Source: Deltaproteobacteria bacterium
GTDB lineage: Bacteria > Myxococcota_A > UBA9042 > DTJE01
NCBI GenBank assembly: GCA_029547805.1
Contig: JAKPOP010000027.1
Span: 1 to 64,000 of the forward strand
DNA: 64,000 nt
Direction: 5' to 3'
Numbering within the stretch: position 1 is the stretch's first letter; every line of letters starts with the position of its first letter. Positions 1 through 64,000 of the stretch are shown here, in pieces. Made by a program: the position numbers and the translations under genes. Below the pieces are notes generated by a model, which did not search any database, was not told where the DNA came from, and saw nothing but the letters and a program-made list of their open reading frames with translations.

Positions 1-2
1 TT

Positions 3-485
3 GCGCTGGCAGATCTTCTGAGCGGAACGAGCGGATTCCAGAAGCTCTGGAGACAGGATCGTCACCTGCGGGGCAAAGGATTTACCAGGCTTGGACATCG
101 GCTTCGCAAGCAAGCCCGGGCGCTGGCCAAGGCCGCCGCACCGCAGCATATCCGTTCCCGGGCGGAGAAACGCGTTCTGATTGCACTGGTGGACGAGGGT
201 GTGGAAAATCTACTTGAGCAGGTGCAGGCCGAACAGTGGAATGCGGCTCTGGCAACATTGAACCAGCTGAGCATAGAATTCCTGCGACTTCAATACCGCT
301 ATCGCGGCGACGAGGAACGCGCTTTGGAATTCATCTCTGCCATCGCCCCGATACCGGCCCAGAGGTATTGGCTGCTGCGATATCTACGTCACACATGTGA
401 AACGAATGCTGTTCCTGAGGCCCCGTGGGACGGGCTTACGCTGCTGGCAATGCATACATTGGTATGGGGACTGGAACCGTCATAA
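3..485 (+). CDS. Hypothetical protein, 5' end cut by window edge
   Basis: The frame is open from the first bases to TAA at 483-485, so the gene enters from the left and only its last 160 residues are seen. The visible part begins ALADLLSGTSGFQK and is rich in Arg, Leu, Ala and Gln, with likely helices such as the stretch around VENLLEQVQAEQW. There are no obvious membrane segments, cysteines or catalytic motifs, and I do not recognise the family. An internal ATG at 189 exists, but the open frame upstream looks equally coding. The stop overlaps the convergent gene by 6 bases. Codon use matches the low-G+C left segment. Confidence 0.5.
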   Translation, partial: ALADLLSGTSGFQKLWRQDRHLRGKGFTRLGHRLRKQARALAKAAAPQHIRSRAEKRVLIALVDEGVENLLEQVQAEQWNAALATLNQLSIEFLRLQYRYRGDEERALEFISAIAPIPAQRYWLLRYLRHTCETNAVPEAPWDGLTLLAMHTLVWGLEPS

Positions 486-1493
486 ACCGTCACGAACGCG
501 ACTGTTCAGGTATGCATACTGCCGAAGGAATTGCGCCTCTTTCTTGAGAATCTCCTTGCGCTGCTCCACGGATTCCTTTTTGAAGGATTCATTCTCGATG
601 CAGAGGTCACCCGTGTAGCCGGCCTTGCGGAGGATGTCGGTGAGTTTTCTGAAATCAATATCGCCCTTGTCGACCGGGCATGTATACTTTTCGTATTCCC
701 ACCCCATTGGCCGTTTCTTTTCGCGCTCGGCTTCCGGATAGGCGATACTCTTGCAGTGTGTGTGGCAGACATACGGAGCGTACTCCCGAAAAATATCGTA
801 GAGCTGCGACAACGGGTAGCCGTACCAGTAGAAGTTGGCCGTATCGAGCGTAAGGCCGAACCGTTTCGTTCCAATCCCGTCGAACAGCTTGCGAAGGAAT
901 TCGATGTTGTTGGTGGTGTTGGAATGATTCTCCAGGCCGAAGCGAACGGACAATCCTTCGGTCAGTTTGACGATGCGCCGGCCCGCGTCGATCGCCAGCT
1001 TCAGGTATGCGTCCCCCTGGTGCTTATGGGGAACCATGTCCAGACGGACGGCGGGAATTTTCATATCCGCCGCGATCTCGGCCACCTTCGAGGTAAACGC
1101 GATTTCCTCGTTCGGACGTGCATCAAACTCGTTGACCAGGCAGAACGCACTGATGCTTTTCCCGGCCTCACGGGCATCGTCCTGAAGCTGCTTTACGCCC
1201 TCCGGCGTTTCAATCGTGTACTGGCGATCAGCTTTTCGAACTTGGGGGCATCTGCCATTGAAATCTACACGAATCTCGATCGCGTCATATCCCAGTTCGT
1301 CGAGCAAGGTCCAGGTATTGTCCGCTCTCAGGGGACGCAACGTCGAGTCACGGCAGGCGATTTTCCAGGATGTTTTGGGAGCTTCCTTGCCGGCCTCCGC
1401 ACGTGCAATCTGATTCATCCATCCGGAAGCCGCAACGGCCGCGACCGAATGCTTCAAAAAATCCCGACGGTTCTGTAATCCGTTTCGTGACAA
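480..1493 (-). CDS. Tat-exported sugar phosphate isomerase/epimerase-like TIM barrel protein
   Basis: A 337-residue protein. The N-terminus carries a twin-arginine signal (NRRDFLKHSVAAVAASGW), so folded export is expected. The rest looks like the xylose isomerase-like TIM barrel family: LGYDAIEIRVDF near the start, VRLDMVPH, RFGLENHSNTTNN, GLTLDTANFYWYG, HTHCKS and GDLCIENES, which place the usual Glu, His and Asp metal or substrate ligands at strand ends. Exported members of this family are especially common in Planctomycetes, Verrucomicrobia and Lentisphaerae, where they sit among carbohydrate genes; the substrate is unknown. Its lower-G+C codons and likely relatives both differ from the rest of the window, in line with foreign origin or a chimeric contig. 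Confidence 0.8.
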   Translation of the reverse strand: MSRNGLQNRRDFLKHSVAAVAASGWMNQIARAEAGKEAPKTSWKIACRDSTLRPLRADNTWTLLDELGYDAIEIRVDFNGRCPQVRKADRQYTIETPEGVKQLQDDAREAGKSISAFCLVNEFDARPNEEIAFTSKVAEIAADMKIPAVRLDMVPHKHQGDAYLKLAIDAGRRIVKLTEGLSVRFGLENHSNTTNNIEFLRKLFDGIGTKRFGLTLDTANFYWYGYPLSQLYDIFREYAPYVCHTHCKSIAYPEAEREKKRPMGWEYEKYTCPVDKGDIDFRKLTDILRKAGYTGDLCIENESFKKESVEQRKEILKKEAQFLRQYAYLNSRVRDGL

Positions 1494-1672
1494 GCCAATA
1501 TCTCCATGCCGCCTTCAACATTCTCAAGAGTAAACGACCGATTCCGTCGCAGAGGAAACAGGCCGTTATCTTGACCATCCCCGGCGAATCGGCTACAAAC
1601 AGTATTGTTGGGCAGGCATAGGTCATTCTAGCGGATCTGGCCGGCCCGTCGAATATAAGTAAACCGAAACAC

Positions 1673-3164
<1,492 letters not shown>

Positions 3165-3166
3165 CC

Positions 3167-5173
3167 CTACCGGCAGGCACCGTTGGAACAGGTGTAGCCG
3201 GGATTGCACGTGTAGGCGACCCAGACCGGACAGCCGGTGTACGAATCGGACTGGCACTTCCACAGGTTCGTCTGGGACTCGCAGTAGGACTGGTTCACGG
3301 TGCATGCGTTGCTGCATGCGCAGTCTCCCCCGCTGCAGACCTCCCCGGCACCGCAGTAGGTGGCGGACCAGTACCAGCAGCCCGAGGAGGTGCTCTGGGT
3401 GCATGACTCGGCGATGCCGGAATCCCCGGGACGGCACCGCTTCTGGCCGCTGGAGCACTCGTTGCTGCAGACGCAGCGGCCGCTGCCGTCGGGCTGGGTC
3501 CGGCAGGTGGATGCGATCCCACAGCTCGAGGCGTTGCCGTACTCGAGGCAGGGGTCGTCGTCGGTGTCCCCGCAGGACAGGATGCTGATGGGCTCGGTGG
3601 TGTCGTCGGGGTTGCAGACCTTCTGGCCCGAGGTGCACTCGTTGACACAGGGGGCGATGCAGGTCTTCGACTTGCCGCAGACGGGCTTGCCAGGAGTCTT
3701 GCAGTCCCGGTCCGACAGACAGTCCACGCAGCGCCGGCTCCCGGCGGCATCGCAGACCTGGGGCCAGGAGCAGTGGCTGTTGTCCAGGCAGGCGTAGCAG
3801 GCGCCGTCCTGGGCGCAGTGCCAGCCGGGGACCGCGCAGTCCGAGTCGCCTCGACAGGCCCGGCAGAACCGGTCGAAGGGGTCGCAACGCACCCCGGCAC
3901 AGTCGGAGTCGGTGCCGCACCCGTAGCATCGACCGTCCACGCAGACGGTCCGGCCGGTGCCCAGCAGGTCGAAGCACCCGACCCCCATGAGACACGGGGG
4001 GATGCACTGGCGGGTCAGGGGGTCGCAGACCTGGTCGAGGAGGCCCGGAATGATGGACAGGCAGTCCGTGTCGATGGAACAGGCATTGGAGGGCAGCGGT
4101 TCGCAGGAGGCCAGCAGGGGATGGCAGTACTCCTGGCGGGCGCAGTCGGTGTCCCGGGTGCACTCGGCGCTGGAGCACTGGTAGGAGCGGCACTTCTCGT
4201 CCTGGGGGCAGTGGGCGTCCTCGGTGCAGGGAACGCAGGACCCGTTGCCGCAGTGCAGGGAGGACCCGCAGTCCAGGTCCGTCTCGCAGCCCGGCAGGCA
4301 GACCTGCTGGATGCAGAGGTGGCCCCGAGGGCAGTCGGCCTTCACGAGGCACTGGACGCAGGCGCCGGTGGTCGGCTCGCAGATCGGGCGCTCGGCGGGG
4401 CAGCGGATCAGGCTGCAATCGACCGTGCACTGGTGGTCCCGGCAGACCTTCTCGCCGCAGTCGGCATCCTGGACGCAGGGGAAGCAGCCGCCATGGGAGC
4501 CGAAGGATCGATCGCACTTCTGGGGCGCCGGGCAGTCCCGGTCCGATCGGCATCCCGTCTGGCACCTTCCGTCCACGCAGAGGGTCCCCAGGGGGCAGTC
4601 CGTTTCGGCAAGGCACGCCACGCAGAGCCCGGTGGCCGTGTCACAGAGGGGGGTCTCGGGGGTTCCCCGGCAGTCGGCGTTGGATTGGCAGATGCTGCGG
4701 CAGTTCCCCAGGAGGCAGGTCTGGCCTTCCTGGCAGTGGTCCGAGGTCAGGCAGGCCAGGCAGCGCCCGTGGGGCGGCTCGTCGTCCTTGCAGTGGAGGT
4801 CTCGGGGGCAATCCCGGTCGCTCAGGCACCCCTCCTGGCAGTCCCCGTCGAGGCAGAGGAAGCCCAGGGGGCACTCGGAGGTGCTGGTGCACCGTGGGCC
4901 GGCGTCAGCACCGGGATCGGAGGCCGGGGTGTCCCGGGGAGTCCCGGGGTCGTTCCCGCCGCCTCCCGGGTCCGCCGGGGCCTCGTCCGGAATCGGGGAA
5001 CGGTCCGTCCCCGGGAGGTCTGCCGGAGGCGTCGCCTCGCCCGGGAGGTCGGCCCCTTCGTCCGAGACCTCTCCGGCAACCGGCAGGTCCATGGGTTCGG
5101 TCCGGGGCGATGAGGGACAGCCTGCCAGTCCCAGGGCCAGACAACATCCGAACGTCGTCGCCAGTTTCTGCAT
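3167..5173 (-). CDS. Large cysteine-repeat lipoprotein
   Basis: A 668-residue secreted lipoprotein. The start chosen, MQKLATTFGCCLALGLAGC, gives a signal peptide with lipobox LAGC; the longer frame upstream lacks one. A Pro/Asp/Gly-rich spacer follows (about residues 25-95). Then come about 16 Cys-x5-Cys modules of the type CLSDRDC or CTEDAHC, mostly followed by a conserved third Cys (CPRGHLC-like). The C-terminal part has three variant modules such as CSNECSSGQKRC. Such disulfide-rich repeats resemble the Dickkopf-like cysteine-rich modules often seen in myxobacterial surface proteins. The function is unknown; adhesion or a protective coat are guesses. It is monocistronic and convergent with eno. 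Confidence 0.85.
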   Translation of the reverse strand: MQKLATTFGCCLALGLAGCPSSPRTEPMDLPVAGEVSDEGADLPGEATPPADLPGTDRSPIPDEAPADPGGGGNDPGTPRDTPASDPGADAGPRCTSTSECPLGFLCLDGDCQEGCLSDRDCPRDLHCKDDEPPHGRCLACLTSDHCQEGQTCLLGNCRSICQSNADCRGTPETPLCDTATGLCVACLAETDCPLGTLCVDGRCQTGCRSDRDCPAPQKCDRSFGSHGGCFPCVQDADCGEKVCRDHQCTVDCSLIRCPAERPICEPTTGACVQCLVKADCPRGHLCIQQVCLPGCETDLDCGSSLHCGNGSCVPCTEDAHCPQDEKCRSYQCSSAECTRDTDCARQEYCHPLLASCEPLPSNACSIDTDCLSIIPGLLDQVCDPLTRQCIPPCLMGVGCFDLLGTGRTVCVDGRCYGCGTDSDCAGVRCDPFDRFCRACRGDSDCAVPGWHCAQDGACYACLDNSHCSWPQVCDAAGSRRCVDCLSDRDCKTPGKPVCGKSKTCIAPCVNECTSGQKVCNPDDTTEPISILSCGDTDDDPCLEYGNASSCGIASTCRTQPDGSGRCVCSNECSSGQKRCRPGDSGIAESCTQSTSSGCWYWSATYCGAGEVCSGGDCACSNACTVNQSYCESQTNLWKCQSDSYTGCPVWVAYTCNPGYTCSNGACR

Positions 5174-5240
5174 GGGGACCTCCGATCCGGAGACCGGTCC
5201 ATGGTAGCATGGCCGAACGGCCCCGGAGAGGGAGGGTCCC

Positions 5241-5879
5241 GTGTGGCTGGCGGGGGTCCTGGGGACCCTGGGACTGGTGCTGGTGCTCTTTGGAGAGGTC
5301 CAGGGAATCCTCCGGGCCCAGTGGTTGGGCAAGTCCATGGCCTCCCTGGCCTTCCTGGCCGCGGGCACGGTCCGGTGGTGGTCCGGGTGCGGCGACGGCT
5401 TCGGGGCCCTGATCTGGGCCGGCCTCGCCTGGTCGGTGGTCGGGGACCTCTGCCTCCTCTCCCGGGGGACCGGCCGGGTCTTCCTGGCGGGGATGGTCGC
5501 CTTCCTGCTGGCGCACCTGTGCTACATCGGGGCCTTCGGGGTCCGGGGTCTCCGGTGGGACCTCGCCCTCTGGGTCCTCCCGCCCCTGGTCGGGGTTGGC
5601 GCCGTCATTCTGCGCTGGCTGGCATCGAGGCTCCAGGGGGTCATGCGTCTGGCCGTCCCGGCCTACCTGCTGGCTGTCACGGGGATGCTGGCGGCGGCCC
5701 TGCTGGCGGTGCTGCCCTCCTGGGAGCCCTGGACCCTGGGGACCGGCGCCGTGTTGTTCTTCGTCTCGGATGCCCTGGTGGCCCGACAGCGCTTCGTGCA
5801 CCCCTCGCCCTGGAACCGGGTGGTCGGCCTGCCCCTCTACTACGGGGCCCAGTGGCTGCTGGTCTTCACGATTTCCTGA
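5241..5879 (+). CDS. YhhN/TMEM86-family integral membrane protein
   Basis: A 212-residue hydrophobic protein with about eight predicted membrane segments. It fits the YhhN family, whose animal members (TMEM86) are lysoplasmalogenases that hydrolyse the vinyl-ether bond of lysoplasmalogens. The family's paired acidic motifs are visible: a Gly-Asp in a helix (WSVVGDLCLLS) and Ser-Asp near the C-terminus (LFFVSDALVARQRF). The GTG at 5241 follows GGGAGGG. The gene is divergent from the cysteine-repeat lipoprotein across a 67-base gap. The bacterial substrate is not settled, though plasmalogens are known in myxobacteria and anaerobes. Confidence 0.8.
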   Translation: MWLAGVLGTLGLVLVLFGEVQGILRAQWLGKSMASLAFLAAGTVRWWSGCGDGFGALIWAGLAWSVVGDLCLLSRGTGRVFLAGMVAFLLAHLCYIGAFGVRGLRWDLALWVLPPLVGVGAVILRWLASRLQGVMRLAVPAYLLAVTGMLAAALLAVLPSWEPWTLGTGAVLFFVSDALVARQRFVHPSPWNRVVGLPLYYGAQWLLVFTIS

Positions 5880-5897
5880 TCCCCTGGTGACTTGCCG

Positions 5898-5926
5898 GTG
5901 ACGCCCCGTCCGGGACGGTGCATACT
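5898..5926 (+). promoter_or_regulatory. Possible promoter for the HMG-CoA synthase-like gene
   Basis: GTGACG (5898-5903), a 17-base spacer and CATACT (5921-5926) lie just 5' of the gene at 5956. Both boxes match consensus at four of six positions, so this is only suggestive. Confidence 0.35.
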
Positions 5927-5955
5927 TCCCCGGGGAGTCCGAGGGAGCAGGGAGG

Positions 5956-7254
5956 ATGGCCACGAGGGTCCCGGTGGGGGTGCATGGAATCGCACTGAAC
6001 CTGCCCCGGGATCGGGTGGACCTGGCCTCCTGGTGCCGGTGGACCGGGTCGGACCCCGGGAAGGTCCTGGGGACCGTCGGGACCTCGTTCCGGGTGCCCC
6101 GTTCCCACCACGACGTCTATCGAATGGCCCGGGAGGCCGTGTGGTCCCTCGCGGAAACGGGACTGCTGCAGCCGGACCGGGTGGGCCTGCTGGTGCTGGC
6201 CACCGAGTCGTCCCTGGACAACGCCGCCGGACCGACGCTGCTGCTGGAGTCCCTGAATCGGGGCCTCCGGGAACGGGGGCTTGCGCCGCTCTCGGATCGC
6301 TGCGAGGCCAGCGAGGTGAAGCAGGCGTGCCTGGCGGGAATGCTGGGGCTGGCGGCGGCCGTGCGGTTCCTGGCCCTGGAGGCACCGGGCCGTCAGGCCC
6401 TGGTGGTGACCTCGGACATCGCGATCTACGCCCGGGGAAGCACCGGGGAGCCCACCCAGGGCGCCGGAGCCGTGGCGATCGTGCTCCAGGCCGACCCCGG
6501 CCTGCTGGAGATCGACCCCGGGGACTGGGCCGCGACGACTCGATTCCGGCCCGGGGACTTCCGGAAGCCCCTGGTACCGGGACATCCGTTCGGGGTGCCG
6601 ACCTTCGACGGCCCCTGGTCCACGGCCTGCTATCTCGACGAGACCCTTCGGGCCGTCTCGGCCCTCGGGGATCGCCTGGGGACCTCCCTCGGGGGCCTGC
6701 TGGAGGCATCGAGTCTGGTACTGGCCCACCGGCCCTATCGCAAGATGCCCCGGGATGCCGGGGCCCTGTGGTGCCTTGCGGCCTTTTCCGAGGACCGACG
6801 GGGCGTTGCAGGGCGGATGGGGATCGGGGCGGAGGAACTGCGCGAACTGCTGTTCCGGGGGCCCCCGGCCGAGGGGGACCCCTGGGACGAGGTCCGGCGG
6901 GTGATCCGGGTGGCCCGGGAGGACCCCGGGGTGCGGAGCCGGCTGGCCTGCTGGATGGACCCCGGCGAAGAGATGATGTCCCATTGCGGCAATCTCTACG
7001 CCGCGGCCCTGCCGGCCTGGGTCGGGGCGTCCCTGGAGGCGGCCGCCGTCGAGGGGCGGGACCTGGCGGGGAAGCCCTTGCTGCTGGTGGGCTACGGCAG
7101 CGGCAACGGGGCCCTGGCCCTCCGGGCCCGGGGGGCCTCCCGGTGGCGGGAGACCCTCTCCCGATGCGTCGTGTCGTCGTCCCTGGCCGGGGCGACGGAC
7201 CTGTCCCACGACGACTACCGGGAGCGGCACCGGCGGCTCTGCGCGGGGGAGTGA
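5956..7254 (+). CDS. Hydroxymethylglutaryl-CoA synthase-like protein
   Basis: A 432-residue thiolase-fold condensing enzyme. HMG-CoA synthases join acetyl-CoA and acetoacetyl-CoA in the mevalonate pathway; relatives make beta-branches in polyketides. The catalytic triad is visible: Glu84 in LATESSLDN, nucleophile Cys125 in EVKQACLAG and His258 in LAHRPYRKM. Later motifs SHCGNLYAA and GYGSGNGAL are also typical. The ATG at 5956 follows GGGAGG closely. No other mevalonate or polyketide gene is in the window. The next gene starts 3 bases on, and the four genes to truA are probably one operon. A 3-oxoacyl-ACP synthase III is the main alternative, but HxPYxKM and the Glu favour the HMGS group. Confidence 0.75.
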   Translation: MATRVPVGVHGIALNLPRDRVDLASWCRWTGSDPGKVLGTVGTSFRVPRSHHDVYRMAREAVWSLAETGLLQPDRVGLLVLATESSLDNAAGPTLLLESLNRGLRERGLAPLSDRCEASEVKQACLAGMLGLAAAVRFLALEAPGRQALVVTSDIAIYARGSTGEPTQGAGAVAIVLQADPGLLEIDPGDWAATTRFRPGDFRKPLVPGHPFGVPTFDGPWSTACYLDETLRAVSALGDRLGTSLGGLLEASSLVLAHRPYRKMPRDAGALWCLAAFSEDRRGVAGRMGIGAEELRELLFRGPPAEGDPWDEVRRVIRVAREDPGVRSRLACWMDPGEEMMSHCGNLYAAALPAWVGASLEAAAVEGRDLAGKPLLLVGYGSGNGALALRARGASRWRETLSRCVVSSSLAGATDLSHDDYRERHRRLCAGE

Positions 7255-7257
7255 TCG

Positions 7258-8028
7258 ATGTCCCGGTGGAGGCTGGTCGTGGGCCTGCTGGTCGTCATCG
7301 GGGTGCCGGTCTCCACCGGGGAGGCCTCGGACCTGGACTGCTTCCGGGTGGCCCAGGTCGCCGTGGGAGGCCGGGCCCCGGCGCGCCCCAACGCCCCCAT
7401 GGTGCTGGCTCAGGAGGTGCGCTATCGCACCGCCGTGGAGGTCCGGCTGGATCGGGTCGTGGTGCCGATGGCCAGCGACGCCATCTACCAGTATCCCTTC
7501 CTGCTCTGGGTGGGGGAGGGGGCCTTCCCTCCCCTCGCCGACGAGGAGCGGAACCACCTGAGGACCTACCTGCAGCTGGGCGGCTTCCTCCTGGTGGACA
7601 ATGCCGGTGAGGGACCTGCCCGGGAGGCCTTCGAGAAGTCCTTCCGGGAGGAATTCCGGAGGCTGCTGCCGGGAGCGGACCTGCAGCCGATCCCCCCCAC
7701 GCACGTGATCTTCCGCAGTTTCTATCGCCTCTCATCCGTGGCGGGCCGCTGGCGCCTGCGGCCCTACCTGGAAGGGGCCCTCCTGGGGGACCGGGTCGCC
7801 CTGGTCTACTCCCACAACGACCTGTCCGGGGCCTGGGCCCGGGACGGATTCGGCCGATGGGAGTTCGAGACGGTTCCCGGCGGTGCGGTGCAACGGGAGG
7901 AGGCGATCCGCCTGGGGGTCAACCTGGCCCTCTATGGCCTGCTGCTGGACTACAAGGACGAGCAGGCCCACGTGGAGGGGCTGCTCAATCGTCGACGGCT
8001 GCCGGCGCCGCCGCCGCAGGGACCCTGA
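7258..8028 (+). CDS. Exported DUF4159-like protein
   Basis: A 256-residue protein with a signal peptide (hydrophobic VVGLLVVIGVPV, then a short acidic region). The middle, from the RYRTAVEVRLD region through FPPLADEERNHLRTYLQLGGFLLVDNAG to THVIFRSFY, matches the DUF4159 pattern, a periplasmic domain with a class I amidotransferase-like fold that lacks an obvious catalytic Cys. DUF4159 proteins are commonly encoded beside von Willebrand A/BatA-type membrane proteins, as here: the next gene starts 4 bases downstream. That suggests a shared envelope complex. The molecular role is unknown. Confidence 0.7.
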   Translation: MSRWRLVVGLLVVIGVPVSTGEASDLDCFRVAQVAVGGRAPARPNAPMVLAQEVRYRTAVEVRLDRVVVPMASDAIYQYPFLLWVGEGAFPPLADEERNHLRTYLQLGGFLLVDNAGEGPAREAFEKSFREEFRRLLPGADLQPIPPTHVIFRSFYRLSSVAGRWRLRPYLEGALLGDRVALVYSHNDLSGAWARDGFGRWEFETVPGGAVQREEAIRLGVNLALYGLLLDYKDEQAHVEGLLNRRRLPAPPPQGP

Positions 8029-8032
8029 GCCG

Positions 8033-10249
8033 ATGGACCGCCTCTTCTTCCCCTACCACAGCCCCCTCTCTCTGGCGGTGGTCGGTGTCCTGAGCCTCGT
8101 GGGGCTGGTGCTGTACGCCTGGCGGGTCCGGTCGGTGGCCGGGGTCCGGGATCGCCTGGGGCTGCTGGGCCTGCGCCTGCTGGCCATCGGGGGAATCCTG
8201 GGGGCCTACCTCCAGTTCGGGACCCAGGATCGCCAGGAGGTGCGCCGGAAGGGAACGGTCGCCGTGCTGATCGATGTCTCGGCCAGCATGGACGACGGGC
8301 GGACCCTGGAGGGGACCCCGAGGGCCCAGGTCCAGGGCCTCACCCGGGACCTTCCCGACTGGTGGAAGGGTCTTTCGGCCCGCTGGGACCTGCGGTTCTA
8401 CGAGTTCGCCCGGGGCCTCCGGGAGGTCCCGGCGGAGGAGGCCGGCGCCGGGCCTGCCCGGGGGGGCGCCAGCGACCTCTTCGGGGCCCTGGGGGACCTG
8501 GCCGGGAGCCCCGAGGGCCTGGCGGGGGTCTTGCTGCTGTCCGACGGCGCGGTGACCGATGCCGAGGGGGAGGCCCTCACGCCGGAGGCATGGGCCCTGC
8601 GGACCCGGGACCCGCCCCCGGTTCCAGTGGCCTGGCTGCGGCCCAGTGGTTCTGCGGAGGGCGGGGAGGGAGCCTTCCTGTCGTCGGTGGAGGGCCTGTC
8701 GTATCTGGTGGTGCGGGACGCCTCTCCGGTCCGGGTCCGGGTGGGGGGGCTCCGGGAGTCGGGGCCGCCGCTGTGCCTGTCGATCCGGGAGGGGTCCCGG
8801 GTCCTGGCCACGGCGGAGGTCCCCGGGAGGACCGGGGCCGGGGAGGCGATGGTCGAGGTCCCGCTGTTTCCCCGAAAGGAGGGGGACCACGTCTACGAGG
8901 TCCGGCTGGAGGGGCCCCCCGAGGCCCTCTCCCCGGGTCGGTCCCGGCGATGGGTGACGGGAACCGTGGTGCGGGACTCGCTGCAGGTGCTCCTGCTGGC
9001 CGGGCAGCCCTCCTGGGACGTCCGCTTCCTCCGGGGCTGGCTCCGGTCCCGGCCGGGGATGGACCTGGTGTCCTTCGTGACCCTCCGGTCTCCCGACTCC
9101 CTGGTGGAGGACGACGAGGAGACGACTCTGGTGCCCCTGCCGGCCCGGGACCTCCTGGTCCGGAAGATCGAGGGCTTCGACCTGGTGATCCTCCAGAACG
9201 AGGAGCTTCGCCGTCCGGACGCCCCGGAACTGGTCCGGTCCCTGGAGCAGCACGTTCGGGCCGGAGGAGCCCTGTGGGTCATCGGGGGCGATCTGGCCCT
9301 GGGAGCGGGGTTCCCCTGGCCCGAGCATCTGGAGTCCCTGCTGCCGGTCCGTCGCCCGGCCTCGGGAAGAGGAGGCCTGCTGGAGGGGGAGTTCCAGGTG
9401 GAGATGGCCCCGGGCGGACGTCGGCACCCGGCGTTGCGGGGTCTCGGGCGCCTGCTGGCGTCGGCGCCGCCCCTGGCTGCGGTGCATTCCCTGGGGGGCC
9501 CGACCCCCGAGGCCTCGGTGCTTCTCCGGACCCAGGCCCCGGGGACCGAGGCCCGACCCGTGCTGGTGACCGCAGCCCGAGGACAGGGCCGGGTGGCGCT
9601 TCTGGCCACGGACACCCTCTGGCGCTGGGCGGCCCATCCCGCCGGACACGAAGCGTACGAGGTCCTGCTCCGGGGGCTCGTGGCCTGGCTCACCCAGGAC
9701 CCCCAGGCATCGGATCTCCGGGTGCGCCTGACTCCCCGGGAGGGGCTCCCGGGGACGACGTGGATCGCGGAGGTCGAGGCGGTCGAGGGCGTGCGGGACG
9801 TCCGCGTGGCCTGGGAGCGCCAGGGAGAGGACGGGGGCGAGGAGGCCCTGGACCCGGAGGTTCCCCTGGACCTGGACCCCCGGCAACGGGCCCAGGTCGC
9901 CCGGGTCGTCACGGAGGAGGGACCTGTCCGGGTCCGGGTGACCGGGGTGCTGGGGGACCATGTGCTGGAATCGGAGGCCCTGGGACTGGTACGGCCCGGT
10001 TCCGGGGAACGGGATGCCGGGGGGCCCTCGGGGGACCGGCTGGCGTCCTGGGTTCGGGCCTCCGGCGGCCTGGTGGCGCCGATGGCATCGCCCCCCGACC
10101 CGGATCGCCTGCCCTTCCCGGTCGAGGAGCCCCAGCACATCGGGGTCTCCCGGGTGGATCCCCTCTGGAACCACCCGCTGCTGTGGTTGCTGCTGGTGGC
10201 CATCCTGATGGCCGAGTGGTACCTGGAACGGAAGATTGGATATACCTGA
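8033..10249 (+). CDS. von Willebrand factor A-domain membrane protein with amidotransferase-like region
   Basis: 738 residues. Two N-terminal membrane helices (about 12-30 and 43-62) are followed by a VWA domain with the metal-binding MIDAS motif DVSAS at 81-85. After that comes a beta-rich region and an amidotransferase-like segment around residues 370-470 (LRSRPGMDLVSFVTL, FDLVILQNEELRR, GALWVIGGDLALG), without an obvious catalytic triad. A C-terminal membrane helix (LLWLLLVAILMAEWYLE) ends the protein. This architecture is widespread near MoxR-ATPase/DUF58 clusters, but none is visible here. The start at 8033 was chosen over an earlier in-frame ATG inside the previous gene because it begins the MDRLFFPY membrane segment. 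Function unknown. Confidence 0.8.
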   Translation: MDRLFFPYHSPLSLAVVGVLSLVGLVLYAWRVRSVAGVRDRLGLLGLRLLAIGGILGAYLQFGTQDRQEVRRKGTVAVLIDVSASMDDGRTLEGTPRAQVQGLTRDLPDWWKGLSARWDLRFYEFARGLREVPAEEAGAGPARGGASDLFGALGDLAGSPEGLAGVLLLSDGAVTDAEGEALTPEAWALRTRDPPPVPVAWLRPSGSAEGGEGAFLSSVEGLSYLVVRDASPVRVRVGGLRESGPPLCLSIREGSRVLATAEVPGRTGAGEAMVEVPLFPRKEGDHVYEVRLEGPPEALSPGRSRRWVTGTVVRDSLQVLLLAGQPSWDVRFLRGWLRSRPGMDLVSFVTLRSPDSLVEDDEETTLVPLPARDLLVRKIEGFDLVILQNEELRRPDAPELVRSLEQHVRAGGALWVIGGDLALGAGFPWPEHLESLLPVRRPASGRGGLLEGEFQVEMAPGGRRHPALRGLGRLLASAPPLAAVHSLGGPTPEASVLLRTQAPGTEARPVLVTAARGQGRVALLATDTLWRWAAHPAGHEAYEVLLRGLVAWLTQDPQASDLRVRLTPREGLPGTTWIAEVEAVEGVRDVRVAWERQGEDGGEEALDPEVPLDLDPRQRAQVARVVTEEGPVRVRVTGVLGDHVLESEALGLVRPGSGERDAGGPSGDRLASWVRASGGLVAPMASPPDPDRLPFPVEEPQHIGVSRVDPLWNHPLLWLLLVAILMAEWYLERKIGYT

Positions 10250-10252
10250 GCG

Positions 10253-11065
10253 ATGAAGACCTTCAAACTGCTGGTGCAGTACGACGGCACGGGGTTCCAC
10301 GGGTGGCAGTGGCAGGACGGGGTGCGGACCGTCCAGGGGGTCCTGGCCGAGGGGCTGCGGCGCCTGTCGGGACAGACCGTGACCTTGCATGCCTCCTCTC
10401 GGACCGATGCGGGGGTGCATGCCGAGGCGCTCCCGGTGTCGTTCCGGATGGACACCGACCTGCCTCCCCGGGCCTTCGTGCTGGGGCTCAATCACTTCCT
10501 GCCCCCGGACCTGCAGGTCCTCGAGTGCCGGGTGGTCCGGGAGGAGTTCCATGCCCGGTTCAGCGCCCGGGGAAAGACCTACCGGTACCGGGTCCAGACC
10601 GGACCGGCGGCGCTGCCCCTGTGGCGTCACCAGGCCTGGCACGTGCCCCTGCCCCTGGACGGCCCGGCGATGCGGGAGGCCGCGGGACTGCTGGTGGGGG
10701 TGCACGACTTCTCGGCCTTCCGGTCTGCCCATTGCGACGCGAAGTCGCCGGTCCGGGACCTCCGGCGGCTGGAGGTCCTGCACCCCGATCCCCGCCTCTG
10801 GTGCTTCGAGGCCGAGGCCGGGGGCTTTCTACGGAACATGGTCCGGGTGCTGGCCGGCACCCTGGTGGAGGTGGGGCTGGGGCGCCATCCGCCGGAGTGG
10901 GTGGAGGGGCTGCTCCGGGACGGGGACCGGACCCGGGGAGGGATCACCGCGCCGGCCCACGGCCTGACGCTGATCCGGGTCGCGTATCCCCCGGGCCTGG
11001 ACGATCCCCTGGAACAGTGGCCTCCCACCGGCGATGCCAGCGATCCCGCGCTCGGGGTCGGTTGA
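10253..11065 (+). CDS. truA: tRNA pseudouridine(38-40) synthase TruA
   Basis: Isomerises uridine to pseudouridine at positions 38-40 of the anticodon arm of many tRNAs. 270 residues, the normal length. The catalytic Asp52 lies in the signature SSRTDAGVHA, preceded by YDGTGFHGWQWQ and followed by FHARFSARGKTYRYRV and GGFLRNMVRVLAGTLVEVG, all family hallmarks. The start lies three bases after the VWA gene stop, so it is probably translated from the same message. The stop codon overlaps the -35 element of the dnaN promoter. Confidence 0.97.
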   Translation: MKTFKLLVQYDGTGFHGWQWQDGVRTVQGVLAEGLRRLSGQTVTLHASSRTDAGVHAEALPVSFRMDTDLPPRAFVLGLNHFLPPDLQVLECRVVREEFHARFSARGKTYRYRVQTGPAALPLWRHQAWHVPLPLDGPAMREAAGLLVGVHDFSAFRSAHCDAKSPVRDLRRLEVLHPDPRLWCFEAEAGGFLRNMVRVLAGTLVEVGLGRHPPEWVEGLLRDGDRTRGGITAPAHGLTLIRVAYPPGLDDPLEQWPPTGDASDPALGVG

Positions 11066-11091
11066 CGGAGGAACCCCTCCCCGTCTAGGAT
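11062..11091 (+). promoter_or_regulatory. Promoter for dnaN-recF-murA
   Basis: TTGACG (11062-11067), an 18-base spacer and TAGGAT (11086-11091). The -35 overlaps the truA stop. The start site would be near 11098, about 30 bases before the dnaN ATG. Confidence 0.5.
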
Positions 11092-11127
11092 CGGGTCTGG
11101 TCGGCTCGTCAATGGAAGGAGTTGGGG

Positions 11128-12249
11128 ATGGAGTTCACCGCCGCGAAGAAGGACTTCCTGTCTGCACTGCAGAAGGTTGGGGGCATTCCGGAGCAGAAGA
11201 ACCTGAGCAGCGTGATGGCGCACCTGCTGCTGGAGGACGACGGGCCCGACGCGGTGCGCCTGCTGGCCCAGTCCTACGAGGCGACGATGGAGGTCCGCTT
11301 CCCGGCCCGAATCGCCGAGTCCGGGCGCATGGCCCTGTCGGGCCGGAGCCTGCTGGACGCCGGGAGGATGCTCCCCGACGCCCCGGTGCACCTGAAGTCC
11401 GCCGCGAACTCCTGGGCGGACCTCGTGGCGGGGCGCACCGAGTACCGGATCCCCGGCATCCTGCCGGAAAACATTCCCACGCCGATGCCTCAGCCCGCCA
11501 CCCTGGAGGTGTCCCTGCCCCGGGACCTGCTGCTGGAGATGGTGGAACGGGTGGGCTTCGCGATGTCCCAGGACGAGGGGCGCCCGAACCTCAACGGCAT
11601 CTGCCTGAAGGCCCAGCCGTCGGACTCGGGGGTTCGCATCGAGGCGGTGGCCACCGACGGGCACCGCCTGGCTCGCATGATCCGGGTCGTGGAGGGCGCC
11701 GGCCTGGCGGAGCCGATCGTGGGCATCCTGCACCGCAAGGGCATCGGGGAACTGCGACGCTTCCTGGAGGGGGAGAAGGGGCCCGTGCAGGTGGGGTTCC
11801 ACCGCAGCGCCGTCTTCTTCCGCCTGGAGACCGGCCACCTGATGGTACGCCAGATCGAACTGGAGTACCCCGACTATCCCCGGGTGATCCCCACCGAGCA
11901 CCAGTGGCGATTCGAGGCCGATCGTGCCGAACTGATCGACGCGGTGAACCGGACGGTCGTGGTGCTCGGCAGTGACCGGACGCCCCTGGTGCGCCTTCGG
12001 ATCGAGTCGGGCCGGATGATCGTGTCGGCCCAGGACCCCGACAAGGGGGATGCCCGGAGCGAGATGGACATCGCCTACGAGGGGGACACCTTCGAGATCT
12101 GCTACAACAACCGCTACATGCTCGAGGCCCTGAAGGCCCTTCCGGGGCAGACGGTGGCCTTCTTCCTGAAGGACCTCCAGAACGCGACCCTGATCCGGAG
12201 TCTCCAGGACGAGGGCCTGCTGCAACTGATCATGCCCCTGCGCATCTGA
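11128..12249 (+). CDS. dnaN: DNA polymerase III beta sliding clamp
   Basis: The ring-shaped processivity clamp that tethers DNA polymerase to DNA. 373 residues, the expected length for three clamp domains. Recognisable features are the N-terminal MEFTAAKKDFLSALQKVGG, the middle VGFAMSQDEGRPNLNGI and EAVATDGHRLARM, and the conserved C-terminal end LLQLIMPLRI (family VYVVMPMRL). The ATG at 11128 is preceded by GGAAGGAG at good spacing; an in-frame TTG six bases earlier lies inside that ribosome-binding site. First gene of a dnaN-recF-murA operon; dnaA and gyrB are not adjacent. Confidence 0.97.
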   Translation: MEFTAAKKDFLSALQKVGGIPEQKNLSSVMAHLLLEDDGPDAVRLLAQSYEATMEVRFPARIAESGRMALSGRSLLDAGRMLPDAPVHLKSAANSWADLVAGRTEYRIPGILPENIPTPMPQPATLEVSLPRDLLLEMVERVGFAMSQDEGRPNLNGICLKAQPSDSGVRIEAVATDGHRLARMIRVVEGAGLAEPIVGILHRKGIGELRRFLEGEKGPVQVGFHRSAVFFRLETGHLMVRQIELEYPDYPRVIPTEHQWRFEADRAELIDAVNRTVVVLGSDRTPLVRLRIESGRMIVSAQDPDKGDARSEMDIAYEGDTFEICYNNRYMLEALKALPGQTVAFFLKDLQNATLIRSLQDEGLLQLIMPLRI

Positions 12250-12284
12250 CCCCGCGGATCCGGGTCCCTCTCCGCGGGAGTCCC

Positions 12285-13394
12285 ATGCACCTCGTCTCGC
12301 TGGACATCCAGGACTTCCGGAACATTCAGGAGGCGACGCTGGCCTTCTCCCCCGGCCTGAATCTGCTGGTCGGGGACAACGGCCAGGGGAAGACCAACCT
12401 GGTGGAGGCCATCACCTTCCTGTCCTGGCTGCGATCCTTTCGGACCAGCCGGAGCCAGGACCTCCCCAGGGCGGGATGCCCTGGGGCCCGGTTGTCCTGC
12501 CAGGTGATGGGGCCGTCGGGACCCCGGGAGATCGAGGTCCGGATCGAGCAGGGGCACCGGCGGGCCTGGCGGGATGGGAAGGGGGTCCGGTCTCGGAAGG
12601 AGGTCCGGGAGGCCCTCTCGGTGGTCTGCCTCTCCCCCGACGACCCGGCGGTCCTGGAGGGCGGCGGGGAGGGGCGACGGCTGCTGCTGGACCGCCTGGC
12701 CTGGCTGCTGGACCCCGAGGCCGAGGGGCCCCTGAACCAGTATGCCCGGCTCTTGAAGGAGCGCAACCGGCGCCTCAAGGATCCTGGGGAGAACGGGGAC
12801 TCCCGGTGGGGAGAGGCCCTGGACGAGGCCCTGGCAACGGCCGGGGCCGAGGTGACGGCCCGGCGGCTGGCCCTGGTCCGGGAGATGGGGCACCGGCTTC
12901 CCGATGCGTTGCGGGAGTACGCCGGCGAGGACCTCCGGCTGTCGATGCGCTACGATTGCCGCTGGTTTGCCGGGGAGGGGACCCCCTCCCGGGAGGACCT
13001 GCTCCGGGGGCTTCGGCAGCGGGCCGAGGTGGACCGGGCCGCCGGTCACACGACGGCGGGGCCGCACACGGACGACCTGGAGGTCGTGCTCCAGGGGCTG
13101 CGGGCCCGGGGCAATGCCAGCCGGGGTCAGCGCAAGGTCCTGCTGGTGGCGTGGAAGGCCGTCGAGGCGGCGCTCTACCGGGACCGATACGGGGAGGAGG
13201 CCGTGATGGTGCTCGACGACGCCCTGGCGGACCTGGACCCGGACCGCCAGCGGCGGGTGCTGGGGATGCTGGCTCGACGGCAGGGCCAGACCTTCGTCAC
13301 CAGTGCCGCGGCCCGCCTGGATCAGGAGTGGGGCGCCCGGGTCTTCCGGGCCCGGGGAGGGACGTTCCGGCTGGAACAGGAGGAACAGGGATGA
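12285..13394 (+). CDS. recF: DNA replication and repair protein RecF
   Basis: An SMC-like ATPase that helps load RecA at single-strand gaps. 369 residues. The Walker A motif GDNGQGKT is at 30-37, after the family start LVSLDIQDFRNIQ. The VCLSPDDPAVLEGG stretch and TAGPHTDDLEV match RecF signature regions, and the ABC-type Walker B is VMVLDDALADLD. The gene starts 35 bases after dnaN, the classical order, and its stop overlaps the murA start in an ATGA arrangement. Confidence 0.95.
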   Translation: MHLVSLDIQDFRNIQEATLAFSPGLNLLVGDNGQGKTNLVEAITFLSWLRSFRTSRSQDLPRAGCPGARLSCQVMGPSGPREIEVRIEQGHRRAWRDGKGVRSRKEVREALSVVCLSPDDPAVLEGGGEGRRLLLDRLAWLLDPEAEGPLNQYARLLKERNRRLKDPGENGDSRWGEALDEALATAGAEVTARRLALVREMGHRLPDALREYAGEDLRLSMRYDCRWFAGEGTPSREDLLRGLRQRAEVDRAAGHTTAGPHTDDLEVVLQGLRARGNASRGQRKVLLVAWKAVEAALYRDRYGEEAVMVLDDALADLDPDRQRRVLGMLARRQGQTFVTSAAARLDQEWGARVFRARGGTFRLEQEEQG

Positions 13395-14671
13395 GCCGCT
13401 TCCTGATCGAGGGGGGCTACCGGGTCTCGGGGGACATGACCCCCTCGGGGAACAAGAACGAGGCCCTTCCGGCGCTGGCCGCGTGCCTGCTGACCGAGGA
13501 GGAGGTGCTGCTGGAGAACGTCCCGCGCATTCAGGACGTGGAGGTGATGGTCCGGGTCCTGGATGCCCTGGGGGTCGAGACCGAGTGGCAGGAACGCCAC
13601 GTGTTGCGCCTCCGGGCCAGGGACGTCCGGGGGATGGCCCTGGACCGGGACCTCTGCCGCCAGGTCCGGGCCTCGGTGCTCTTCGCGGGGCCCATGCTGG
13701 CCCGGTGCGGCGGGGTGGTGCTGCCTCCGCCCGGCGGGGACGTGATCGGCCGGCGTCGGCTGGACACCCACTTCGATGCCCTGACGGCCCTGGGAGCCCG
13801 GCTCGAGGTGGCCGACGTCTATCGCCTGACGGGCCAGTGCCTCCAGGGGACCGCGATGTTCCTGGACGAGGCCTCGGTGACGGGGACCGAGAACGCGGTG
13901 ATGGCAGCGGTGCTCGCCCGAGGCACCACCACGATCGAGAACGCGGCCTGCGAGCCCCACGTCCAGGGCCTCTGCCGGATGCTGAACCGCATGGGGGCCC
14001 GGATCTCCGGCATCGGCACCAACACCCTGACCGTGGAGGGCGTCGACCGACTCCACGGCACCCGCCACGGGATCGGTCCCGACTACCTGGAGGTGGGGTC
14101 CTTCATTGGACTGGGGGCCGTGATGGGCGACGGCCTCACGATTCACGGCGTCCGGCCCGAGGAACTCCGCAAGATCCGCAAGGTCTTCGAGAAACTGGGC
14201 GTCCAGATGTGGTTCCAGGACGACCGGGTCCATGTGCCTGGGCGCCAGCAGTTGCGGGTGGTCCCGGACCTCCACGGGGCCATTCCCCAGCTGGACGACG
14301 CCCCCTGGCCCCAGTTCCCGACCGACCTGATGTCCATCGCCATCGTGGTCGCGACCCAGTCCGCCGGCACGACCCTCTTCTTCGAGAAGATGTTCGAGGG
14401 GCGGATGTTCTTCGTGGACGGGCTGATCGGCATGGGGGCGTCGATCATCCTGTGCGACCCCCATCGGGTCGTCGTGGTGGGCCCGTCCCGGCTCTATGGG
14501 ACCACGCTGGTCAGCCCCGACGTCCGGGCGGGCATGGCGATGCTGATCGCGGCCCTGGCGGCCTCGGGGCGGTCCGAGATCCGCAACATCCGCCAGATCG
14601 ACCGGGGCTACGAGGCGGTGGACGAGAAGCTGCGCCAGCTGGGGGCCCACATCCAGCGCCTGGACGACTAG
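13391..14671 (+). CDS. murA: UDP-N-acetylglucosamine 1-carboxyvinyltransferase (MurA)
   Basis: First committed step of peptidoglycan synthesis: transfers enolpyruvate from PEP to UDP-GlcNAc in the cytoplasm. 426 residues. Lys22 in SGNKNEALP and Asp in FPTDLM (E. coli Asp305) are conserved. At the active-site loop, where most bacteria have PGGCxIGxRP, this protein reads PGGDVIGRRRLD, placing Asp117 at the position of E. coli Cys115. The same Cys-to-Asp change occurs in Mycobacterium, Chlamydia and Borrelia MurA, which work but are not alkylated by fosfomycin. The ATG overlaps the recF stop. A GC-rich hairpin follows. Confidence 0.95.
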   Translation: MSRFLIEGGYRVSGDMTPSGNKNEALPALAACLLTEEEVLLENVPRIQDVEVMVRVLDALGVETEWQERHVLRLRARDVRGMALDRDLCRQVRASVLFAGPMLARCGGVVLPPPGGDVIGRRRLDTHFDALTALGARLEVADVYRLTGQCLQGTAMFLDEASVTGTENAVMAAVLARGTTTIENAACEPHVQGLCRMLNRMGARISGIGTNTLTVEGVDRLHGTRHGIGPDYLEVGSFIGLGAVMGDGLTIHGVRPEELRKIRKVFEKLGVQMWFQDDRVHVPGRQQLRVVPDLHGAIPQLDDAPWPQFPTDLMSIAIVVATQSAGTTLFFEKMFEGRMFFVDGLIGMGASIILCDPHRVVVVGPSRLYGTTLVSPDVRAGMAMLIAALAASGRSEIRNIRQIDRGYEAVDEKLRQLGAHIQRLDD

Positions 14672-14719
14672 CGCCGGCGGCGGGCCCGGGACACCCGACT
14701 GCCTGTCCGGGCCGCGGCG
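14672..14719 (+). terminator. GC-rich hairpin after murA
   Basis: Two long complementary arms (about 14675-14693 and 14704-14719) with the core GGCCCGGGACA/TGTCCGGGCC, one bulged base and a 10-base loop, directly after the murA stop. No T-run follows, so intrinsic termination is uncertain, but the position suits the end of the dnaN-recF-murA operon. Confidence 0.45.
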
Positions 14720-14740
14720 ACAGAAGGCCGTGATGGCGGG

Positions 14741-14769
14741 TTGCCAGGCCTGTTGGGAAACCTTATCAT
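14741..14769 (+). promoter_or_regulatory. Promoter for feoA
   Basis: TTGCCA (14741-14746), a 17-base spacer and TATCAT (14764-14769), five of six matches in the -10. The transcript would begin near 14776, about 25 bases before the feoA ATG. No clear Fur palindrome overlaps it. Confidence 0.55.
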
Positions 14770-14800
14770 CAGCACGGTCGGGTCGAGAGGGGAAGGCGGG

Positions 14801-15043
14801 ATGACGCTGTCGGAGGCCCCGGTCGGAAGCCGCGTGCGGGTGGTGGGCCATGAACGGCCCGGCGCCTGCCAGTGCGCGTCGGCCATCGCCGCGATGGGGA
14901 TCCACCCCGGGGACGAGATCCGGGTGATCCGGGCCGCTCCGTTCCACGGGCCGGTGCTGGTGGAGGTGCCTTCCTCGGGGGTGCGTCTGGCTCTGGGTCG
15001 GGGCATGGCCCGGTCCCTGATTGTGGAACCCCTGCCTGCGTGA
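14801..15043 (+). CDS. feoA: Ferrous iron transport protein FeoA
   Basis: An 80-residue cytoplasmic SH3-like protein that supports FeoB. The sequence follows the family plan: MTLSEAPVGSRVRVVG, a central LxxMGIxPGDEI stretch (here AAMGIHPGDEIRV), then VEVPSSGVRLALGRGMARSLIV. The ATG at 14801 follows GGGGAAGGCGGG; the open frame extends upstream, but the conserved start is here. It has its own promoter and is separated from feoB by a putative outer-membrane protein gene. Confidence 0.92.
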   Translation: MTLSEAPVGSRVRVVGHERPGACQCASAIAAMGIHPGDEIRVIRAAPFHGPVLVEVPSSGVRLALGRGMARSLIVEPLPA

Positions 15044-15145
15044 TCTCCCTCCGGAATGTGGTCTGGCGTTCGGCCGGAAGTCCCGGGGGTTCCGAGACTC
15101 TCTGAGGTTCATCTCGCGGAAGAAACAGGATATTTCGGTCTCGAC

Positions 15146-15175
15146 TTGACTTGAAATGAGAATGTTTCTCATTAT
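15146..15175 (+). promoter_or_regulatory. Fur box overlapping a promoter
   Basis: A perfect 8-3-8 palindrome, AATGAGAA-TGT-TTCTCATT, at 15155-15173 closely resembles the 19-bp Fur operator. It sits between TTGACT (15146-15151) and CATTAT (15170-15175), spacer 18 bases. Fur bound with ferrous iron would block RNA polymerase, so the downstream barrel-like gene and feoB are expected to be induced by iron limitation. Confidence 0.85.
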
Positions 15176-15202
15176 AGGCCCCGACCGATTCGGGGGAATG
15201 GC

Positions 15203-16093
15203 ATGACCCGCCCAATCCGGCTCCTGGGAGTGGCGTTCTGGGCCATGGCGTGGCTTCCTGGCGCCGCCGGTGGCCAGGAGGTTCCGGCGGGGGCCGGTGG
15301 GGGCCAGGACCACGGGGCGCCGGCGACGCCCCGGATCCGGGACAACCTCCTGGTGCTGGAAGAGGCCTACAACCAGGAACCCGGCGTCGTGCAGCACATC
15401 CTGGTCCTCGGGGTGGACCCCCGGAGCCGGGGATGGTCCCTGTCCTTCACCGACGAGTGGCCGGTCCCGACGGACCGGAACCAGGTCTCGATCACCCTGA
15501 ACTTCTCCCGGGATCCGGGAGCCGACGGGGTGGCCCTCTCGGAGGTGCTCGTGAACTGGCGACACCAGGCCGTCGGGATGGGGGGCGTCGGTCCGGTGGC
15601 GCTGGCTCCCCGGCTGAGTCTCGTGATCCCGACGGGGTCCCTGGCCCGGGGCACCTCCCGGGGAGTCTTCGGGGTCCAGGGCAACCTGCCCCTGAGCATC
15701 GAGGCGGGCCGCTGGGTCGTGGTCCACCTGAATGGGGGCCTCACGGTGACGCCGGGGGCGGCTGCCGGGGGATCGCGCCGGACCCTCTGGGAGCCCTCCG
15801 CCGGCGTGGCCCTGGTGGGGCAGCCGTTGCCGTGGTTCAATCTGCTGCTGGAAGGCCTCTTCGAGTCGCAGGAGGAGGCGGACCAGGGCCGGTGGCGGCG
15901 GGTCCAGCGGGTCACGGTCGCTCCCGGGGTGCGGTTCGCCATCGACCATGGGCCATCGGGCCTCCAGGTGGTCCCGGGGCTGGCGGCATCGCTGGACTTC
16001 CAGGTCCGGCGGGACTTCCGGGCCGGGAGGGACCTGGCCGTGGGGGTCATCGCCTACCTCTCGTTCGAGCACCCGGCCTTCGAGGTCGACTGA
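15203..16093 (+). CDS. Putative Fur-controlled outer-membrane protein
   Basis: A 296-residue exported protein. A signal peptide (hydrophobic LLGVAFWAMAWLPGAAG, cleavage near GGQ) is followed by a mature part with alternating polar/hydrophobic strands such as SLSFTDEWPVPT, PRLSLVIPTGSL and WVVVHLNGGLTVTP, typical of a small outer-membrane barrel. The motif NLLVLEEAYNQEPG is distinctive. It resembles transporter-like proteins of the phenol-degradation MetA type, but I cannot confirm the family. It lies between feoA and feoB right behind a Fur box, which suggests a role in iron passage across the outer membrane (inference). Confidence 0.7.
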   Translation: MTRPIRLLGVAFWAMAWLPGAAGGQEVPAGAGGGQDHGAPATPRIRDNLLVLEEAYNQEPGVVQHILVLGVDPRSRGWSLSFTDEWPVPTDRNQVSITLNFSRDPGADGVALSEVLVNWRHQAVGMGGVGPVALAPRLSLVIPTGSLARGTSRGVFGVQGNLPLSIEAGRWVVVHLNGGLTVTPGAAAGGSRRTLWEPSAGVALVGQPLPWFNLLLEGLFESQEEADQGRWRRVQRVTVAPGVRFAIDHGPSGLQVVPGLAASLDFQVRRDFRAGRDLAVGVIAYLSFEHPAFEVD

Positions 16094-16112
16094 GGCGGGA
16101 CAGGAGGATTCC

Positions 16113-18074
16113 TTGAGGAACGACAGGTCCGATCGTCTGGGGGTTCGGTCCGTGGCGCTGGTGGGTCAGCCCAACTGCGGCAAGAGCACCCTCTTCAATG
16201 CCCTGGCGGGGTTCAAGGCCAACACGGGCAATTTCCCCGGGACCTCGATCCGCTACACCCGGAGTCTGGTCTCGGTGGGCGGGCAGTCCCTGGAGGTGGT
16301 GGACCTGCCTGGAACCTACTCCCTGACCCCCCGGGACGCGGCCGAGGAGGTGACCCGTCGGTTCCTGGAGCAGGGGCGGGCCGACGCGGTGATCGCCGTG
16401 CTGGACGCCTCGGTGCTCTCCCGGAGCCTGGAGTTGCTGCTGGAGGTGCTGGAGATGGGGCTGCCGACCGTGGTGGCCCTGAACATGATGGACGAGGCCG
16501 CCCGGAAGGGCGTCGAGGTGGACCCGGCAGCCCTGGAGGCCCTCCTGGGGGTGCCGGTGGTGCCGACGGTGGCGACCCGGGGCAAGGGGGTCGTGGCGGT
16601 GATCTTGAAGGCCCTGGGGCAGACGATGCGGCCGGGGTCCGGGCGGCCGCCGACCTACGACCGGGACGTGGAGGAGTCCCTGGGCCGCCTGGCGGCGGAG
16701 GTGCCCCCGGGCCTGGCCGAGTCGGTTGGGAGGACCCCCCGGTCCCTGGCGATCCGGCTGCTGGAGGGAGACTTCTGGGAGGTGCAGCGTCTCGGGGGGC
16801 ATCCCGAGTCGGCGGGGCTGCTGGAGGCGGCGGCCCGGGAGCGGCGGTTGCTGGCCGAGATGCACGGCTGGCCCGAGGACACGGTCTTCGGGAGCCACCG
16901 CCATGCCATGGCGGTGGACCTCTTCGAGAAGGTGGCCACCGTGCGTCCCCGGCGGCGCCGTTCCCGACGGGAGCGCCTGGACGACTGGATCATGCACCCG
17001 GTGCTGGGTCTCCTGCTGGCCGTCGGGGTCTTTGCGGGGCTCTTCGGGGTGTCCTTCTATTTCGGGAACTTCCTGTCGGAGGTCGTGGCGGGGCCCTTCG
17101 ACCGGATCGTGGAGGCGGCGGTGCCGGGGGCGGACAGGGGGCTGTCGGCCTCCCTGATCCGGGGGTTCCTGCAAGGGGTCTCGGGAGGGGTGGGCATCGT
17201 GTTGCCCTACCTGCTGCCGCTGCTGCTGATCCTGTCCCTGCTGGAAGACGTGGGGTATCTGCCCCGGGCGGCCTTCCTGGTGGACGGGCTGCTGCACCGG
17301 GTCGGGCTGCACGGAAAGAGCGTGATTCCGCTGATCCTCGGGTATGGATGCAACGTGCCAGGGATCTACGGGACGCGGATCCTGGAGAGTCACCGGGACC
17401 GGGTGCTGACGGCCCTGCTGGTTCCCCTGACGGCCTGCTCGGCCCGGACCGTCGTGATCCTGGCCCTGGTCGGGGCCACGATGGGGCCCTGGTGGGCCCT
17501 CGGGGTGTACGGGATCAACATCCTGGTGACGGCCCTGGCGGCCCGGGGGATGTCGGCCCTGGCCCCGGGACAGGTCACGGGGCTGCTGATGGACATTCCC
17601 CCCTATCGGCTGCCGCCTCTCGGGGCCGTTGCGAAAAAGGTATGGTTCCGGGTGCGGGAGTTCCTGGTCCAGGCCTGGCCGATCCTGGTGGCGGCCTCGA
17701 TGGTCCTGGGGCTGCTGGAGTGGATGGGGGTGGAGCAGGGGGTCAATCGGGTCCTGGCGCCCGTGACGACGGGCCTGCTGGGACTCCCGGAGGCCGTGGG
17801 GGTGACCCTCTTCTTCGGAATTCTTCGGAAGGAACTGGCGCTGGTGATGACGTTCCAGGCCCTGGGGACGCAGCACCCGGCGGAGGTGATGACCCCGGTG
17901 CAGTTGCTCACGTTCACCTTGTTCCTGACCTTCTATGTTCCCTGCGTCTCGACGCTGGCGGCCCAGGTGCGGGAGGTGGGGCCCCGGTGGACCACGGTGG
18001 GAGTGCTGCTGAGCACGGGCATCGCCCTGGCGGTGGCGGCGGCGACCCGCCTGGTCGGCCTCTGGGTGGCCTGA
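16113..18074 (+). CDS. feoB: Ferrous iron transporter FeoB
   Basis: Inner-membrane Fe(II) importer with an N-terminal GTPase. 653 residues, somewhat shorter than the usual 700-780. G1 GQPNCGKS at 18-25, G3 [10 protein letters not shown] and G4 NMMD are present. The membrane part has the two gate motifs with conserved cysteines, GYGCNVPGI and TACSARTVV, and about eight or more helices. The start is TTG at 16113, six bases after AGGAGG; the frame remains open further upstream but is not FeoB-like. The gap to the barrel gene is 19 bases, so both are probably driven by the Fur-controlled promoter. Confidence 0.95.
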
Positions 18075-18090
18075 GGCGTCGCCTCGCCGG

Positions 18091-18261
18091 ATGCTGCGAG
18101 GTCCGGAACCCGCAGCGCGTGCGCGAACACCCCCGGAAGCCGGGGATGGAGGCGGCGCGACGCCCCCGAACGACGGGTTCTTCGACACCGCCGCGACCTG
18201 GGTCGGCGCCATGGGGGACGAGGACTGGACCGCCGGCTGGACCGCCTTCCCCGCCGACTGA
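18091..18261 (+). pseudogene. Remnant of a secreted-protein C-terminal tail
   Basis: A 56-codon frame from an ATG at 18091 ends in [18 protein letters not shown] followed by AGWTAFPAD and a stop. From memory, the pattern FFxxxxYxGA...WTxGWT closes many large secreted proteins, so this looks like the last part of such a gene whose body has been lost. The preceding 27 codons are Pro/Gly/Ala-rich and could be a linker. There is no ribosome-binding site or signal peptide. The 301-base gap between feoB and the L,D-transpeptidase gene holds nothing else apart from the promoter at its right end. Confidence 0.4.
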
Positions 18262-18316
18262 CGCGCGGCCATCGCGACGCCCCGCCATCACTTCCTGAAA
18301 CGACCGCCCCCGGGAG

Positions 18317-18345
18317 TTGAAACCAGTGGGGTGATCGAGTAGAAA
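18317..18345 (+). promoter_or_regulatory. Promoter for the L,D-transpeptidase gene
   Basis: TTGAAA (18317-18322), a 17-base spacer and TAGAAA (18340-18345), close to consensus at both boxes. The start would be near 18352, 24 bases before the ATG. Confidence 0.6.
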
Positions 18346-18375
18346 CGGCCCCCGTTTCGATGGAGGAGAGGCGCG

Positions 18376-19728
18376 ATGGATCGCCTGGATCGGTGGGGCC
18401 TTCGGCGGGGATTTCGGGGCCTGGTCCTGGGGGTCGTGGCGGCCATGGTCTGGTCCTGCGAAGGGGCGGACCCCGCCGAGGGGGAGGCGGACCCCGAGGA
18501 GGAACTGGGGATCGGGGAGATCGACGACCTGAAGGAGGACGGGTCCTGGGGCGCCGCGCTGACCTGCAAGGCGCTGCCGGACCTGCCGGTGCTGCCGAAT
18601 CCCGAGATCGTCGTGTCGCTGGACGGGCTGACGCTGCGCCTCTTCGACGCCACCACCGGCTTCGAGAAGGTCTTTCCCATCGGTCCCGGGGCGATCCGGA
18701 ACGGCGTTTCGCTGACCCCGACCTCCCTGAGCCGGCCCGACCTCCGGTTCTGGCTGCGCCTGGACAAGCCCCTGGTGCAGGAGGTCCCCGATTCCCGGAA
18801 GGCCCAGCCCTGGGGATATGCCTACCGCTGCAAGTACTGGTGGAAGGACCCGGACACCGGCAAGCAGGTCCCGGTCTTCGCGGGCCTCCCCTTCCTGCGC
18901 CTGGAGGGGGCGCCCTCCCTGGCCTACGCGATCCACGGGCCCATCGATGCCTACACCGAGCCCTCGGGGGGACGCCTCAAGCGGGGCTTCGTCTCCCACG
19001 GCTGCATCCGGATGGAGGCGGCCGACGTGCTGGAACTGACGGCCCGGTGCCGGGGCAAGAAGGTGCCGGTCCGGGTGCAACGGTCGGTGGAGCGGCGCCC
19101 TGACGGGAGCGCCGTGGACCTGCCGGACCGGTGGCTGCTCTCGGAGTGCCGCCAGGACGGCGACTGCAACTTCCCCGGGGGGCGTTGCGCCCGGAATCCC
19201 TGGTCCGGTGCGGGGTTCTGCACGGCTGCCTGTACCCGCCTCTGCCCCCTGGACCGCTGGGGGTATCCCGAGTCCTTCTGCGTGGCCGACCCCGAGGACT
19301 CCGGGCGGGGGATCTGCACGCTCAAGTCGGGCCCGCTGAACGCCTCCTGTGCCCGCTATCCGGCGTTCGCGCTGGACCCCCAGGAGCCCCGGTTCTCGCA
19401 GCCGACCGTGAGGGCCGACGTGTGCCTGCCCGGGTCGAGGGGATACCTGGGCGGGCCTTGCCTGTCGGACGTCGATTGCCGCGTGGCGGGCAGCGTCTGC
19501 GACCTGGACGAGGCGGGCCCGGACCGACCAGGACGGTGCACGCTGGCCTGCACGAGGACCTGTCCGGACCAGACGGGGGCCCCCGGGACCTTCTGTGTCA
19601 GCGATGGGGGTGAGGGGCGCTGCGTCGCGAAGTGCGTGCTGGATGACGACTGCCTGCCCGGGGAGACCTGCCAGGCCGGGACCCCCCGTTTCGGCCAGCC
19701 CTCTGTCACGGCCTCCACCTGCCTCTGA
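18376..19728 (+). CDS. L,D-transpeptidase (YkuD) lipoprotein with cysteine-rich tail
   Basis: 450 residues. A lipoprotein signal ends at lipobox Cys28 (VWSC), then comes an acidic spacer. The YkuD catalytic domain spans about 75-225 with the signature His187 (AIHGPIDAY) and SHGCIRM at 207-213, nucleophile Cys210. Such enzymes form 3-3 cross-links in peptidoglycan or attach proteins to it. The C-terminal half (about 245-450) has Cys-rich modules (CRQDGDCNFPGGRC, CLSDVDCRVAGSVC, CVLDDDCLPGETC) like those of the other lipoproteins in the window. The ATG follows GGAGGAG. The combination suggests anchoring near the outer membrane, acting in the periplasm. Confidence 0.9.
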   Translation: MDRLDRWGLRRGFRGLVLGVVAAMVWSCEGADPAEGEADPEEELGIGEIDDLKEDGSWGAALTCKALPDLPVLPNPEIVVSLDGLTLRLFDATTGFEKVFPIGPGAIRNGVSLTPTSLSRPDLRFWLRLDKPLVQEVPDSRKAQPWGYAYRCKYWWKDPDTGKQVPVFAGLPFLRLEGAPSLAYAIHGPIDAYTEPSGGRLKRGFVSHGCIRMEAADVLELTARCRGKKVPVRVQRSVERRPDGSAVDLPDRWLLSECRQDGDCNFPGGRCARNPWSGAGFCTAACTRLCPLDRWGYPESFCVADPEDSGRGICTLKSGPLNASCARYPAFALDPQEPRFSQPTVRADVCLPGSRGYLGGPCLSDVDCRVAGSVCDLDEAGPDRPGRCTLACTRTCPDQTGAPGTFCVSDGGEGRCVAKCVLDDDCLPGETCQAGTPRFGQPSVTASTCL

Positions 19729-19752
19729 CAGGTCCAGAATCGCCTCGCGTGC

Positions 19753-21165
19753 TCATGGGTTTTCCATCTGCTCCAGCACGAACCGGTTGTCCCACAGGGG
19801 CCATCCGGCGTCCTCCTGGAGCGGTTGGCCGTCCCAGAGGACCGGCTGTCCACAGAGCAGCACGTGGCTCGGGACCCGGCCGATCGGGATCATGGACCAT
19901 GGGTCCATGACCTCGGGCCAGTAGGCGCCGCAGGCGACGGTCTGCCGTTCCTCCCAGACCACGAGGTCCGCGTCGGACCCCGGCAGGATTCCTCCTTTCC
20001 GGGGCCACAGGCCCAGCAGGCGCGCCGGGGCCTCCGAGAGCATCCGCTGGAGCCCCTGGGGTGACAGGAGGGCCCACTTCCGTTCCAGCAGTTCCATCGC
20101 CACGGGGGCGGTGGCTCCCACACCCGGGATTCCCATCGGGGTGCGCCGGGGGTCTCCGTCTCCCGCCAGTTTGTCGTCCAGTTCGAAGGGACAGTGGTCG
20201 GAGGCCAGCAGGTCCACCTGTCCTCGGGCGACCCGTTCCCGAAGTCCCTCCACGGCCCGCTCGTGGCGAAATGGCGGCGTGCACAGCAGCACTTCCGAGC
20301 CCTCGGAACGGAGCACGTTCTCCGGGAAGCACAGGTAGTGCATGCCGGTCTCCCAGGTCAGGGGGGCGCCCATCTCCCGGAAGTGCAACAGGACGTCCAC
20401 CGACTCCGGCAGCGTCACATGGACCACGTGCACCGCGCACCCGGTCGCCAGGGACAGCGCCGCGACGTTCTGGATCGCCGTGGTCTCTGCCTCAGGAGGC
20501 CGGAGCCGGGCATGGTCGAAGGGCCGGGCATCGGGCGGCACCGTCCCATCGGCCCGGGCCAGCACCTCCGGGTCCTCGCAGTGGACCAGGGCGGTGATGC
20601 CCAGTCCCGCCAGCCGCGGCAGGATCTTCCGGAGCCGATCGTAGGACACCTGGAGCCCCTGGCGCCGGTAGGTGGTGTAGATCTTCACCCGGGTCAGTCC
20701 CAGACCCGCCAGTTCCTCCAGGTCCTTCCAGGTCCCGGGGCCCCAGGCCCGGGGCGTCAGGTGCCAGGTCCAGTGGGTCGGATGCCAGGTGAAGTTCAGC
20801 ACGTCCCTCTCGCGATCCACCAGGGCCTCCCGGATCGACTGGCCTCGGCGGGCCGTCGCAAACATGGCCATGGTGGTCACGCCGCCTCTCCGGGCGACGC
20901 TGGCGGCGTCCAGGTACTCCTCCCGGCTGACGAATCGTCCCTGGATCTCATCCACGTGGACGTGGACGTCGATGGCCCCCGGGCGGACCTCCCGCCCGTC
21001 GGCGTCCAGGACCAGGTCCTCCGGCAGGCCCTCGCAGGCCCCGGGGTCCACGGCCACGATGGTCCCCTCCTCGTCGATCCGGATGTCCGCCTCGACGAAT
21101 CCCGATGGAGTCAGGACCCGTCCCCTGCGGACCCCCAGCACCTGTTCCGGGGTCGATGTCCCCAT
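19753..21165 (-). CDS. Dihydropyrimidinase/hydantoinase-like amidohydrolase
   Basis: About 470 residues, the cyclic amidohydrolase superfamily. Metal-binding features are visible: GAIDVHVHVDE near residue 65, the likely carboxylated Lys in RVKIYTTY, His in LVHCEDPE and VHVVHV, and the metal Asp in LLASDHCPFE, the hydantoinase/dihydropyrimidinase form. The enzyme would open a cyclic imide or ureide ring; the exact substrate cannot be read. Three ATGs follow one another at the start; the third (21165) has the best distance from GGAGGG, the first being too close. It lies 43 bases after the YqhD-like gene, on the same strand, and probably forms an operon with it. Confidence 0.85.
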   Translation of the reverse strand: MGTSTPEQVLGVRRGRVLTPSGFVEADIRIDEEGTIVAVDPGACEGLPEDLVLDADGREVRPGAIDVHVHVDEIQGRFVSREEYLDAASVARRGGVTTMAMFATARRGQSIREALVDRERDVLNFTWHPTHWTWHLTPRAWGPGTWKDLEELAGLGLTRVKIYTTYRRQGLQVSYDRLRKILPRLAGLGITALVHCEDPEVLARADGTVPPDARPFDHARLRPPEAETTAIQNVAALSLATGCAVHVVHVTLPESVDVLLHFREMGAPLTWETGMHYLCFPENVLRSEGSEVLLCTPPFRHERAVEGLRERVARGQVDLLASDHCPFELDDKLAGDGDPRRTPMGIPGVGATAPVAMELLERKWALLSPQGLQRMLSEAPARLLGLWPRKGGILPGSDADLVVWEERQTVACGAYWPEVMDPWSMIPIGRVPSHVLLCGQPVLWDGQPLQEDAGWPLWDNRFVLEQMENP

Positions 21166-21208
21166 CATCATGCCCTCCGTGCGCTGCGCAAACCCGGCGT
21201 TGTGTCCC

Positions 21209-22369
21209 TCACAGGGCCCTCTGGAGGATCTCGGCGGCGACTTCCGGGGTGATGTCCCGATGCTCCCCCAGGGCGACCATGCCGTGGGCCTGCAACTGGT
21301 CCAGGACTTCGGGGATCCGGTCGGCCCCGATCCCGTAGGCCGACAGGCGGGTCGGCACGTCCAGGGACTCGAAGAAGGCCCGGGTGGAGGCGATGGCGGC
21401 GTCGGCCTTCTCGAGGTCCGTTCCTTCCCGGATGCCCCAGACGCGATCGGCGTACTGGACGAGTTTCGCGATCTTCTGCTGGCGTCGCACCGACAACAGG
21501 CTCGGGAGCACGATCGCGAGCGACTGCCCGTGGTCGATGCCGAACAGGGCCGTCAGTTCGTGGGCGATCATGTGGGTCGCCCAGTCCTGGGGCACCCCGA
21601 CCCCGATGATGCCGTTGAGGGCCATCGTGGCCGTCCAGACGTGCTGGGCACGGATGTCGTAGTCGTCCGGTCGGTCGATGGACTTTCGCCCGATCTCGAT
21701 CAGGGTGGCCAGGATCGCCTCGGCCATCCGGTCCTGGAGGATCGCCCCGACGGGGTAGGTCAGGTACTGCTCGGTGGTGTGCACGAAGGCGTCCACGATG
21801 CCGTTGGCCACCTGTCGGGCCGGCAGCGAGAAGGTCAGGGACGGGTCCAGGATCGAGAAGCGGGGAAAGGTCAGGGAGCTCAGGACCGGCAGCTTGTCGC
21901 GGCCGCGGCTGATCACGGCGCCGCTGTTCATCTCGGACCCGGCGGCAGGCAGGGTCAGCACGGTACCGAGAGGGAGGACGCGCGGCACCATCGCGGAGGT
22001 GACGTTCCGCTGGCCCAGGAGCGTCGCCGGGTCACCCTCGAAGTGGGCCGCCAGGGCCACGAACTTGGTGCCGTCGATCACGGACCCGCCACCGACGGCC
22101 AGCAGGAAGTCGATGGCGTGGGCCCGCACCTCCGCGACGGCCTTCATCAGGGTGTCGAACTGGGGATTGGGCTCGATCCCGCCGAACTCCCGGACGAACC
22201 GCCGGCCCAGGGCCTCCTTCACCCGGCTGATCAGGCCACTGCGCACCGCGCTGCCGCCGCCGCAGGTCACCAGCACCCGGGCATCGGCGGGCACCAGGCG
22301 GTCGATGCGTCCCAGGCGGTCCCGGCCGAACACGATGTGGGTCGGATTGTGGAACTCGAAGTCAAACAT
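21209..22369 (-). CDS. NADPH-dependent iron/zinc alcohol dehydrogenase, YqhD type
   Basis: 386 residues, strongly similar throughout to E. coli YqhD, a broad aldehyde reductase that detoxifies lipid-derived and other aldehydes. The NADPH-binding GGGS loops are at 37-40 and 93-96, with FGGIEPNP and LAVGGGSVIDGTKF conserved. Metal ligands are Asp193 and His197 (GIVDAFVHT), His266 (DWATHM) and His280 (GIDHGQS). The ATG at 22369 is preceded by AGGAGG; a long open frame continues upstream but is not coding-like. First gene of a pair with the hydantoinase-like gene. Confidence 0.93.
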   Translation of the reverse strand: MFDFEFHNPTHIVFGRDRLGRIDRLVPADARVLVTCGGGSAVRSGLISRVKEALGRRFVREFGGIEPNPQFDTLMKAVAEVRAHAIDFLLAVGGGSVIDGTKFVALAAHFEGDPATLLGQRNVTSAMVPRVLPLGTVLTLPAAGSEMNSGAVISRGRDKLPVLSSLTFPRFSILDPSLTFSLPARQVANGIVDAFVHTTEQYLTYPVGAILQDRMAEAILATLIEIGRKSIDRPDDYDIRAQHVWTATMALNGIIGVGVPQDWATHMIAHELTALFGIDHGQSLAIVLPSLLSVRRQQKIAKLVQYADRVWGIREGTDLEKADAAIASTRAFFESLDVPTRLSAYGIGADRIPEVLDQLQAHGMVALGEHRDITPEVAAEILQRAL

Positions 22370-22428
22370 GGTCGATCCTCCTGGCTGGTCATCCGGGGCG
22401 GCCCGGCGAGGGGGCCCCGGGAGCCCCC

Positions 22429-22458
22429 AGTGTACGGGAAGTCCGTCCCCGGTGGCAC
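22429..22458 (-). promoter_or_regulatory. Possible promoter for the yqhD-like gene
   Basis: On the minus strand, GTGCCA (22458-22453), an 18-base spacer and TACACT (22434-22429). The start would be about 55 bases before the ATG at 22369. Moderate match only. The rest of the 215-base gap shows nothing else. Confidence 0.35.
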
Positions 22459-22584
22459 TGCCGGATGGCCGGGACCCTGGCGCCAGGTGGTCCGTCATGC
22501 ACGGGTTCTCTGGCGATCGGCCGTCCAGGGACGACCTCGGGAAGCCCCGGGAACCCGGCCCCCCATCGCCCGGGCGACGGCCGG

Positions 22585-24123
22585 TCAGGGCCGGCGGTCC
22601 TCCGAGGGGTCGTTGGGCTCCTCGTCGCCGAGGGGAGGGGTCTCCCGGGAGGGAATGGCGCCTGCGACGGCCTCCAGGGAGAGGACCACCCGGCGGGGAC
22701 GTTCCCGCTGCACCTGGACCCGGAGGCCGATGGCCCCGGCGGCCCGGGCCAGGGCCGGGAGGCGGTCGGGAACGGTGACCAGCAGTCCTCCCTTGGCGGC
22801 CACCTCCCGGAGGACCCGGGGAGTGGCCGGGACCACGACTCCCTGGAGCATCGGGATGCCCCGGGTGGCCTGATGGAATCTCGGGTCCAGGGCCAGGAAC
22901 CGGATGGGGCGCTGGCAATACCAGACCAGGGCCGGGTCATGGAGGTCCACCGTGGCGACCAGCCTCCGGTCCCCCGGAGGCGGGGCCTCGCAGAGGTCCC
23001 GGCTGTCGGGGGCGTAGTCCGGGTCCTGGAGGTCCCGGGCGTTGGTCCACAGGAATACCGACAGCCCCAGGGTCGCCACGGCCGCCCAGGGGATCCACCG
23101 GCCGGGAGTCCCTCCCGGGGCTCCAACCTTCCCGGACCCGGACCCTCGGAGTTCCATCGCGACGGCGGTGGCCGCGAGGCCGATGCCCGGGAGCAGGGCC
23201 ACCAGGTAGTGGGGCAGCGCGGTGCGGGCCACCAGCAGCGGCAGGGCCCCTCCTGCCGTCAGGGCCAACGCGAGCCGGGCCAGGCCCTGTCCCCGGAACG
23301 CCAGGACCGCCATGGCGGCCAGGACCAGTCCCGCCAGCAGCCCTGCCGGGCCTTCCCGATCGACGACCCAGCCGGCATAGACCTCCGGCCCGGGCCCCAC
23401 CACCGCCTCGGCGGCCCGGTGCAGCAGGTGGTATCCCACGTAGGTGGACAGGAAGGCGTCGCCGTGGCGGGCCATCATGGCCAGGTGCCAGGGCAGCGCG
23501 ACCGCCAGCATGATGCCCAGCGTCGCCGCCAGCCGCCCCGGACCCCGGAACCTCCGGTCGGCCTGCAACAGCAACAGCGCCACCACGACCGGGAAGGGGG
23601 CAATCACCTTGGTCAGCAGCGACAGTCCCAGCAGGATGCCGGCTCCCACGACTCCCCGCCGGGACCCCTCCAGGAACCACGCGAGCCCCCACAGGGCCAG
23701 CATGGCCCCCGGGACATCGGTCATGGGCCGGCGGGCGTTCAGGTAGAACAGGTTGGTGGCCAGCACCAGCCCCGCCCCGACCCACGCCTCCCGCTCCCGG
23801 GCCCCCAGGCGGGTCCCGATGCGGTGCACGGCCATCAGCAGCAGCAGCCCCGCCAGCACCCCCGGGACCCGGGCCGCGAGGTCCGAGGGCCCCAGGAGGG
23901 CCATCGCCCCCTCCAGGGCCCAGAACAGCACCGGGCCCTTCTCGAAGAGGGGACGCCTCTGCCAGGTCACGTCGAGCCACCGTCCGGCCTCGAGGGCCTC
24001 CCGGGCCGCCTGGGCATAGATGGCATCGTCGCTGGACAGCAGCGATCCGTTCGAGAGGTTCCAGCACAGGGCCACAGAGACCAGCAGCCACGGCAGCCCC
24101 CGGAGCCACCGGGAGCGGGTCAT
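22585..24123 (-). CDS. ArnT/PMT-like glycosyltransferase, family 39/83 type
   Basis: A 512-residue membrane enzyme of the type that takes sugars from polyprenyl-phosphate donors at the periplasmic face, as in lipid A or protein glycosylation. After the first helix comes the acidic loop SSDDAIYAQAAREALEAG, which holds the catalytic Asp pair of this superfamily, then RRPLFEKGPVLFW and NARRPMTDVPGAML, as in ArnT. About ten more helices follow to around residue 350, then a soluble C-terminal domain. The ATG overlaps the gcvPB stop (ATGA), so the two are translationally coupled even though the functions look unrelated. The acceptor is unknown. Confidence 0.85.
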   Translation of the reverse strand: MTRSRWLRGLPWLLVSVALCWNLSNGSLLSSDDAIYAQAAREALEAGRWLDVTWQRRPLFEKGPVLFWALEGAMALLGPSDLAARVPGVLAGLLLLMAVHRIGTRLGAREREAWVGAGLVLATNLFYLNARRPMTDVPGAMLALWGLAWFLEGSRRGVVGAGILLGLSLLTKVIAPFPVVVALLLLQADRRFRGPGRLAATLGIMLAVALPWHLAMMARHGDAFLSTYVGYHLLHRAAEAVVGPGPEVYAGWVVDREGPAGLLAGLVLAAMAVLAFRGQGLARLALALTAGGALPLLVARTALPHYLVALLPGIGLAATAVAMELRGSGSGKVGAPGGTPGRWIPWAAVATLGLSVFLWTNARDLQDPDYAPDSRDLCEAPPPGDRRLVATVDLHDPALVWYCQRPIRFLALDPRFHQATRGIPMLQGVVVPATPRVLREVAAKGGLLVTVPDRLPALARAAGAIGLRVQVQRERPRRVVLSLEAVAGAIPSRETPPLGDEEPNDPSEDRRP

Positions 24124-25595
24124 CGGGTGGGCCCCGGCTGCCAGGTCAGCACCGGCTGGCGGGCGGCGGTCACCTCGTCGGGGCGCTGGATCGCGGTCAG
24201 CGCCGGGGCGTGGTGCAGGGAATCGGGGTCCTGGCGGATCTCCTCGGCGATCTCCGTCATCGCCTTCACGAACTCATCCAGCGTGCCCAGGTCCTCGGTC
24301 TCGGTGGGCTCGATCATGAGGGCCCCGTGGACGTTCAGCGGGAAATAGACCGTCGGGGGATGGAAGCCCTTGTCGATCAGGCGCTTTGCGACGTCCATCG
24401 TCTCGACGCCCTGTTTCTTGTGGCCCCGGTCGCTGAAGACGACCTCGTGCATGCAGGTTCGGGGGAACGGCAGGTGATAGTGGTCCTGCAGGCGGACCCG
24501 GAGGTAGTTCGCGTTGAGCACGGCCCGCTCGGCGACCCGCTTGAGCCCGTCCCCTCCCAGGGCCAGGATGTAGGTCAGGGCCCGGACCATGACCAGGAAC
24601 TGTCCCTGGAAGGACCGCACCCGTCCGATGCTCTGGGGGAAGTCCTCCGAGAGGGCCAGCGTGCCATCCTCCCGGCGCACCACCCGGGGAATCGGCAGGA
24701 AGGGCGCCAGGGCCTCCACGACGCCCACCGGGCCGCTGCCGGGACCGCCGCCGCCGTGGGGGGTGCTGAAGGTCTTGTGGAGGTTGAACTGGATCACGTC
24801 GATGCCCAGGCAGGCGGGCCGGACCTTCCCCATCAGGGCATTCAGGTTGGCCCCGTCGCCATAGACGAAGCCGCCCCGCTGGTGGACGATCCGGGCCACC
24901 TCCGGGAGGTGCCGCTCGAACAGGCCGAGGGTGTTGGGGTTGGTGATCATGATCGCGGCGGTCTCGTCGTCCATGGCTGCCGCGACGGTCTCGGGGTCGA
25001 GGACCCCCTCCTCGCTGCTCTTCAGGGGCACGACCTGGTAGCCGTGGAGGGCCGACGAGGCGGGGTTGGTCCCGTGGGCCGTGTCGGGGATCAGGACCTT
25101 CTTCCGGGGATTTCCCCGGGCCTCCAGGGCCGCCCGGATCACCTTGATGCCGGTCCATTCGCCATGGGCGCCAGCCGCCGGCAGCAGCGAGACGGCGCTC
25201 ATGCCCGAGACCTCCGCGAGGGCGGCCTCCAGTTGCACGAAGACCTCCAGGGCGCCCTGGACCAGGGCGTCGGGGGCCAGGGGGTGGATCCCCGTGAAGC
25301 CTGGCAAGGAGGCCATCTCCTCGCAGACCTTGGGGTTGTACTTCATCGTGCAGGACCCCAGGGGGTACATCCCCAGGTCCACCGCGTAGTTCATCCGGGA
25401 GAGGCGCGTGAAGTGGCGCACGGCCTCCAGTTCCGAGACCTCCGGGATCGACAGTGGGGAGGTCCGCCGCAGGGGCTCCGGGAGGTCCTCGGCCTCCGGC
25501 ACCTCTCCCCCGGGAAACTCCACGCCCCGTCGTCCCGGCGCCCCCCGCTCGAACACCAGGGGCTCTTGCAGTTCCAGACCGCTTCGTGCCGCCAT
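24120..25595 (-). CDS. gcvPB: Glycine dehydrogenase (decarboxylating) subunit 2
   Basis: PLP-dependent C-terminal half of the split P-protein of the glycine cleavage system, which decarboxylates glycine onto GcvH. About 491 residues, as usual for the two-subunit form. The PLP lysine lies in NLHKTFSTPHGGGGPG; TAHGTNPASS, MITNPNTLGLFE, YPLGSCTMKYNP and PTETEDLGTLDEF are all family hallmarks. Two ATGs open the gene; the second (25595) has better spacing from AGGAGG. The partner genes gcvPA, gcvH and gcvT are not in the window, and I found no glycine-riboswitch-like leader. Confidence 0.96.
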   Translation of the reverse strand: MAARSGLELQEPLVFERGAPGRRGVEFPGGEVPEAEDLPEPLRRTSPLSIPEVSELEAVRHFTRLSRMNYAVDLGMYPLGSCTMKYNPKVCEEMASLPGFTGIHPLAPDALVQGALEVFVQLEAALAEVSGMSAVSLLPAAGAHGEWTGIKVIRAALEARGNPRKKVLIPDTAHGTNPASSALHGYQVVPLKSSEEGVLDPETVAAAMDDETAAIMITNPNTLGLFERHLPEVARIVHQRGGFVYGDGANLNALMGKVRPACLGIDVIQFNLHKTFSTPHGGGGPGSGPVGVVEALAPFLPIPRVVRREDGTLALSEDFPQSIGRVRSFQGQFLVMVRALTYILALGGDGLKRVAERAVLNANYLRVRLQDHYHLPFPRTCMHEVVFSDRGHKKQGVETMDVAKRLIDKGFHPPTVYFPLNVHGALMIEPTETEDLGTLDEFVKAMTEIAEEIRQDPDSLHHAPALTAIQRPDEVTAARQPVLTWQPGPTR

Positions 25596-25640
25596 CATGC
25601 CCTCCTGCGAATGCCTTGGAACGGTCCTGCCGGACAGGGC

Positions 25641-26714
25641 CTACTGGGCCGACGGCGGAGGTGCCGGTGGGGTCGCGGGAGCCGGGGATGCCGGGGCCGC
25701 CGCCGGGGCGGCCGTCGGGGCCGGCTGGTCCAGTCCGGGGATCAGGATCTCGACCTTCCCGTCCCTTCGAAGCTGCTCCACCAGTTCACGCCGGGCCTTG
25801 AAGGTGTTGCGGTTGCGCAGGCTCTCCCGGATCTGGTCCTGGACCTCCTCGAAGGGCTTCACCCGTTCGGCCTTCCGGTCGGTCACCTGGATGATGTGGA
25901 ATCCGAAGGGTGTCCGCACCGGCTCCTTCGTGATCTCGCCGGGCTGCAGCGCGAAGGCCGCCTCCTCGAACTTCGGGACCATCACGCCCTTGCGGAAGAA
26001 GCCCAGGTCCCCTCCCTTCTCCTTCGACATCGCGTCATCGGACATCGCCCGGGCCACGTTCCCGAAGTCCTCTCCGCCCCGGACCTTCTTGAGGGCCTCC
26101 ATCGCCTTCTTCCGGGCCGCGTCCACCTGGTCCGCAGGGGCATTCTCGGCGACCTTGATCAGGATGTGCCGGGCCTGCACCTGCTCCGGCTCGGTGTACA
26201 TCTTGATTCCCGTCTGGTAGGCCTGCCGGACCTCCTCGTCAGGGACGTCCAGTTTGCCCAGTTTCTGCAGCAGTTTCGTGAGGGCCAGGGAGGATCGGAG
26301 CCGGGCTCGGATCTCCTCGATGGAGGTCTTCCCATGGGTCAGGTAGGAGTTGAACTGTTCCTCGCTCTTGAACCTTCCTCGGTACTTCTCGAACTCGGCG
26401 TCGATCTCCGCCTCGGTGACCTGGATGCCCTGTCGGGCAATCTCCTGGGCCAGCAGTTCCTCCTCGATCAGGCGGTTGACGACGTTCTCCTGGATCTTCC
26501 GGAGGCGGTCCTCGGGGATCTGCCGGGTCCCGCCCTGGGTGATCTTGTTCATCTCGGCGTCGAATGCCGCCCGGGGGATCTCCTTGCCGTTGACTCGGGC
26601 CACGGGTCCGCCCTCGGCCGCCGCGGCCTTCTCCGTCGTCTTCGGGGCCTCTTTCCTGCAGGCCACCGGCACCAGCAGCACCACCGCGAGCATGAAGCCG
26701 AACCGACGCGCCAT
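25641..26714 (-). CDS. PpiC-type peptidyl-prolyl isomerase lipoprotein
   Basis: A 357-residue periplasmic chaperone of the SurA/PrsA type. The signal ends at lipobox Cys19 (PVAC). A SurA-like N-terminal helical region spans about 35-175, including EDRLRKIQENVVNRLIEEE. The parvulin domain follows at about 175-290: ARHILIKVAENA, DFGNVARAMSDDAMSKEKGGDLGFFRKG and TPFGFHIIQVTDRK are typical. The tail is Ala/Pro-rich, as in envelope-facing proteins. First gene of an operon with gcvPB (gap 45) and the glycosyltransferase; a strong promoter lies upstream. Confidence 0.93.
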   Translation of the reverse strand: MARRFGFMLAVVLLVPVACRKEAPKTTEKAAAAEGGPVARVNGKEIPRAAFDAEMNKITQGGTRQIPEDRLRKIQENVVNRLIEEELLAQEIARQGIQVTEAEIDAEFEKYRGRFKSEEQFNSYLTHGKTSIEEIRARLRSSLALTKLLQKLGKLDVPDEEVRQAYQTGIKMYTEPEQVQARHILIKVAENAPADQVDAARKKAMEALKKVRGGEDFGNVARAMSDDAMSKEKGGDLGFFRKGVMVPKFEEAAFALQPGEITKEPVRTPFGFHIIQVTDRKAERVKPFEEVQDQIRESLRNRNTFKARRELVEQLRRDGKVEILIPGLDQPAPTAAPAAAPASPAPATPPAPPPSAQ

Positions 26715-26747
26715 GGGACACCTCCTGCCAGGCCCGAAAGCCAGCGG

Positions 26748-26776
26748 ATTCTAGACCGACCGGGGGACCCTGGCAA
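26748..26776 (-). promoter_or_regulatory. Promoter for the PpiC lipoprotein-gcvPB operon
   Basis: On the minus strand, TTGCCA (26776-26771), a 17-base spacer and TAGAAT (26753-26748). This is one of the best promoters in the window; the start would be near 26741, about 27 bases before the ATG. Confidence 0.65.
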
Positions 26777-26871
26777 CCGTGCTGCCCCCGTCATCCCTCG
26801 CCGGCCTGGGGACTTGTTGTTCTGACCTCAGGACCGCATCCGGCGAGGGACCGGGCACGATCCTTCGGTCC

Positions 26872-27624
26872 CTAGCGGGCTCCGCCGGTCATCGGGACGA
26901 ACCGGACTCCCATCAGGACCTCCCGTTCGAGACCCTGGTCGGTCCGGCGGATGCGCACCAGGTCCTGGACGCCCTCGCCGATGGGGGCCACCAGCACCCC
27001 GCCGACGGCCAGTTGATCCAGCAGCGCCGGCGGCACCTCCCGCGGGGCCGCGGTGACCAGGATGCCCTGGAAGGGAGCGGCCTCGGGCCAGCCGAACCAG
27101 CCGTCCCCGACGCGGAGGTGCACCTGGGCGTACCCGAGGTCCCGGAGGACCTGGGAGGCCTGGCGGGACAGGGGCTCCAGGATCTCGATGGAGAAGACCT
27201 GTCCCTCGGGACCGACCACCTCTGCCAGCACCGCCGCCTGGTAGCCGGACCCGGTGCCGACCTCCAGCACACGGGCCCCGGAACCCACGCCCAGGGCCTC
27301 GGTCATCGCGGCGACGATGTAGGGCTGGCTGATGGTCTGCCCCTGGCCGATGGGCAGGGGGTGGTCGTCATGGGCCTCGTGCTGGATCCCCGGCGGGACG
27401 AACCGGTGTCGGGGCACCCGCTCCATCGCTGCGATCACCCGGGGGTCTCGGACTCCTCGGGTCACGATCTGGGTCTCCACCATCCGGCGACGGGCGTCCA
27501 TCTGCTCCTCCCAGGCGCTGCCTCCGGCGGGGGGCCGAACCGGCAAGGGCCGTTCCTCCGGCCGGCACCCGGCGAGGGCCGGCCACCCGATCACGACCAC
27601 CAGGAGGATCGGCCTCCGGGCCAT
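26872..27624 (-). CDS. pcm: Protein-L-isoaspartate O-methyltransferase with lipoprotein signal
   Basis: A 250-residue protein whose catalytic part is a standard PIMT, which methylates damaged isoaspartyl residues with SAM. The SAM motif [34 protein letters not shown] and VTAAPREVP are clear. Unusually, it begins with a lipoprotein signal, [15 protein letters not shown], with lipobox Cys20, and a short spacer precedes the enzyme. That would place a SAM-dependent enzyme outside the cytoplasm, where SAM is not known to be available. The gene starts 11 bases after the phosphofructokinase gene and is probably cotranscribed with it. Confidence 0.92.
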
Positions 27625-27635
27625 GGCGCCTCCGC

Positions 27636-28847
27636 TCAGGGCCCCGGCGTGGCCCGGACCCCCCGGAGTCGGGCCATCGCAGGGAGGGGGCCCCCGACCA
27701 GGGGCCGCAGGTATTGAAGGAACGCCTCAGTGACGAAGGACCGATCGCGGTCCAGGAAGGCCTCCGGCATCCGCTGCTTGCCCTCGTTGACCCGGGTCAG
27801 GGGCACGTCCACGTACCGGACCCGGTAGGCGGGCCCGGGTTCCCGCTCCATGGCCACCATGCGTCCGGTCCGTCCCGCCACGGCCAGCCGGACCGCCTCC
27901 CGCCCCACCTCGAAGGCCTCCTCCCGGTCCACCTCCGAGACCCGGTCCTGGGCCGCCATCTGCAGCGACTCGACCACCTGGAACTCGCCCCGAATCCCGA
28001 GTTCGTTGCAGAGGATCGTCTTGATCACCATCGCGGCGCTGCTCCCCCCGGTGGCCCCGAACTCGGGATTGCCGAAGCGGTCCCGGACCGTCGTGCCGGA
28101 CACGGGGTCGCCGCCCTCCCAGGCGGCGCCCTCCCCGACCGAGATGGCGACGAAGCCGTGGCGCGACAGGCAGTCCTCGGCGTCCCGGAGCAGCCGCTCC
28201 CGGGAGAGAGGCACTTCGGGAACGTAGATCAGGTGGGGCGGGTCCCCCTCCTCCTCCCGGGCCAGGGCCGCTGCCGCCGCGAGCCATCCGGCGTCCCGTC
28301 CCACGGCCTGGTAGACCAGCACCGGGTCCACCTTCTGCATGTCCCGGGCCAGCCGTCCGCCCTGCTGCATCGAGAGGGCCACATAGCGCGCCGCCGACCC
28401 GTACCCCGGGGTGTGGTCCGTACCGAAGAGGTCGTTGTCCACCGTCTTGGGGATCCCGATGCCGAAGACCTCGTGGCCCTGGTCCAGGCAGTAGCGAACC
28501 ACCCGGTGGGTGGTGTTCTGGGAGTCGTCCCCCCCGATGTAGAAGAAGTAGCGAACGTCGTAGCGGCGAAACACCTCCAGGATCCGGGGCAGATGTTCGT
28601 CCTGGACCTTCAGGCGGCAGGACCCCAGGGCCGACGATGGCGTCGCCCGGAGCAGGGCCAGGGTCCGGGCGTCTTCCGCTCCAAGGTCGACGAGGTCCTC
28701 CTCCAGGAGGCCCTGGATGCCCCACCGCATGCCCAGCAGTCGCCTGATCTGCGGGTGTCGCCGGGCCTCGTCGAGGACCCCCGCCAGGGATGCATTGATG
28801 ACGGCCGTCGGTCCTCCCGACTGCCCGATCAACAGATTGCCGGCCAT
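27636..28847 (-). CDS. pfp: Phosphofructokinase, pyrophosphate-type
   Basis: A 403-residue 6-phosphofructokinase. Two residues point to pyrophosphate rather than ATP as phosphate donor: Asp108 in YIGGDDSQN (Gly in ATP enzymes) and Lys134 in IPKTVDND (Gly in ATP enzymes). The usual [13 protein letters not shown] and [13 protein letters not shown] regions are present. The ATG at 28847 follows GGAGG at five bases; an ATG four codons earlier and the long open frame beyond are less likely. PPi enzymes work reversibly and save ATP, typical of anaerobes and some deltaproteobacteria. It is followed directly by pcm. Confidence 0.92.
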
Positions 28848-28876
28848 CCTGTCCTCCATCGGCTGTCGCCGTCCAA

Positions 28877-28905
28877 CAACTATCGCACCGGCGCCCCTGG
28901 GGCAA
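28877..28905 (-). promoter_or_regulatory. Possible promoter for pfp-pcm
   Basis: On the minus strand, TTGCCC (28905-28900), a 17-base spacer and TAGTTG (28882-28877). The -10 is weak; an alternative GATAGT two bases upstream would give a 15-base spacer. Confidence 0.35.
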
Positions 28906-29067
28906 TGGTCCCTGGAAGGCTGGAGCGTGGCGTCCGGAGGGCCGCGCGCGAAGCGCGGGGAAGGGGACGCGGCGCGACCGGTGCGTGGCGCGTGGGGAGG
29001 GGCGGAGCCTTCCCCCGCTTCGGGCAATCTCCCGTGCGCAATTCGGAATCCGCTCGTCCGGTTTCCC

Positions 29068-29096
29068 TTGACCTTTTCCCCCGGAATCGGTAGAAG
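29068..29096 (+). promoter_or_regulatory. Promoter for the nuo operon
   Basis: TTGACC (29068-29073), a 17-base spacer and TAGAAG (29091-29096). The start would be near 29103, about 22 bases before the nuoA GTG. The rest of the divergent gap 28848-29124 is GC-rich and shows no other clear signal. Confidence 0.6.
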
Positions 29097-29124
29097 AGCC
29101 CCGGCTCGCGCCCGGAGGGTCCCC

Positions 29125-29553
29125 GTGCGGTTCGACGCCGCCGTCGTGGCCGTGTTCCTCCTGACGGCCCTCGGCATCGTGGGCGCCGCGATGGCACTCG
29201 GCCGGCTCGTGCGCCCGAACCGCCCGGACCCGATCAAGAACCAGACCTACGAGTGCGGCGAGCGGCCCATCGGGAGCGGCTGGTTTTCCTTCAATCCCAG
29301 GTTCTACCAGCTGGCGCTGCTGTTCCTGATCTTCGACGTGGAGATCGCCCTGACCTGGCCCGTGGCGGCGGTGGTGCGGTCCTGGGTCGCCGGGGGTCGA
29401 GGGGTCGTCGCGGTGGTGGAGATCCTGCTGTTCCTGGCGGTGCTGGTCGCCGCGCTGGCCTGGCTCTGGGGCCGCGGCGACCTGGACTGGATCCGGGAAC
29501 TGGGCACCCTTCCTCCTCCGGGGAAGGACGGCGAGAGGGGCGACGATGCCTGA
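29125..29553 (+). CDS. nuoA: NADH-quinone oxidoreductase subunit A
   Basis: A 142-residue membrane subunit of complex I with three helices. The hallmark loop KNQTYECGERPIGSG and the following FNPRFYQLALLFLIFDVE are conserved. The GTG at 29125 follows GGAGGG at good distance; the frame is open upstream but has no NuoA-like sequence. First gene of the ten-gene operon and overlaps nuoB by 8 bases. Confidence 0.95.
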   Translation: MRFDAAVVAVFLLTALGIVGAAMALGRLVRPNRPDPIKNQTYECGERPIGSGWFSFNPRFYQLALLFLIFDVEIALTWPVAAVVRSWVAGGRGVVAVVEILLFLAVLVAALAWLWGRGDLDWIRELGTLPPPGKDGERGDDA

Positions 29554-30082
29554 TGCACCCGACCGAATCGAGGCGCCGGGGGCCCCGGTCTGTGCTCCGG
29601 GGAGCGCAATGCCCGGCACCGTGATCCCGACCACCGTGGACCAGTTCCTGAACTGGTTTCGGGAGGGGTCCATCTGGTACCTGCTCTTCGCGACGGCCTG
29701 CTGCGGCATCGAACTGATGCAGGCCGGCGGGCCCCGGACGGACATGGATCGATTCGGGGCGGTCTTTCGGACCTCCCCTCGGCAGTCGGACCTGCTGATC
29801 GTGGCCGGGACCATCACCTACAAGATGGCCGACCGGGTCCGGCTGATCTACGCCCAGATGGCCGAGCCCCGCTATGTGATCGCAATGGGGTCCTGCGCCA
29901 GTTGCGGAGGGCTCTTCCAGCGGGGCTACTCGGTGGTGCCGGGGGTGGACTCCATCGTCCCGGTGGACCTCTATCTCCCGGGGTGCCCGCCGCGGCCCGA
30001 GGCCCTCAACGATGCGATCCTGAAACTGCAGCAGTTGATCCGGAAGGAGCCGTGGCTGCGGCAGGTCCGGGGGAAGGCATGA
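29546..30082 (+). CDS. nuoB: NADH-quinone oxidoreductase subunit B
   Basis: A 178-residue peripheral subunit that holds iron-sulfur cluster N2, the last electron carrier before quinone. The four ligands are seen in [10 protein letters not shown] (two adjacent Cys), GSCASCGG and LPGCPPRPE. It starts 8 bases inside nuoA and its stop overlaps the nuoCD start (ATGA). Confidence 0.97.
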
Positions 30083-31713
30083 CCGGTGCCGATCTCGCCG
30101 CCCGGATCACGGCGGCCATTCCCGATGCCGTGGTGGCCGTCGAGGAGTCCCCGACGGACCCGGTCGTGCAGGTGCGTCCCGAGGTCCTCCACGCGGTGGC
30201 GGCGTTCGCGCGCCAGGACCTCGGGATGGAGACGCTGCGACTGATCACGGCCATCGACCGGCCACCGGAGACCATCGACGTCGTCTGGCACTGCCTGTCG
30301 ATGCCCCAGCACCGCACCCTGACCCTGAAGACCCGCCTGCCCCGGGAGAACCCGGTCGTGGCCACCGTGTCGGACCTCTGGGACGCGGCGAACTGGTTCG
30401 AGCGGGAGCAGTTCGACCTGGTGGGCGTGCACTTCGTCGGCCACCCGAACCTGAAGCGGCTGCTGATGCCCGAGGACTGGGTCGGCCATCCCCTCCGGAA
30501 GGACTACCAGCGGCCCGAGGAGTACCACGGCATCCCCACGGCCCGGGACCGGGTGGTGCCGGTCCGGGAGGTGGCCCCGCCGATGCACGGGCCCAAGGCC
30601 GCCGAGCAGGACGGCTGGATGCTGCTGAACATGGGGCCCCATCACCCGGCGACCCACGGCGTGCTGAACTTCCTGCTCCAGACCGACGGGGAGATCGTCC
30701 GGAAGGCCACGCCCGACGTCGGCTACCTGCACCGAGGCATCGAGAAGATCGCCGAGATGAACACCTACGCCGGGACGATGCCCTACACGGACCGGGTGGA
30801 CTACCTGGGGGGCATGGCGACCAACCAGGCCTGGGCGATGGCCTGCGAACGCCTGCTGGGAGTCGAGGTCCCTCGCCGGGGGGAGTTCCTGCGGGTGATC
30901 GCGGTGGAACTGAACCGCATCGCCAGCCACCTGATCGGGACCGGGTCCCTGGCGATGGACCTGGGAGCCTTCACGCCCTTCGTGCACTGGCTCCGGGAGC
31001 GGGAGTACATCAACGACCTCATGGAGCGCATCTGCGGCGCCCGGCTCACATACACCTACATGCGCATCGGCGGGGTGGCCCGGGACATCGACCGGGAGAC
31101 GCTGGATCGGACCCTCCAGTGGCTCGACCACTTCGAGCCGATGCTGGGGGAGTTCGACCGCCTGATCGGCAGCAACGAGATCTTCGTGAACCGGCTCGCG
31201 AACATCGCGGTGATGCCCGCCGAGGCGGCGATGTCCTTCTCGCTGGTGGGCCCCAACCTCCGGGGGTCCGGGGTGCGGTGGGACCTCCGGCGGGACGAGC
31301 CCTACTCGGTCTATCCGGAACTGGAGTTCGACGTCCCGGTGGGCCGGGGCTTCCGGGGGACCGTCGGCGACGCCTATGACCGGTTCATGGTGCGGATGCT
31401 GGAGATGCAGGAGTCGGCTCGGATCCTCCGGCAGGCCATCGCCCGGATCCCGGATGGGGAGTTCCGGGCGAAGGTGCCCCGGGTGCTGAAGCCCCCGGCC
31501 AGGGAGGCCTACGGGCGGGTGGAGGCCCCCCGGGGCGAGGCGGGCTTCTACGTGGTGTCCAACGGGACGGAGCGCCCCGAGCGCGTGCGCATCCGGACCG
31601 GGTGCTTCACGGCGATGCCGGCCATCGAATCCCTTTCTCCGGGGCTCATGGTCGCCGACATCATCGCCCTGATCGGGTCCCTGGACGTGATTGCCCCGGA
31701 GGTGGACCGCTGA
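30079..31713 (+). CDS. nuoCD: NADH-quinone oxidoreductase fused subunit C/D
   Basis: A 544-residue natural fusion of the 30-kDa NuoC domain (about 1-170; [20 protein letters not shown] and [12 protein letters not shown]) and the 49-kDa NuoD domain (about 180-544; [35 protein letters not shown], and C-terminal [15 protein letters not shown]). NuoD shapes the quinone pocket; the HPATHG histidine and the Tyr in the MPYTDRVDY loop are present. The C/D fusion is known from enterobacteria and several other groups. It overlaps nuoB (ATGA) and nuoH (TGATG). nuoE, nuoF and nuoG, which normally follow here, are missing. Confidence 0.96.
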
Positions 31714-32969
31714 TGCTCCGCCTGATTGCCCAGCGGCTCCAGTCCTGGCTGAACCTCCCGGGGGAGACGGGGGCCGTCCTGCCGGCCCTGGCGGTGATGC
31801 TGGGGGCGGCCCTGCTGGCCTTCGTCTTCATTGCCTTCTTCGCCGGACCGGTCACCTGGTGGGAGCGCCGGGTGGCGGGCCGGGTGATGTCCCGGATCGG
31901 GCCCAACCGCGTGGGTCCCCAGGGGGTCCTCCAGTGGCTCGCCGACGGCCTGAAGTCCTTCCTGAAGGAGGACATCGTCCCGGCGGCGGCCGACCGGCCC
32001 CTGTTCCTGTTCGCCCCGTACCTGTTCTTCGGGGGCTACATGGCCACCTTCGTGGTGCTGCCCTTTGGGGCCCACCTGGTGGCGACGGACCTGTCGGTGG
32101 GACTGCTCTACCTCATCGCCATCTCGGGGCTGGTGGTGGTGGGGATCCTGATGGCCGGATGGGGGTCCAACAACAAGTGGGCCCTCTTCGGGGGCATCCG
32201 GAGCGCCGCCCAGCTGGTCTCCTACGAGATCCCCTCGGCCTTCTCCCTCCTGGCCGTGGTGCTGGCCACCGGCACGCTCTCGATGCAGGGGATCGTCCGG
32301 GCCCAGGGAGGCTGGCCCTGGGAGTGGCTGCTGTTCCGGAATCCCCTCCTGTTCGGGATGTTCTTCGTCTCCTTTGCGGCGTCCCTCGCAGAGAACAACC
32401 GCACCCCCTTCGACCTCCCGGAGGGGGAGAGCGAACTGGTGGCGGGCTACCACGTCGAGTACTCGGGCATGCGCTTTCTGTGGTTCATGTTCGCCGAGTG
32501 GGGCAACCTCTGGGTCATCGCATCGCTGGCCACCGTGGGATTCCTGGGGGGCTGGCAGATTCCGGGGGTCCGGCCCGAGGTGATCGACCAGTCCACGGGG
32601 TGGGCCTTCGCCGGGTGGCAGGCCCTGTCCTTCCTGGTCTTCGCCGGGAAGGCCTCGATGCTGGTCCTCTTCGCCATCCAGATCCGGTGGACGCTGCCCC
32701 GGCTCCGGGTGGACCAGATGATGATCGTCTGCTGGAAATACCTGGTGCCGCTGGCCCTGCTGGGGTCCGCCGGGGTGCTGGTGCTGGTGGCCCTGGTTCC
32801 CGAGGGGTCCCCGGTGGACTGGTTCCTTCGGGCCGTCTCCCTGGGGCTGGGCCTCTGGCTGATCATCGCCTATGTCCGGAAGGCTCGGGCCGCCTACCTG
32901 GCCGACCGGGAGCCTTATCGCCGCCTGGAGGGGAAGGACCCATGGTATCCGCCCTACCGCCTGCCGTGA
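31713..32969 (+). CDS. nuoH: NADH-quinone oxidoreductase subunit H
   Basis: A 418-residue membrane subunit linking the quinone site to the proton channels, with about eight to nine helices. Family marks include TWWERRVAGRVMSRIGPN, VGPQGVLQWLADGLKSFLKE, ENNRTPFDLPEGESELVAGYH and the acidic quinone-tunnel loops. It directly follows nuoCD with a TGATG overlap, so the operon never contained nuoEFG at this point or lost it cleanly. Confidence 0.97.
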   Translation: MLRLIAQRLQSWLNLPGETGAVLPALAVMLGAALLAFVFIAFFAGPVTWWERRVAGRVMSRIGPNRVGPQGVLQWLADGLKSFLKEDIVPAAADRPLFLFAPYLFFGGYMATFVVLPFGAHLVATDLSVGLLYLIAISGLVVVGILMAGWGSNNKWALFGGIRSAAQLVSYEIPSAFSLLAVVLATGTLSMQGIVRAQGGWPWEWLLFRNPLLFGMFFVSFAASLAENNRTPFDLPEGESELVAGYHVEYSGMRFLWFMFAEWGNLWVIASLATVGFLGGWQIPGVRPEVIDQSTGWAFAGWQALSFLVFAGKASMLVLFAIQIRWTLPRLRVDQMMIVCWKYLVPLALLGSAGVLVLVALVPEGSPVDWFLRAVSLGLGLWLIIAYVRKARAAYLADREPYRRLEGKDPWYPPYRLP

Positions 32970-33571
32970 CCCCCGGGAACCCCGGCGGGGTCCGGGGCTG
33001 GGTCGGCCATATCGTCCGCACGGCCTCCTCGATCCTCGAGGGACTCGCCGTGACGCTGTCCTGGGCCTTCCGGAGGCCCTACACGATCCAGTACCCCGAC
33101 AAGGTGGAGGTCCCGGTGCCCGAGACGCTCCCCGAGGCCTACCGGGGCATCCTGGAGGTGGACCTGCGCCTGTGCACCGGGTGCCTCCAGTGTGAGAAGA
33201 CCTGCCCGATCCAGTGCATCTCCATCTCCATCGAGAAGGGAGAGGACGCCGTCCGGCGCCTGACCCGATTCGACATCGACATCTCGCGGTGCATGTACTG
33301 CGGCCTGTGCTCCGAGTCCTGCGCCTTCGACGCCCTGGCCCACTCGAACCAGTTCGAGGCGGCTCGCCAGGACATCTCGGAACTGACCCTGCACTTCGTC
33401 CGGGAGCCGGTTCCGGTGGCCCGCCACAAGGCGGGAGAGGCCCCGCCCCGGCGCCCCCGGGGGGAGATCCTCCGGGAGGTCCTCCCGGGCCTGGGCCCGG
33501 TGATGTCCCCTCCGGCGAGGGACCGCCGCGCTGGCCAGGGCGACCCGTCGTCCGGGGAGGGGAAGCCATGA
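32942..33571 (+). CDS. nuoI: NADH-quinone oxidoreductase subunit I
   Basis: A 209-residue peripheral subunit with two 4Fe-4S clusters (N6a/N6b): CTGCLQCEKTCP and CMYCGLCSESC. The ATG at 32942 follows GGAGGGGAAGG and overlaps nuoH by 28 bases; a GTG at 32966 is the alternative start. The C-terminal ~45 residues are Pro/Arg-rich and longer than in many homologues. Confidence 0.96.
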   Translation: MVSALPPAVTPGNPGGVRGWVGHIVRTASSILEGLAVTLSWAFRRPYTIQYPDKVEVPVPETLPEAYRGILEVDLRLCTGCLQCEKTCPIQCISISIEKGEDAVRRLTRFDIDISRCMYCGLCSESCAFDALAHSNQFEAARQDISELTLHFVREPVPVARHKAGEAPPRRPRGEILREVLPGLGPVMSPPARDRRAGQGDPSSGEGKP

Positions 33572-34098
33572 CCGGCACGGTGCCCACGTTGGCCTTCTGG
33601 GGCCTGGCGTTGCTGACCATCGCCGGGGCGGCGGGGGTGGCCCTCTCGGGGCACATGGTCCGGAGCGCCTTCTCGCTCTTCGCGGCCCTCTTCGGCATGG
33701 CGGGGATCTACGCCCTGCTCCAGGCGGACCTCATGGCCGTCGTGCAACTGCTGGTCTATGTGGGCGGCATCTCGGTGCTCGTGCTCTTCGCGGTGATGCT
33801 CACCTCGGGCATCGGTCGCGTCGGGACCGACAACCCGAGCCATCGCCCGATCGGGGGACTGCTGGTGCTGCTGGCGGTGCTGATTCCGGCCCTGGGCCTG
33901 GCCTTCCGGATGCCCCTCGGCATCGAGTCGCCAGCGGATCCCACCGTGGCCCCCATCGGGGACGCCCTGCTGGGGCGCTTCGTGCTGCCCTTCGAGGTCG
34001 TCTCGGTGCTGCTGCTGGCGGCCCTGGTCGGAGCGGTGAACCTGGCCCGCGGGTGGCGCCGGGATCCCGAGGAACGGCCTTCCGAGGAGGGACGATGA
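33568..34098 (+). CDS. nuoJ: NADH-quinone oxidoreductase subunit J
   Basis: A 176-residue membrane subunit with five helices. SGHMVRSAFSLFAALFGMAG and the VQLLVYVGGISVLVLFAVML helix, which contains the pi-bulge region, are conserved. ATGA overlaps on both sides couple it to nuoI and nuoK. Confidence 0.95.
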   Translation: MTGTVPTLAFWGLALLTIAGAAGVALSGHMVRSAFSLFAALFGMAGIYALLQADLMAVVQLLVYVGGISVLVLFAVMLTSGIGRVGTDNPSHRPIGGLLVLLAVLIPALGLAFRMPLGIESPADPTVAPIGDALLGRFVLPFEVVSVLLLAALVGAVNLARGWRRDPEERPSEEGR

Positions 34099-34400
34099 GC
34101 GTCGGCCTGCCCCACCTGATGTTCCTGTCGGCGGTGCTGCTGGCCCTGGGCCTCTACACGATGGTGACCCGCCGCAACGCCGTGGCGATCCTGATGGGCG
34201 TGGAGCTGGTCCTGAATGCCGGATTGCTGAACCTCGTGGCCTTCAGCCGCTTCGGTCGGGGGATCGACGGCCAGGTCTTCGGGGTCTTCGGGGTCGTGCT
34301 GGCGGCGGCGGAGGCCGTCGTGGCCCTCGCCATCGTGTTGCAGGTCTTCCGGGCCATGCGGTCCGTGGATGCCTCCCGGGCCGACCGGATGAAGGAGTAG
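34095..34400 (+). CDS. nuoK: NADH-quinone oxidoreductase subunit K
   Basis: A 101-residue membrane subunit with three helices. The channel glutamate is seen in ILMGVELVLNAGLLNL, with a second conserved Glu in AAAEAVVALAIVLQ. Overlaps nuoJ by ATGA. Confidence 0.96.
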   Translation: MSVGLPHLMFLSAVLLALGLYTMVTRRNAVAILMGVELVLNAGLLNLVAFSRFGRGIDGQVFGVFGVVLAAAEAVVALAIVLQVFRAMRSVDASRADRMKE

Positions 34401-34407
34401 GGACGCC

Positions 34408-36657
34408 GTGCACCACCCGATCCTGAAGGACTTCCCGCTGTTCTGGATCCCGCTCCTGCCGCTGCTGGGGGCCTTCTGGAACGGGACCCAGGGCTGGTGG
34501 ACCCAGCGGCGCTTCGGTCGGGCCGCGGTGCACCTGCCGGCGGTGATCCTCCCGGCCGCGAGCACCGTCGTGGCGATCTGGGGCTTCCTGGTCCTGTGGT
34601 TCGGGGATCCCGGCACCGTGCTCCACGACTCCCTCTGGGCCTGGCTGGACATCCCTCCCCTGCGGGCGGAGGTCGCCTTCCAGATGGACCGCCTCTCGGC
34701 AGTGATGGCCCTGGTGGTGACCTTCGTCGGGACCCTGATCCACGTCTATTCCACCGGCTACATGAAGGACGACCCGGCCTACTGGCGCTTCTTCGCCTAC
34801 CTGAACCTCTTCCTCTTCGCGATGCTGGTGCTGGTCCTCGGGGACAACCTGCTGCTCATGTTCGTGGGGTGGGAGGGGGTCGGCCTCTGCTCCTACCTGC
34901 TGATCTCGTTCTGGTGGCGGGACCGGGAGAAGGCGAAGGCGGGCATGAAGGCCTTCGTGGTGAACCGGATCGGGGACTTCGGCTTCACGCTGGGCGTCTT
35001 CCTGCTGTTCTTCGGCCTCATGACCACGCCGGCGCGGCCGGTGCCCCCGGCCGATCGCCCGGGCTCCCCGGACGTGGCGGGGCACCTGGAGCCCCTGCCG
35101 CCCACCTCGGTGACCTTCCGGGAGATCGAGCAGCTGCTCCAGGACCCCTCGAGGCGGGACCTGCTGGTGCAGCGCAAGGTCCTGGGCCTCTCCCTGGTGA
35201 CCCTGGTGTGCCTGCTGCTCTTCGTCGGGGCCACGGGAAAGTCCGCCCAGATCCCGCTCTATGTCTGGCTTCCGGACGCGATGGCGGGTCCGACGCCGGT
35301 CTCGGCGCTGATCCACGCCGCCACGATGGTCACGGCCGGGGTCTACCTGGTGGCCCGGATGCACTTCCTCTTCAGCCTCTCCCCGGGGGCGATGACCGTG
35401 GTGGCCAGCATCGGGGCCCTGACGGCCCTCTTCGCGGCCTCCATCGGCCTGTTCCAGCACGACATCAAGAAGGTCCTGGCCTACTCCACCGTGAGCCAGC
35501 TGGGCTTCATGTTCCTGGCGGTGGGGGTGGGGGCCTGGTGGGTCGGGATCTTTCACCTGATGACCCACGCCTTCTTCAAGGCCTGCCTCTTCCTGGGGTC
35601 CGGCAGCGTGATCCTGGGCTGCCACCACGAGCAGGACATGCGGCGCATGGGCGGCCTGCGGCGCCTCATGCCCATCACCGCGACCACCTATCTGCTGGCC
35701 ACCGCGGCCATTGCCGGCTTCCCGTTCTTCAGCGGGTTCTTCAGCAAGGACGAGATCCTCTGGAAGGCCTTCGACTCGGGCAACCTGCTGCTCCCTGGCG
35801 GCGGGGTCCTCCTCTGGGGGATGGCGGCGGTGGCGGCCTTCGGGACCTCCTACTACATGTTCCGGTCCTACTACCTGACCTTCAGCGGGTCCTACCGGGG
35901 CGCGGGGGATCACGGGGCCGACGTGGCCTCGGGCCATGATGCCGACCACCATGCCCCGGACCCCCATGGGACGCCTGCGGAGGGACACCACGGGTCCCTC
36001 CCCCACGAGTCTCCGGTGTCGATGACCGCGGTGCTGGCGGTGCTGGCAGCCCTGGCGGTGATCGGGGGCCTCGTGGGCCTGCCCCACCTCTGGCACCTCC
36101 CGAACTTCTTCGAGGCCTGGCTTGAACCGGTCTTCGAGTCCTCGGCGCCCCGGATCGTCTCGGCGGGCCACGGGCATGGCTGGGAGTGGGCCCTGATGGC
36201 GATCTCGGTGGCGCTGGCCTTCGGGGGCTTCGGCCTGGCCCGATGGCTCTACCGGGATGCCCGCAACCCCCTGCCGGAACGCCTGGCCCGGAGCCCCAAC
36301 CGCTGGGTCCGGGGCCTCCATCGCGTGGTCTATCACAAGTACTACGTGGACGAGGCCTATGACCTCACGGCGGTCCGGGGGGCCCTGTGGACCTCCCGGG
36401 CCTTCGCCTGGTGGGACGTCCAGGTCGTGGACCGGCTGGTGATCTGGGTCGGGGCCATCGGGCGCCTCCTGGGGTGGATCGGGGGGGCGATGGACCGGGC
36501 CTTCGTGGACGGCGCCGTGGAGGCCGTGGGGGAGATGATCTCCGGGGCGGGGAACCGGGTGCGACGGTGGCACTCCGGTCGCATCCAGGCCTACGTGCAG
36601 GGGATCGCCCTGGGCGCGGTGGCCCTGGTGGTGGTGGCCTATCTGCTGGCGTGGTGA
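34408..36657 (+). CDS. nuoL: NADH-quinone oxidoreductase subunit L
   Basis: A 749-residue antiporter-like proton-pumping subunit at the distal end of the membrane arm, longer than the ~610 of E. coli. VGWEGVGLCSYLLISFWWR, KSAQIPLYVWLPDAMAGPTPVSALIHAATMV and AYSTVSQLGFMFLA are conserved. A histidine-rich loop (about residues 497-535; GHDADHHAPDP, GHHGSLPHES) interrupts the C-terminal part before the lateral helix region. Start is GTG at 34408, 7 bases after nuoK. Confidence 0.97.
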   Translation: MHHPILKDFPLFWIPLLPLLGAFWNGTQGWWTQRRFGRAAVHLPAVILPAASTVVAIWGFLVLWFGDPGTVLHDSLWAWLDIPPLRAEVAFQMDRLSAVMALVVTFVGTLIHVYSTGYMKDDPAYWRFFAYLNLFLFAMLVLVLGDNLLLMFVGWEGVGLCSYLLISFWWRDREKAKAGMKAFVVNRIGDFGFTLGVFLLFFGLMTTPARPVPPADRPGSPDVAGHLEPLPPTSVTFREIEQLLQDPSRRDLLVQRKVLGLSLVTLVCLLLFVGATGKSAQIPLYVWLPDAMAGPTPVSALIHAATMVTAGVYLVARMHFLFSLSPGAMTVVASIGALTALFAASIGLFQHDIKKVLAYSTVSQLGFMFLAVGVGAWWVGIFHLMTHAFFKACLFLGSGSVILGCHHEQDMRRMGGLRRLMPITATTYLLATAAIAGFPFFSGFFSKDEILWKAFDSGNLLLPGGGVLLWGMAAVAAFGTSYYMFRSYYLTFSGSYRGAGDHGADVASGHDADHHAPDPHGTPAEGHHGSLPHESPVSMTAVLAVLAALAVIGGLVGLPHLWHLPNFFEAWLEPVFESSAPRIVSAGHGHGWEWALMAISVALAFGGFGLARWLYRDARNPLPERLARSPNRWVRGLHRVVYHKYYVDEAYDLTAVRGALWTSRAFAWWDVQVVDRLVIWVGAIGRLLGWIGGAMDRAFVDGAVEAVGEMISGAGNRVRRWHSGRIQAYVQGIALGAVALVVVAYLLAW

Positions 36658-36662
36658 GGGGA

Positions 36663-38309
36663 ATGGACCTGACGACCAACAGCCTGCTCCTGACGTGGAC
36701 GGTGTTCACCCCGGCGATCGGCCTTGCAGCCATCCTGCTGCTGCTGGCCCTGCGGCCCCTGGCCCGGTGGCCCCAGGTCTTCCTGGACCAGGCGGCCCGC
36801 GGGATCGGGGTCGTCACCACGGTCGTCGCCACGGCGTTGGGGATCGCCCTGTGGGCGGGCTTCGACGGGAGCACCGCGGCGCTCCAGTTCATCCACCGCA
36901 CGGTCTGGATGCGGTCCTGGAACATCGAGTACTTCGTCGCGGTGGACGGCCTCTCCCTGTCGATGGTGGTCCTCACGGTGGTGGTCTTCCTGGCCGGCGC
37001 CGTCGCCTCACTGCCCTGGTGGGGGGCCCTGGACGACCATCACCCCCACTTCTCGAAGCGCCACGTGCCGGGCTACTGGGTGCTGTTCCTGCTGCTGGAG
37101 ACCGGCGTGCTGGGGACCTTCGCCGCCCAGGACTTCTTCCTGTTCTACGTGTTCTGGGAGGTGATGCTGCTGCCGATGTACTTCCTGATCGGCATCTGGG
37201 GCGCGCCTCCCCGCCGGGACCCCGACGGGCGCGTCCGGGGAGGCCCCTACGCGGCGATCAAGTTCTTCCTCTACACGCTGGCGGGGTCGGTGCTGATGCT
37301 GCTGGCGATGATCGCCATCTACTATGCCTCGGGCCCCGGCACGCTGGCCGACGGCACCGCCACCCAGCACACCTTCAACCTGCCGCTGCTGGCCCGGCAG
37401 GCCCGGGAGGGGACCTTCCTGCGGGCGGCGCCGATCCTGGGCCTGGACTTCGCCCGGGTGGTCTTCGTCGGGCTCTTCATCGGGTTCGCCATCAAGGTCC
37501 CGATGTTCCCGTTCCACACCTGGCTCCCGGACGCCCACGTCGATGCCCCGACCCCCATCAGCGTGATCCTGGCGGGCATCCTGCTCAAGACCGGCGTCTA
37601 TGGCCTGTTCCGGTTCAATCTCCAGCTGTTCCCCGGGGCCCTCGACTGGGCCTCCTACGCCGTCGGGGTCCTCGGGGTCGTCAACATCGTCTACGGGGCC
37701 TTCGTCTGCATGGCCCAGAAGGACCTCAAGAAACTGATCGCCTACTCGTCGGTCTCCCACATGGGCTTCTGCCTGCTGGGACTGGCCGCCGGGACGCCCC
37801 AGGCGGTGAACGGGGCGATCTTCCAGATGGTGGGCCACGGCATCGTGAGCCCGATGCTGTTCCTGGTCGCCGGGGTGATCTACGACCGGGCCCACACCCG
37901 GCAGATCGAGGCCTTCGGCGGCCTGGCCCACCGGATGCCCGAGTACGCCGCGGTGACCGGGCTGGCCTTCATGGCCTCCCTGGGCCTGCCGGGCCTGGCG
38001 GGATTCGTCGGGGAGGTGCTGGTCTTCCTGGGGTCCTTCGCGGCCACGGACCCCCTCTTCCGGGTGCTCGTGTCCATCGGCGCCCTGTCGGTGATCATCA
38101 CGGCGGCCTACTACCTGTGGACCATGCAGCGGATGTTCCTGGGGCCGTTCAACGAGGCCTGGGCCCACCTCATGGACATGAACTGGCGGGAACGGATCAC
38201 CCTCTATCCCCTGGCGGTGGTCACGGTCGTGCTGGGGGTCTGGCCGGTCCCGGTCTTCCGGATGCTCGAGGGGACCGTCGGGACCCTGATCGGGGGCCTG
38301 GGACACTGA
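36663..38309 (+). CDS. nuoM: NADH-quinone oxidoreductase subunit M
   Basis: A 548-residue antiporter-like subunit with about 14 helices. Conserved features: VDGLSLSMVVLTV, FYVFWEVMLLPMYFLIG with the channel Glu, KVPMFPFHTWLPDAHVDAP and IAYSSVSHMGFCLLG. The ATG is 5 bases after the nuoL stop, with GAGGGGA as ribosome-binding site. Confidence 0.97.
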   Translation: MDLTTNSLLLTWTVFTPAIGLAAILLLLALRPLARWPQVFLDQAARGIGVVTTVVATALGIALWAGFDGSTAALQFIHRTVWMRSWNIEYFVAVDGLSLSMVVLTVVVFLAGAVASLPWWGALDDHHPHFSKRHVPGYWVLFLLLETGVLGTFAAQDFFLFYVFWEVMLLPMYFLIGIWGAPPRRDPDGRVRGGPYAAIKFFLYTLAGSVLMLLAMIAIYYASGPGTLADGTATQHTFNLPLLARQAREGTFLRAAPILGLDFARVVFVGLFIGFAIKVPMFPFHTWLPDAHVDAPTPISVILAGILLKTGVYGLFRFNLQLFPGALDWASYAVGVLGVVNIVYGAFVCMAQKDLKKLIAYSSVSHMGFCLLGLAAGTPQAVNGAIFQMVGHGIVSPMLFLVAGVIYDRAHTRQIEAFGGLAHRMPEYAAVTGLAFMASLGLPGLAGFVGEVLVFLGSFAATDPLFRVLVSIGALSVIITAAYYLWTMQRMFLGPFNEAWAHLMDMNWRERITLYPLAVVTVVLGVWPVPVFRMLEGTVGTLIGGLGH

Positions 38310-38343
38310 GCCGCCGGGTCTTTCGGGCGGCAAGGCGGGGCGC

Positions 38344-39813
38344 ATGGGAACGAACCTCTGGTCGATCCTCCCGGAACTGGTGCTGGCCGGCACGCTGGTG
38401 CTGGTGCTGGCGGCGGACCTGCTGCTCCGGGGCCGCCCGGATCGCCCCGGGGCCCTGACCCTGATGGCGACCCTCGGACTGTTGGGGGCCGGCATCTCCC
38501 TGGCCACCCTGCCCGGGACCGGGGCCTTCTTCGACGGCCTGGTGGTCGGGGACCCCCTGGGACGGTTCTTCCGGGGCCTCTTCCTGGTCGCCGGGGCCAT
38601 GGGGATCTGGTTCGGCCTCCTGTCGGAGGAGGTCCCCCGGACGCGCTTCGGGGAGTTCGTGGTGTTGATCCTGGCCGCCACGATGGGGACCTGCCTGCTG
38701 GTCCAGTCCCGGAACCTGCTGATGATCGCCGTCTCGCTCGAACTGATCTCGCTGCCGTCCTATGCCCTGGCGGGCTTCCGCCGGGGGGACCGGCTCTCCA
38801 GCGAGGCGGCCCTGAAGTACGTCCTCTACGGTGCCGCCTCCACGGGCCTGATGCTCTACGGCATGAGCCTGCTCTACGGCCTCGCCGGGACCCTGGACCT
38901 GCCGTCGCTGGCCCCGGCCCTGGGGCGGGAACTGGCCTCCGGGGCCCCGCCGGTGCGCCTGGGCCTGGCGATGGGGGGGCTGTTCACGCTGGCGGGGCTG
39001 GCCTACAAGGTCTCGGCGGTGCCCTTTCACGCCTGGGCGCCGGACGTCTACCAGGGCGCCCCGACCCCCGTCACCGCCTTCCTCTCGGTGGGGCCCAAGG
39101 CCGCCGGCGTCGCGGCGATGATCCGGTTCCTCTCCGAGGGGTTCGGGTCCTCGGCCACCGGGCAGCCCTTCTTCCCCTGGCCCGTGGTCATCGGCCTGAT
39201 CGCGATGGCGACGATGACCGTGGGGAACCTGGCGGCCCTGGCCCAGGACAACGTGAAGCGGCTGCTGGCCTGGTCCTCCATCGCCCATGCGGGCTACCTG
39301 CTGGTGGGCGTCTCGGTGGGGACCCCCGAGGCCATCCGGGCCGTGGCCCTCTACGCGCCGGTCTACCTGCTCATGAACCTGGGGGCCTTCCTGGCGGTCC
39401 TGGCCGTCCGGCACCGCACCGGGGCCGAGACGATGGCGGCCTACCGGGGCCTGGGCACCCGGAGCCCGTGGATCGCCGTGAGCCTGACGGTCTTCCTGTT
39501 CAGCCTCACGGGCCTGCCGCCCCTGGCGGGCTTCATCGGCAAGTTCTATCTCTTTGCCGCCGCCCTGGAGGTCGGCCGGCCCTTCTTCCTGGTGCTGGCC
39601 CTCGTCGGCGTGCTCAACTCGGTCATTTCGCTCTACTACTATGCCCGGCTGGTCCGGGCGATGTTCCTGGACCGGGGGGCGGGCCTGCCGTCGGTGGCCG
39701 CGCCCCGGCCCGTCGCCTGGCTGCTGCTGGTGCTGGCCGTGCCGACGCTGGTCCTGGGCCTCTTCTGGTCCCCGCTGGCGGCGCTGGCCTCCTGGGCCGC
39801 GGGGCTCTCCTGA
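38344..39813 (+). CDS. nuoN: NADH-quinone oxidoreductase subunit N
   Basis: A 489-residue antiporter-like subunit, the last of the operon. IAVSLELISLPSYALAGF, KVSAVPFHAWAPDVYQGAPTP and LLAWSSIAHAGYLLVG are hallmarks. It is separated from nuoM by 34 bases. No clear terminator follows; a long-range GCGGATC/GATCCGC pair within 39814-39883 is weak. Confidence 0.97.
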   Translation: MGTNLWSILPELVLAGTLVLVLAADLLLRGRPDRPGALTLMATLGLLGAGISLATLPGTGAFFDGLVVGDPLGRFFRGLFLVAGAMGIWFGLLSEEVPRTRFGEFVVLILAATMGTCLLVQSRNLLMIAVSLELISLPSYALAGFRRGDRLSSEAALKYVLYGAASTGLMLYGMSLLYGLAGTLDLPSLAPALGRELASGAPPVRLGLAMGGLFTLAGLAYKVSAVPFHAWAPDVYQGAPTPVTAFLSVGPKAAGVAAMIRFLSEGFGSSATGQPFFPWPVVIGLIAMATMTVGNLAALAQDNVKRLLAWSSIAHAGYLLVGVSVGTPEAIRAVALYAPVYLLMNLGAFLAVLAVRHRTGAETMAAYRGLGTRSPWIAVSLTVFLFSLTGLPPLAGFIGKFYLFAAALEVGRPFFLVLALVGVLNSVISLYYYARLVRAMFLDRGAGLPSVAAPRPVAWLLLVLAVPTLVLGLFWSPLAALASWAAGLS

Positions 39814-39883
39814 ACGACCGCGGATCGGACCCGAGGGAACGACACGGACGCATGGGGCCCTGGTCGGGGAGCGGGGATCCGCC

Positions 39884-40756
39884 TCAGTGGGCCAGGCAGT
39901 CGTTGTAGGCCGTCTTGCAGGTTCCCGAGAGGGCCTCGATCTCGCAGGGGGTCAGCGGCATCGTGGGGCTGTCAGGATTCCCCGACGGGCAGGCGGTCAC
40001 CAGGCACTGTCCCAGGGGGTCCAGCCACAGGTGGGCCTCCGGCGAGGCCCGCTCCACGCAGGCGATGCAGGCCGTCAGGTCGGGGCACCCGCCGATGCAC
40101 GACACCACCTGGGCGCAGGTCCACTCCCCGAAGTCGTAGCACCGCAGCGCCGGGTCCCGGCAATCCCCCGCCTGGGCCGTCCGCTCGCAGGAGTCGCATT
40201 CCGGCGGCCGGGGATTCTGCCCACAGGATGGGCACTGCTGCTGGATGCAGGCCAGGTAGGCGTTCCAGTCGTTTCTGGCCTCGGGAGCGGCGGCGTTCCA
40301 GCAGAGGTCTGCGCATTCTGCGGGACAGGGGTCCTGACCCCCGCAGCAGTCCTGGAAGCACTGCAGGAGTCCCCGGCAGTCCTGGTACAGATAGGAGACA
40401 TCCTCGGAACCATCGGCCGGGAGGTCCCCAGGTACCAGGTCGATCGGGAGCAGGTCCGTCGGCGGGGTGTCGGTCGGGGGCTCCGGATCGGCCGCCGGGT
40501 CCGGAGTCGGATCGGGGAGTTGGCCGTCCGGCAGGTCCATCGGGGGCGCATCCTCTTCCGGCCCATCGGGCATCGGGTCGGCGGACGGGTCCGTTCCCGG
40601 GAGGACGTCCTCGGACGGTTCCGAGAGGTCCGTGACCGTCTCCCCGGTGTCGACGCCCGGCAGGTCGGTGGACCCGCCGGGGTCCGGGAGCGCGGTGCCA
40701 CTTCCTCCACATCCCAGGGCCATGGCCGCCAGGACCACCCAGGGTACTCGTCTCAT
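39884..40756 (-). CDS. Cysteine-rich lipoprotein with Asp/Pro spacer
   Basis: 290 residues from the second ATG, MRRVPWVVLAAMALGCGG, chosen because it gives a lipobox (ALGC) and follows GGAGGG. A long Asp/Pro/Thr-rich stretch (about 22-120, with repeats like PTDTPPTDLLP) is followed by a disulfide-rich domain with about twenty cysteines (CRGLLQCFQDCCGG, CPAECADLC, CIQQQCPSCG, CIGGCPDLTACIACVE). It has no enzyme motif. The pattern is shared with other lipoproteins in the window and suggests a surface-exposed domain on a flexible stalk. Confidence 0.8.
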   Translation of the reverse strand: MRRVPWVVLAAMALGCGGSGTALPDPGGSTDLPGVDTGETVTDLSEPSEDVLPGTDPSADPMPDGPEEDAPPMDLPDGQLPDPTPDPAADPEPPTDTPPTDLLPIDLVPGDLPADGSEDVSYLYQDCRGLLQCFQDCCGGQDPCPAECADLCWNAAAPEARNDWNAYLACIQQQCPSCGQNPRPPECDSCERTAQAGDCRDPALRCYDFGEWTCAQVVSCIGGCPDLTACIACVERASPEAHLWLDPLGQCLVTACPSGNPDSPTMPLTPCEIEALSGTCKTAYNDCLAH

Positions 40757-40817
40757 CGTGACTCCCTCCATGAAAACCGGGGCCCCTCTGGGCTCCCGTT
40801 CCTCCAGTGATCGTCCT

Positions 40818-40823
40818 TTTATA
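40818..40823 (-). promoter_or_regulatory. -10 element for the lipoprotein gene
   Basis: TATAAA on the minus strand, about 60 bases before the ATG at 40756, in an A/T-rich patch unusual for this genome. A weak -35 (TTCTCG) lies 18 bases upstream. Confidence 0.35.
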
Positions 40824-40967
40824 GTCCTTTCGTCTCGGCAACGAGAAACGGACGACGATGGCCCGCCGTTGCCTGCGGCCGTCGGACCAGGTCTCCGGTC
40901 CAGGCGGTTTCCCGATCAGGGCGGGACGTTCTGCGGGACGGGAACAGGCCCTCGGTCCCCGGTGCCC

Positions 40968-41906
40968 TCATGGAGACGGCGGGTCCGGCCGCAGGCCCCG
41001 GGACCGGAGGAATGCCACGAGACCACCGGGGTCGTCGGTGATGACCCCATCGACCCCCATCTCGATCAGGCGGTCCCAGTCGGCGGGGTCATTGGCGGTC
41101 CAGGGGATCACCCGGATCCCGGCCTGATGCAGGGCCCGGACGTCCGGGGCGGTGATCCATCGATGGTGGGGCGACAGGATCGAGGCCCGGGCGTCTCGGG
41201 CAACGGCCACCAGGTCCACCGGCCGGTCCTGGTCCAGCAGCGCCGCCAGGGGCACCTGGGGCATCCGCTCGTGGAAGGCCCGGAGCACCCGGTGGTCGAA
41301 GCACTGGACCGTGACCTGGTCCCGGACCGGCGAGGCCCGCAGGACCTCGGCCAGCAATGCTGCGAGGCGCTCGGGGGGTGGTCCCAGGTCCGGTCGGCCC
41401 GGCACGGTCTTCAGTTCCAGATTGAGCCGGACGGGCCGGTCCCGGAAGACCCCGGCGATCCGTGCCAGGGACAGGACCTCCTCGAAGGTCGGGATCCGCT
41501 GCCCGCAGACGGCCTGCTGTCCGGGGAAGCGGGGATTGGGCCGGCACCCGCAGTCGAAGGACCGGACCTCCTCCAGCGAGAGGGACCGGATGGCCAGCCC
41601 CTCCGGGGCAGGGCGGCCATCGGGGCCCTGGCAGAGGTCCGGGGGGACCGTCAGGTCGTGGATCACCACGAACCGGTCGTCCCGGGTCACCGCCAGGTCC
41701 ATCTCCAGCACGTCGGCGCCGGCCTTCAGGGCGAAGTCGAACCCCACCAGCGTGTTCTCGGGCCGCAGGGCCCGGGCCCCCCGATGCCCCTGGACCTCGA
41801 TGGATCGTGGGTGATCCCGGGGATCCGGGTCCCTCCGGGCGACCTGCCGCTGGGCGGCGCACTGGACCAGCAGCCCCACCAGCAGCACTGCCGACCAGCG
41901 TCCCAT
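40968..41906 (-). CDS. Glycerophosphodiester phosphodiesterase lipoprotein
   Basis: 312 residues. Start MGRWSAVLLVGLLVQCAAQ gives a lipobox (LVQC) and follows GGAGG. GDPD domain: GHRGARALRPENTLVGFDFALKAG (cut here as family start HRG...PENT), the metal-binding EMDLAVTRDD and HDLTV with the catalytic His, NLELK, and C-terminal VIPWTANDPADW and GVDGVITDDPG. These enzymes hydrolyse deacylated phospholipids to glycerol-3-phosphate. As a lipoprotein it would act in the periplasm or at the outer membrane. An extra Cys-rich insertion (FDCGCRPN...AVCGQ) follows the catalytic region. Confidence 0.92.
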   Translation of the reverse strand: MGRWSAVLLVGLLVQCAAQRQVARRDPDPRDHPRSIEVQGHRGARALRPENTLVGFDFALKAGADVLEMDLAVTRDDRFVVIHDLTVPPDLCQGPDGRPAPEGLAIRSLSLEEVRSFDCGCRPNPRFPGQQAVCGQRIPTFEEVLSLARIAGVFRDRPVRLNLELKTVPGRPDLGPPPERLAALLAEVLRASPVRDQVTVQCFDHRVLRAFHERMPQVPLAALLDQDRPVDLVAVARDARASILSPHHRWITAPDVRALHQAGIRVIPWTANDPADWDRLIEMGVDGVITDDPGGLVAFLRSRGLRPDPPSP

Positions 41907-42242
41907 CCCCGATCCTCCGACGTCCCCGGGGTCTTCCCGGGGGCCCGAACCCCTTTCTGGACCAGCGAATGATTCTAGCATCCCGTGCCCCCCGACTTCC
42001 CGATGTCCCTTGCGGCCGGGAGGCCCCAAAACCCGCCCCCGGCCCCGCGGCCGGTGGCGGACTCCTCTGGCCCGCGCCCTGGGTTGATCCCCGGAACAAC
42101 GACCCAGGTCCGGGGCCTCGTCGCCCGGCCCATCTCCGCGGTTCCCGGAGTGATCCCGGAGCCTTGCTCACGCCCAGGACGCCGGATGCCCCGGGAACCG
42201 CTATGTTGAGAAGGATTCTCTGGAAGCCCGGGAGGACCCTCG
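41907..42242. other. 336-base intergenic region between divergent lipoprotein genes
   Basis: I see no gene here. On the minus strand TAGAAT (41977-41972) is a good -10 for the GDPD gene but lacks a -35. On the plus strand TATGTT (42202-42207) could be the -10 for the next gene. A 9-bp inverted repeat, GGTTCCCGG at 42140-42148 and CCGGGAACC at 42191-42199, flanks the region upstream of that -10 and could be an operator, though chance pairing is possible. Confidence 0.35.
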
Positions 42243-43421
42243 ATGACCCCGGCTCGGATGCTGATCGCCTCGCTGACCTGTCTGGCCTCTGGCGCCTGCG
42301 AACCGGCCCTGGAGGTCGGCCCGGGCTTCACCGACGTCTCTCCTCGGCAACTGGTCCGGACCCAGCAGGGCATTCTCTACGCGGTGGTGCCCACCTGCGA
42401 TGCCTACCCGGACTGTCCGGGCAGCGAGTTGCGGGCCTGGCGTGCCGACCGTGCCCTGGAACCCCAGTCCTTCCGGCTGGTGGACCCCGATGCCATGCCC
42501 CGGGGCGGCATTGGCAGCGCGGCTGCGGCCCTGGACGACCAGGGCCGGATCCAGGTGGCCTGGGTCACCCGGGACGGTCACGCCCGGGCGGCCTTCATCG
42601 ACCCGGCCACGGACCGCTGGTCCGCCCCGGTGACCCTGGAGGCCACCGACTGGACCGACTTCGGCCAGGGGGATCAGGGCGTCGCGCTGGCGGTGGACGC
42701 CACAGGGCGACCCCACGCCTGCTGGAACCGCCGGGAGGAGGGCAGCCTGCGGATCCGGTGCGCCTTCCGGGACGGGGAGGCCTGGACCCCGGCCCGGACC
42801 GTGGACCTGCCGGCACCGGGACCGCGTCGGAACGCCTGGCATCCCACCCTGGCCTTCGGTCCCGATGGGACGCTGTGGCTCTCCTGGCTCGAAGGCAGCG
42901 GCAACTACAAGCCCGACGGGATCATCCGGGTGCGCAGCCGGGGCCCCGACGGGGCCTGGCGGGTCCCCGAGGACCTGGCCGAACCGGCGATGACCGGGAT
43001 CGACAACGGCCCGTCGCTGCTGGTCACGGCCGATGGCATGGTGCACCTGGCCTTCGCGGGCCGGGGCAACGAGGTGCGCTATCGCTTCCGGGACGCCTCG
43101 GGATGGCACGCCGCCGATCCCCCCCTGACCCGGACGCACAACCCGTCCCTGGGTCCCGACGGACGCGGCGGGGTCTGGCTCTACGCCCATGGCCCCGTGC
43201 CGGCCGATGACCTGGCCTCCCGGGCCGTGGACCTCCTGGCGATGCACCGGCCCCCAGGGGGATCCTGGGGTCCCTGGCAGGAGTTGTTGAAGGGCCGATG
43301 GGACTGTTCGGTGGCCCCCCGATGGGCCCAGTTCCACCACGTCCTGCCGGGCCTGCTGGACTTCGCCTTCTGGGACGACCGCTACCCGAACACCCTCTGG
43401 GTGGGCATCAACACCCTGTGA
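42243..43421 (+). CDS. Putative beta-propeller lipoprotein
   Basis: 392 residues with a lipoprotein signal ending at ASGAC. The mature part has repeated blades with Gly-Asp and Trp patterns: DDQGRIQVAWVTRDG, DATGRPHACWNRRE, GPDGTLWLSWLEG, TADGMVHLAFAGRG and GPDGRGGVWLYAHG. This is typical of sialidase/BNR-like six-bladed propellers, but the catalytic Arg triad of sialidases is not evident, so a binding or sensing role is likelier. The ATG follows GGGAGGA. It is convergent with cca across 23 bases. Confidence 0.75.
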   Translation: MTPARMLIASLTCLASGACEPALEVGPGFTDVSPRQLVRTQQGILYAVVPTCDAYPDCPGSELRAWRADRALEPQSFRLVDPDAMPRGGIGSAAAALDDQGRIQVAWVTRDGHARAAFIDPATDRWSAPVTLEATDWTDFGQGDQGVALAVDATGRPHACWNRREEGSLRIRCAFRDGEAWTPARTVDLPAPGPRRNAWHPTLAFGPDGTLWLSWLEGSGNYKPDGIIRVRSRGPDGAWRVPEDLAEPAMTGIDNGPSLLVTADGMVHLAFAGRGNEVRYRFRDASGWHAADPPLTRTHNPSLGPDGRGGVWLYAHGPVPADDLASRAVDLLAMHRPPGGSWGPWQELLKGRWDCSVAPRWAQFHHVLPGLLDFAFWDDRYPNTLWVGINTL

Positions 43422-43444
43422 CGGGGAAGACCCCTGGGGCTCCC

Positions 43445-44818
43445 CTAGGATGTTTCCGGGGGATCCGGTTCCCCCTCTCGGGCCGGCCCGCGAGTCGGAC
43501 CCTCCCGGGAGACCGTCGGCCCTTCCGGGGAGAGCGGGGGGGCGCGGCGGCCGGCACCGTGGGCCATCTGGTCCCGGATCAGCGCCAGGGCCTCCTCCCG
43601 GTTCCGCACCTCGCCCCGAAGCCAGGCATCCTCGATGGCCTTCAGGGCCTCCGCCAGCGCCGGTCCCGGTCGCAGGCCTTCCCGGATCAGGTCGTGGCCA
43701 TCGACCAGCGGTCCGGGAAACAGGTCCTCGGGGCCCCAGAGGGCCAGGCGATCCCGGGCGACCTGGAGGGGACCCGTCGTCGCCCCGGGGCTCCAGGCCT
43801 CGGCGACTGCCAGGGCCGCCGGGAACTCCGGGCGACGGACCAGGCGCTTCTCCTGGGCAACGTCCCCCAGGGGCAGACCCTGGAGGTCGTCCATCGTCCG
43901 CAGGATGCCGGCCACCGCGTCCCGGAGCGCCGTGCTGCGCCGCAATCGCCCGAGGAACTCCCGGGCCTGTCGGGCACCCACCGGGCGCAGCGCTGCGGCC
44001 CAGGTCCAGGGGAGGGGCCGTCCCTCCAGGCGATCGAGGGCCTCGGCGACCTGGTCCACCTGGCCGGTCCACCCGGGGAGCACGACCGGCAGCAGGCCCG
44101 ACCGGTCCAGCAGCCGCCACCCGAGGCCCGGATGGGGGGACTGCAGCAGACGCCCCATCTCCTCGGCGACCCGCTCGGGACTCACGGTGGCCACGGTGGG
44201 GGCCCGGCGGACCAGGGCCTCCCAGGTGGCCTCGTCGATCGTGAACCCGGTCTTCGCGGCGAAACGGACCGCCCGCAGGGGTCTCAGGTGGTCCTCTTCG
44301 AAGCGGGCGTCGGGGTCCCCGATGGCCCGGATGCGCCGGGCCCGAAGGTCCGCCACGCCCCCGACCAGGTCCACCACGCGCCCCGTGAAGGGGTCCAGGG
44401 CCAGTCCGTTGATCGTGAAGTCCCGCCTGCGGACGTCCTCGGACAGGCTCCCGAACCGTACCGCGTCGGGCCGTCGCCCGTCGCTGTAGCCCAGGTCCTC
44501 CCGGAAGGTCGCCACCTCGTACTCGTGCCCCCCCAGGCGCACCCGGACGACTCCGAACTGCACCCCTACGGGAACATGGCGTGGAAACAGGCGCCGGACC
44601 TCTTCCGGAGGCGCCGAGGTGGCGACGTCCCAGTCCTTCGGCGTCTGGCTCAGCACGAGGTCCCGGACGCCCCCCCCGACGAGCCAGGCCTCCTGGCCCG
44701 CCTGTCGGAGGCGCTGGACGACCTGTCGCGCGCCCTCGAAGGTCGGGTCCCCGGCGGGCAGGGGGACCCTCTCCTCGACAAGGATCGGGGCCTCGGCCTC
44801 GGGATCGGGGGTCTTCAC
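43445..44818 (-). CDS. cca: CCA-adding tRNA nucleotidyltransferase / poly(A) polymerase family
   Basis: 457 residues. Adds or repairs the 3' CCA of tRNA, or acts as poly(A) polymerase; the two cannot be told apart by eye. Class II head: VGGGVRDLVL, the catalytic DWDVAT, RRDFTINGLALDP and RPLRAVRFAAKTGF. Helical neck and body follow. The GTG start at 44818 overlaps the stop of the lipid kinase gene (GTGA). The tail is Pro/Glu-rich. The single tRNA in the window already encodes CCA, so here the enzyme would mainly do repair. Confidence 0.92.
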   Translation of the reverse strand: MKTPDPEAEAPILVEERVPLPAGDPTFEGARQVVQRLRQAGQEAWLVGGGVRDLVLSQTPKDWDVATSAPPEEVRRLFPRHVPVGVQFGVVRVRLGGHEYEVATFREDLGYSDGRRPDAVRFGSLSEDVRRRDFTINGLALDPFTGRVVDLVGGVADLRARRIRAIGDPDARFEEDHLRPLRAVRFAAKTGFTIDEATWEALVRRAPTVATVSPERVAEEMGRLLQSPHPGLGWRLLDRSGLLPVVLPGWTGQVDQVAEALDRLEGRPLPWTWAAALRPVGARQAREFLGRLRRSTALRDAVAGILRTMDDLQGLPLGDVAQEKRLVRRPEFPAALAVAEAWSPGATTGPLQVARDRLALWGPEDLFPGPLVDGHDLIREGLRPGPALAEALKAIEDAWLRGEVRNREEALALIRDQMAHGAGRRAPPLSPEGPTVSREGPTRGPAREGEPDPPETS

Positions 44819-45843
44819 AGGGCCTCTCCGGCCACGACCTCCAGGCGATGGGGACTCAGGGAGACCGACAGGCGCCCCTGGCAGCGGTAGAGTTCCCCGT
44901 CCAGCGTGTAGTCGCCCCGGAGGCTGATCCGCCGGCCCTCGGAGACGTCCCGGATCAGGGGATGGGGCCACTGCCACAGCAGGTGCGGCAGCAGCCGGAC
45001 CAGCTCCCGGGCGTTCCGGCTGCGGATCAGGCGGGCCGCGAAGCCCTCGGTCCCCGGGGGCACCGCCAGGGACCAGATCGCCCCCCGGACCAGTTTCAGG
45101 TCGATCGTCGAGGCCACCACGGCGGTGACCCCGGCGACCTCCTCGCCGTCCAGCACGACCGGGTCCGCCGGATTCGAGGGCCTCAGGCGCCACTGGTGGG
45201 CCTGGAAGAAGCCGTTGCCCAGCAGGGCCCCGAGGCTCCCCTCTCCCAGCAGCCGCAGCAGTCCACCGTAGCCCGATCCCAGTTCCTCGCAGAGGGCCAG
45301 GGCATTCCGGACCACCTCGCTGCCGAAGACCATGCCAAGCAGGGGTTCGGGACGCCCCTCTTCCCGGATCTCCAGCAGCCTCAGGGGACGGGTCGGTACC
45401 TGCGCCAGCAGGGACCGGGGGTGGCGGGCCAGGAAGCGTCGCACGGTCCGGACCGGGCTGCCCTTCGTGCCCATGGCCCGGCTGGCCATGTTGTAGGTCC
45501 CGCCGTTCAGGAACAGCAGCCGGGGGAAGGGTCGGAGACCCCGGGACACCTCGGCCCCGATCTGCCGGACCAGGGCATTGATCACCCCGTGGATGGTCCC
45601 GTCTCCGCCGTTGATCGCCAGCACGTTGATGCCGCGCCCCAGCAGCGTCCCGACCGCCTCGTCCACCTGGTCCCGGGTGACGGTCATCACCCCGTCCAGT
45701 TCGGAGGCCAGTTCCCGCTCCAGCACGCCGTGGGTGAACGGGAAACGGTGGTTGTGCTGGGCGGCGGGGTTCGTGAGGACCCCGAGCCGAACCGGGACGT
45801 GCCGACCGGTTTCCGGGAGATCCAGGAGGGGAATGGCAGGCAT
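44815..45843 (-). CDS. Diacylglycerol/lipid kinase family protein
   Basis: 342 residues. The kinase signature is INGGDGTIHGVINAL at about 78-92, with LTNPAAQHNH at the N-terminus and FLNGGTYNMASRAMG after it. The C-terminal beta-sandwich ends in TLDGELYRCQGRLSVSLSPHRLEVV, which includes the DGE motif of the DagK/YegS group. The lipid substrate is unknown. It sits between a large lipoprotein gene (18 bases upstream) and cca (overlap), all on the minus strand, so the three are probably one transcript. Confidence 0.9.
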   Translation of the reverse strand: MPAIPLLDLPETGRHVPVRLGVLTNPAAQHNHRFPFTHGVLERELASELDGVMTVTRDQVDEAVGTLLGRGINVLAINGGDGTIHGVINALVRQIGAEVSRGLRPFPRLLFLNGGTYNMASRAMGTKGSPVRTVRRFLARHPRSLLAQVPTRPLRLLEIREEGRPEPLLGMVFGSEVVRNALALCEELGSGYGGLLRLLGEGSLGALLGNGFFQAHQWRLRPSNPADPVVLDGEEVAGVTAVVASTIDLKLVRGAIWSLAVPPGTEGFAARLIRSRNARELVRLLPHLLWQWPHPLIRDVSEGRRISLRGDYTLDGELYRCQGRLSVSLSPHRLEVVAGEAL

Positions 45844-45861
45844 CGGCGGGTGTCCTGGGTC

Positions 45862-47829
45862 CTACTGCCGGGTGCCGTAGAAGGTGCCCGTCGGGTGGTA
45901 GTCGTAACTGCCCAGCGTCAGCGTCGCGTCCCAGTTGCACTGGGCCGACTTCTTCCCCAGGGCGTCATACCGCATGTCCTTGTTCGTGTCGAAGATGGCG
46001 CAGGGCTGATCCGCCGGGGTCCCGATGTTGAAGTTGTCCGGCGTGGCGTCGAGGCTCGTCAGGAAGCTCCGGACATACTGGGCGCCGGTCGTGATCAGGG
46101 CATCGCAGGCCCCCTCGACCAGGTTCTGGGCCAGCACGCCTCCGGTCTGCCCCACCACGTTGGTGGCGAACTCCTCGCAGCAGGTCCCGGCCCGGAGGCA
46201 GGCCTTGCCGGCCAGCAGCGACCCGATCATGGCCTCGAAGGAGTCCACCGCCGGCAGGCCGTCGGACCCGTTCCCGAAGACCTGAGGCAGCAGGATCTTC
46301 TCCAGCGCGAAGTCCACCAGGGCGCCGTACTTCAGGTTCACCTTGTGCTTCGCGATGTGCATGGCCGTCCCGTGGTCCACCAGTTGCACCTCGATGTCGG
46401 CGGTGATCGTGTTCTCCACGCCCGGCAGCGACGAGAGGGAGAGGCTGATGGCCCCGCACTGGTCGTCGGTGGGCGGGCAGTTCTTGCCCAGCGTCCACCG
46501 GAGCACGACCGTGTGCCAGACCTCCCGGCAGCCGCCGAAGGCCACCAGGCCGTTGGCGTCGGGTTCCTTCGAGCAGGTCATCGTGGACTGGAGGTGGAAC
46601 TTCTTCAGGATGTCGCCGATGTCCTTCCCGGTGAAGTAGATCTGCTGGCAGAGGTCCGGGTTGTCCGGGTAGGGGCAGTTGCTGACCAGCAGGCCCACCA
46701 GCAGCGCGTCGGCGATCTGGCGGATGATCTCCCCGGTGGAGGTCAGTTTCGTCGGGTCCGGGTGGGCCGGGTCCTGGAAGACCCAGTTGCAGAGGTCCTG
46801 CAATGCGCTGCCGCCGGTCCAGAGGTTCGGGTCGCACATCAGGAGCAGCACCTCGCCGGTGGGGCTTTCGAAGAAGCCGATGATGTGGTTCACGACCGTG
46901 GCGACGTTGGGCGGCAGCCCGCTGACCATGTCGAAGGTGCTGTCGATGTCATAGGACCCCACCAGTTTCGGGGGGATGTCGTCCAGGGGGCACTCCACGA
47001 AGGTCCGGGCGCCCAGTTCGACCCGGACGTCGTCCACGCACCCGTAGGCCCGGGACAGGCCCGTTCCCCCCTCGGAGGCGAAGCAGCGGACCGTGTAGGT
47101 CTGAGACGTCTCCTGACCCTCGGCCAGACCCGGGAGTTTCGGGAACTGCACGGTGGTGAGCAGCGAGACGGGACCCTTCTTGTCCGTCGCGGTGACGCTC
47201 TGGTCGTCCACGGGGATGTCGGCGCAGTTGGGCTTGCCGTTGGCCTGATTCTTGTAGATGTACACCGTGCCGGAGTTCACCTGGGGGTACTGTCCGCGGT
47301 ACGGGGCGAAGCCCACCACCAGGGGAATGATCTCCTTTCCGGCCACCAGGATGTTGAACATCAGGCAGTCGTCGCCCAGGCAGGCCTTCACCTTGCAGTC
47401 CCCCTGCTTCGTGTCCTGGGGGCTCCGGATCTCGACCGCGGCGATGCCGTCGTCATCGGTGGAGGCCCCTCCCACGTCCAGCACGCAGATGTCCTGGGCG
47501 TCCTCGACCTCCTCGAAGGTGACCCACTCGCTCTTCACCGCGGCGTCGCAGGCCGTGACCTTGACCCGGATGTCCCGGGCGCCATTGAAGACCAGCTGGA
47601 AGTGGTATCCCTCCACCGGGAGTTCCATCTGGTCCACGTAGTTCAGCATCTTCGCGCAGCCGGTATCGGTGCCCAGGTCTCGGGGGCCGGGGTCGCCGGG
47701 GGAGTTGTCATAGATGATGTCCCGACTGCCGTAGTCCGGTTGCCAGAGGTCCGGCTCCCCGGAGGACCCGCCTCCGCATCCCAGGACCATCACCGCCAGC
47801 ACACCCGTCCATGGAAGGGCTCGTTTCAT
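45862..47829 (-). CDS. Large lipoprotein of unknown function
   Basis: 655 residues; lipobox VLGC at Cys18, followed by a short Gly/Ser/Asp-rich spacer. An N-terminal beta-sandwich-like region (about 55-330) with paired cysteines (VKVTACDAAV, DCKVKACLGDDCL) precedes a helical region (about 330-520) and a second helical part near the C-terminus with CLRAGTCCEEF. It ends NWDATLTLGSYDYHPTG. I do not recognise the family. It has its own promoter and leads the minus-strand operon with the lipid kinase and cca. A role in lipid handling at the envelope is only a guess. Confidence 0.75.
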   Translation of the reverse strand: MKRALPWTGVLAVMVLGCGGGSSGEPDLWQPDYGSRDIIYDNSPGDPGPRDLGTDTGCAKMLNYVDQMELPVEGYHFQLVFNGARDIRVKVTACDAAVKSEWVTFEEVEDAQDICVLDVGGASTDDDGIAAVEIRSPQDTKQGDCKVKACLGDDCLMFNILVAGKEIIPLVVGFAPYRGQYPQVNSGTVYIYKNQANGKPNCADIPVDDQSVTATDKKGPVSLLTTVQFPKLPGLAEGQETSQTYTVRCFASEGGTGLSRAYGCVDDVRVELGARTFVECPLDDIPPKLVGSYDIDSTFDMVSGLPPNVATVVNHIIGFFESPTGEVLLLMCDPNLWTGGSALQDLCNWVFQDPAHPDPTKLTSTGEIIRQIADALLVGLLVSNCPYPDNPDLCQQIYFTGKDIGDILKKFHLQSTMTCSKEPDANGLVAFGGCREVWHTVVLRWTLGKNCPPTDDQCGAISLSLSSLPGVENTITADIEVQLVDHGTAMHIAKHKVNLKYGALVDFALEKILLPQVFGNGSDGLPAVDSFEAMIGSLLAGKACLRAGTCCEEFATNVVGQTGGVLAQNLVEGACDALITTGAQYVRSFLTSLDATPDNFNIGTPADQPCAIFDTNKDMRYDALGKKSAQCNWDATLTLGSYDYHPTGTFYGTRQ

Positions 47830-47885
47830 GACTCCATCCCCGCTGCGAGATGCCTCGCGCCGCCTCTTCGGCGGACACGCAACCC

Positions 47886-47914
47886 ATGATACCAGAAAGC
47901 CGGTTCCGCTCCAA
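47886..47914 (-). promoter_or_regulatory. Promoter for the large lipoprotein operon
   Basis: On the minus strand, TTGGAG (47914-47909), a 17-base spacer and TATCAT (47891-47886). The start would be about 50 bases before the ATG at 47829. Confidence 0.5.
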
Positions 47915-48007
47915 CCAGGGTCCCCGCGGCGGGAGAATCGGGGAACCGGGGTCTGGACCCTACTCCCGGGGCCCGGGTCTCTCGAATACCAGGATGAATC
48001 CCCGGGT

Positions 48008-48697
48008 TCATTCCACCGGTTCCGGGAGAATGCAGGCGCAGACGGTCCCCGGCATGTCCGGGAGCATCGGGATCTCCTCCCGCAGGATGAACCCGGCCTG
48101 CCGAAAGACCTGGATGGCGGCGCGCCTGGCCCCTCCCTTCTGGGGAGTCACCCAGTCCCGGTGGTAGATCAGCCTGCCTCCCGGCTCGGTCACCCGCCAG
48201 AGGCGCCGCAGGTAGTCGATGTCCTCGGGCCGATCCTCAAAGTACACGCTGTTGATGACCAGAACCAGCCGGAGCACCCCCGAGGCCAGGTCGTCCAGCC
48301 CGGTGTCCCGGGGGTTCTCGACCGGTCGCACCTCGACCCACGGGGGGGAGGTCCGGCGCAGTTCCGCGATGGCCGCCGGGTCGATGTCGGTCGCGTAGAT
48401 GCGTCCGGAAGGGCCCACCTGTCGGGCCATTCGCGCCGTGAACCAGCCCATGCCGGCCCCGATGTCGGCTGCCTGATCTCCCGGCTCCAGCCGGATGTGG
48501 TCGGCCAGGACCTGTCGGAGTCGATCAGTCGTATCGAGGTCCCTTACCTGGTCCAGCGCCGGCAGGGTCCGGTCCTGGGATTCGGGCCCGCCGCAGGAGT
48601 CGCATCGCCTGGGCCCGTGGGCACAGGAGAGCCCACACGCACTCATCATCAGGACCAGCAGGGGCCTTGCCGCCTGGAGGAGTCGTCTGCGTCTCAT
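48008..48697 (-). CDS. Class I SAM methyltransferase with lipoprotein-type signal
   Basis: A 229-residue protein. Its N-terminus, RRRRLLQAARPLLVLMMSAC followed by GLSC, reads as a lipoprotein signal with Cys21 or Cys25 as lipidated residue. The rest is a Rossmann methyltransferase: motif I AADIGAGMGWFTARMA, an acidic loop IYATDIDPAAI, VLVINSVYFED and EPGGRLIYHRDW. The substrate is unknown. As with the lipoprotein Pcm in this window, export of a SAM enzyme is puzzling. It is divergent from panD across 167 bases. Confidence 0.75.
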   Translation of the reverse strand: MRRRRLLQAARPLLVLMMSACGLSCAHGPRRCDSCGGPESQDRTLPALDQVRDLDTTDRLRQVLADHIRLEPGDQAADIGAGMGWFTARMARQVGPSGRIYATDIDPAAIAELRRTSPPWVEVRPVENPRDTGLDDLASGVLRLVLVINSVYFEDRPEDIDYLRRLWRVTEPGGRLIYHRDWVTPQKGGARRAAIQVFRQAGFILREEIPMLPDMPGTVCACILPEPVE

Positions 48698-48800
48698 GAC
48701 GGGAGTCTCGCACGACTCCTGTCTTGCCGGAAGGCCCCTGGGACCGGGGCCCGACCCTGCATGGCCGTTCGGCCCGGCAGCCCCATCCGGTCAGGCGGTC

Positions 48801-48824
48801 TTGAACCGGCGCTTCGAGTATGAT
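48801..48824 (+). promoter_or_regulatory. Possible promoter region for panD
   Basis: TTGAAC (48801-48806) and TATGAT (48819-48824) are good single boxes but only 12 bases apart; TGATAA at 48822 would give a 15-base spacer. One of the boxes is probably used with a weaker partner. Confidence 0.3.
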
Positions 48825-48864
48825 AAGGGGCACCGGGCGCCGGGCGCCCTCGGGAGGCGGTGGG

Positions 48865-49293
48865 ATGGCAGTGCGAAAGTTCCTGCGAGGCAAGATACAC
48901 CGCGCGACGGTCACCGAGTCCGACGTGGACTACGTCGGGTCCATCACGCTGGACCGGGACCTCCTCGATGCAGCCGGGCTGATGCCCCTGGAGGAGGTCG
49001 ACATCTGGGACGTCACCAACGGGGCGCGCTTCTCGACCTACTGCCTTCCGGGGCCCCGGGGCAGCGGTCAGGTCTGCATCAACGGGGCCGCGGCGCACCT
49101 GGCCCACGTCGGCGACAAGGTGATCGTGGCCGCCTACGGGTGGGTCTCGGACCCGGAGCGGGGACCCCACGACGTGCCCGTCGTGATCCCCGACGAGGCC
49201 AACCGGGTGGCCCGGGTGCTCCACTACCGGGCGGACCTCGCCGACGGGTCCTTCCGGGTCGAGGAATCGGACGACGACCGCGTGCCGGCATGA
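48865..49293 (+). CDS. panD: Aspartate 1-decarboxylase
   Basis: Makes beta-alanine from aspartate for pantothenate and CoA. A 142-residue proenzyme that cleaves itself between Gly25 and Ser26 (DYVGSITL), turning the serine into the pyruvoyl cofactor. KIHRATVTESD, VDIWDVTNGARFSTYCLPG, the ING...AHLAHVGDKVIVAAYG stretch and PDEANRV are family hallmarks. The ATG at 48865 follows GGGAGGCGG; an earlier in-frame start lacks support. Its stop overlaps the next gene (ATGA). Confidence 0.96.
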   Translation: MAVRKFLRGKIHRATVTESDVDYVGSITLDRDLLDAAGLMPLEEVDIWDVTNGARFSTYCLPGPRGSGQVCINGAAAHLAHVGDKVIVAAYGWVSDPERGPHDVPVVIPDEANRVARVLHYRADLADGSFRVEESDDDRVPA

Positions 49294-50114
49294 CCGCCGG
49301 CCGCCAGGGGGGCAGGGTGGGCTGGTTTGGCGGACGGCAACAGCAGGAGGCCAGGAGTCGCATCCAGGCCCTGGAGGCGGACCTGGACAAGGCCCGTCGG
49401 GAACTGGAACAGGCGCGGTCCCGCCGGGTCGAGGCGGATCGGGAGAGGGACCGGCTGCTGAAGGACCTGGAGGCGGCCCGGAAGGAGGCGGCCGAGGCCG
49501 TCGAGGCGACCGGGCGGGCCCGTTCCTCCCTGGCCAAGGCCGAGCAGATGGTGGCCTGGCTGGAGCAGAAGCGGGCCGAGGCTGCCGGGGCGCTCCAGGA
49601 GGCGGTCCGGGGGCGGGAGGAGGTCCAGGCGGAGGCGGCGGAGGCCCGGCGGCAGGCCGAGGGCCTCCAGGCCCAGGTGGACCGCCTCCAGGGCGAACTG
49701 GAGCGGCTGCGGCTGGAGCAGGCAGCCCGGGAGGCGGCTCCGGTCCCGGAGCCGGACCCCCGTCCTCGGCGCCAGGAGGCGGCCTCCCGGGCCCCGGATC
49801 CCGAGGAACGGGCCCGCTGGTCCGCCCAGGTGGACGACCTGAAGCGGCGCCTGGCCGAGGCGGAGGAGCGCCTCCGGGTGGCCCTGCGCAAGGCCGAGCA
49901 CAATCGCCGGGCCTGGCTCGTGACCCAGTCCCAGCTGGACCTGGCCGAGGACCGCATCTGTCTGCTGACCACCGGCAAGCCGCGCCCGGTCCTGCGGGAG
50001 GAGCCGCCGGTGTCCGATGGCCCGATGACCGCCGAGGAGGTGGAGGAGGTCCCGGACGAGGGCGACTCCGGCAGCACGGGAGACGCGGTCGCCGGGCCCC
50101 CGGACCAGGACTGA
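49290..50114 (+). CDS. Long coiled-coil protein
   Basis: 274 residues, of which about 20-160 and 175-220 are almost continuous heptad-type coiled coil rich in Glu, Ala, Arg and Leu (ALEADLDKARRELEQARS, RLAEAEERLRVALRKAE). There is no signal peptide or membrane segment. A short N-terminal Gly-rich part and an acidic tail flank it. Function unknown; a scaffold or a cell-organising role is possible. The start overlaps the panD stop (ATGA), so it is translationally coupled to panD. Confidence 0.8.
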   Translation: MTAGRQGGRVGWFGGRQQQEARSRIQALEADLDKARRELEQARSRRVEADRERDRLLKDLEAARKEAAEAVEATGRARSSLAKAEQMVAWLEQKRAEAAGALQEAVRGREEVQAEAAEARRQAEGLQAQVDRLQGELERLRLEQAAREAAPVPEPDPRPRRQEAASRAPDPEERARWSAQVDDLKRRLAEAEERLRVALRKAEHNRRAWLVTQSQLDLAEDRICLLTTGKPRPVLREEPPVSDGPMTAEEVEEVPDEGDSGSTGDAVAGPPDQD

Positions 50115-50157
50115 TCTCGGCGGGTCGGTGTCCTCCCCGGGCCAGCGGGAGGCTTCC

Positions 50158-50694
50158 GTGGAGATGCGGACCGACAATCGCGGTCATCCCTACCGGATTC
50201 GTCCGGCCCGGCCCGAGGATGCGTCCCCGCTGACCGACCTCCTCCGGGAGATCGCCGCCGTCGATGGCTTCATCCTGCTGACCCCCGAGGAGGTGCACGA
50301 GGAGCCCTCGTCCCGGGAGCAGTCCCTCTCGGCGGCCAACCGGACGGGGGGGGCCTGGGTGATCCTGGTGGCCGAGGACGAATCGGGGGTCTTCGGCATG
50401 GTGACCCTGAAGGCCGTGCCCCTGCGCCGCTGCGCTCACGTCTGCGAACTGGGCATCGGCATCCGGGCCGAGGGACGCGGACGGGGGGTGGGCCGGGACC
50501 TGCTGCGAGCGGCGCTCCAGGAGGCGGTGCGCCAGGGCTTCCGCAAGGTGCGCCTGATGGTGATCGCGTCCAACCACCGGGCGATTCGCCTCTACCGACA
50601 GGAGGGATTCGTCGAGACGGGGCGGTTCCAGGAGGAGGTCCGGGTGGGATGGGGATACGAGGACCTGGTCGTGATGGAACGGACATTGCCATGA
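50158..50694 (+). CDS. GNAT-family N-acetyltransferase
   Basis: 178 residues. The acetyl-CoA-binding motif A is clear: ELGIGIRAEGRGRGVGRDLLRAALQEA, with the Arg/Gly-x-x-Gly loop, followed by LMVIASNHRAIRLYRQEGFVETGRF. This resembles RimL/PhnO-like acetyltransferases; the substrate is unknown. The GTG at 50158 follows GGGAGG; an earlier GTG at 50128 lacks a ribosome-binding site. It lies 43 bases after the coiled-coil gene and overlaps the next by ATGA. In enteric bacteria a GNAT protein, PanM/PanZ, activates PanD; whether this protein does so is speculation. Confidence 0.88.
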   Translation: MEMRTDNRGHPYRIRPARPEDASPLTDLLREIAAVDGFILLTPEEVHEEPSSREQSLSAANRTGGAWVILVAEDESGVFGMVTLKAVPLRRCAHVCELGIGIRAEGRGRGVGRDLLRAALQEAVRQGFRKVRLMVIASNHRAIRLYRQEGFVETGRFQEEVRVGWGYEDLVVMERTLP

Positions 50695-51245
50695 ACCGGG
50701 GGCTTCGGGGAGGGATCGTCGGGGTGGTCCTGCTGGCGACGCTGTCGGCCGGATGCTCCGAGACCCGCCTCTGGACCGGGACCTTCCGGTCCACCGAGGC
50801 GAGGCCGCTCGCGGGCGTCGCGGGCATGGAGGAAGGCGTCTATCTGGAACTCGTGATCGGGCACTTTGGGCCCGACCTGGCGGGGATCATCCGCTTCTAT
50901 CGGGACCCGGAGTTCCTGCAGCCGGTCCCCGGGGCCTGTCCCTGCCAGTACCTGCTGGAGGGGCGCTACGAGGACGGGGCGTTGATCTTCGCCTTTCCGT
51001 CCCCCTCGCCGTGCTCGGCGGCCTCCGGGACCCTGCTGGCGGCCCGGCTCGCAGGGACGGACAACGGGGATCGCCTGGAAGGACCTCTGGGGATGGACCT
51101 GCGGACCGCGGCTGTCTGGACCTTCCAGCGGCGCCTCAAGGCCCAGGACCTGACCGAACAGGACAAGGAGTGCACTCCCGAGGGTGCCGGGGGGGCGGCC
51201 GAGCCGCGCGACGACGGGATGGGGGACCTGGAGGGAGACCGGTGA
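50691..51245 (+). CDS. Small lipoprotein of unknown function
   Basis: 184 residues. The signal MNRGLRGGIVGVVLLATLSAGC has a clear lipobox (SAGC). The mature part is beta-rich (VYLELVIGHFGPDLAGII, ALIFAFPSP) and holds a CPCQYLLEGRY motif; the last 30 residues are acidic. I do not recognise it. ATGA overlap with the GNAT gene and GTGA overlap with the next gene show tight coupling with a putative outer-membrane protein, so it may be its partner. Confidence 0.7.
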   Translation: MNRGLRGGIVGVVLLATLSAGCSETRLWTGTFRSTEARPLAGVAGMEEGVYLELVIGHFGPDLAGIIRFYRDPEFLQPVPGACPCQYLLEGRYEDGALIFAFPSPSPCSAASGTLLAARLAGTDNGDRLEGPLGMDLRTAAVWTFQRRLKAQDLTEQDKECTPEGAGGAAEPRDDGMGDLEGDR

Positions 51246-52726
51246 AGGGGCCTTGGCGACCAGCCCGGATCGGGTGCCTCCTGGCGCTGCTGCTGGCAGC
51301 GGGGGCGGCTCGAACGGCCCAGGGGACGCCCGCCCGGAAGGCCGAACCCCTGGTCCGTCGCCTGCCCGTGCTGGTGCTGCCGTTCCGGGACAACCGACTG
51401 GATCCCGATGCAATCTTCGTCCCGAGGCCCGAGGCGTCGTCTGGGCCAGAGGACGGAGGCCTGCCGGGAGGGCCCGTCCGGGAGGTCCTGGCCCGGGAGC
51501 CGGAACTGGAGGTCCTGTCCCCCGTGGAGGCCCTGGCGGCCGAGGGACACGAGGAGGAGACGGTGGCGATGGTCCGGGGGTTGCTCCAACTCGGCCAGGA
51601 GCGCTACCGGGACCTCCGGGTCCAGGAGGCGATCCCGGTGATCCAGCAGGGGATCACGGTCGCCCAGAGATCCCTGCTGGACCTCCGGGATCCGGCCCTG
51701 GTATCGGACCTCTATCTGGTCCTGGGCCTCTGTCTGGTGGAGACCGGGGACCCGGCGGCGGCCCATCGGGCCTTTCGGGAGATGTTCCGGGTGACTCCCG
51801 GCCGCCGTTTTCGGTCGGGATGGTTCCCCGGGACCGTCGAGGGGGCGATCCGGGGCGCCGCCCAGGACTTCCTGGCGACCCAGGCCATGGACGTTCCCCT
51901 GGGCAGCATCGACCGCCTGGAGGACCTGCTGCGGCGGACCCGGGCCTTCGCGGTGGTCAGCGGGACGCTGCGGAGGTCCGGGGCGGACGGGTCCTCGCTG
52001 CTCTCGTTGCGGGTCCTGGAGACCTCGACGAGTGCCGGACCGCGCCTGGCCCTGGTCGTTCGGGAGGACATCCCCTGGGAGTCCCCGGAGGAGGGCCGGG
52101 AGAAGGTCTCTCGGGCGCTGGGGGCCTGGCTGGCCTGCGCGGCGCTGCCCTCCCGTCGAGTGGAGGCGCCCCGATTGCCCGAGGTCTTCCTGGACACCAC
52201 GGGGGCATGGTCCGCATGGCTCAAGCGACCGACCCGGCGCATCTTCCACAACGCCGGCTTCGGGATCGGCCTCTCCTGGCAGGTGCTGGAGGGGCTGGAC
52301 GTCTTCGGAGGCCTCAACGTCACCAACTCCTTCCCCGATGCCTTCGGGGACCTGCTTCGGGATTTCTGGACCGTGCGCCTCTCCGCCGGCGTGGGGTACT
52401 CGGTGCGTTTCCGGTGGGGGCGGGTCTATCTCCACTCGGGCCTGCTGTTCGACTACCTGAGCGACTTCGCCTCCACGACCGACCCCGACTGCAAGTTCTG
52501 GCCCGACCGGCCCGACCGCTGCTCGGCATCGCGGATCCAGAAGCCCCGGTGGATGCTGGGATGGATGGCCGCTCCGGGGGTCGAGGTCCACCTCGTGGGG
52601 CCCCTCCAGTTCGTGATCCGGGTCGGCATCGGGGCCCACTTCGTCTCGAGCGACCTCTCGAACTCCCTGAACTTTCCCCTCCAGGTGGAGGTAGGCCTCG
52701 GGTACGCGTTCCCGGTGAAACACTGA
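51242..52726 (+). CDS. Exported protein with helical repeat region and C-terminal beta-barrel
   Basis: 494 residues with a signal peptide (IGCLLALLLAAGAART, GTG start at 51242). The N-terminal part (about 35-200) looks helical and TPR-like, including VSDLYLVLGLCLVETGDPAAAHRAFREMFRVTP. The C-terminal ~180 residues alternate as in an outer-membrane barrel: GFGIGLSWQVLEGLDVFGGLNV, VRLSAGVGYSVRF, VYLHSGLLFDYL, and end VEVGLGYAFPVKH with a charged, not aromatic, last residue. This suggests a periplasmic interaction domain fused to a barrel. Function unknown. Confidence 0.7.
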   Translation: MKGPWRPARIGCLLALLLAAGAARTAQGTPARKAEPLVRRLPVLVLPFRDNRLDPDAIFVPRPEASSGPEDGGLPGGPVREVLAREPELEVLSPVEALAAEGHEEETVAMVRGLLQLGQERYRDLRVQEAIPVIQQGITVAQRSLLDLRDPALVSDLYLVLGLCLVETGDPAAAHRAFREMFRVTPGRRFRSGWFPGTVEGAIRGAAQDFLATQAMDVPLGSIDRLEDLLRRTRAFAVVSGTLRRSGADGSSLLSLRVLETSTSAGPRLALVVREDIPWESPEEGREKVSRALGAWLACAALPSRRVEAPRLPEVFLDTTGAWSAWLKRPTRRIFHNAGFGIGLSWQVLEGLDVFGGLNVTNSFPDAFGDLLRDFWTVRLSAGVGYSVRFRWGRVYLHSGLLFDYLSDFASTTDPDCKFWPDRPDRCSASRIQKPRWMLGWMAAPGVEVHLVGPLQFVIRVGIGAHFVSSDLSNSLNFPLQVEVGLGYAFPVKH

Positions 52727-52775
52727 GGAGGGACGGAGGCGGGGCCAGCGGGCGCGTCCTCCCCGGGGGGCGGCG

Positions 52776-55052
52776 TCAGCGGGACAGCAGGTGGGCCCGG
52801 ACCGCCTCGGCTCGGGCCTTGATGGCCGGGTCCGACTCCTGGGCGATCAACTCATTGAGGAAGTCCACTGCCTCGGGACGGCCCAGTCGACGGATCCCTT
52901 CGAGGGCCGCCAGGCGCACCTCGGGGTCCTCGTCGAAGACCCCCTTCAGGAGGCCCTCCAGGGCATCCTTTTCCCCGGTTCGGGCCAGGGCCTCCAGCGC
53001 CGTCAGGCGCACCGTCTTGTCCGGGTCGATCACCAGACTGGCGACCGCCATCAGGGCCCGCCGCTCCGGGATGCCGGCCACCACTCCCAGGGCCAGCACC
53101 CGGATCCCCGGCTCCTTGTCGTAGAGCAGGGACGACAGGAAGGGGAAGTTCGCCCCCGCCTCCCCGGGCTGCAGCAGGTCGATCCACGCCTGCACCGCCA
53201 GGCGCCGGATGGTCGGGTCCCGGTAGGACCCCAGGCGCTGCAGGGCATCCCGGGCCGCAGGGATCCGGCGCCCGGCGACCCCCTGCACCGCGGCCCGTCG
53301 AACCAGGTCCGACTCGTCTTCCAGGCCCTTCAGCAGCACCGCCTCCGCCTCGGCTCCCGGAATCCGGGAGGCAGCGGTCATCGCGGCGGCGCGCAGTTCC
53401 GGGTCCGTGTCTGCGGCCAGGGCGAGCAGCGACGCGGCCCCCCGCTCGTCGGAGACCCGGGCGAGGGCCTGAGCGGCGGCCCGGCGGATCGTCACGTCGG
53501 GGTCCTGGAGCCGTCCCTGGAGCAGCGCGATGGCCCGGGGTGGTGGGGGAGCCCCTCCCAGGGCGTCGGACAGCGCTCGCATCGCCAGCCGGCGGACCGT
53601 GGTGTCCGGATCCTCCAGGCGTCCCATCAGGGCGTCCAGCGGCAGCGCCCCCAGCACCTGGACGGCGATCTCCTCCGCCAGGGCCTTCTCCTGGGGGGAC
53701 GACGGCGCGGCCAGGATCCGCCCCAGGAGGGCCGGGTCCCGGAGGGACCCCAGGGCCCGGAAGACCGCCTCCCGGACCTCCGGCTCCCGGCGAGAGAGGG
53801 CCTCCACCAGCAGGGCCGAGGCCTGGGGCGTCCGGGCGGCTCCCAGCGTCGCGGCGGCCCGGACCGCCGAGGGGGGGCTCCCGCGGGCCAGCAGCCAGGC
53901 CAGTCCTCGCACCCGGAGGTCCCCGGGACCCTCGTCGGCCAGGCGGTTGCCGAAGGCCTCACGGGTCGGCAGGTCCACCCCATCGTCGGCCAGCAGCGCC
54001 GCCAGGGTCTCCCAGGCCTTCAGGCCCAGCAGGGCATTCCGGGCGGCCTCCCGGACCCGGGGACTCGGGGCCTTCAAGGCCGCGGCGATCGCCGGCGCCA
54101 CCGTCGCGTTGCCCGACCGGCCCAGTCGTTCCAGGGCCGGGATCACCACCTCCTCCCGGGAGTCCTGGATCGCCTCCATCTCGAGCAGCACGTCGTACTT
54201 GTGGACTCCCCGGGCTCCCAACTGGCGGACCGCCGCCAGACGGACGGCCTGGTCGGTGTCGGTCTCCACCAGACGTCCCAGGCGGTCCGGAATCCTGGGG
54301 TCGTTCTCGCCCTCGAGCATCTTCAGCACGGCCAGACGGATCCCCGGGGAGGGGTCGTCGAGCAGTCCCAGCAGCCGTTCGGCCCTCCGGTCCACCGGCA
54401 GGTGCGGCAGGGCCGCCAGCACTCCCAGTCGCACCGGCTCCCGAGCGTCCCGCAGGCCTCCCAGCACCCGGTCCATCAGGGCCCGGTCCCCCTGGGCAAT
54501 CCGCTGGGCGAAGACCTCTCCCGGCAGGACCTCCTGGGGGGAGACCTGGACCAGCGCGTCCGGGACCTTCCGGGGAGGCAGGGCATCGACCCAGGAGACC
54601 ACCAGGGCGAAGACGGGGGTCCGGATCGCCGAGGGGTCCAGGGGGGCGGCCTGGATCGCCGGGGCGATCACGGATCGGACACCCAGGGACCGCAGGGTAT
54701 GGAAGACCTCGCCGGCGACCCGGTCGAAGTGGGCCTTCCGGGAGGGGTCCAGGACCAGGGTCACCTGGAGGGTCTTCGGAAAGTCGGCCCCCAGGGACAG
54801 GGAGGCCTGACCATACTCCTCCGGCGCTCCCTTCTTGAGGAGGTCGAAGGCCGCCAGCACGGCCTCGGCTCCCCGGGTCGGGTCGATCCGTTCCAGGGGC
54901 CTCGGGACCAGCACCTGGGTGCTGACGCCCCCCTGGTTCACCGACGTCGCCTGGAACAGCATCGGCACGGTGTCCAGCGGGGCCGCCGGCAGCACCTCGC
55001 TCCAGGCCCAGATTCCCAGCACGACGACCGAGCGCCCGACCCATCGCGTCAT
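52776..55052 (-). CDS. Exported HEAT-repeat protein
   Basis: 758 residues. A signal peptide (VVVLGIWAWSEVLPAA) is followed by a ~165-residue non-repeat domain (FQATSVNQGGVSTQVLV, ADFPKTLQVTLVLDP), then about 15 HEAT-type helical repeats from residue ~190 to the end, with the typical DPSPGIRLAVLKML, DPDVTIRRAAAQALA and DEDPEVRLAALEGI patterns. Such arrays make curved protein-binding surfaces. The partner is unknown. The ATG follows GGGGAGGAGGG. It is divergent from the diguanylate cyclase gene over a 154-base gap. Confidence 0.88.
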   Translation of the reverse strand: MTRWVGRSVVVLGIWAWSEVLPAAPLDTVPMLFQATSVNQGGVSTQVLVPRPLERIDPTRGAEAVLAAFDLLKKGAPEEYGQASLSLGADFPKTLQVTLVLDPSRKAHFDRVAGEVFHTLRSLGVRSVIAPAIQAAPLDPSAIRTPVFALVVSWVDALPPRKVPDALVQVSPQEVLPGEVFAQRIAQGDRALMDRVLGGLRDAREPVRLGVLAALPHLPVDRRAERLLGLLDDPSPGIRLAVLKMLEGENDPRIPDRLGRLVETDTDQAVRLAAVRQLGARGVHKYDVLLEMEAIQDSREEVVIPALERLGRSGNATVAPAIAAALKAPSPRVREAARNALLGLKAWETLAALLADDGVDLPTREAFGNRLADEGPGDLRVRGLAWLLARGSPPSAVRAAATLGAARTPQASALLVEALSRREPEVREAVFRALGSLRDPALLGRILAAPSSPQEKALAEEIAVQVLGALPLDALMGRLEDPDTTVRRLAMRALSDALGGAPPPPRAIALLQGRLQDPDVTIRRAAAQALARVSDERGAASLLALAADTDPELRAAAMTAASRIPGAEAEAVLLKGLEDESDLVRRAAVQGVAGRRIPAARDALQRLGSYRDPTIRRLAVQAWIDLLQPGEAGANFPFLSSLLYDKEPGIRVLALGVVAGIPERRALMAVASLVIDPDKTVRLTALEALARTGEKDALEGLLKGVFDEDPEVRLAALEGIRRLGRPEAVDFLNELIAQESDPAIKARAEAVRAHLLSR

Positions 55053-55145
55053 GGAGGCCCTCCTCCCCAAGGGGCGGCGCATCTTATCACGGCGTTGCGT
55101 GGGGTGATCCCGGCCGGTCCGGCGGTCCGGCAGGGCTTCCTGGAC

Positions 55146-55175
55146 TTGGCGTCGAGGCTCCCGATGCGCTAGGGT
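55146..55175 (+). promoter_or_regulatory. Possible promoter for the diguanylate cyclase gene
   Basis: TTGGCG (55146-55151), an 18-base spacer and TAGGGT (55170-55175), ending about 31 bases before the TTG start at 55207. Confidence 0.4.
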
Positions 55176-55206
55176 CAGGGCCTGACGGGAACCTCGGCGG
55201 GGTCCA

Positions 55207-57081
<1,875 letters not shown>

Positions 57082-57100
57082 ACCATCGGCGGGACAGAGG

Positions 57101-58618
57101 TCAGCGGGAGGGCATCGTCCAGGCACGGGATCGATCCGGTCCCGGCAGGGGGCCCTCTGCGACCAGGCTCCGGTCCCCGGCGAGGGACCAGGGACCCACC
57201 GGCGAGGCCTCCGGGGGCCAGACCACCCGGGACCCCGGCGGCAGGTCCACCGGGGCCGGGTCCGAGCGTGGATTGGTCACCACCAGCAGGAAGGTCCCGT
57301 CGGGTCGCCGGAATCCGGTGCCCTGGAGGGGCGCTCCGACGCCCAGTCGTCCCGGGAGGTCCGGGTCTGGCGTTGCCCCCGGCAGGGCGTCGGCCAGGAC
57401 CCGGAAGGCCGCTGCCGCGGGCTTGTCGCCGGCGGTGGGCCAGGCGATGCCGAAGCATCCCTCGGAGGCGTCAGGGGCCTCCACCTGGTCCGGGTCCCGC
57501 CAGTCCAGGGAGGCGTACCACCAGGCCGCCTGGACCCCCAGGGAGGCGGCCCCCGGCAGGAAGCGCACGAGCCGCTCGGCCTGTCCCTCCAGCGTGGTCG
57601 CCGTGGGGTAGGTCCCCCCCGTGGGCCAGCCGTATTCGGTGATCCAGATCGGCAGGACCAGTCCCCGGGACGCGAGCCAGTCCTGGGTCAGGGAGATCAT
57701 CTCCAAGGCCCCCTCCGCATCGACCCAGTAGGGGTGGAACGAGAGGGCGTCGGCCGCCGCCAGCACCCCGGCCCGGTCCAGCATCTCGAGCCAGTCCAGC
57801 GGCAGCAGCGAGAGGCCCGCCACGGCCACCGGGACCCCCGGCGCCGCCTCCCGGATCACCGGGATCGTCGCGGCTGCCAGCGTGGCGAAGTCCTCCGGTG
57901 ACCCCTTCCAGAAGGTCCGCAGGTTGGGCTCATTCCAGACTTCGAATCCGAAGGCACGGGTTCCATAGCGCCCGGCGATGGCCCGCACGTACTCGATCCA
58001 CCGGGGCAGGGCCTCCGGCGGGATGGCGGGCCGCGGGTCCCCCGGGTCGTGCAGGGACGGATGGTCGTAGTCCAGCACGACCAGCACCCGGATTCCCCGA
58101 CGCTCTGCCGCATCGAGATAGCGGTCCGGCCAGGAGAAGTCCAGGCTGCCATCGGGTTTGGAGATCCATTCCCAGAAGAACCCCTGGCGCACGACCCGGA
58201 CCCCCCAGGCCGCGACCCGGTCCCAGTGCTCCTCGGAAGGGTCCGCATCCAGCGGGCACATCCCCACGAACTCGGCCGGGACCCGGGATGGCGGGGGGCC
58301 CTCCCCGCCCGTATCTCCCGGGTCGCCGTTCAGGTCTTCCGGGGTCTCGAGGTCCTCGTTCCGTTCGTCCTCGGGCGGGAGATCGACAGCCGGGATCGAG
58401 TCGTCGCCGCTCCCGGCGTCCTCGGGGCCCGGCCCGCCAGGGTCGGTCGGTCCGGCGTCCTCCAAGTCCGCAGAGGCCTCGACGTCCAGCACGTCGGGCA
58501 CGTCGGTCCTGGTGGCCGTCTCGGTGCCGCCGCAGGCCCAAGTCCAGCCCGCCAGCACCCCCATCGCGATCGCCACAGGCCCTCTACAAAGGGCTCTCTG
58601 CCGATGCCTTGAAACCAT
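57101..58618 (-). CDS. Clan-A glycoside hydrolase lipoprotein
   Basis: 505 residues. The lipoprotein signal ends WACGG; an Asp/Glu/Pro-rich spacer of about 100 residues follows. The catalytic TIM barrel (about 115-400) has the acid/base Glu in AFGFEVWNEPNLRTFW and the nucleophile Glu in WITEYGWPT, as in GH39, GH5 and GH30-like enzymes. A beta domain closes the protein. Substrate unknown. Start MVSRHRQRALCR at 58618 chosen for GAGAGGAG upstream; a later start giving just the lipobox helix is possible. Confidence 0.85.
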   Translation of the reverse strand: MVSRHRQRALCRGPVAIAMGVLAGWTWACGGTETATRTDVPDVLDVEASADLEDAGPTDPGGPGPEDAGSGDDSIPAVDLPPEDERNEDLETPEDLNGDPGDTGGEGPPPSRVPAEFVGMCPLDADPSEEHWDRVAAWGVRVVRQGFFWEWISKPDGSLDFSWPDRYLDAAERRGIRVLVVLDYDHPSLHDPGDPRPAIPPEALPRWIEYVRAIAGRYGTRAFGFEVWNEPNLRTFWKGSPEDFATLAAATIPVIREAAPGVPVAVAGLSLLPLDWLEMLDRAGVLAAADALSFHPYWVDAEGALEMISLTQDWLASRGLVLPIWITEYGWPTGGTYPTATTLEGQAERLVRFLPGAASLGVQAAWWYASLDWRDPDQVEAPDASEGCFGIAWPTAGDKPAAAAFRVLADALPGATPDPDLPGRLGVGAPLQGTGFRRPDGTFLLVVTNPRSDPAPVDLPPGSRVVWPPEASPVGPWSLAGDRSLVAEGPLPGPDRSRAWTMPSR

Positions 58619-58688
58619 CGCGCTCCTCTCGACGCCATGCCCGTCGCTGGCCTCTCGGGTCCTGGCCCGGACCCGGGGTCCCGCCGGT

Positions 58689-58717
58689 TCACTACCCGCA
58701 TCGGGCCGAGAGTGCAA
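58689..58717 (-). promoter_or_regulatory. Promoter for the glycoside hydrolase gene
   Basis: On the minus strand, TTGCAC (58717-58712), a 17-base spacer and TAGTGA (58694-58689). The start would be about 63 bases before the ATG at 58618. The spacing fits the pattern seen at other promoters here. Confidence 0.5.
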
Positions 58718-58794
58718 GGAACCTTCACGGGGGTCTCGAAGGATTCCACGCCTGCGGGCGTCTCCTCAGCAGGGTGGGCGGGCGGGGGGAGGCC

Positions 58795-59346
58795 TCAGGG
58801 GGCGGTCTTCCGGATCCCCTGGACGAAGCGCAGCACCTCCTCGGCGTGGCCGGAGGGGTTCACCGATCGCCACTCTCGCAACAGGGTCCCGTCGGGCCCG
58901 ATCACGAAGGTCGAACGGTCCACTCCCATGGCGGTCCGACCGAAGATCGACCCCTCCTTGAAGGCCCGGTAGGCATCGTGGATCCGCCCGTCCGGGTCCG
59001 AGATCAGGCCGAAGTTCAGGTCGTGCTTCTTCCGGAACTTCCGGTGCGACTCGGGGCTGTCCCGGCTCACCCCCAGCACGACGGCGCCGGCCGCCTGGAA
59101 GGCTTCGGCCAGGTCCCGGAATCCCTTGGCCTCGAGGGTGCATCCCGGCGTGTCATCCTTCGGGTAGAAGTAGAGGACCACCGTCTTGCCGCGGAGGTCC
59201 TCCAGCGACACCGGGTCCCCATCGCCGGTGACCCCCTGGAAGGAGGGAGCAGGGCTTCCGACCTGGGGGGATCCGGACTGGGCCAGGGCCGTCGAGGCGC
59301 CCAGGGAACCGGCGGCCAGCACCGAGAGGGCATGCTTGAACGACAT
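58795..59346 (-). CDS. bcp: Exported Bcp-type peroxiredoxin, one-Cys form
   Basis: 183 residues with a signal peptide (SVLAAGSLGASTALAQ), so it is probably periplasmic, unlike cytoplasmic E. coli Bcp. The peroxidatic Cys69 is in DDTPGCTLEAKGF. At the position of the usual resolving Cys five residues later there is Lys74, so another thiol must regenerate it. It reduces hydrogen peroxide and organic peroxides. Last gene of the cluster with the glycyl-radical enzyme; a 24-bp palindrome lies just before its ribosome-binding site. Confidence 0.92.
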   Translation of the reverse strand: MSFKHALSVLAAGSLGASTALAQSGSPQVGSPAPSFQGVTGDGDPVSLEDLRGKTVVLYFYPKDDTPGCTLEAKGFRDLAEAFQAAGAVVLGVSRDSPESHRKFRKKHDLNFGLISDPDGRIHDAYRAFKEGSIFGRTAMGVDRSTFVIGPDGTLLREWRSVNPSGHAEEVLRFVQGIRKTAP

Positions 59347-59356
59347 GATGCCTCCA

Positions 59357-59380
59357 TTTTCAGAAAAGACCTTCTGAAAA
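59357..59380 (-). promoter_or_regulatory. A/T-rich palindrome upstream of bcp
   Basis: A perfect 9-bp inverted repeat, TTTTCAGAA and TTCTGAAAA, with a 6-base spacer, in a genome where A/T-rich runs are rare. It lies between the flavoprotein gene and the bcp ribosome-binding site, so it could be an operator for a redox regulator or an mRNA hairpin affecting translation. It lacks the U-run of a terminator. Confidence 0.55.
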
Positions 59381-59420
59381 ATCGGCATCCTCGGGCAGGG
59401 CGCAAGGGGGGGGGCCCGGA

Positions 59421-60266
59421 TCAGGAATCCTCGAACCGCACGGCCTGGAGGGGCTCTCGCGGCCAGACAAAGCCGGCCTTGGGCGGCATCGAGTTGTAGA
59501 CGGCCTCGACCTCCATCACGGCGGTGCACAGCGGTCCGATGCCCCGAAGGGGTCCCAGGGACCCCCGGACCAGCACGCTCTCCATGGCCAGGTTCATGGC
59601 AAGCAGTGCCGCCCGGGAACCGGGAGCCGGCCAGCAATGCCGGGCCACCGTTGTTCCGGCCACCAGCACCCGCCCCGGCCCGGCGCTGGAGGCCCCGACC
59701 ATCGGCAGCACCTCGGGCCATCCCTCGGGGTTCAGGACGGCCAGGAACTTCAGTCCGTCCAGGCGGTCCAGCAGCCTCCGGCTGAGGGGACCCAGGGCCT
59801 CGGGCCTCCGGGGCCCGGCGCCCAGGGGCGCCAGGGACCGGGCCAGAATCGCGCCGGCCACCAGTCGGGGCATCGAGACCTCCTGGGGGCCCCGGCAGGA
59901 CACCAGGTCCAGATAATGCACCGTGTGCACGCCGAAATAGGAGTTGTAGCGAAACAATGGCTTGCGGTTGTAGGCCTCGTATTCCTCGCCCTCCCGACGG
60001 GCGCCGGTCCACCGGGCCCGGCCCCGCCAGGTGCGCCTCCGGAGGTCCATGACCAGGAATCCCGCCCGGGGGTCCCGCTGCAGATGGGTCTTGGACAGGC
60101 CTTCGCAGAACTGGCCGAAGACCAGTTCCCGGGGGCCCCGGGACTGGAGGCTGGTCAGCAGGGTCAGATGAGGCCGTCCCTCGGGGTCCAGCGTGGCCAG
60201 GAAGGCCAGTTTCGCGTCCTGGCACAGGGCCTCCTGGTCCTCGGGGGTGAAGTGATCGCGTTCCAT
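59421..60266 (-). CDS. Tandem PNPOx-like split-barrel flavoprotein
   Basis: 281 residues made of two copies of the pyridoxamine-phosphate-oxidase-like split barrel. Copy 1 (about 10-150) has AKLAFLATLDPEGRPHLTLLTSLQS and RAGFLVMDLRRRTWRGRARWTG. Copy 2 (about 160-275) has LKFLAVLNPEGWPEVLPMVGA and RAALLAMNLAMESVLVRGSL. FMN or F420 binding is typical for the fold; the reaction is unknown and true PNPO activity is unlikely. It follows the radical-SAM activase gene by 43 bases and is probably cotranscribed. Confidence 0.8.
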   Translation of the reverse strand: MERDHFTPEDQEALCQDAKLAFLATLDPEGRPHLTLLTSLQSRGPRELVFGQFCEGLSKTHLQRDPRAGFLVMDLRRRTWRGRARWTGARREGEEYEAYNRKPLFRYNSYFGVHTVHYLDLVSCRGPQEVSMPRLVAGAILARSLAPLGAGPRRPEALGPLSRRLLDRLDGLKFLAVLNPEGWPEVLPMVGASSAGPGRVLVAGTTVARHCWPAPGSRAALLAMNLAMESVLVRGSLGPLRGIGPLCTAVMEVEAVYNSMPPKAGFVWPREPLQAVRFEDS

Positions 60267-60309
60267 CGTCGCCTCCCGGGCCCCGCCGGGGCCCCCACCG
60301 GTCCTGTGG

Positions 60310-61230
60310 TCAGGTTCCCCGGCCTCCCTGTCCCGCCAGGTGCACGATCTCCGGGCGCACTCCCGAGGTCCGGGCCACCGCGGCCAGGGCCGCCAGCCGG
60401 TCGGGGTCCTGGAAGGAGGTCCCCTCGAAGGGCCACGGCCGGCCCAACCGGCGATACTGGTCCCGGCACAGGGGATTGAAGGGACACAGGTCCCACCGAG
60501 CCACCGCGTCCCCCAGGTCCGCCAGCAGGTGCCCGATCCCCAGGAGGTTGGTCTCGTCGTCGGTGGCCCCCGGGATGAGCGGAGTCCGGACCCACAGGGA
60601 CCCGTTCCATCGGCCCTCTCGTTGCCACGCCGCCAGGCGCCGCAGGTTCCGGATCACCGGGACGTTGTCGGCCCCCGTCCAGTGACGGTGGGCCGAGGCA
60701 TCCAGCACCTTCAGGTCATAGAGCACGAGGGCCGAGGGCTCCACGACGGCCCAGAGAGCCTCCTCTCCGACGGCCCCGCAGGTATCGACCGCGGTGGGAA
60801 TGCCGGCCGCGGCCAGGGCCATCGCCACGGCCCGGGCGAAGGGGGCCTGGAGGGCCGGCTCGCCGCCCGAGATCGTCACGCCGCCGCCCGAGGTCTCGAA
60901 AAAGGCCCGGTCCCGGGCGGCCTCCCGGGCCAGGTCCTCGGCGGTCCAGTCGGTCCCCAGGACCTCCCGGGCCCCGGTGGGGCATGCCTCCGCACAGTGA
61001 CCGCAGGCGGTGCAGCGGTCCGGGTCCAGGCCCTGGGGGCAGACCTCCCGGCAGGACCCGCAACCCATGCATCGGTCCCCCACGAGGACCAGTTCGGGCG
61101 TGGGCCGGATGCTTTCGGGGTTGTGGCACCAGGCGCAGCGCAGCGGGCAGCCCTTCAAGAAGATCGTGGTCCGGATCCCCGGACCGTCCTCGGTGGACAT
61201 CCGCTGGATCGACAGCACCCGGCCCGTCAT
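60310..61230 (-). CDS. Glycyl-radical enzyme activase (radical SAM)
   Basis: A 306-residue enzyme that uses SAM and a 4Fe-4S cluster to put the stable glycyl radical on its partner. The radical-SAM cysteines are Cys28, Cys32 and Cys35 (GCPLRCAWC). A ferredoxin-like insert follows with two more cluster motifs, CMGCGSCREVCP and CTACGHCAEACP, as in activases of non-PFL glycyl-radical enzymes. GGGVTISGGEPALQ, DTCGAV and DLKVLD continue the family pattern. It starts 18 bases after the stop of the glycyl-radical enzyme gene. Confidence 0.95.
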   Translation of the reverse strand: MTGRVLSIQRMSTEDGPGIRTTIFLKGCPLRCAWCHNPESIRPTPELVLVGDRCMGCGSCREVCPQGLDPDRCTACGHCAEACPTGAREVLGTDWTAEDLAREAARDRAFFETSGGGVTISGGEPALQAPFARAVAMALAAAGIPTAVDTCGAVGEEALWAVVEPSALVLYDLKVLDASAHRHWTGADNVPVIRNLRRLAAWQREGRWNGSLWVRTPLIPGATDDETNLLGIGHLLADLGDAVARWDLCPFNPLCRDQYRRLGRPWPFEGTSFQDPDRLAALAAVARTSGVRPEIVHLAGQGGRGT

Positions 61231-61248
61231 CGGGTCCCTCCTCCCGGG

Positions 61249-63750
61249 TCACCAGGTCCGGTGGCTCTCCCGGGCGATGATCTCGTCCTGCAGTTCCTTT
61301 CCGATGGAGGTGAAATAGGCGTTGTATCCGGTCACCCGCACCAGCAGGTGCCGGTAGGCCTCCGGATGCCGCTGGGCGTCACGGAGCATCTCGGGGTCGA
61401 TCACGTTGACCTGCAGGGCCGTGCCGCCGTTCTCGATGATCCCCCGGAGGAAGTCCCGGAATTTCCTGCGGTGTTCCGGATCCCGGAGGAGCGCCGGGCT
61501 GAAGGTCATCGTGTGGCTGGCGCCGTTGGGCAGCAGGTTGCAGTAGTCCCGGTAGTCCCCGTCGGGCCTGCGGCCTCCCAGGGCCTTGCCCACCGAGTTG
61601 ACGTTGGCCGTGGGGCCCTTCGTGTCGGCGCCGTTGGAGGGGCAGATGGCGTTCGAGAGGAACTGGCCTCGGGGGCGGCCGTCGGGGCTCGCGGCCAGCA
61701 GGTGGGCATCGCCGACCCAGTAGTTCCAGGACAGCATCCCTGGCCGGACCTGCCTCCCCGTGGATCGGGTGCGGTGGCGCCAGGCCTCCTCGGTCCAGAC
61801 CTCCATCACGTGCCGGGCCATCTGGTCGGCCTCGTCATCGTCCCGGCCGTACTTTGGCGCCCGGAAGCGGGCGTGGGCCTGGACCTTCTCGTGGCCCTTC
61901 CAGTCGTCTCGGAGGGCCTGCACGAGGCCCGGCAGCGTCGTGATCCCCTGCTCGAAGACCAGGTACCGGACCGCCAGCAGCGAATCGACCGTGGTGGCGA
62001 AGGTGACCGCCTCCAGGGTTACCAGGTCAATCTCTGCGCCCTGGCCCTCGGTGATGTCCCGTGCCCGCTCGGCGCAACCCCGGACCATGCAGGACAGGTA
62101 GGGGGTCGGGCAGAAGCGGGCCCGGACGGCGTCGGTCCGGTCGTAGAGTGCCACGGCCCGGCGCACCAGGTCCCGGGTCTGGGCCTCCCAGGCCCGCAGG
62201 AAGGACTCGAAGTCCCGGAAGGCCTCCACGGGGCCGGTGTCGACTCCCAGGCGACCTGCCGGGCAGGGCTGGCCGGTGATCGGGTCCGTCGGCGGGGCCA
62301 TGTCAAAGCCCCCGGTCAGGGTGAACTCGACGGCCTTCAGGAGGTTCAGGTTGATGTCCACGGTGCCGGACCGGTCGTTGCCGACCATCGTGTTCTCCAG
62401 GCAGCCGACTGGCGCGTAGTCGTGGACGTTTCCCTCGTGGATCAGGGATTCCAGGCCAGCCCGTCGGGCCTGCCGGAGCAGGCCGGCCATCGACCGCTCA
62501 TCGAAGTTGAGCAGGAAGGGTGCCCCCTGGCTGTGGGCGATCATCTCCACCAGCCGGTCGAGGAGCCCGTCAGGACTGCCCCGGTGGAGCCGGACGTTGG
62601 GCTTCGGCTCCAGAATCGGGGACATCTCGTCGATGACCTCCAGGAAGGCGAAGGTCAGGTCGTTGGTCAGGTCCCGGCCTCCCTCGCCCATGCCCGACAG
62701 GGTCAGCAACTGTCCAAAGCCGGCGGTGATCCCCTGGTTGCCGCCGACGCGGATCATCGCGTCGTAGGCCGTGTTGCAGTGGACGAAGAAGCAGCGCAGG
62801 ATTTCCTTGCCGAACTCCCGGTCCATGCCCTCGGCCAGGGAACGCTCCCAGAAGGGGAGCAGGTACTGGTCGATGCGTCCGAAGGAGACGCCGGCCCCGG
62901 GGTAGTTCTCGTCCGACAGGATCAGCATGTGGTTCAGCCAGAGGGCCTGGACCGCCTCCCAGAAGTTCGTCGGGGGATGCCAGGGAACCCGCCGGAGCAT
63001 CCGGGCCATGGCCTGCAGTTCCTGGGCCCGCTGGACGGTCCGGGCTCGCCCGGCGGCCTCCTCGCAGGCCTCGGCATACCCGGCGGCCACGTCCCGGGCC
63101 ATCGTCGCGGCGATGATCATGGCCCGCAACTGGGCACCCGCGGGCCCGGCGGCCAGGGTCTCCGGGAGCCGGTCCAGCCGCTGGAGCAGGTCCTGGTGAA
63201 TCCCCTGCCACCCAACCCGCAGCAGGCGGGCGTGGTCCGGGATCAGGTGCCCGCTGGTGGCCCCGGCGTTCCCCTGTCCGTGGAGATGGAAATCCAGCAG
63301 GGCCTGCCGGACGCCCTGCGGCCCCATGACCAGCCGGTCCCGTTCCCTCGCCTCCTCTCGGGTCCAGCATCGGGAGGCCAGCAGGTTGAAGCGGGACCCC
63401 GCCAGCAGGGACCCCGGGAGAATCTCCTTCGGGACATGGCGCACGATGGCCTCCCGGACAAACCAGGCGCGGCGCTCGGGCAGGCCCTTCGACCAGAACT
63501 CGCGGGGCACCGGGATTGTCCGGGCGGCCTGGAAGGCCGAGGACCGGAAGGGCTGAAAGAAGGCATAGGTCTCCGGGACGATGTAGTAGGACAGTTCGTC
63601 GAAGACCACATCCCAGGGAGTCCCGGTGGTGAAGCACAGGAACTCGTTGTTCCAGGGCCGTCGCACGCCCTCGAAGTAGAAGTCCCGGAGGCGTTGGATC
63701 CTCGGGGACAGGCCGTGGGGCTGCTTCAACGACCTCGCTGCCTCAGCCAT
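61249..63750 (-). CDS. Glycyl-radical enzyme of uncertain substrate
   Basis: 833 residues. The radical Gly808 lies in RVTGYNAYF near the C-terminus. The active-site thiyl Cys450 is in YAPVGCLEN, with Glu452 two residues on. This Cys-x-Glu form is that of dehydratases, lyases and decarboxylases (glycerol/diol dehydratase, choline lyase, arylacetate decarboxylase), not of pyruvate formate-lyase, which has Cys-Cys. The family stretch GHLIPDHARLL is present. The residues after Glu452 (NTMVGND) lack the Pro typical of known GCVEP groups, so the substrate is unclear. The ATG follows GGAGG and overlaps the GntR gene by 8 bases. Confidence 0.95.
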   Translation of the reverse strand: MAEAARSLKQPHGLSPRIQRLRDFYFEGVRRPWNNEFLCFTTGTPWDVVFDELSYYIVPETYAFFQPFRSSAFQAARTIPVPREFWSKGLPERRAWFVREAIVRHVPKEILPGSLLAGSRFNLLASRCWTREEARERDRLVMGPQGVRQALLDFHLHGQGNAGATSGHLIPDHARLLRVGWQGIHQDLLQRLDRLPETLAAGPAGAQLRAMIIAATMARDVAAGYAEACEEAAGRARTVQRAQELQAMARMLRRVPWHPPTNFWEAVQALWLNHMLILSDENYPGAGVSFGRIDQYLLPFWERSLAEGMDREFGKEILRCFFVHCNTAYDAMIRVGGNQGITAGFGQLLTLSGMGEGGRDLTNDLTFAFLEVIDEMSPILEPKPNVRLHRGSPDGLLDRLVEMIAHSQGAPFLLNFDERSMAGLLRQARRAGLESLIHEGNVHDYAPVGCLENTMVGNDRSGTVDINLNLLKAVEFTLTGGFDMAPPTDPITGQPCPAGRLGVDTGPVEAFRDFESFLRAWEAQTRDLVRRAVALYDRTDAVRARFCPTPYLSCMVRGCAERARDITEGQGAEIDLVTLEAVTFATTVDSLLAVRYLVFEQGITTLPGLVQALRDDWKGHEKVQAHARFRAPKYGRDDDEADQMARHVMEVWTEEAWRHRTRSTGRQVRPGMLSWNYWVGDAHLLAASPDGRPRGQFLSNAICPSNGADTKGPTANVNSVGKALGGRRPDGDYRDYCNLLPNGASHTMTFSPALLRDPEHRRKFRDFLRGIIENGGTALQVNVIDPEMLRDAQRHPEAYRHLLVRVTGYNAYFTSIGKELQDEIIARESHRTW

Positions 63751-64000
63751 CGATGCCTCCTGCGGTCGAGATGGGGGCCTCCGGCAGGTCCGGGACCTCC
63801 GGGGCACGGGCCAGGAGGGCCTTCGTGCCCTCGTCGATCAACGCGGTCATCGCCCGGGCCGCCGCCTCCTGGTCGCCTCGAGCGACCGCCTCGACGATGT
63901 CTTGGTGTCCCCGTCGAACGCCCGGGACCACGGCCGGGTCGCGGAAAAAGTCCCCGGCCAGGGCCCTCCAGGCAGGCCCGAAGGAGTTGATCACCATCGG
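63743..64000 (-). CDS. GntR-family regulator C-terminal part (FCD domain), cut by window edge
   Basis: Only the last ~85 residues are seen; the frame stays open to the edge, so the DNA-binding N-terminus lies outside. The helix HQDIVEAVARGDQEAAARAM is typical of the C-terminal ligand-binding FCD domain of FadR-type GntR repressors, including its conserved metal-ligand His. It overlaps the glycyl-radical enzyme gene by 8 bases and is probably the local regulator, with the enzyme's substrate or product as ligand (inference). Confidence 0.75.
   Translation of the reverse strand, partial: PMVINSFGPAWRALAGDFFRDPAVVPGVRRGHQDIVEAVARGDQEAAARAMTALIDEGTKALLARAPEVPDLPEAPISTAGGIDG

Follow-up and report, generated by a model that had tools for sequence, protein, structure and literature searches.

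A gene encoding a predicted outer-membrane barrel is inserted between feoA and feoB in the 4.08-Mb genome of a deltaproteobacterium, behind a perfect Fur-type palindrome, and because its relatives in many phyla are found beside several unrelated metal importers the barrel may be a dedicated outer door for ferrous iron. The best explanation of these observations, and one that we regard as reasonably probable, is that the protein forms an outer-membrane channel, independent of TonB and controlled by Fur, for Fe2+ or for divalent metals more generally. The passage of free Fe2+ across the outer membrane is usually credited to general porins.

The window analysed, a stretch of 64,000 nucleotides from a genome that its relatives place in Myxococcota, carries on its forward strand feoA (14801-15043; PF04023, E 1.7e-17), the gene for the 296-residue barrel (15203-16093; recognised from its reading frame, predicted fold and homologues) and feoB (16113-18074), which has a TTG start with AGGAGG upstream and matches TIGR00437 at 434 bits, the cut-off being 316. 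The reading frames and the two family matches confirm what a sequence-only reading of this DNA had claimed, namely that an exported protein is encoded between feoA and feoB. The barrel gene is separated from feoB by 19 bp, feoA ends about 160 bp ahead of the barrel gene, and no terminator-like sites were found across 14660-18300. Just 3' of feoB, the stretch 18376-19728 encodes a protein in which cysteine-rich repeats come after an SHGCIRM motif of the kind typical of L,D-transpeptidases.

A promoter scan of the region revealed exactly two promoter-like sites, compared with 0.1 in shuffled sequences. The first, TTGCCA-17-TATCAT (14741-14769, forward strand), lies ahead of feoA and coincides with a weaker Fur-like box, TTGGGAAACCTTATCAT (14753-14769, forward strand), that has 3 mismatches to the Fur 17-mer. 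The second, TTGACT-18-CATTAT (15146-15175, forward strand), is the putative promoter of the barrel gene and feoB, and it is here that the perfect 8-3-8 palindrome AATGAGAATGTTTCTCATT is found (15155-15173, forward strand). Allowing up to 3 mismatches, this palindrome has no other match in the window (and shuffles gave 0); at up to 2 mismatches it has no second copy in the whole 4.08-Mb genome, where it is also the top match to a general Fur 17-mer. The window contains no copy of the E. coli Fur consensus itself. The sequence-only reading had thus been right about the palindrome and about its overlap with a promoter, but the box does not simply lie between -35 and -10, since it also overlaps the proposed -10 element CATTAT (15170-15175), nor does it stand before the iron operon as a whole: being downstream of feoA it fronts the barrel gene and feoB, and not feoA, which has a promoter of its own. 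The genome contains one Fur-family gene, whose product is closest to the Fur models and scores under their curated cut-offs, so that both a Fur-type palindrome at a promoter and a Fur-family protein are present. Second place genome-wide goes to the Fur-type site TTGATAAACGTTCTCAA, which ends about 20 bp upstream of a gene for an Fe/Mn-type superoxide dismutase (L122:1501-2235; C32:122592 in the genome's own numbering). Superoxide dismutase genes are classic Fur targets.

Comparison within family f1 (13 genomes) suggests how this arrangement may have arisen. The order feoA, barrel gene, feoB is restricted to the present genome (G000) and its sister species (G001), in which the box TTGGGAAACCTTATCAT at the feoA promoter is identical and the gene order is kept, but the counterpart of the perfect palindrome is degraded to TTGAGAAGTGTTCGCAG. 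A Fur-like box occupies the same position at feoA in 10 further genomes of the family that have the main FeoA-FeoB pair, all scoring at least slightly higher than TTGGGAAACCTTATCAT, and such a box precedes 12 of 12 feoA genes of that pair. It therefore appears that feo is ancestrally Fur-linked in the family and that the barrel gene was the addition to which the perfect box belongs. An intact barrel gene is present in three genomes of the family; in G011 it is not at the feo locus but next to genes for a polyamine-type ABC transporter. In G007 the feoA-feoB interval (L027:676-11127) is occupied by genes for a TonB-dependent receptor, a DUF3450 protein, two ExbB-type proteins, ExbD, TonB and a TPR protein, together with a barrel-gene remnant of about 85 codons next to feoB; it looks as though one outer-membrane route replaced the other. 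Since G000 and G001 group in the FeoB tree with G005, G011 and G012, and not with G007, either the barrel gene was once more widespread in the feo locus or it entered twice.

The structure of the 296-residue protein was predicted with AlphaFold2 from 54 sequences (the protein and 53 homologues), giving a model with a pLDDT of 88.1 and a pTM of 0.81 that consists of one N-terminal helix and about 12 long antiparallel strands. A poor earlier model from 3 sequences (pLDDT 55) was superseded by it. The hydrophobic helix at residues 3-22 is likely to be a signal segment, and is followed by a conserved stretch at approximately 42-61 and by the barrel at 62-291. The prediction of a 12-strand outer-membrane barrel is thus a confident one, and the guess that it was "barrel-like", for which structure prediction had been proposed as the check, was right. 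Most strands show an alternation of conserved polar residues, which is what positions facing the lumen would be expected to give. The features of TonB-dependent receptors are lacking, in that there is no plug domain (PF07715) and there are about 12 strands and not the 22 of such a barrel. The nearest solved folds, as determined with Foldseek and VIA-align, are FapF (Z 21.8) and the COG4313 channel Pput2725 (PDB 4rl8; Z 21.3), the predicted model matching the latter over 229 residues with an rmsd of 2.9 and aligning from residue 51 onward with residue 2 onward of 4rl8. Conservation within the family is strongest at EEAYNQE, a stretch that matches the N-terminal residues filling the lumen of Pput2725. 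Sequence comparison was much less informative for the protein on its own: a search of Pfam and NCBIfam produced no match even at an E value of 10, and a profile search of PDB sequences yielded chance matches only, with 4rl8 not among them. PF13557 (Phenol_MetA_deg) was matched by 29 of the 54 relatives at E<=1 (best 5e-9), although not by the 296-residue protein itself.

The main rival explanation, which we consider rather unlikely, is that the protein is an iron-regulated channel of the COG4313/Phenol_MetA_deg type for hydrophobic or amphipathic molecules, such as an iron-binding small molecule or a lipid, and owes its place beside feoB simply to the need for both proteins under iron limitation. 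It draws on the match to the 4rl8 fold, on two relatives (L080 and L064) that exceed the PF13557 cut-off of 22 bits with scores of 36.3 and 24.8, and on the association of known COG4313 proteins with hydrophobic substrates (PMC4493636). However, the conserved residues presumed to lie on the lumen side of the model are mostly polar or charged, and the genes that recur around the family encode metal-ion transporters (FeoB, Nramp, ABC-3 and CzcA) and not degradation enzymes.

The protein belongs to an unnamed family whose hallmark, IQDNSFLIEEAYNQE, is present near the N-terminus of most members. A scan of 84,980 species genomes produced 309 loci, and the neighbour counts and the tree described below are for the best 80 of these; as they are the most similar of the 309, the counts may not hold for the remainder. 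The 80 loci come from Myxococcota, Thermodesulfobacteriota, Nitrospirota, Acidobacteriota, Gemmatimonadota, Elusimicrobiota, Planctomycetota, Pseudomonadota, Ignavibacteriota, Bacteroidota and others, many of them being metagenome bins for which taxon labels can be wrong. The family is rare in Myxococcota, where it was found in 3 of 284 sampled genomes, compared with 223 that have FeoB above the cut-off, a sample outside which the Anaeromyxobacter members from the family scan may fall. The barrel is consequently not a regular companion of feoB, and Feo clearly works without it. Weak matches in two further Myxococcota genomes (G028 and G126) were short and of low identity, were lost when a profile was used, and were rejected. 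Neither the family nor its breadth turned up in the papers searched, from which most subscription journals were missing; the word "undescribed" seems right for this family, but porins of other families, regulated by Fur and fronting feoAB, had been predicted in 2004 (PMC545781).

Neighbouring genes were identified by scanning each one singly within the stored flanks. FeoB was encoded in the flank of 11 of the 80 loci, on the same strand in 10 of them, whereas 0.23-0.68 loci would be expected by chance if genomes are assumed to carry 1-3 feoB copies per 4 Mb. On the tree the feo label needs 9 changes, at least 6 of which are forced by well-supported branches, and six independent FeoB-neighbour events alone have a probability of between 2e-7 and 8e-5; the barrel is thus encoded with feoB in several independent lineages. 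A locus from Elusimicrobia (L063) has the barrel gene directly 5' of feoB, as in the window. In L064 the order is feoB, a gene for a DtxR-type metal-sensing repressor fused to a FeoA domain (L064:5924-6583) and then the barrel gene, and in L079 it is Fur, barrel, second barrel, FeoA and FeoB. The latter locus, from Anaeromyxobacter sp. RBG_16_69_14 (L079:2562-8124), therefore contains two different barrels in one feo locus, the second being a Phenol_MetA_deg protein.

The remaining 69 of the 80 nearest loci have FeoB nowhere in the stored flank. Some of the loci are associated with other metal transporters: in L114 an Nramp gene lies 44 bp 3' of the barrel gene, in L081 a zinc/manganese-type ABC system (ABC-3) is directly 5' of it, similar ABC genes are nearby on the opposite strand in L073 and L112, and Nramp genes occur at a distance of 2-3 kb in L060 and L101. 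Many loci have neither Feo, Nramp, ABC-3 nor RND neighbours. The proposal of the sequence-only reading that the protein is a partner of Feo is therefore upheld in so far as linkage to feoB recurs well above chance and is accompanied by an enrichment of Fur boxes, but must be widened, since most of the homologues analysed lack feo neighbours and some are beside Nramp, ABC-3 or CzcA, so that a divalent-metal channel fits better than a Feo partner.

An alternative reading of the same neighbourhoods is that the barrel serves in metal export or detoxification together with CzcA-type RND pumps, its linkage to feo reflecting general metal homeostasis. CzcA-type RND pumps export metals, and RND genes of this type occur in 20 of the 80 loci (a representative belongs to the CusA/CzcA family). 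We nevertheless regard this as quite improbable, as repression of the Fur type would switch the gene off when iron is plentiful, the reverse of what detoxification needs, and the codirectional pairing with importers in L063, L114, L081 and the window fits import. It is more improbable still that chance placed in the feo locus a protein with a general or structural role in the outer membrane, or a FapF-like protein-secretion barrel. That FapF is the top fold match, that the gene is rare within Myxococcota and that its location varies between relatives would all be in keeping with such an accident, but not the recurrence of the feo linkage and the Fur boxes found across the family; moreover the long N-terminal region that precedes the barrel in FapF is not present in the 296-residue protein, which has no room for it.

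Two Nitrospirae genomes encode near-identical barrel proteins (L050:6162-7741 and L056:6938-7741), one beside genes for a PccH-type cytochrome c and a transposase and the other beside feoA-feoB, a difference that points to a recent change of location. In Geothrix/Holophagaceae loci (L069, L072, L087, L109 and others) the flanks of the barrel gene contain several peptidase S46 genes in a run and, on the other strand, a gene for a large protein, and the upstream region has a TGAGACTCAATATCA-type palindrome that is conserved.

Fur-type boxes are linked to the family as a whole. Leaving out the Geothrix relatives, boxes scoring at least 20 were found upstream of 13 of 67 homologues, whereas among 2,480 control tiles drawn from these loci the number was 25 (Fisher 3e-12). 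This value is a guide only, given that the 17-mer was weighted by hand and that related loci do not count as independent. The excess at this score was seen in each G+C class, and several of the top tile scores themselves sit 5' of gene runs leading into the barrel gene (L064, L046, L041, L050 and L062). An initial control was dropped, as it included intergenic regions that were shared and Geothrix loci that were almost identical.

If the preferred reading of a Fur-controlled metal channel is correct, scarcity of iron would release Fur from the palindrome and the barrel gene would be transcribed together with feoB, whilst in plentiful iron Fur-Fe would repress both. Fe2+, or divalent metal ions, would then pass through the 12-strand channel into the periplasm, where FeoB would pick up Fe2+. 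The channel, being without the features of a TonB receptor, would be passive. Invariant polar residues would line its lumen, and the conserved N-terminal segment probably occupies part of it, where it may serve in gating or selection. The broader proposal that in at least ten phyla this one family provides a common way in for Fe2+ and other divalent metals, paired with whichever inner-membrane importer is available (Feo, Nramp or ABC-3), is put forward tentatively as a plausible extension. If true, it would provide a role for a protein family that no curated model used here names, and a dedicated Fur-controlled family would open the passage of free Fe2+ across the outer membrane to direct tests in strains that can be cultivated, the genera concerned including the metal-cycling Geothrix, Geobacter, Anaeromyxobacter and Gallionella and the N-terminal signature being strongly conserved.

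A number of known systems bear comparison. MnoP is an outer-membrane Mn2+ channel of Bradyrhizobium under the control of the Fur-family regulator Mur. Compared by description only, MnoP (mentioned in PMC6011978) is a precedent for a non-TonB divalent-metal channel under such a regulator, although in another organism and for another metal. FapF, an amyloid secretion channel, resembles the present protein in fold, but its solved structure aligns from residue 88 or 89, whereas here the alignment starts from residue 42, signal segment included. The COG4313 channels of PF13557 (Pput2725, SphA and TcpY) have the 12-strand barrel in common with it, and the region before strand 1 aligns with the N-terminal 14 residues that fill the lumen of Pput2725, a protein reported to be unlikely to carry hydrophilic molecules (PMC4493636). 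They differ in that the context here is one of metal transport and Fur and not of hydrophobic-compound degradation, and in that the protein itself is without a Pfam match. Two types of Fur-regulated porin were predicted by Rodionov in 2004 in Geobacter and Desulfuromonas, with ferrous iron transport as the suggested function: psp and an OprB-type porin of a porin-feoA-feoA-feoB2 operon, assigned to PF07396 and PF04966 respectively (PMC545781). These likewise place a porin under a Fur box, in one case ahead of feoAB, but the families differ, neither PF07396 nor PF04966 being among the 19 families matched by any of the 54 members at E<=1. FupA of Francisella, an outer-membrane protein of ferrous iron uptake (PMC4905997, PMC7432831), is likewise described as working with FeoB; it is separately named, has been studied experimentally and is compared here by description only. 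E. coli OmpC and OmpF carry Fe2+ for FeoB (PMC7315122) and so also provide passive passage, but are general porins, controlled by EnvZ/OmpR and unlinked to feo. With the Fur-regulated porins, OmpC/OmpF and FupA as precedents the idea of such an entrance is known, and it is the family and its breadth that, to judge from the papers searched, appear to be new.
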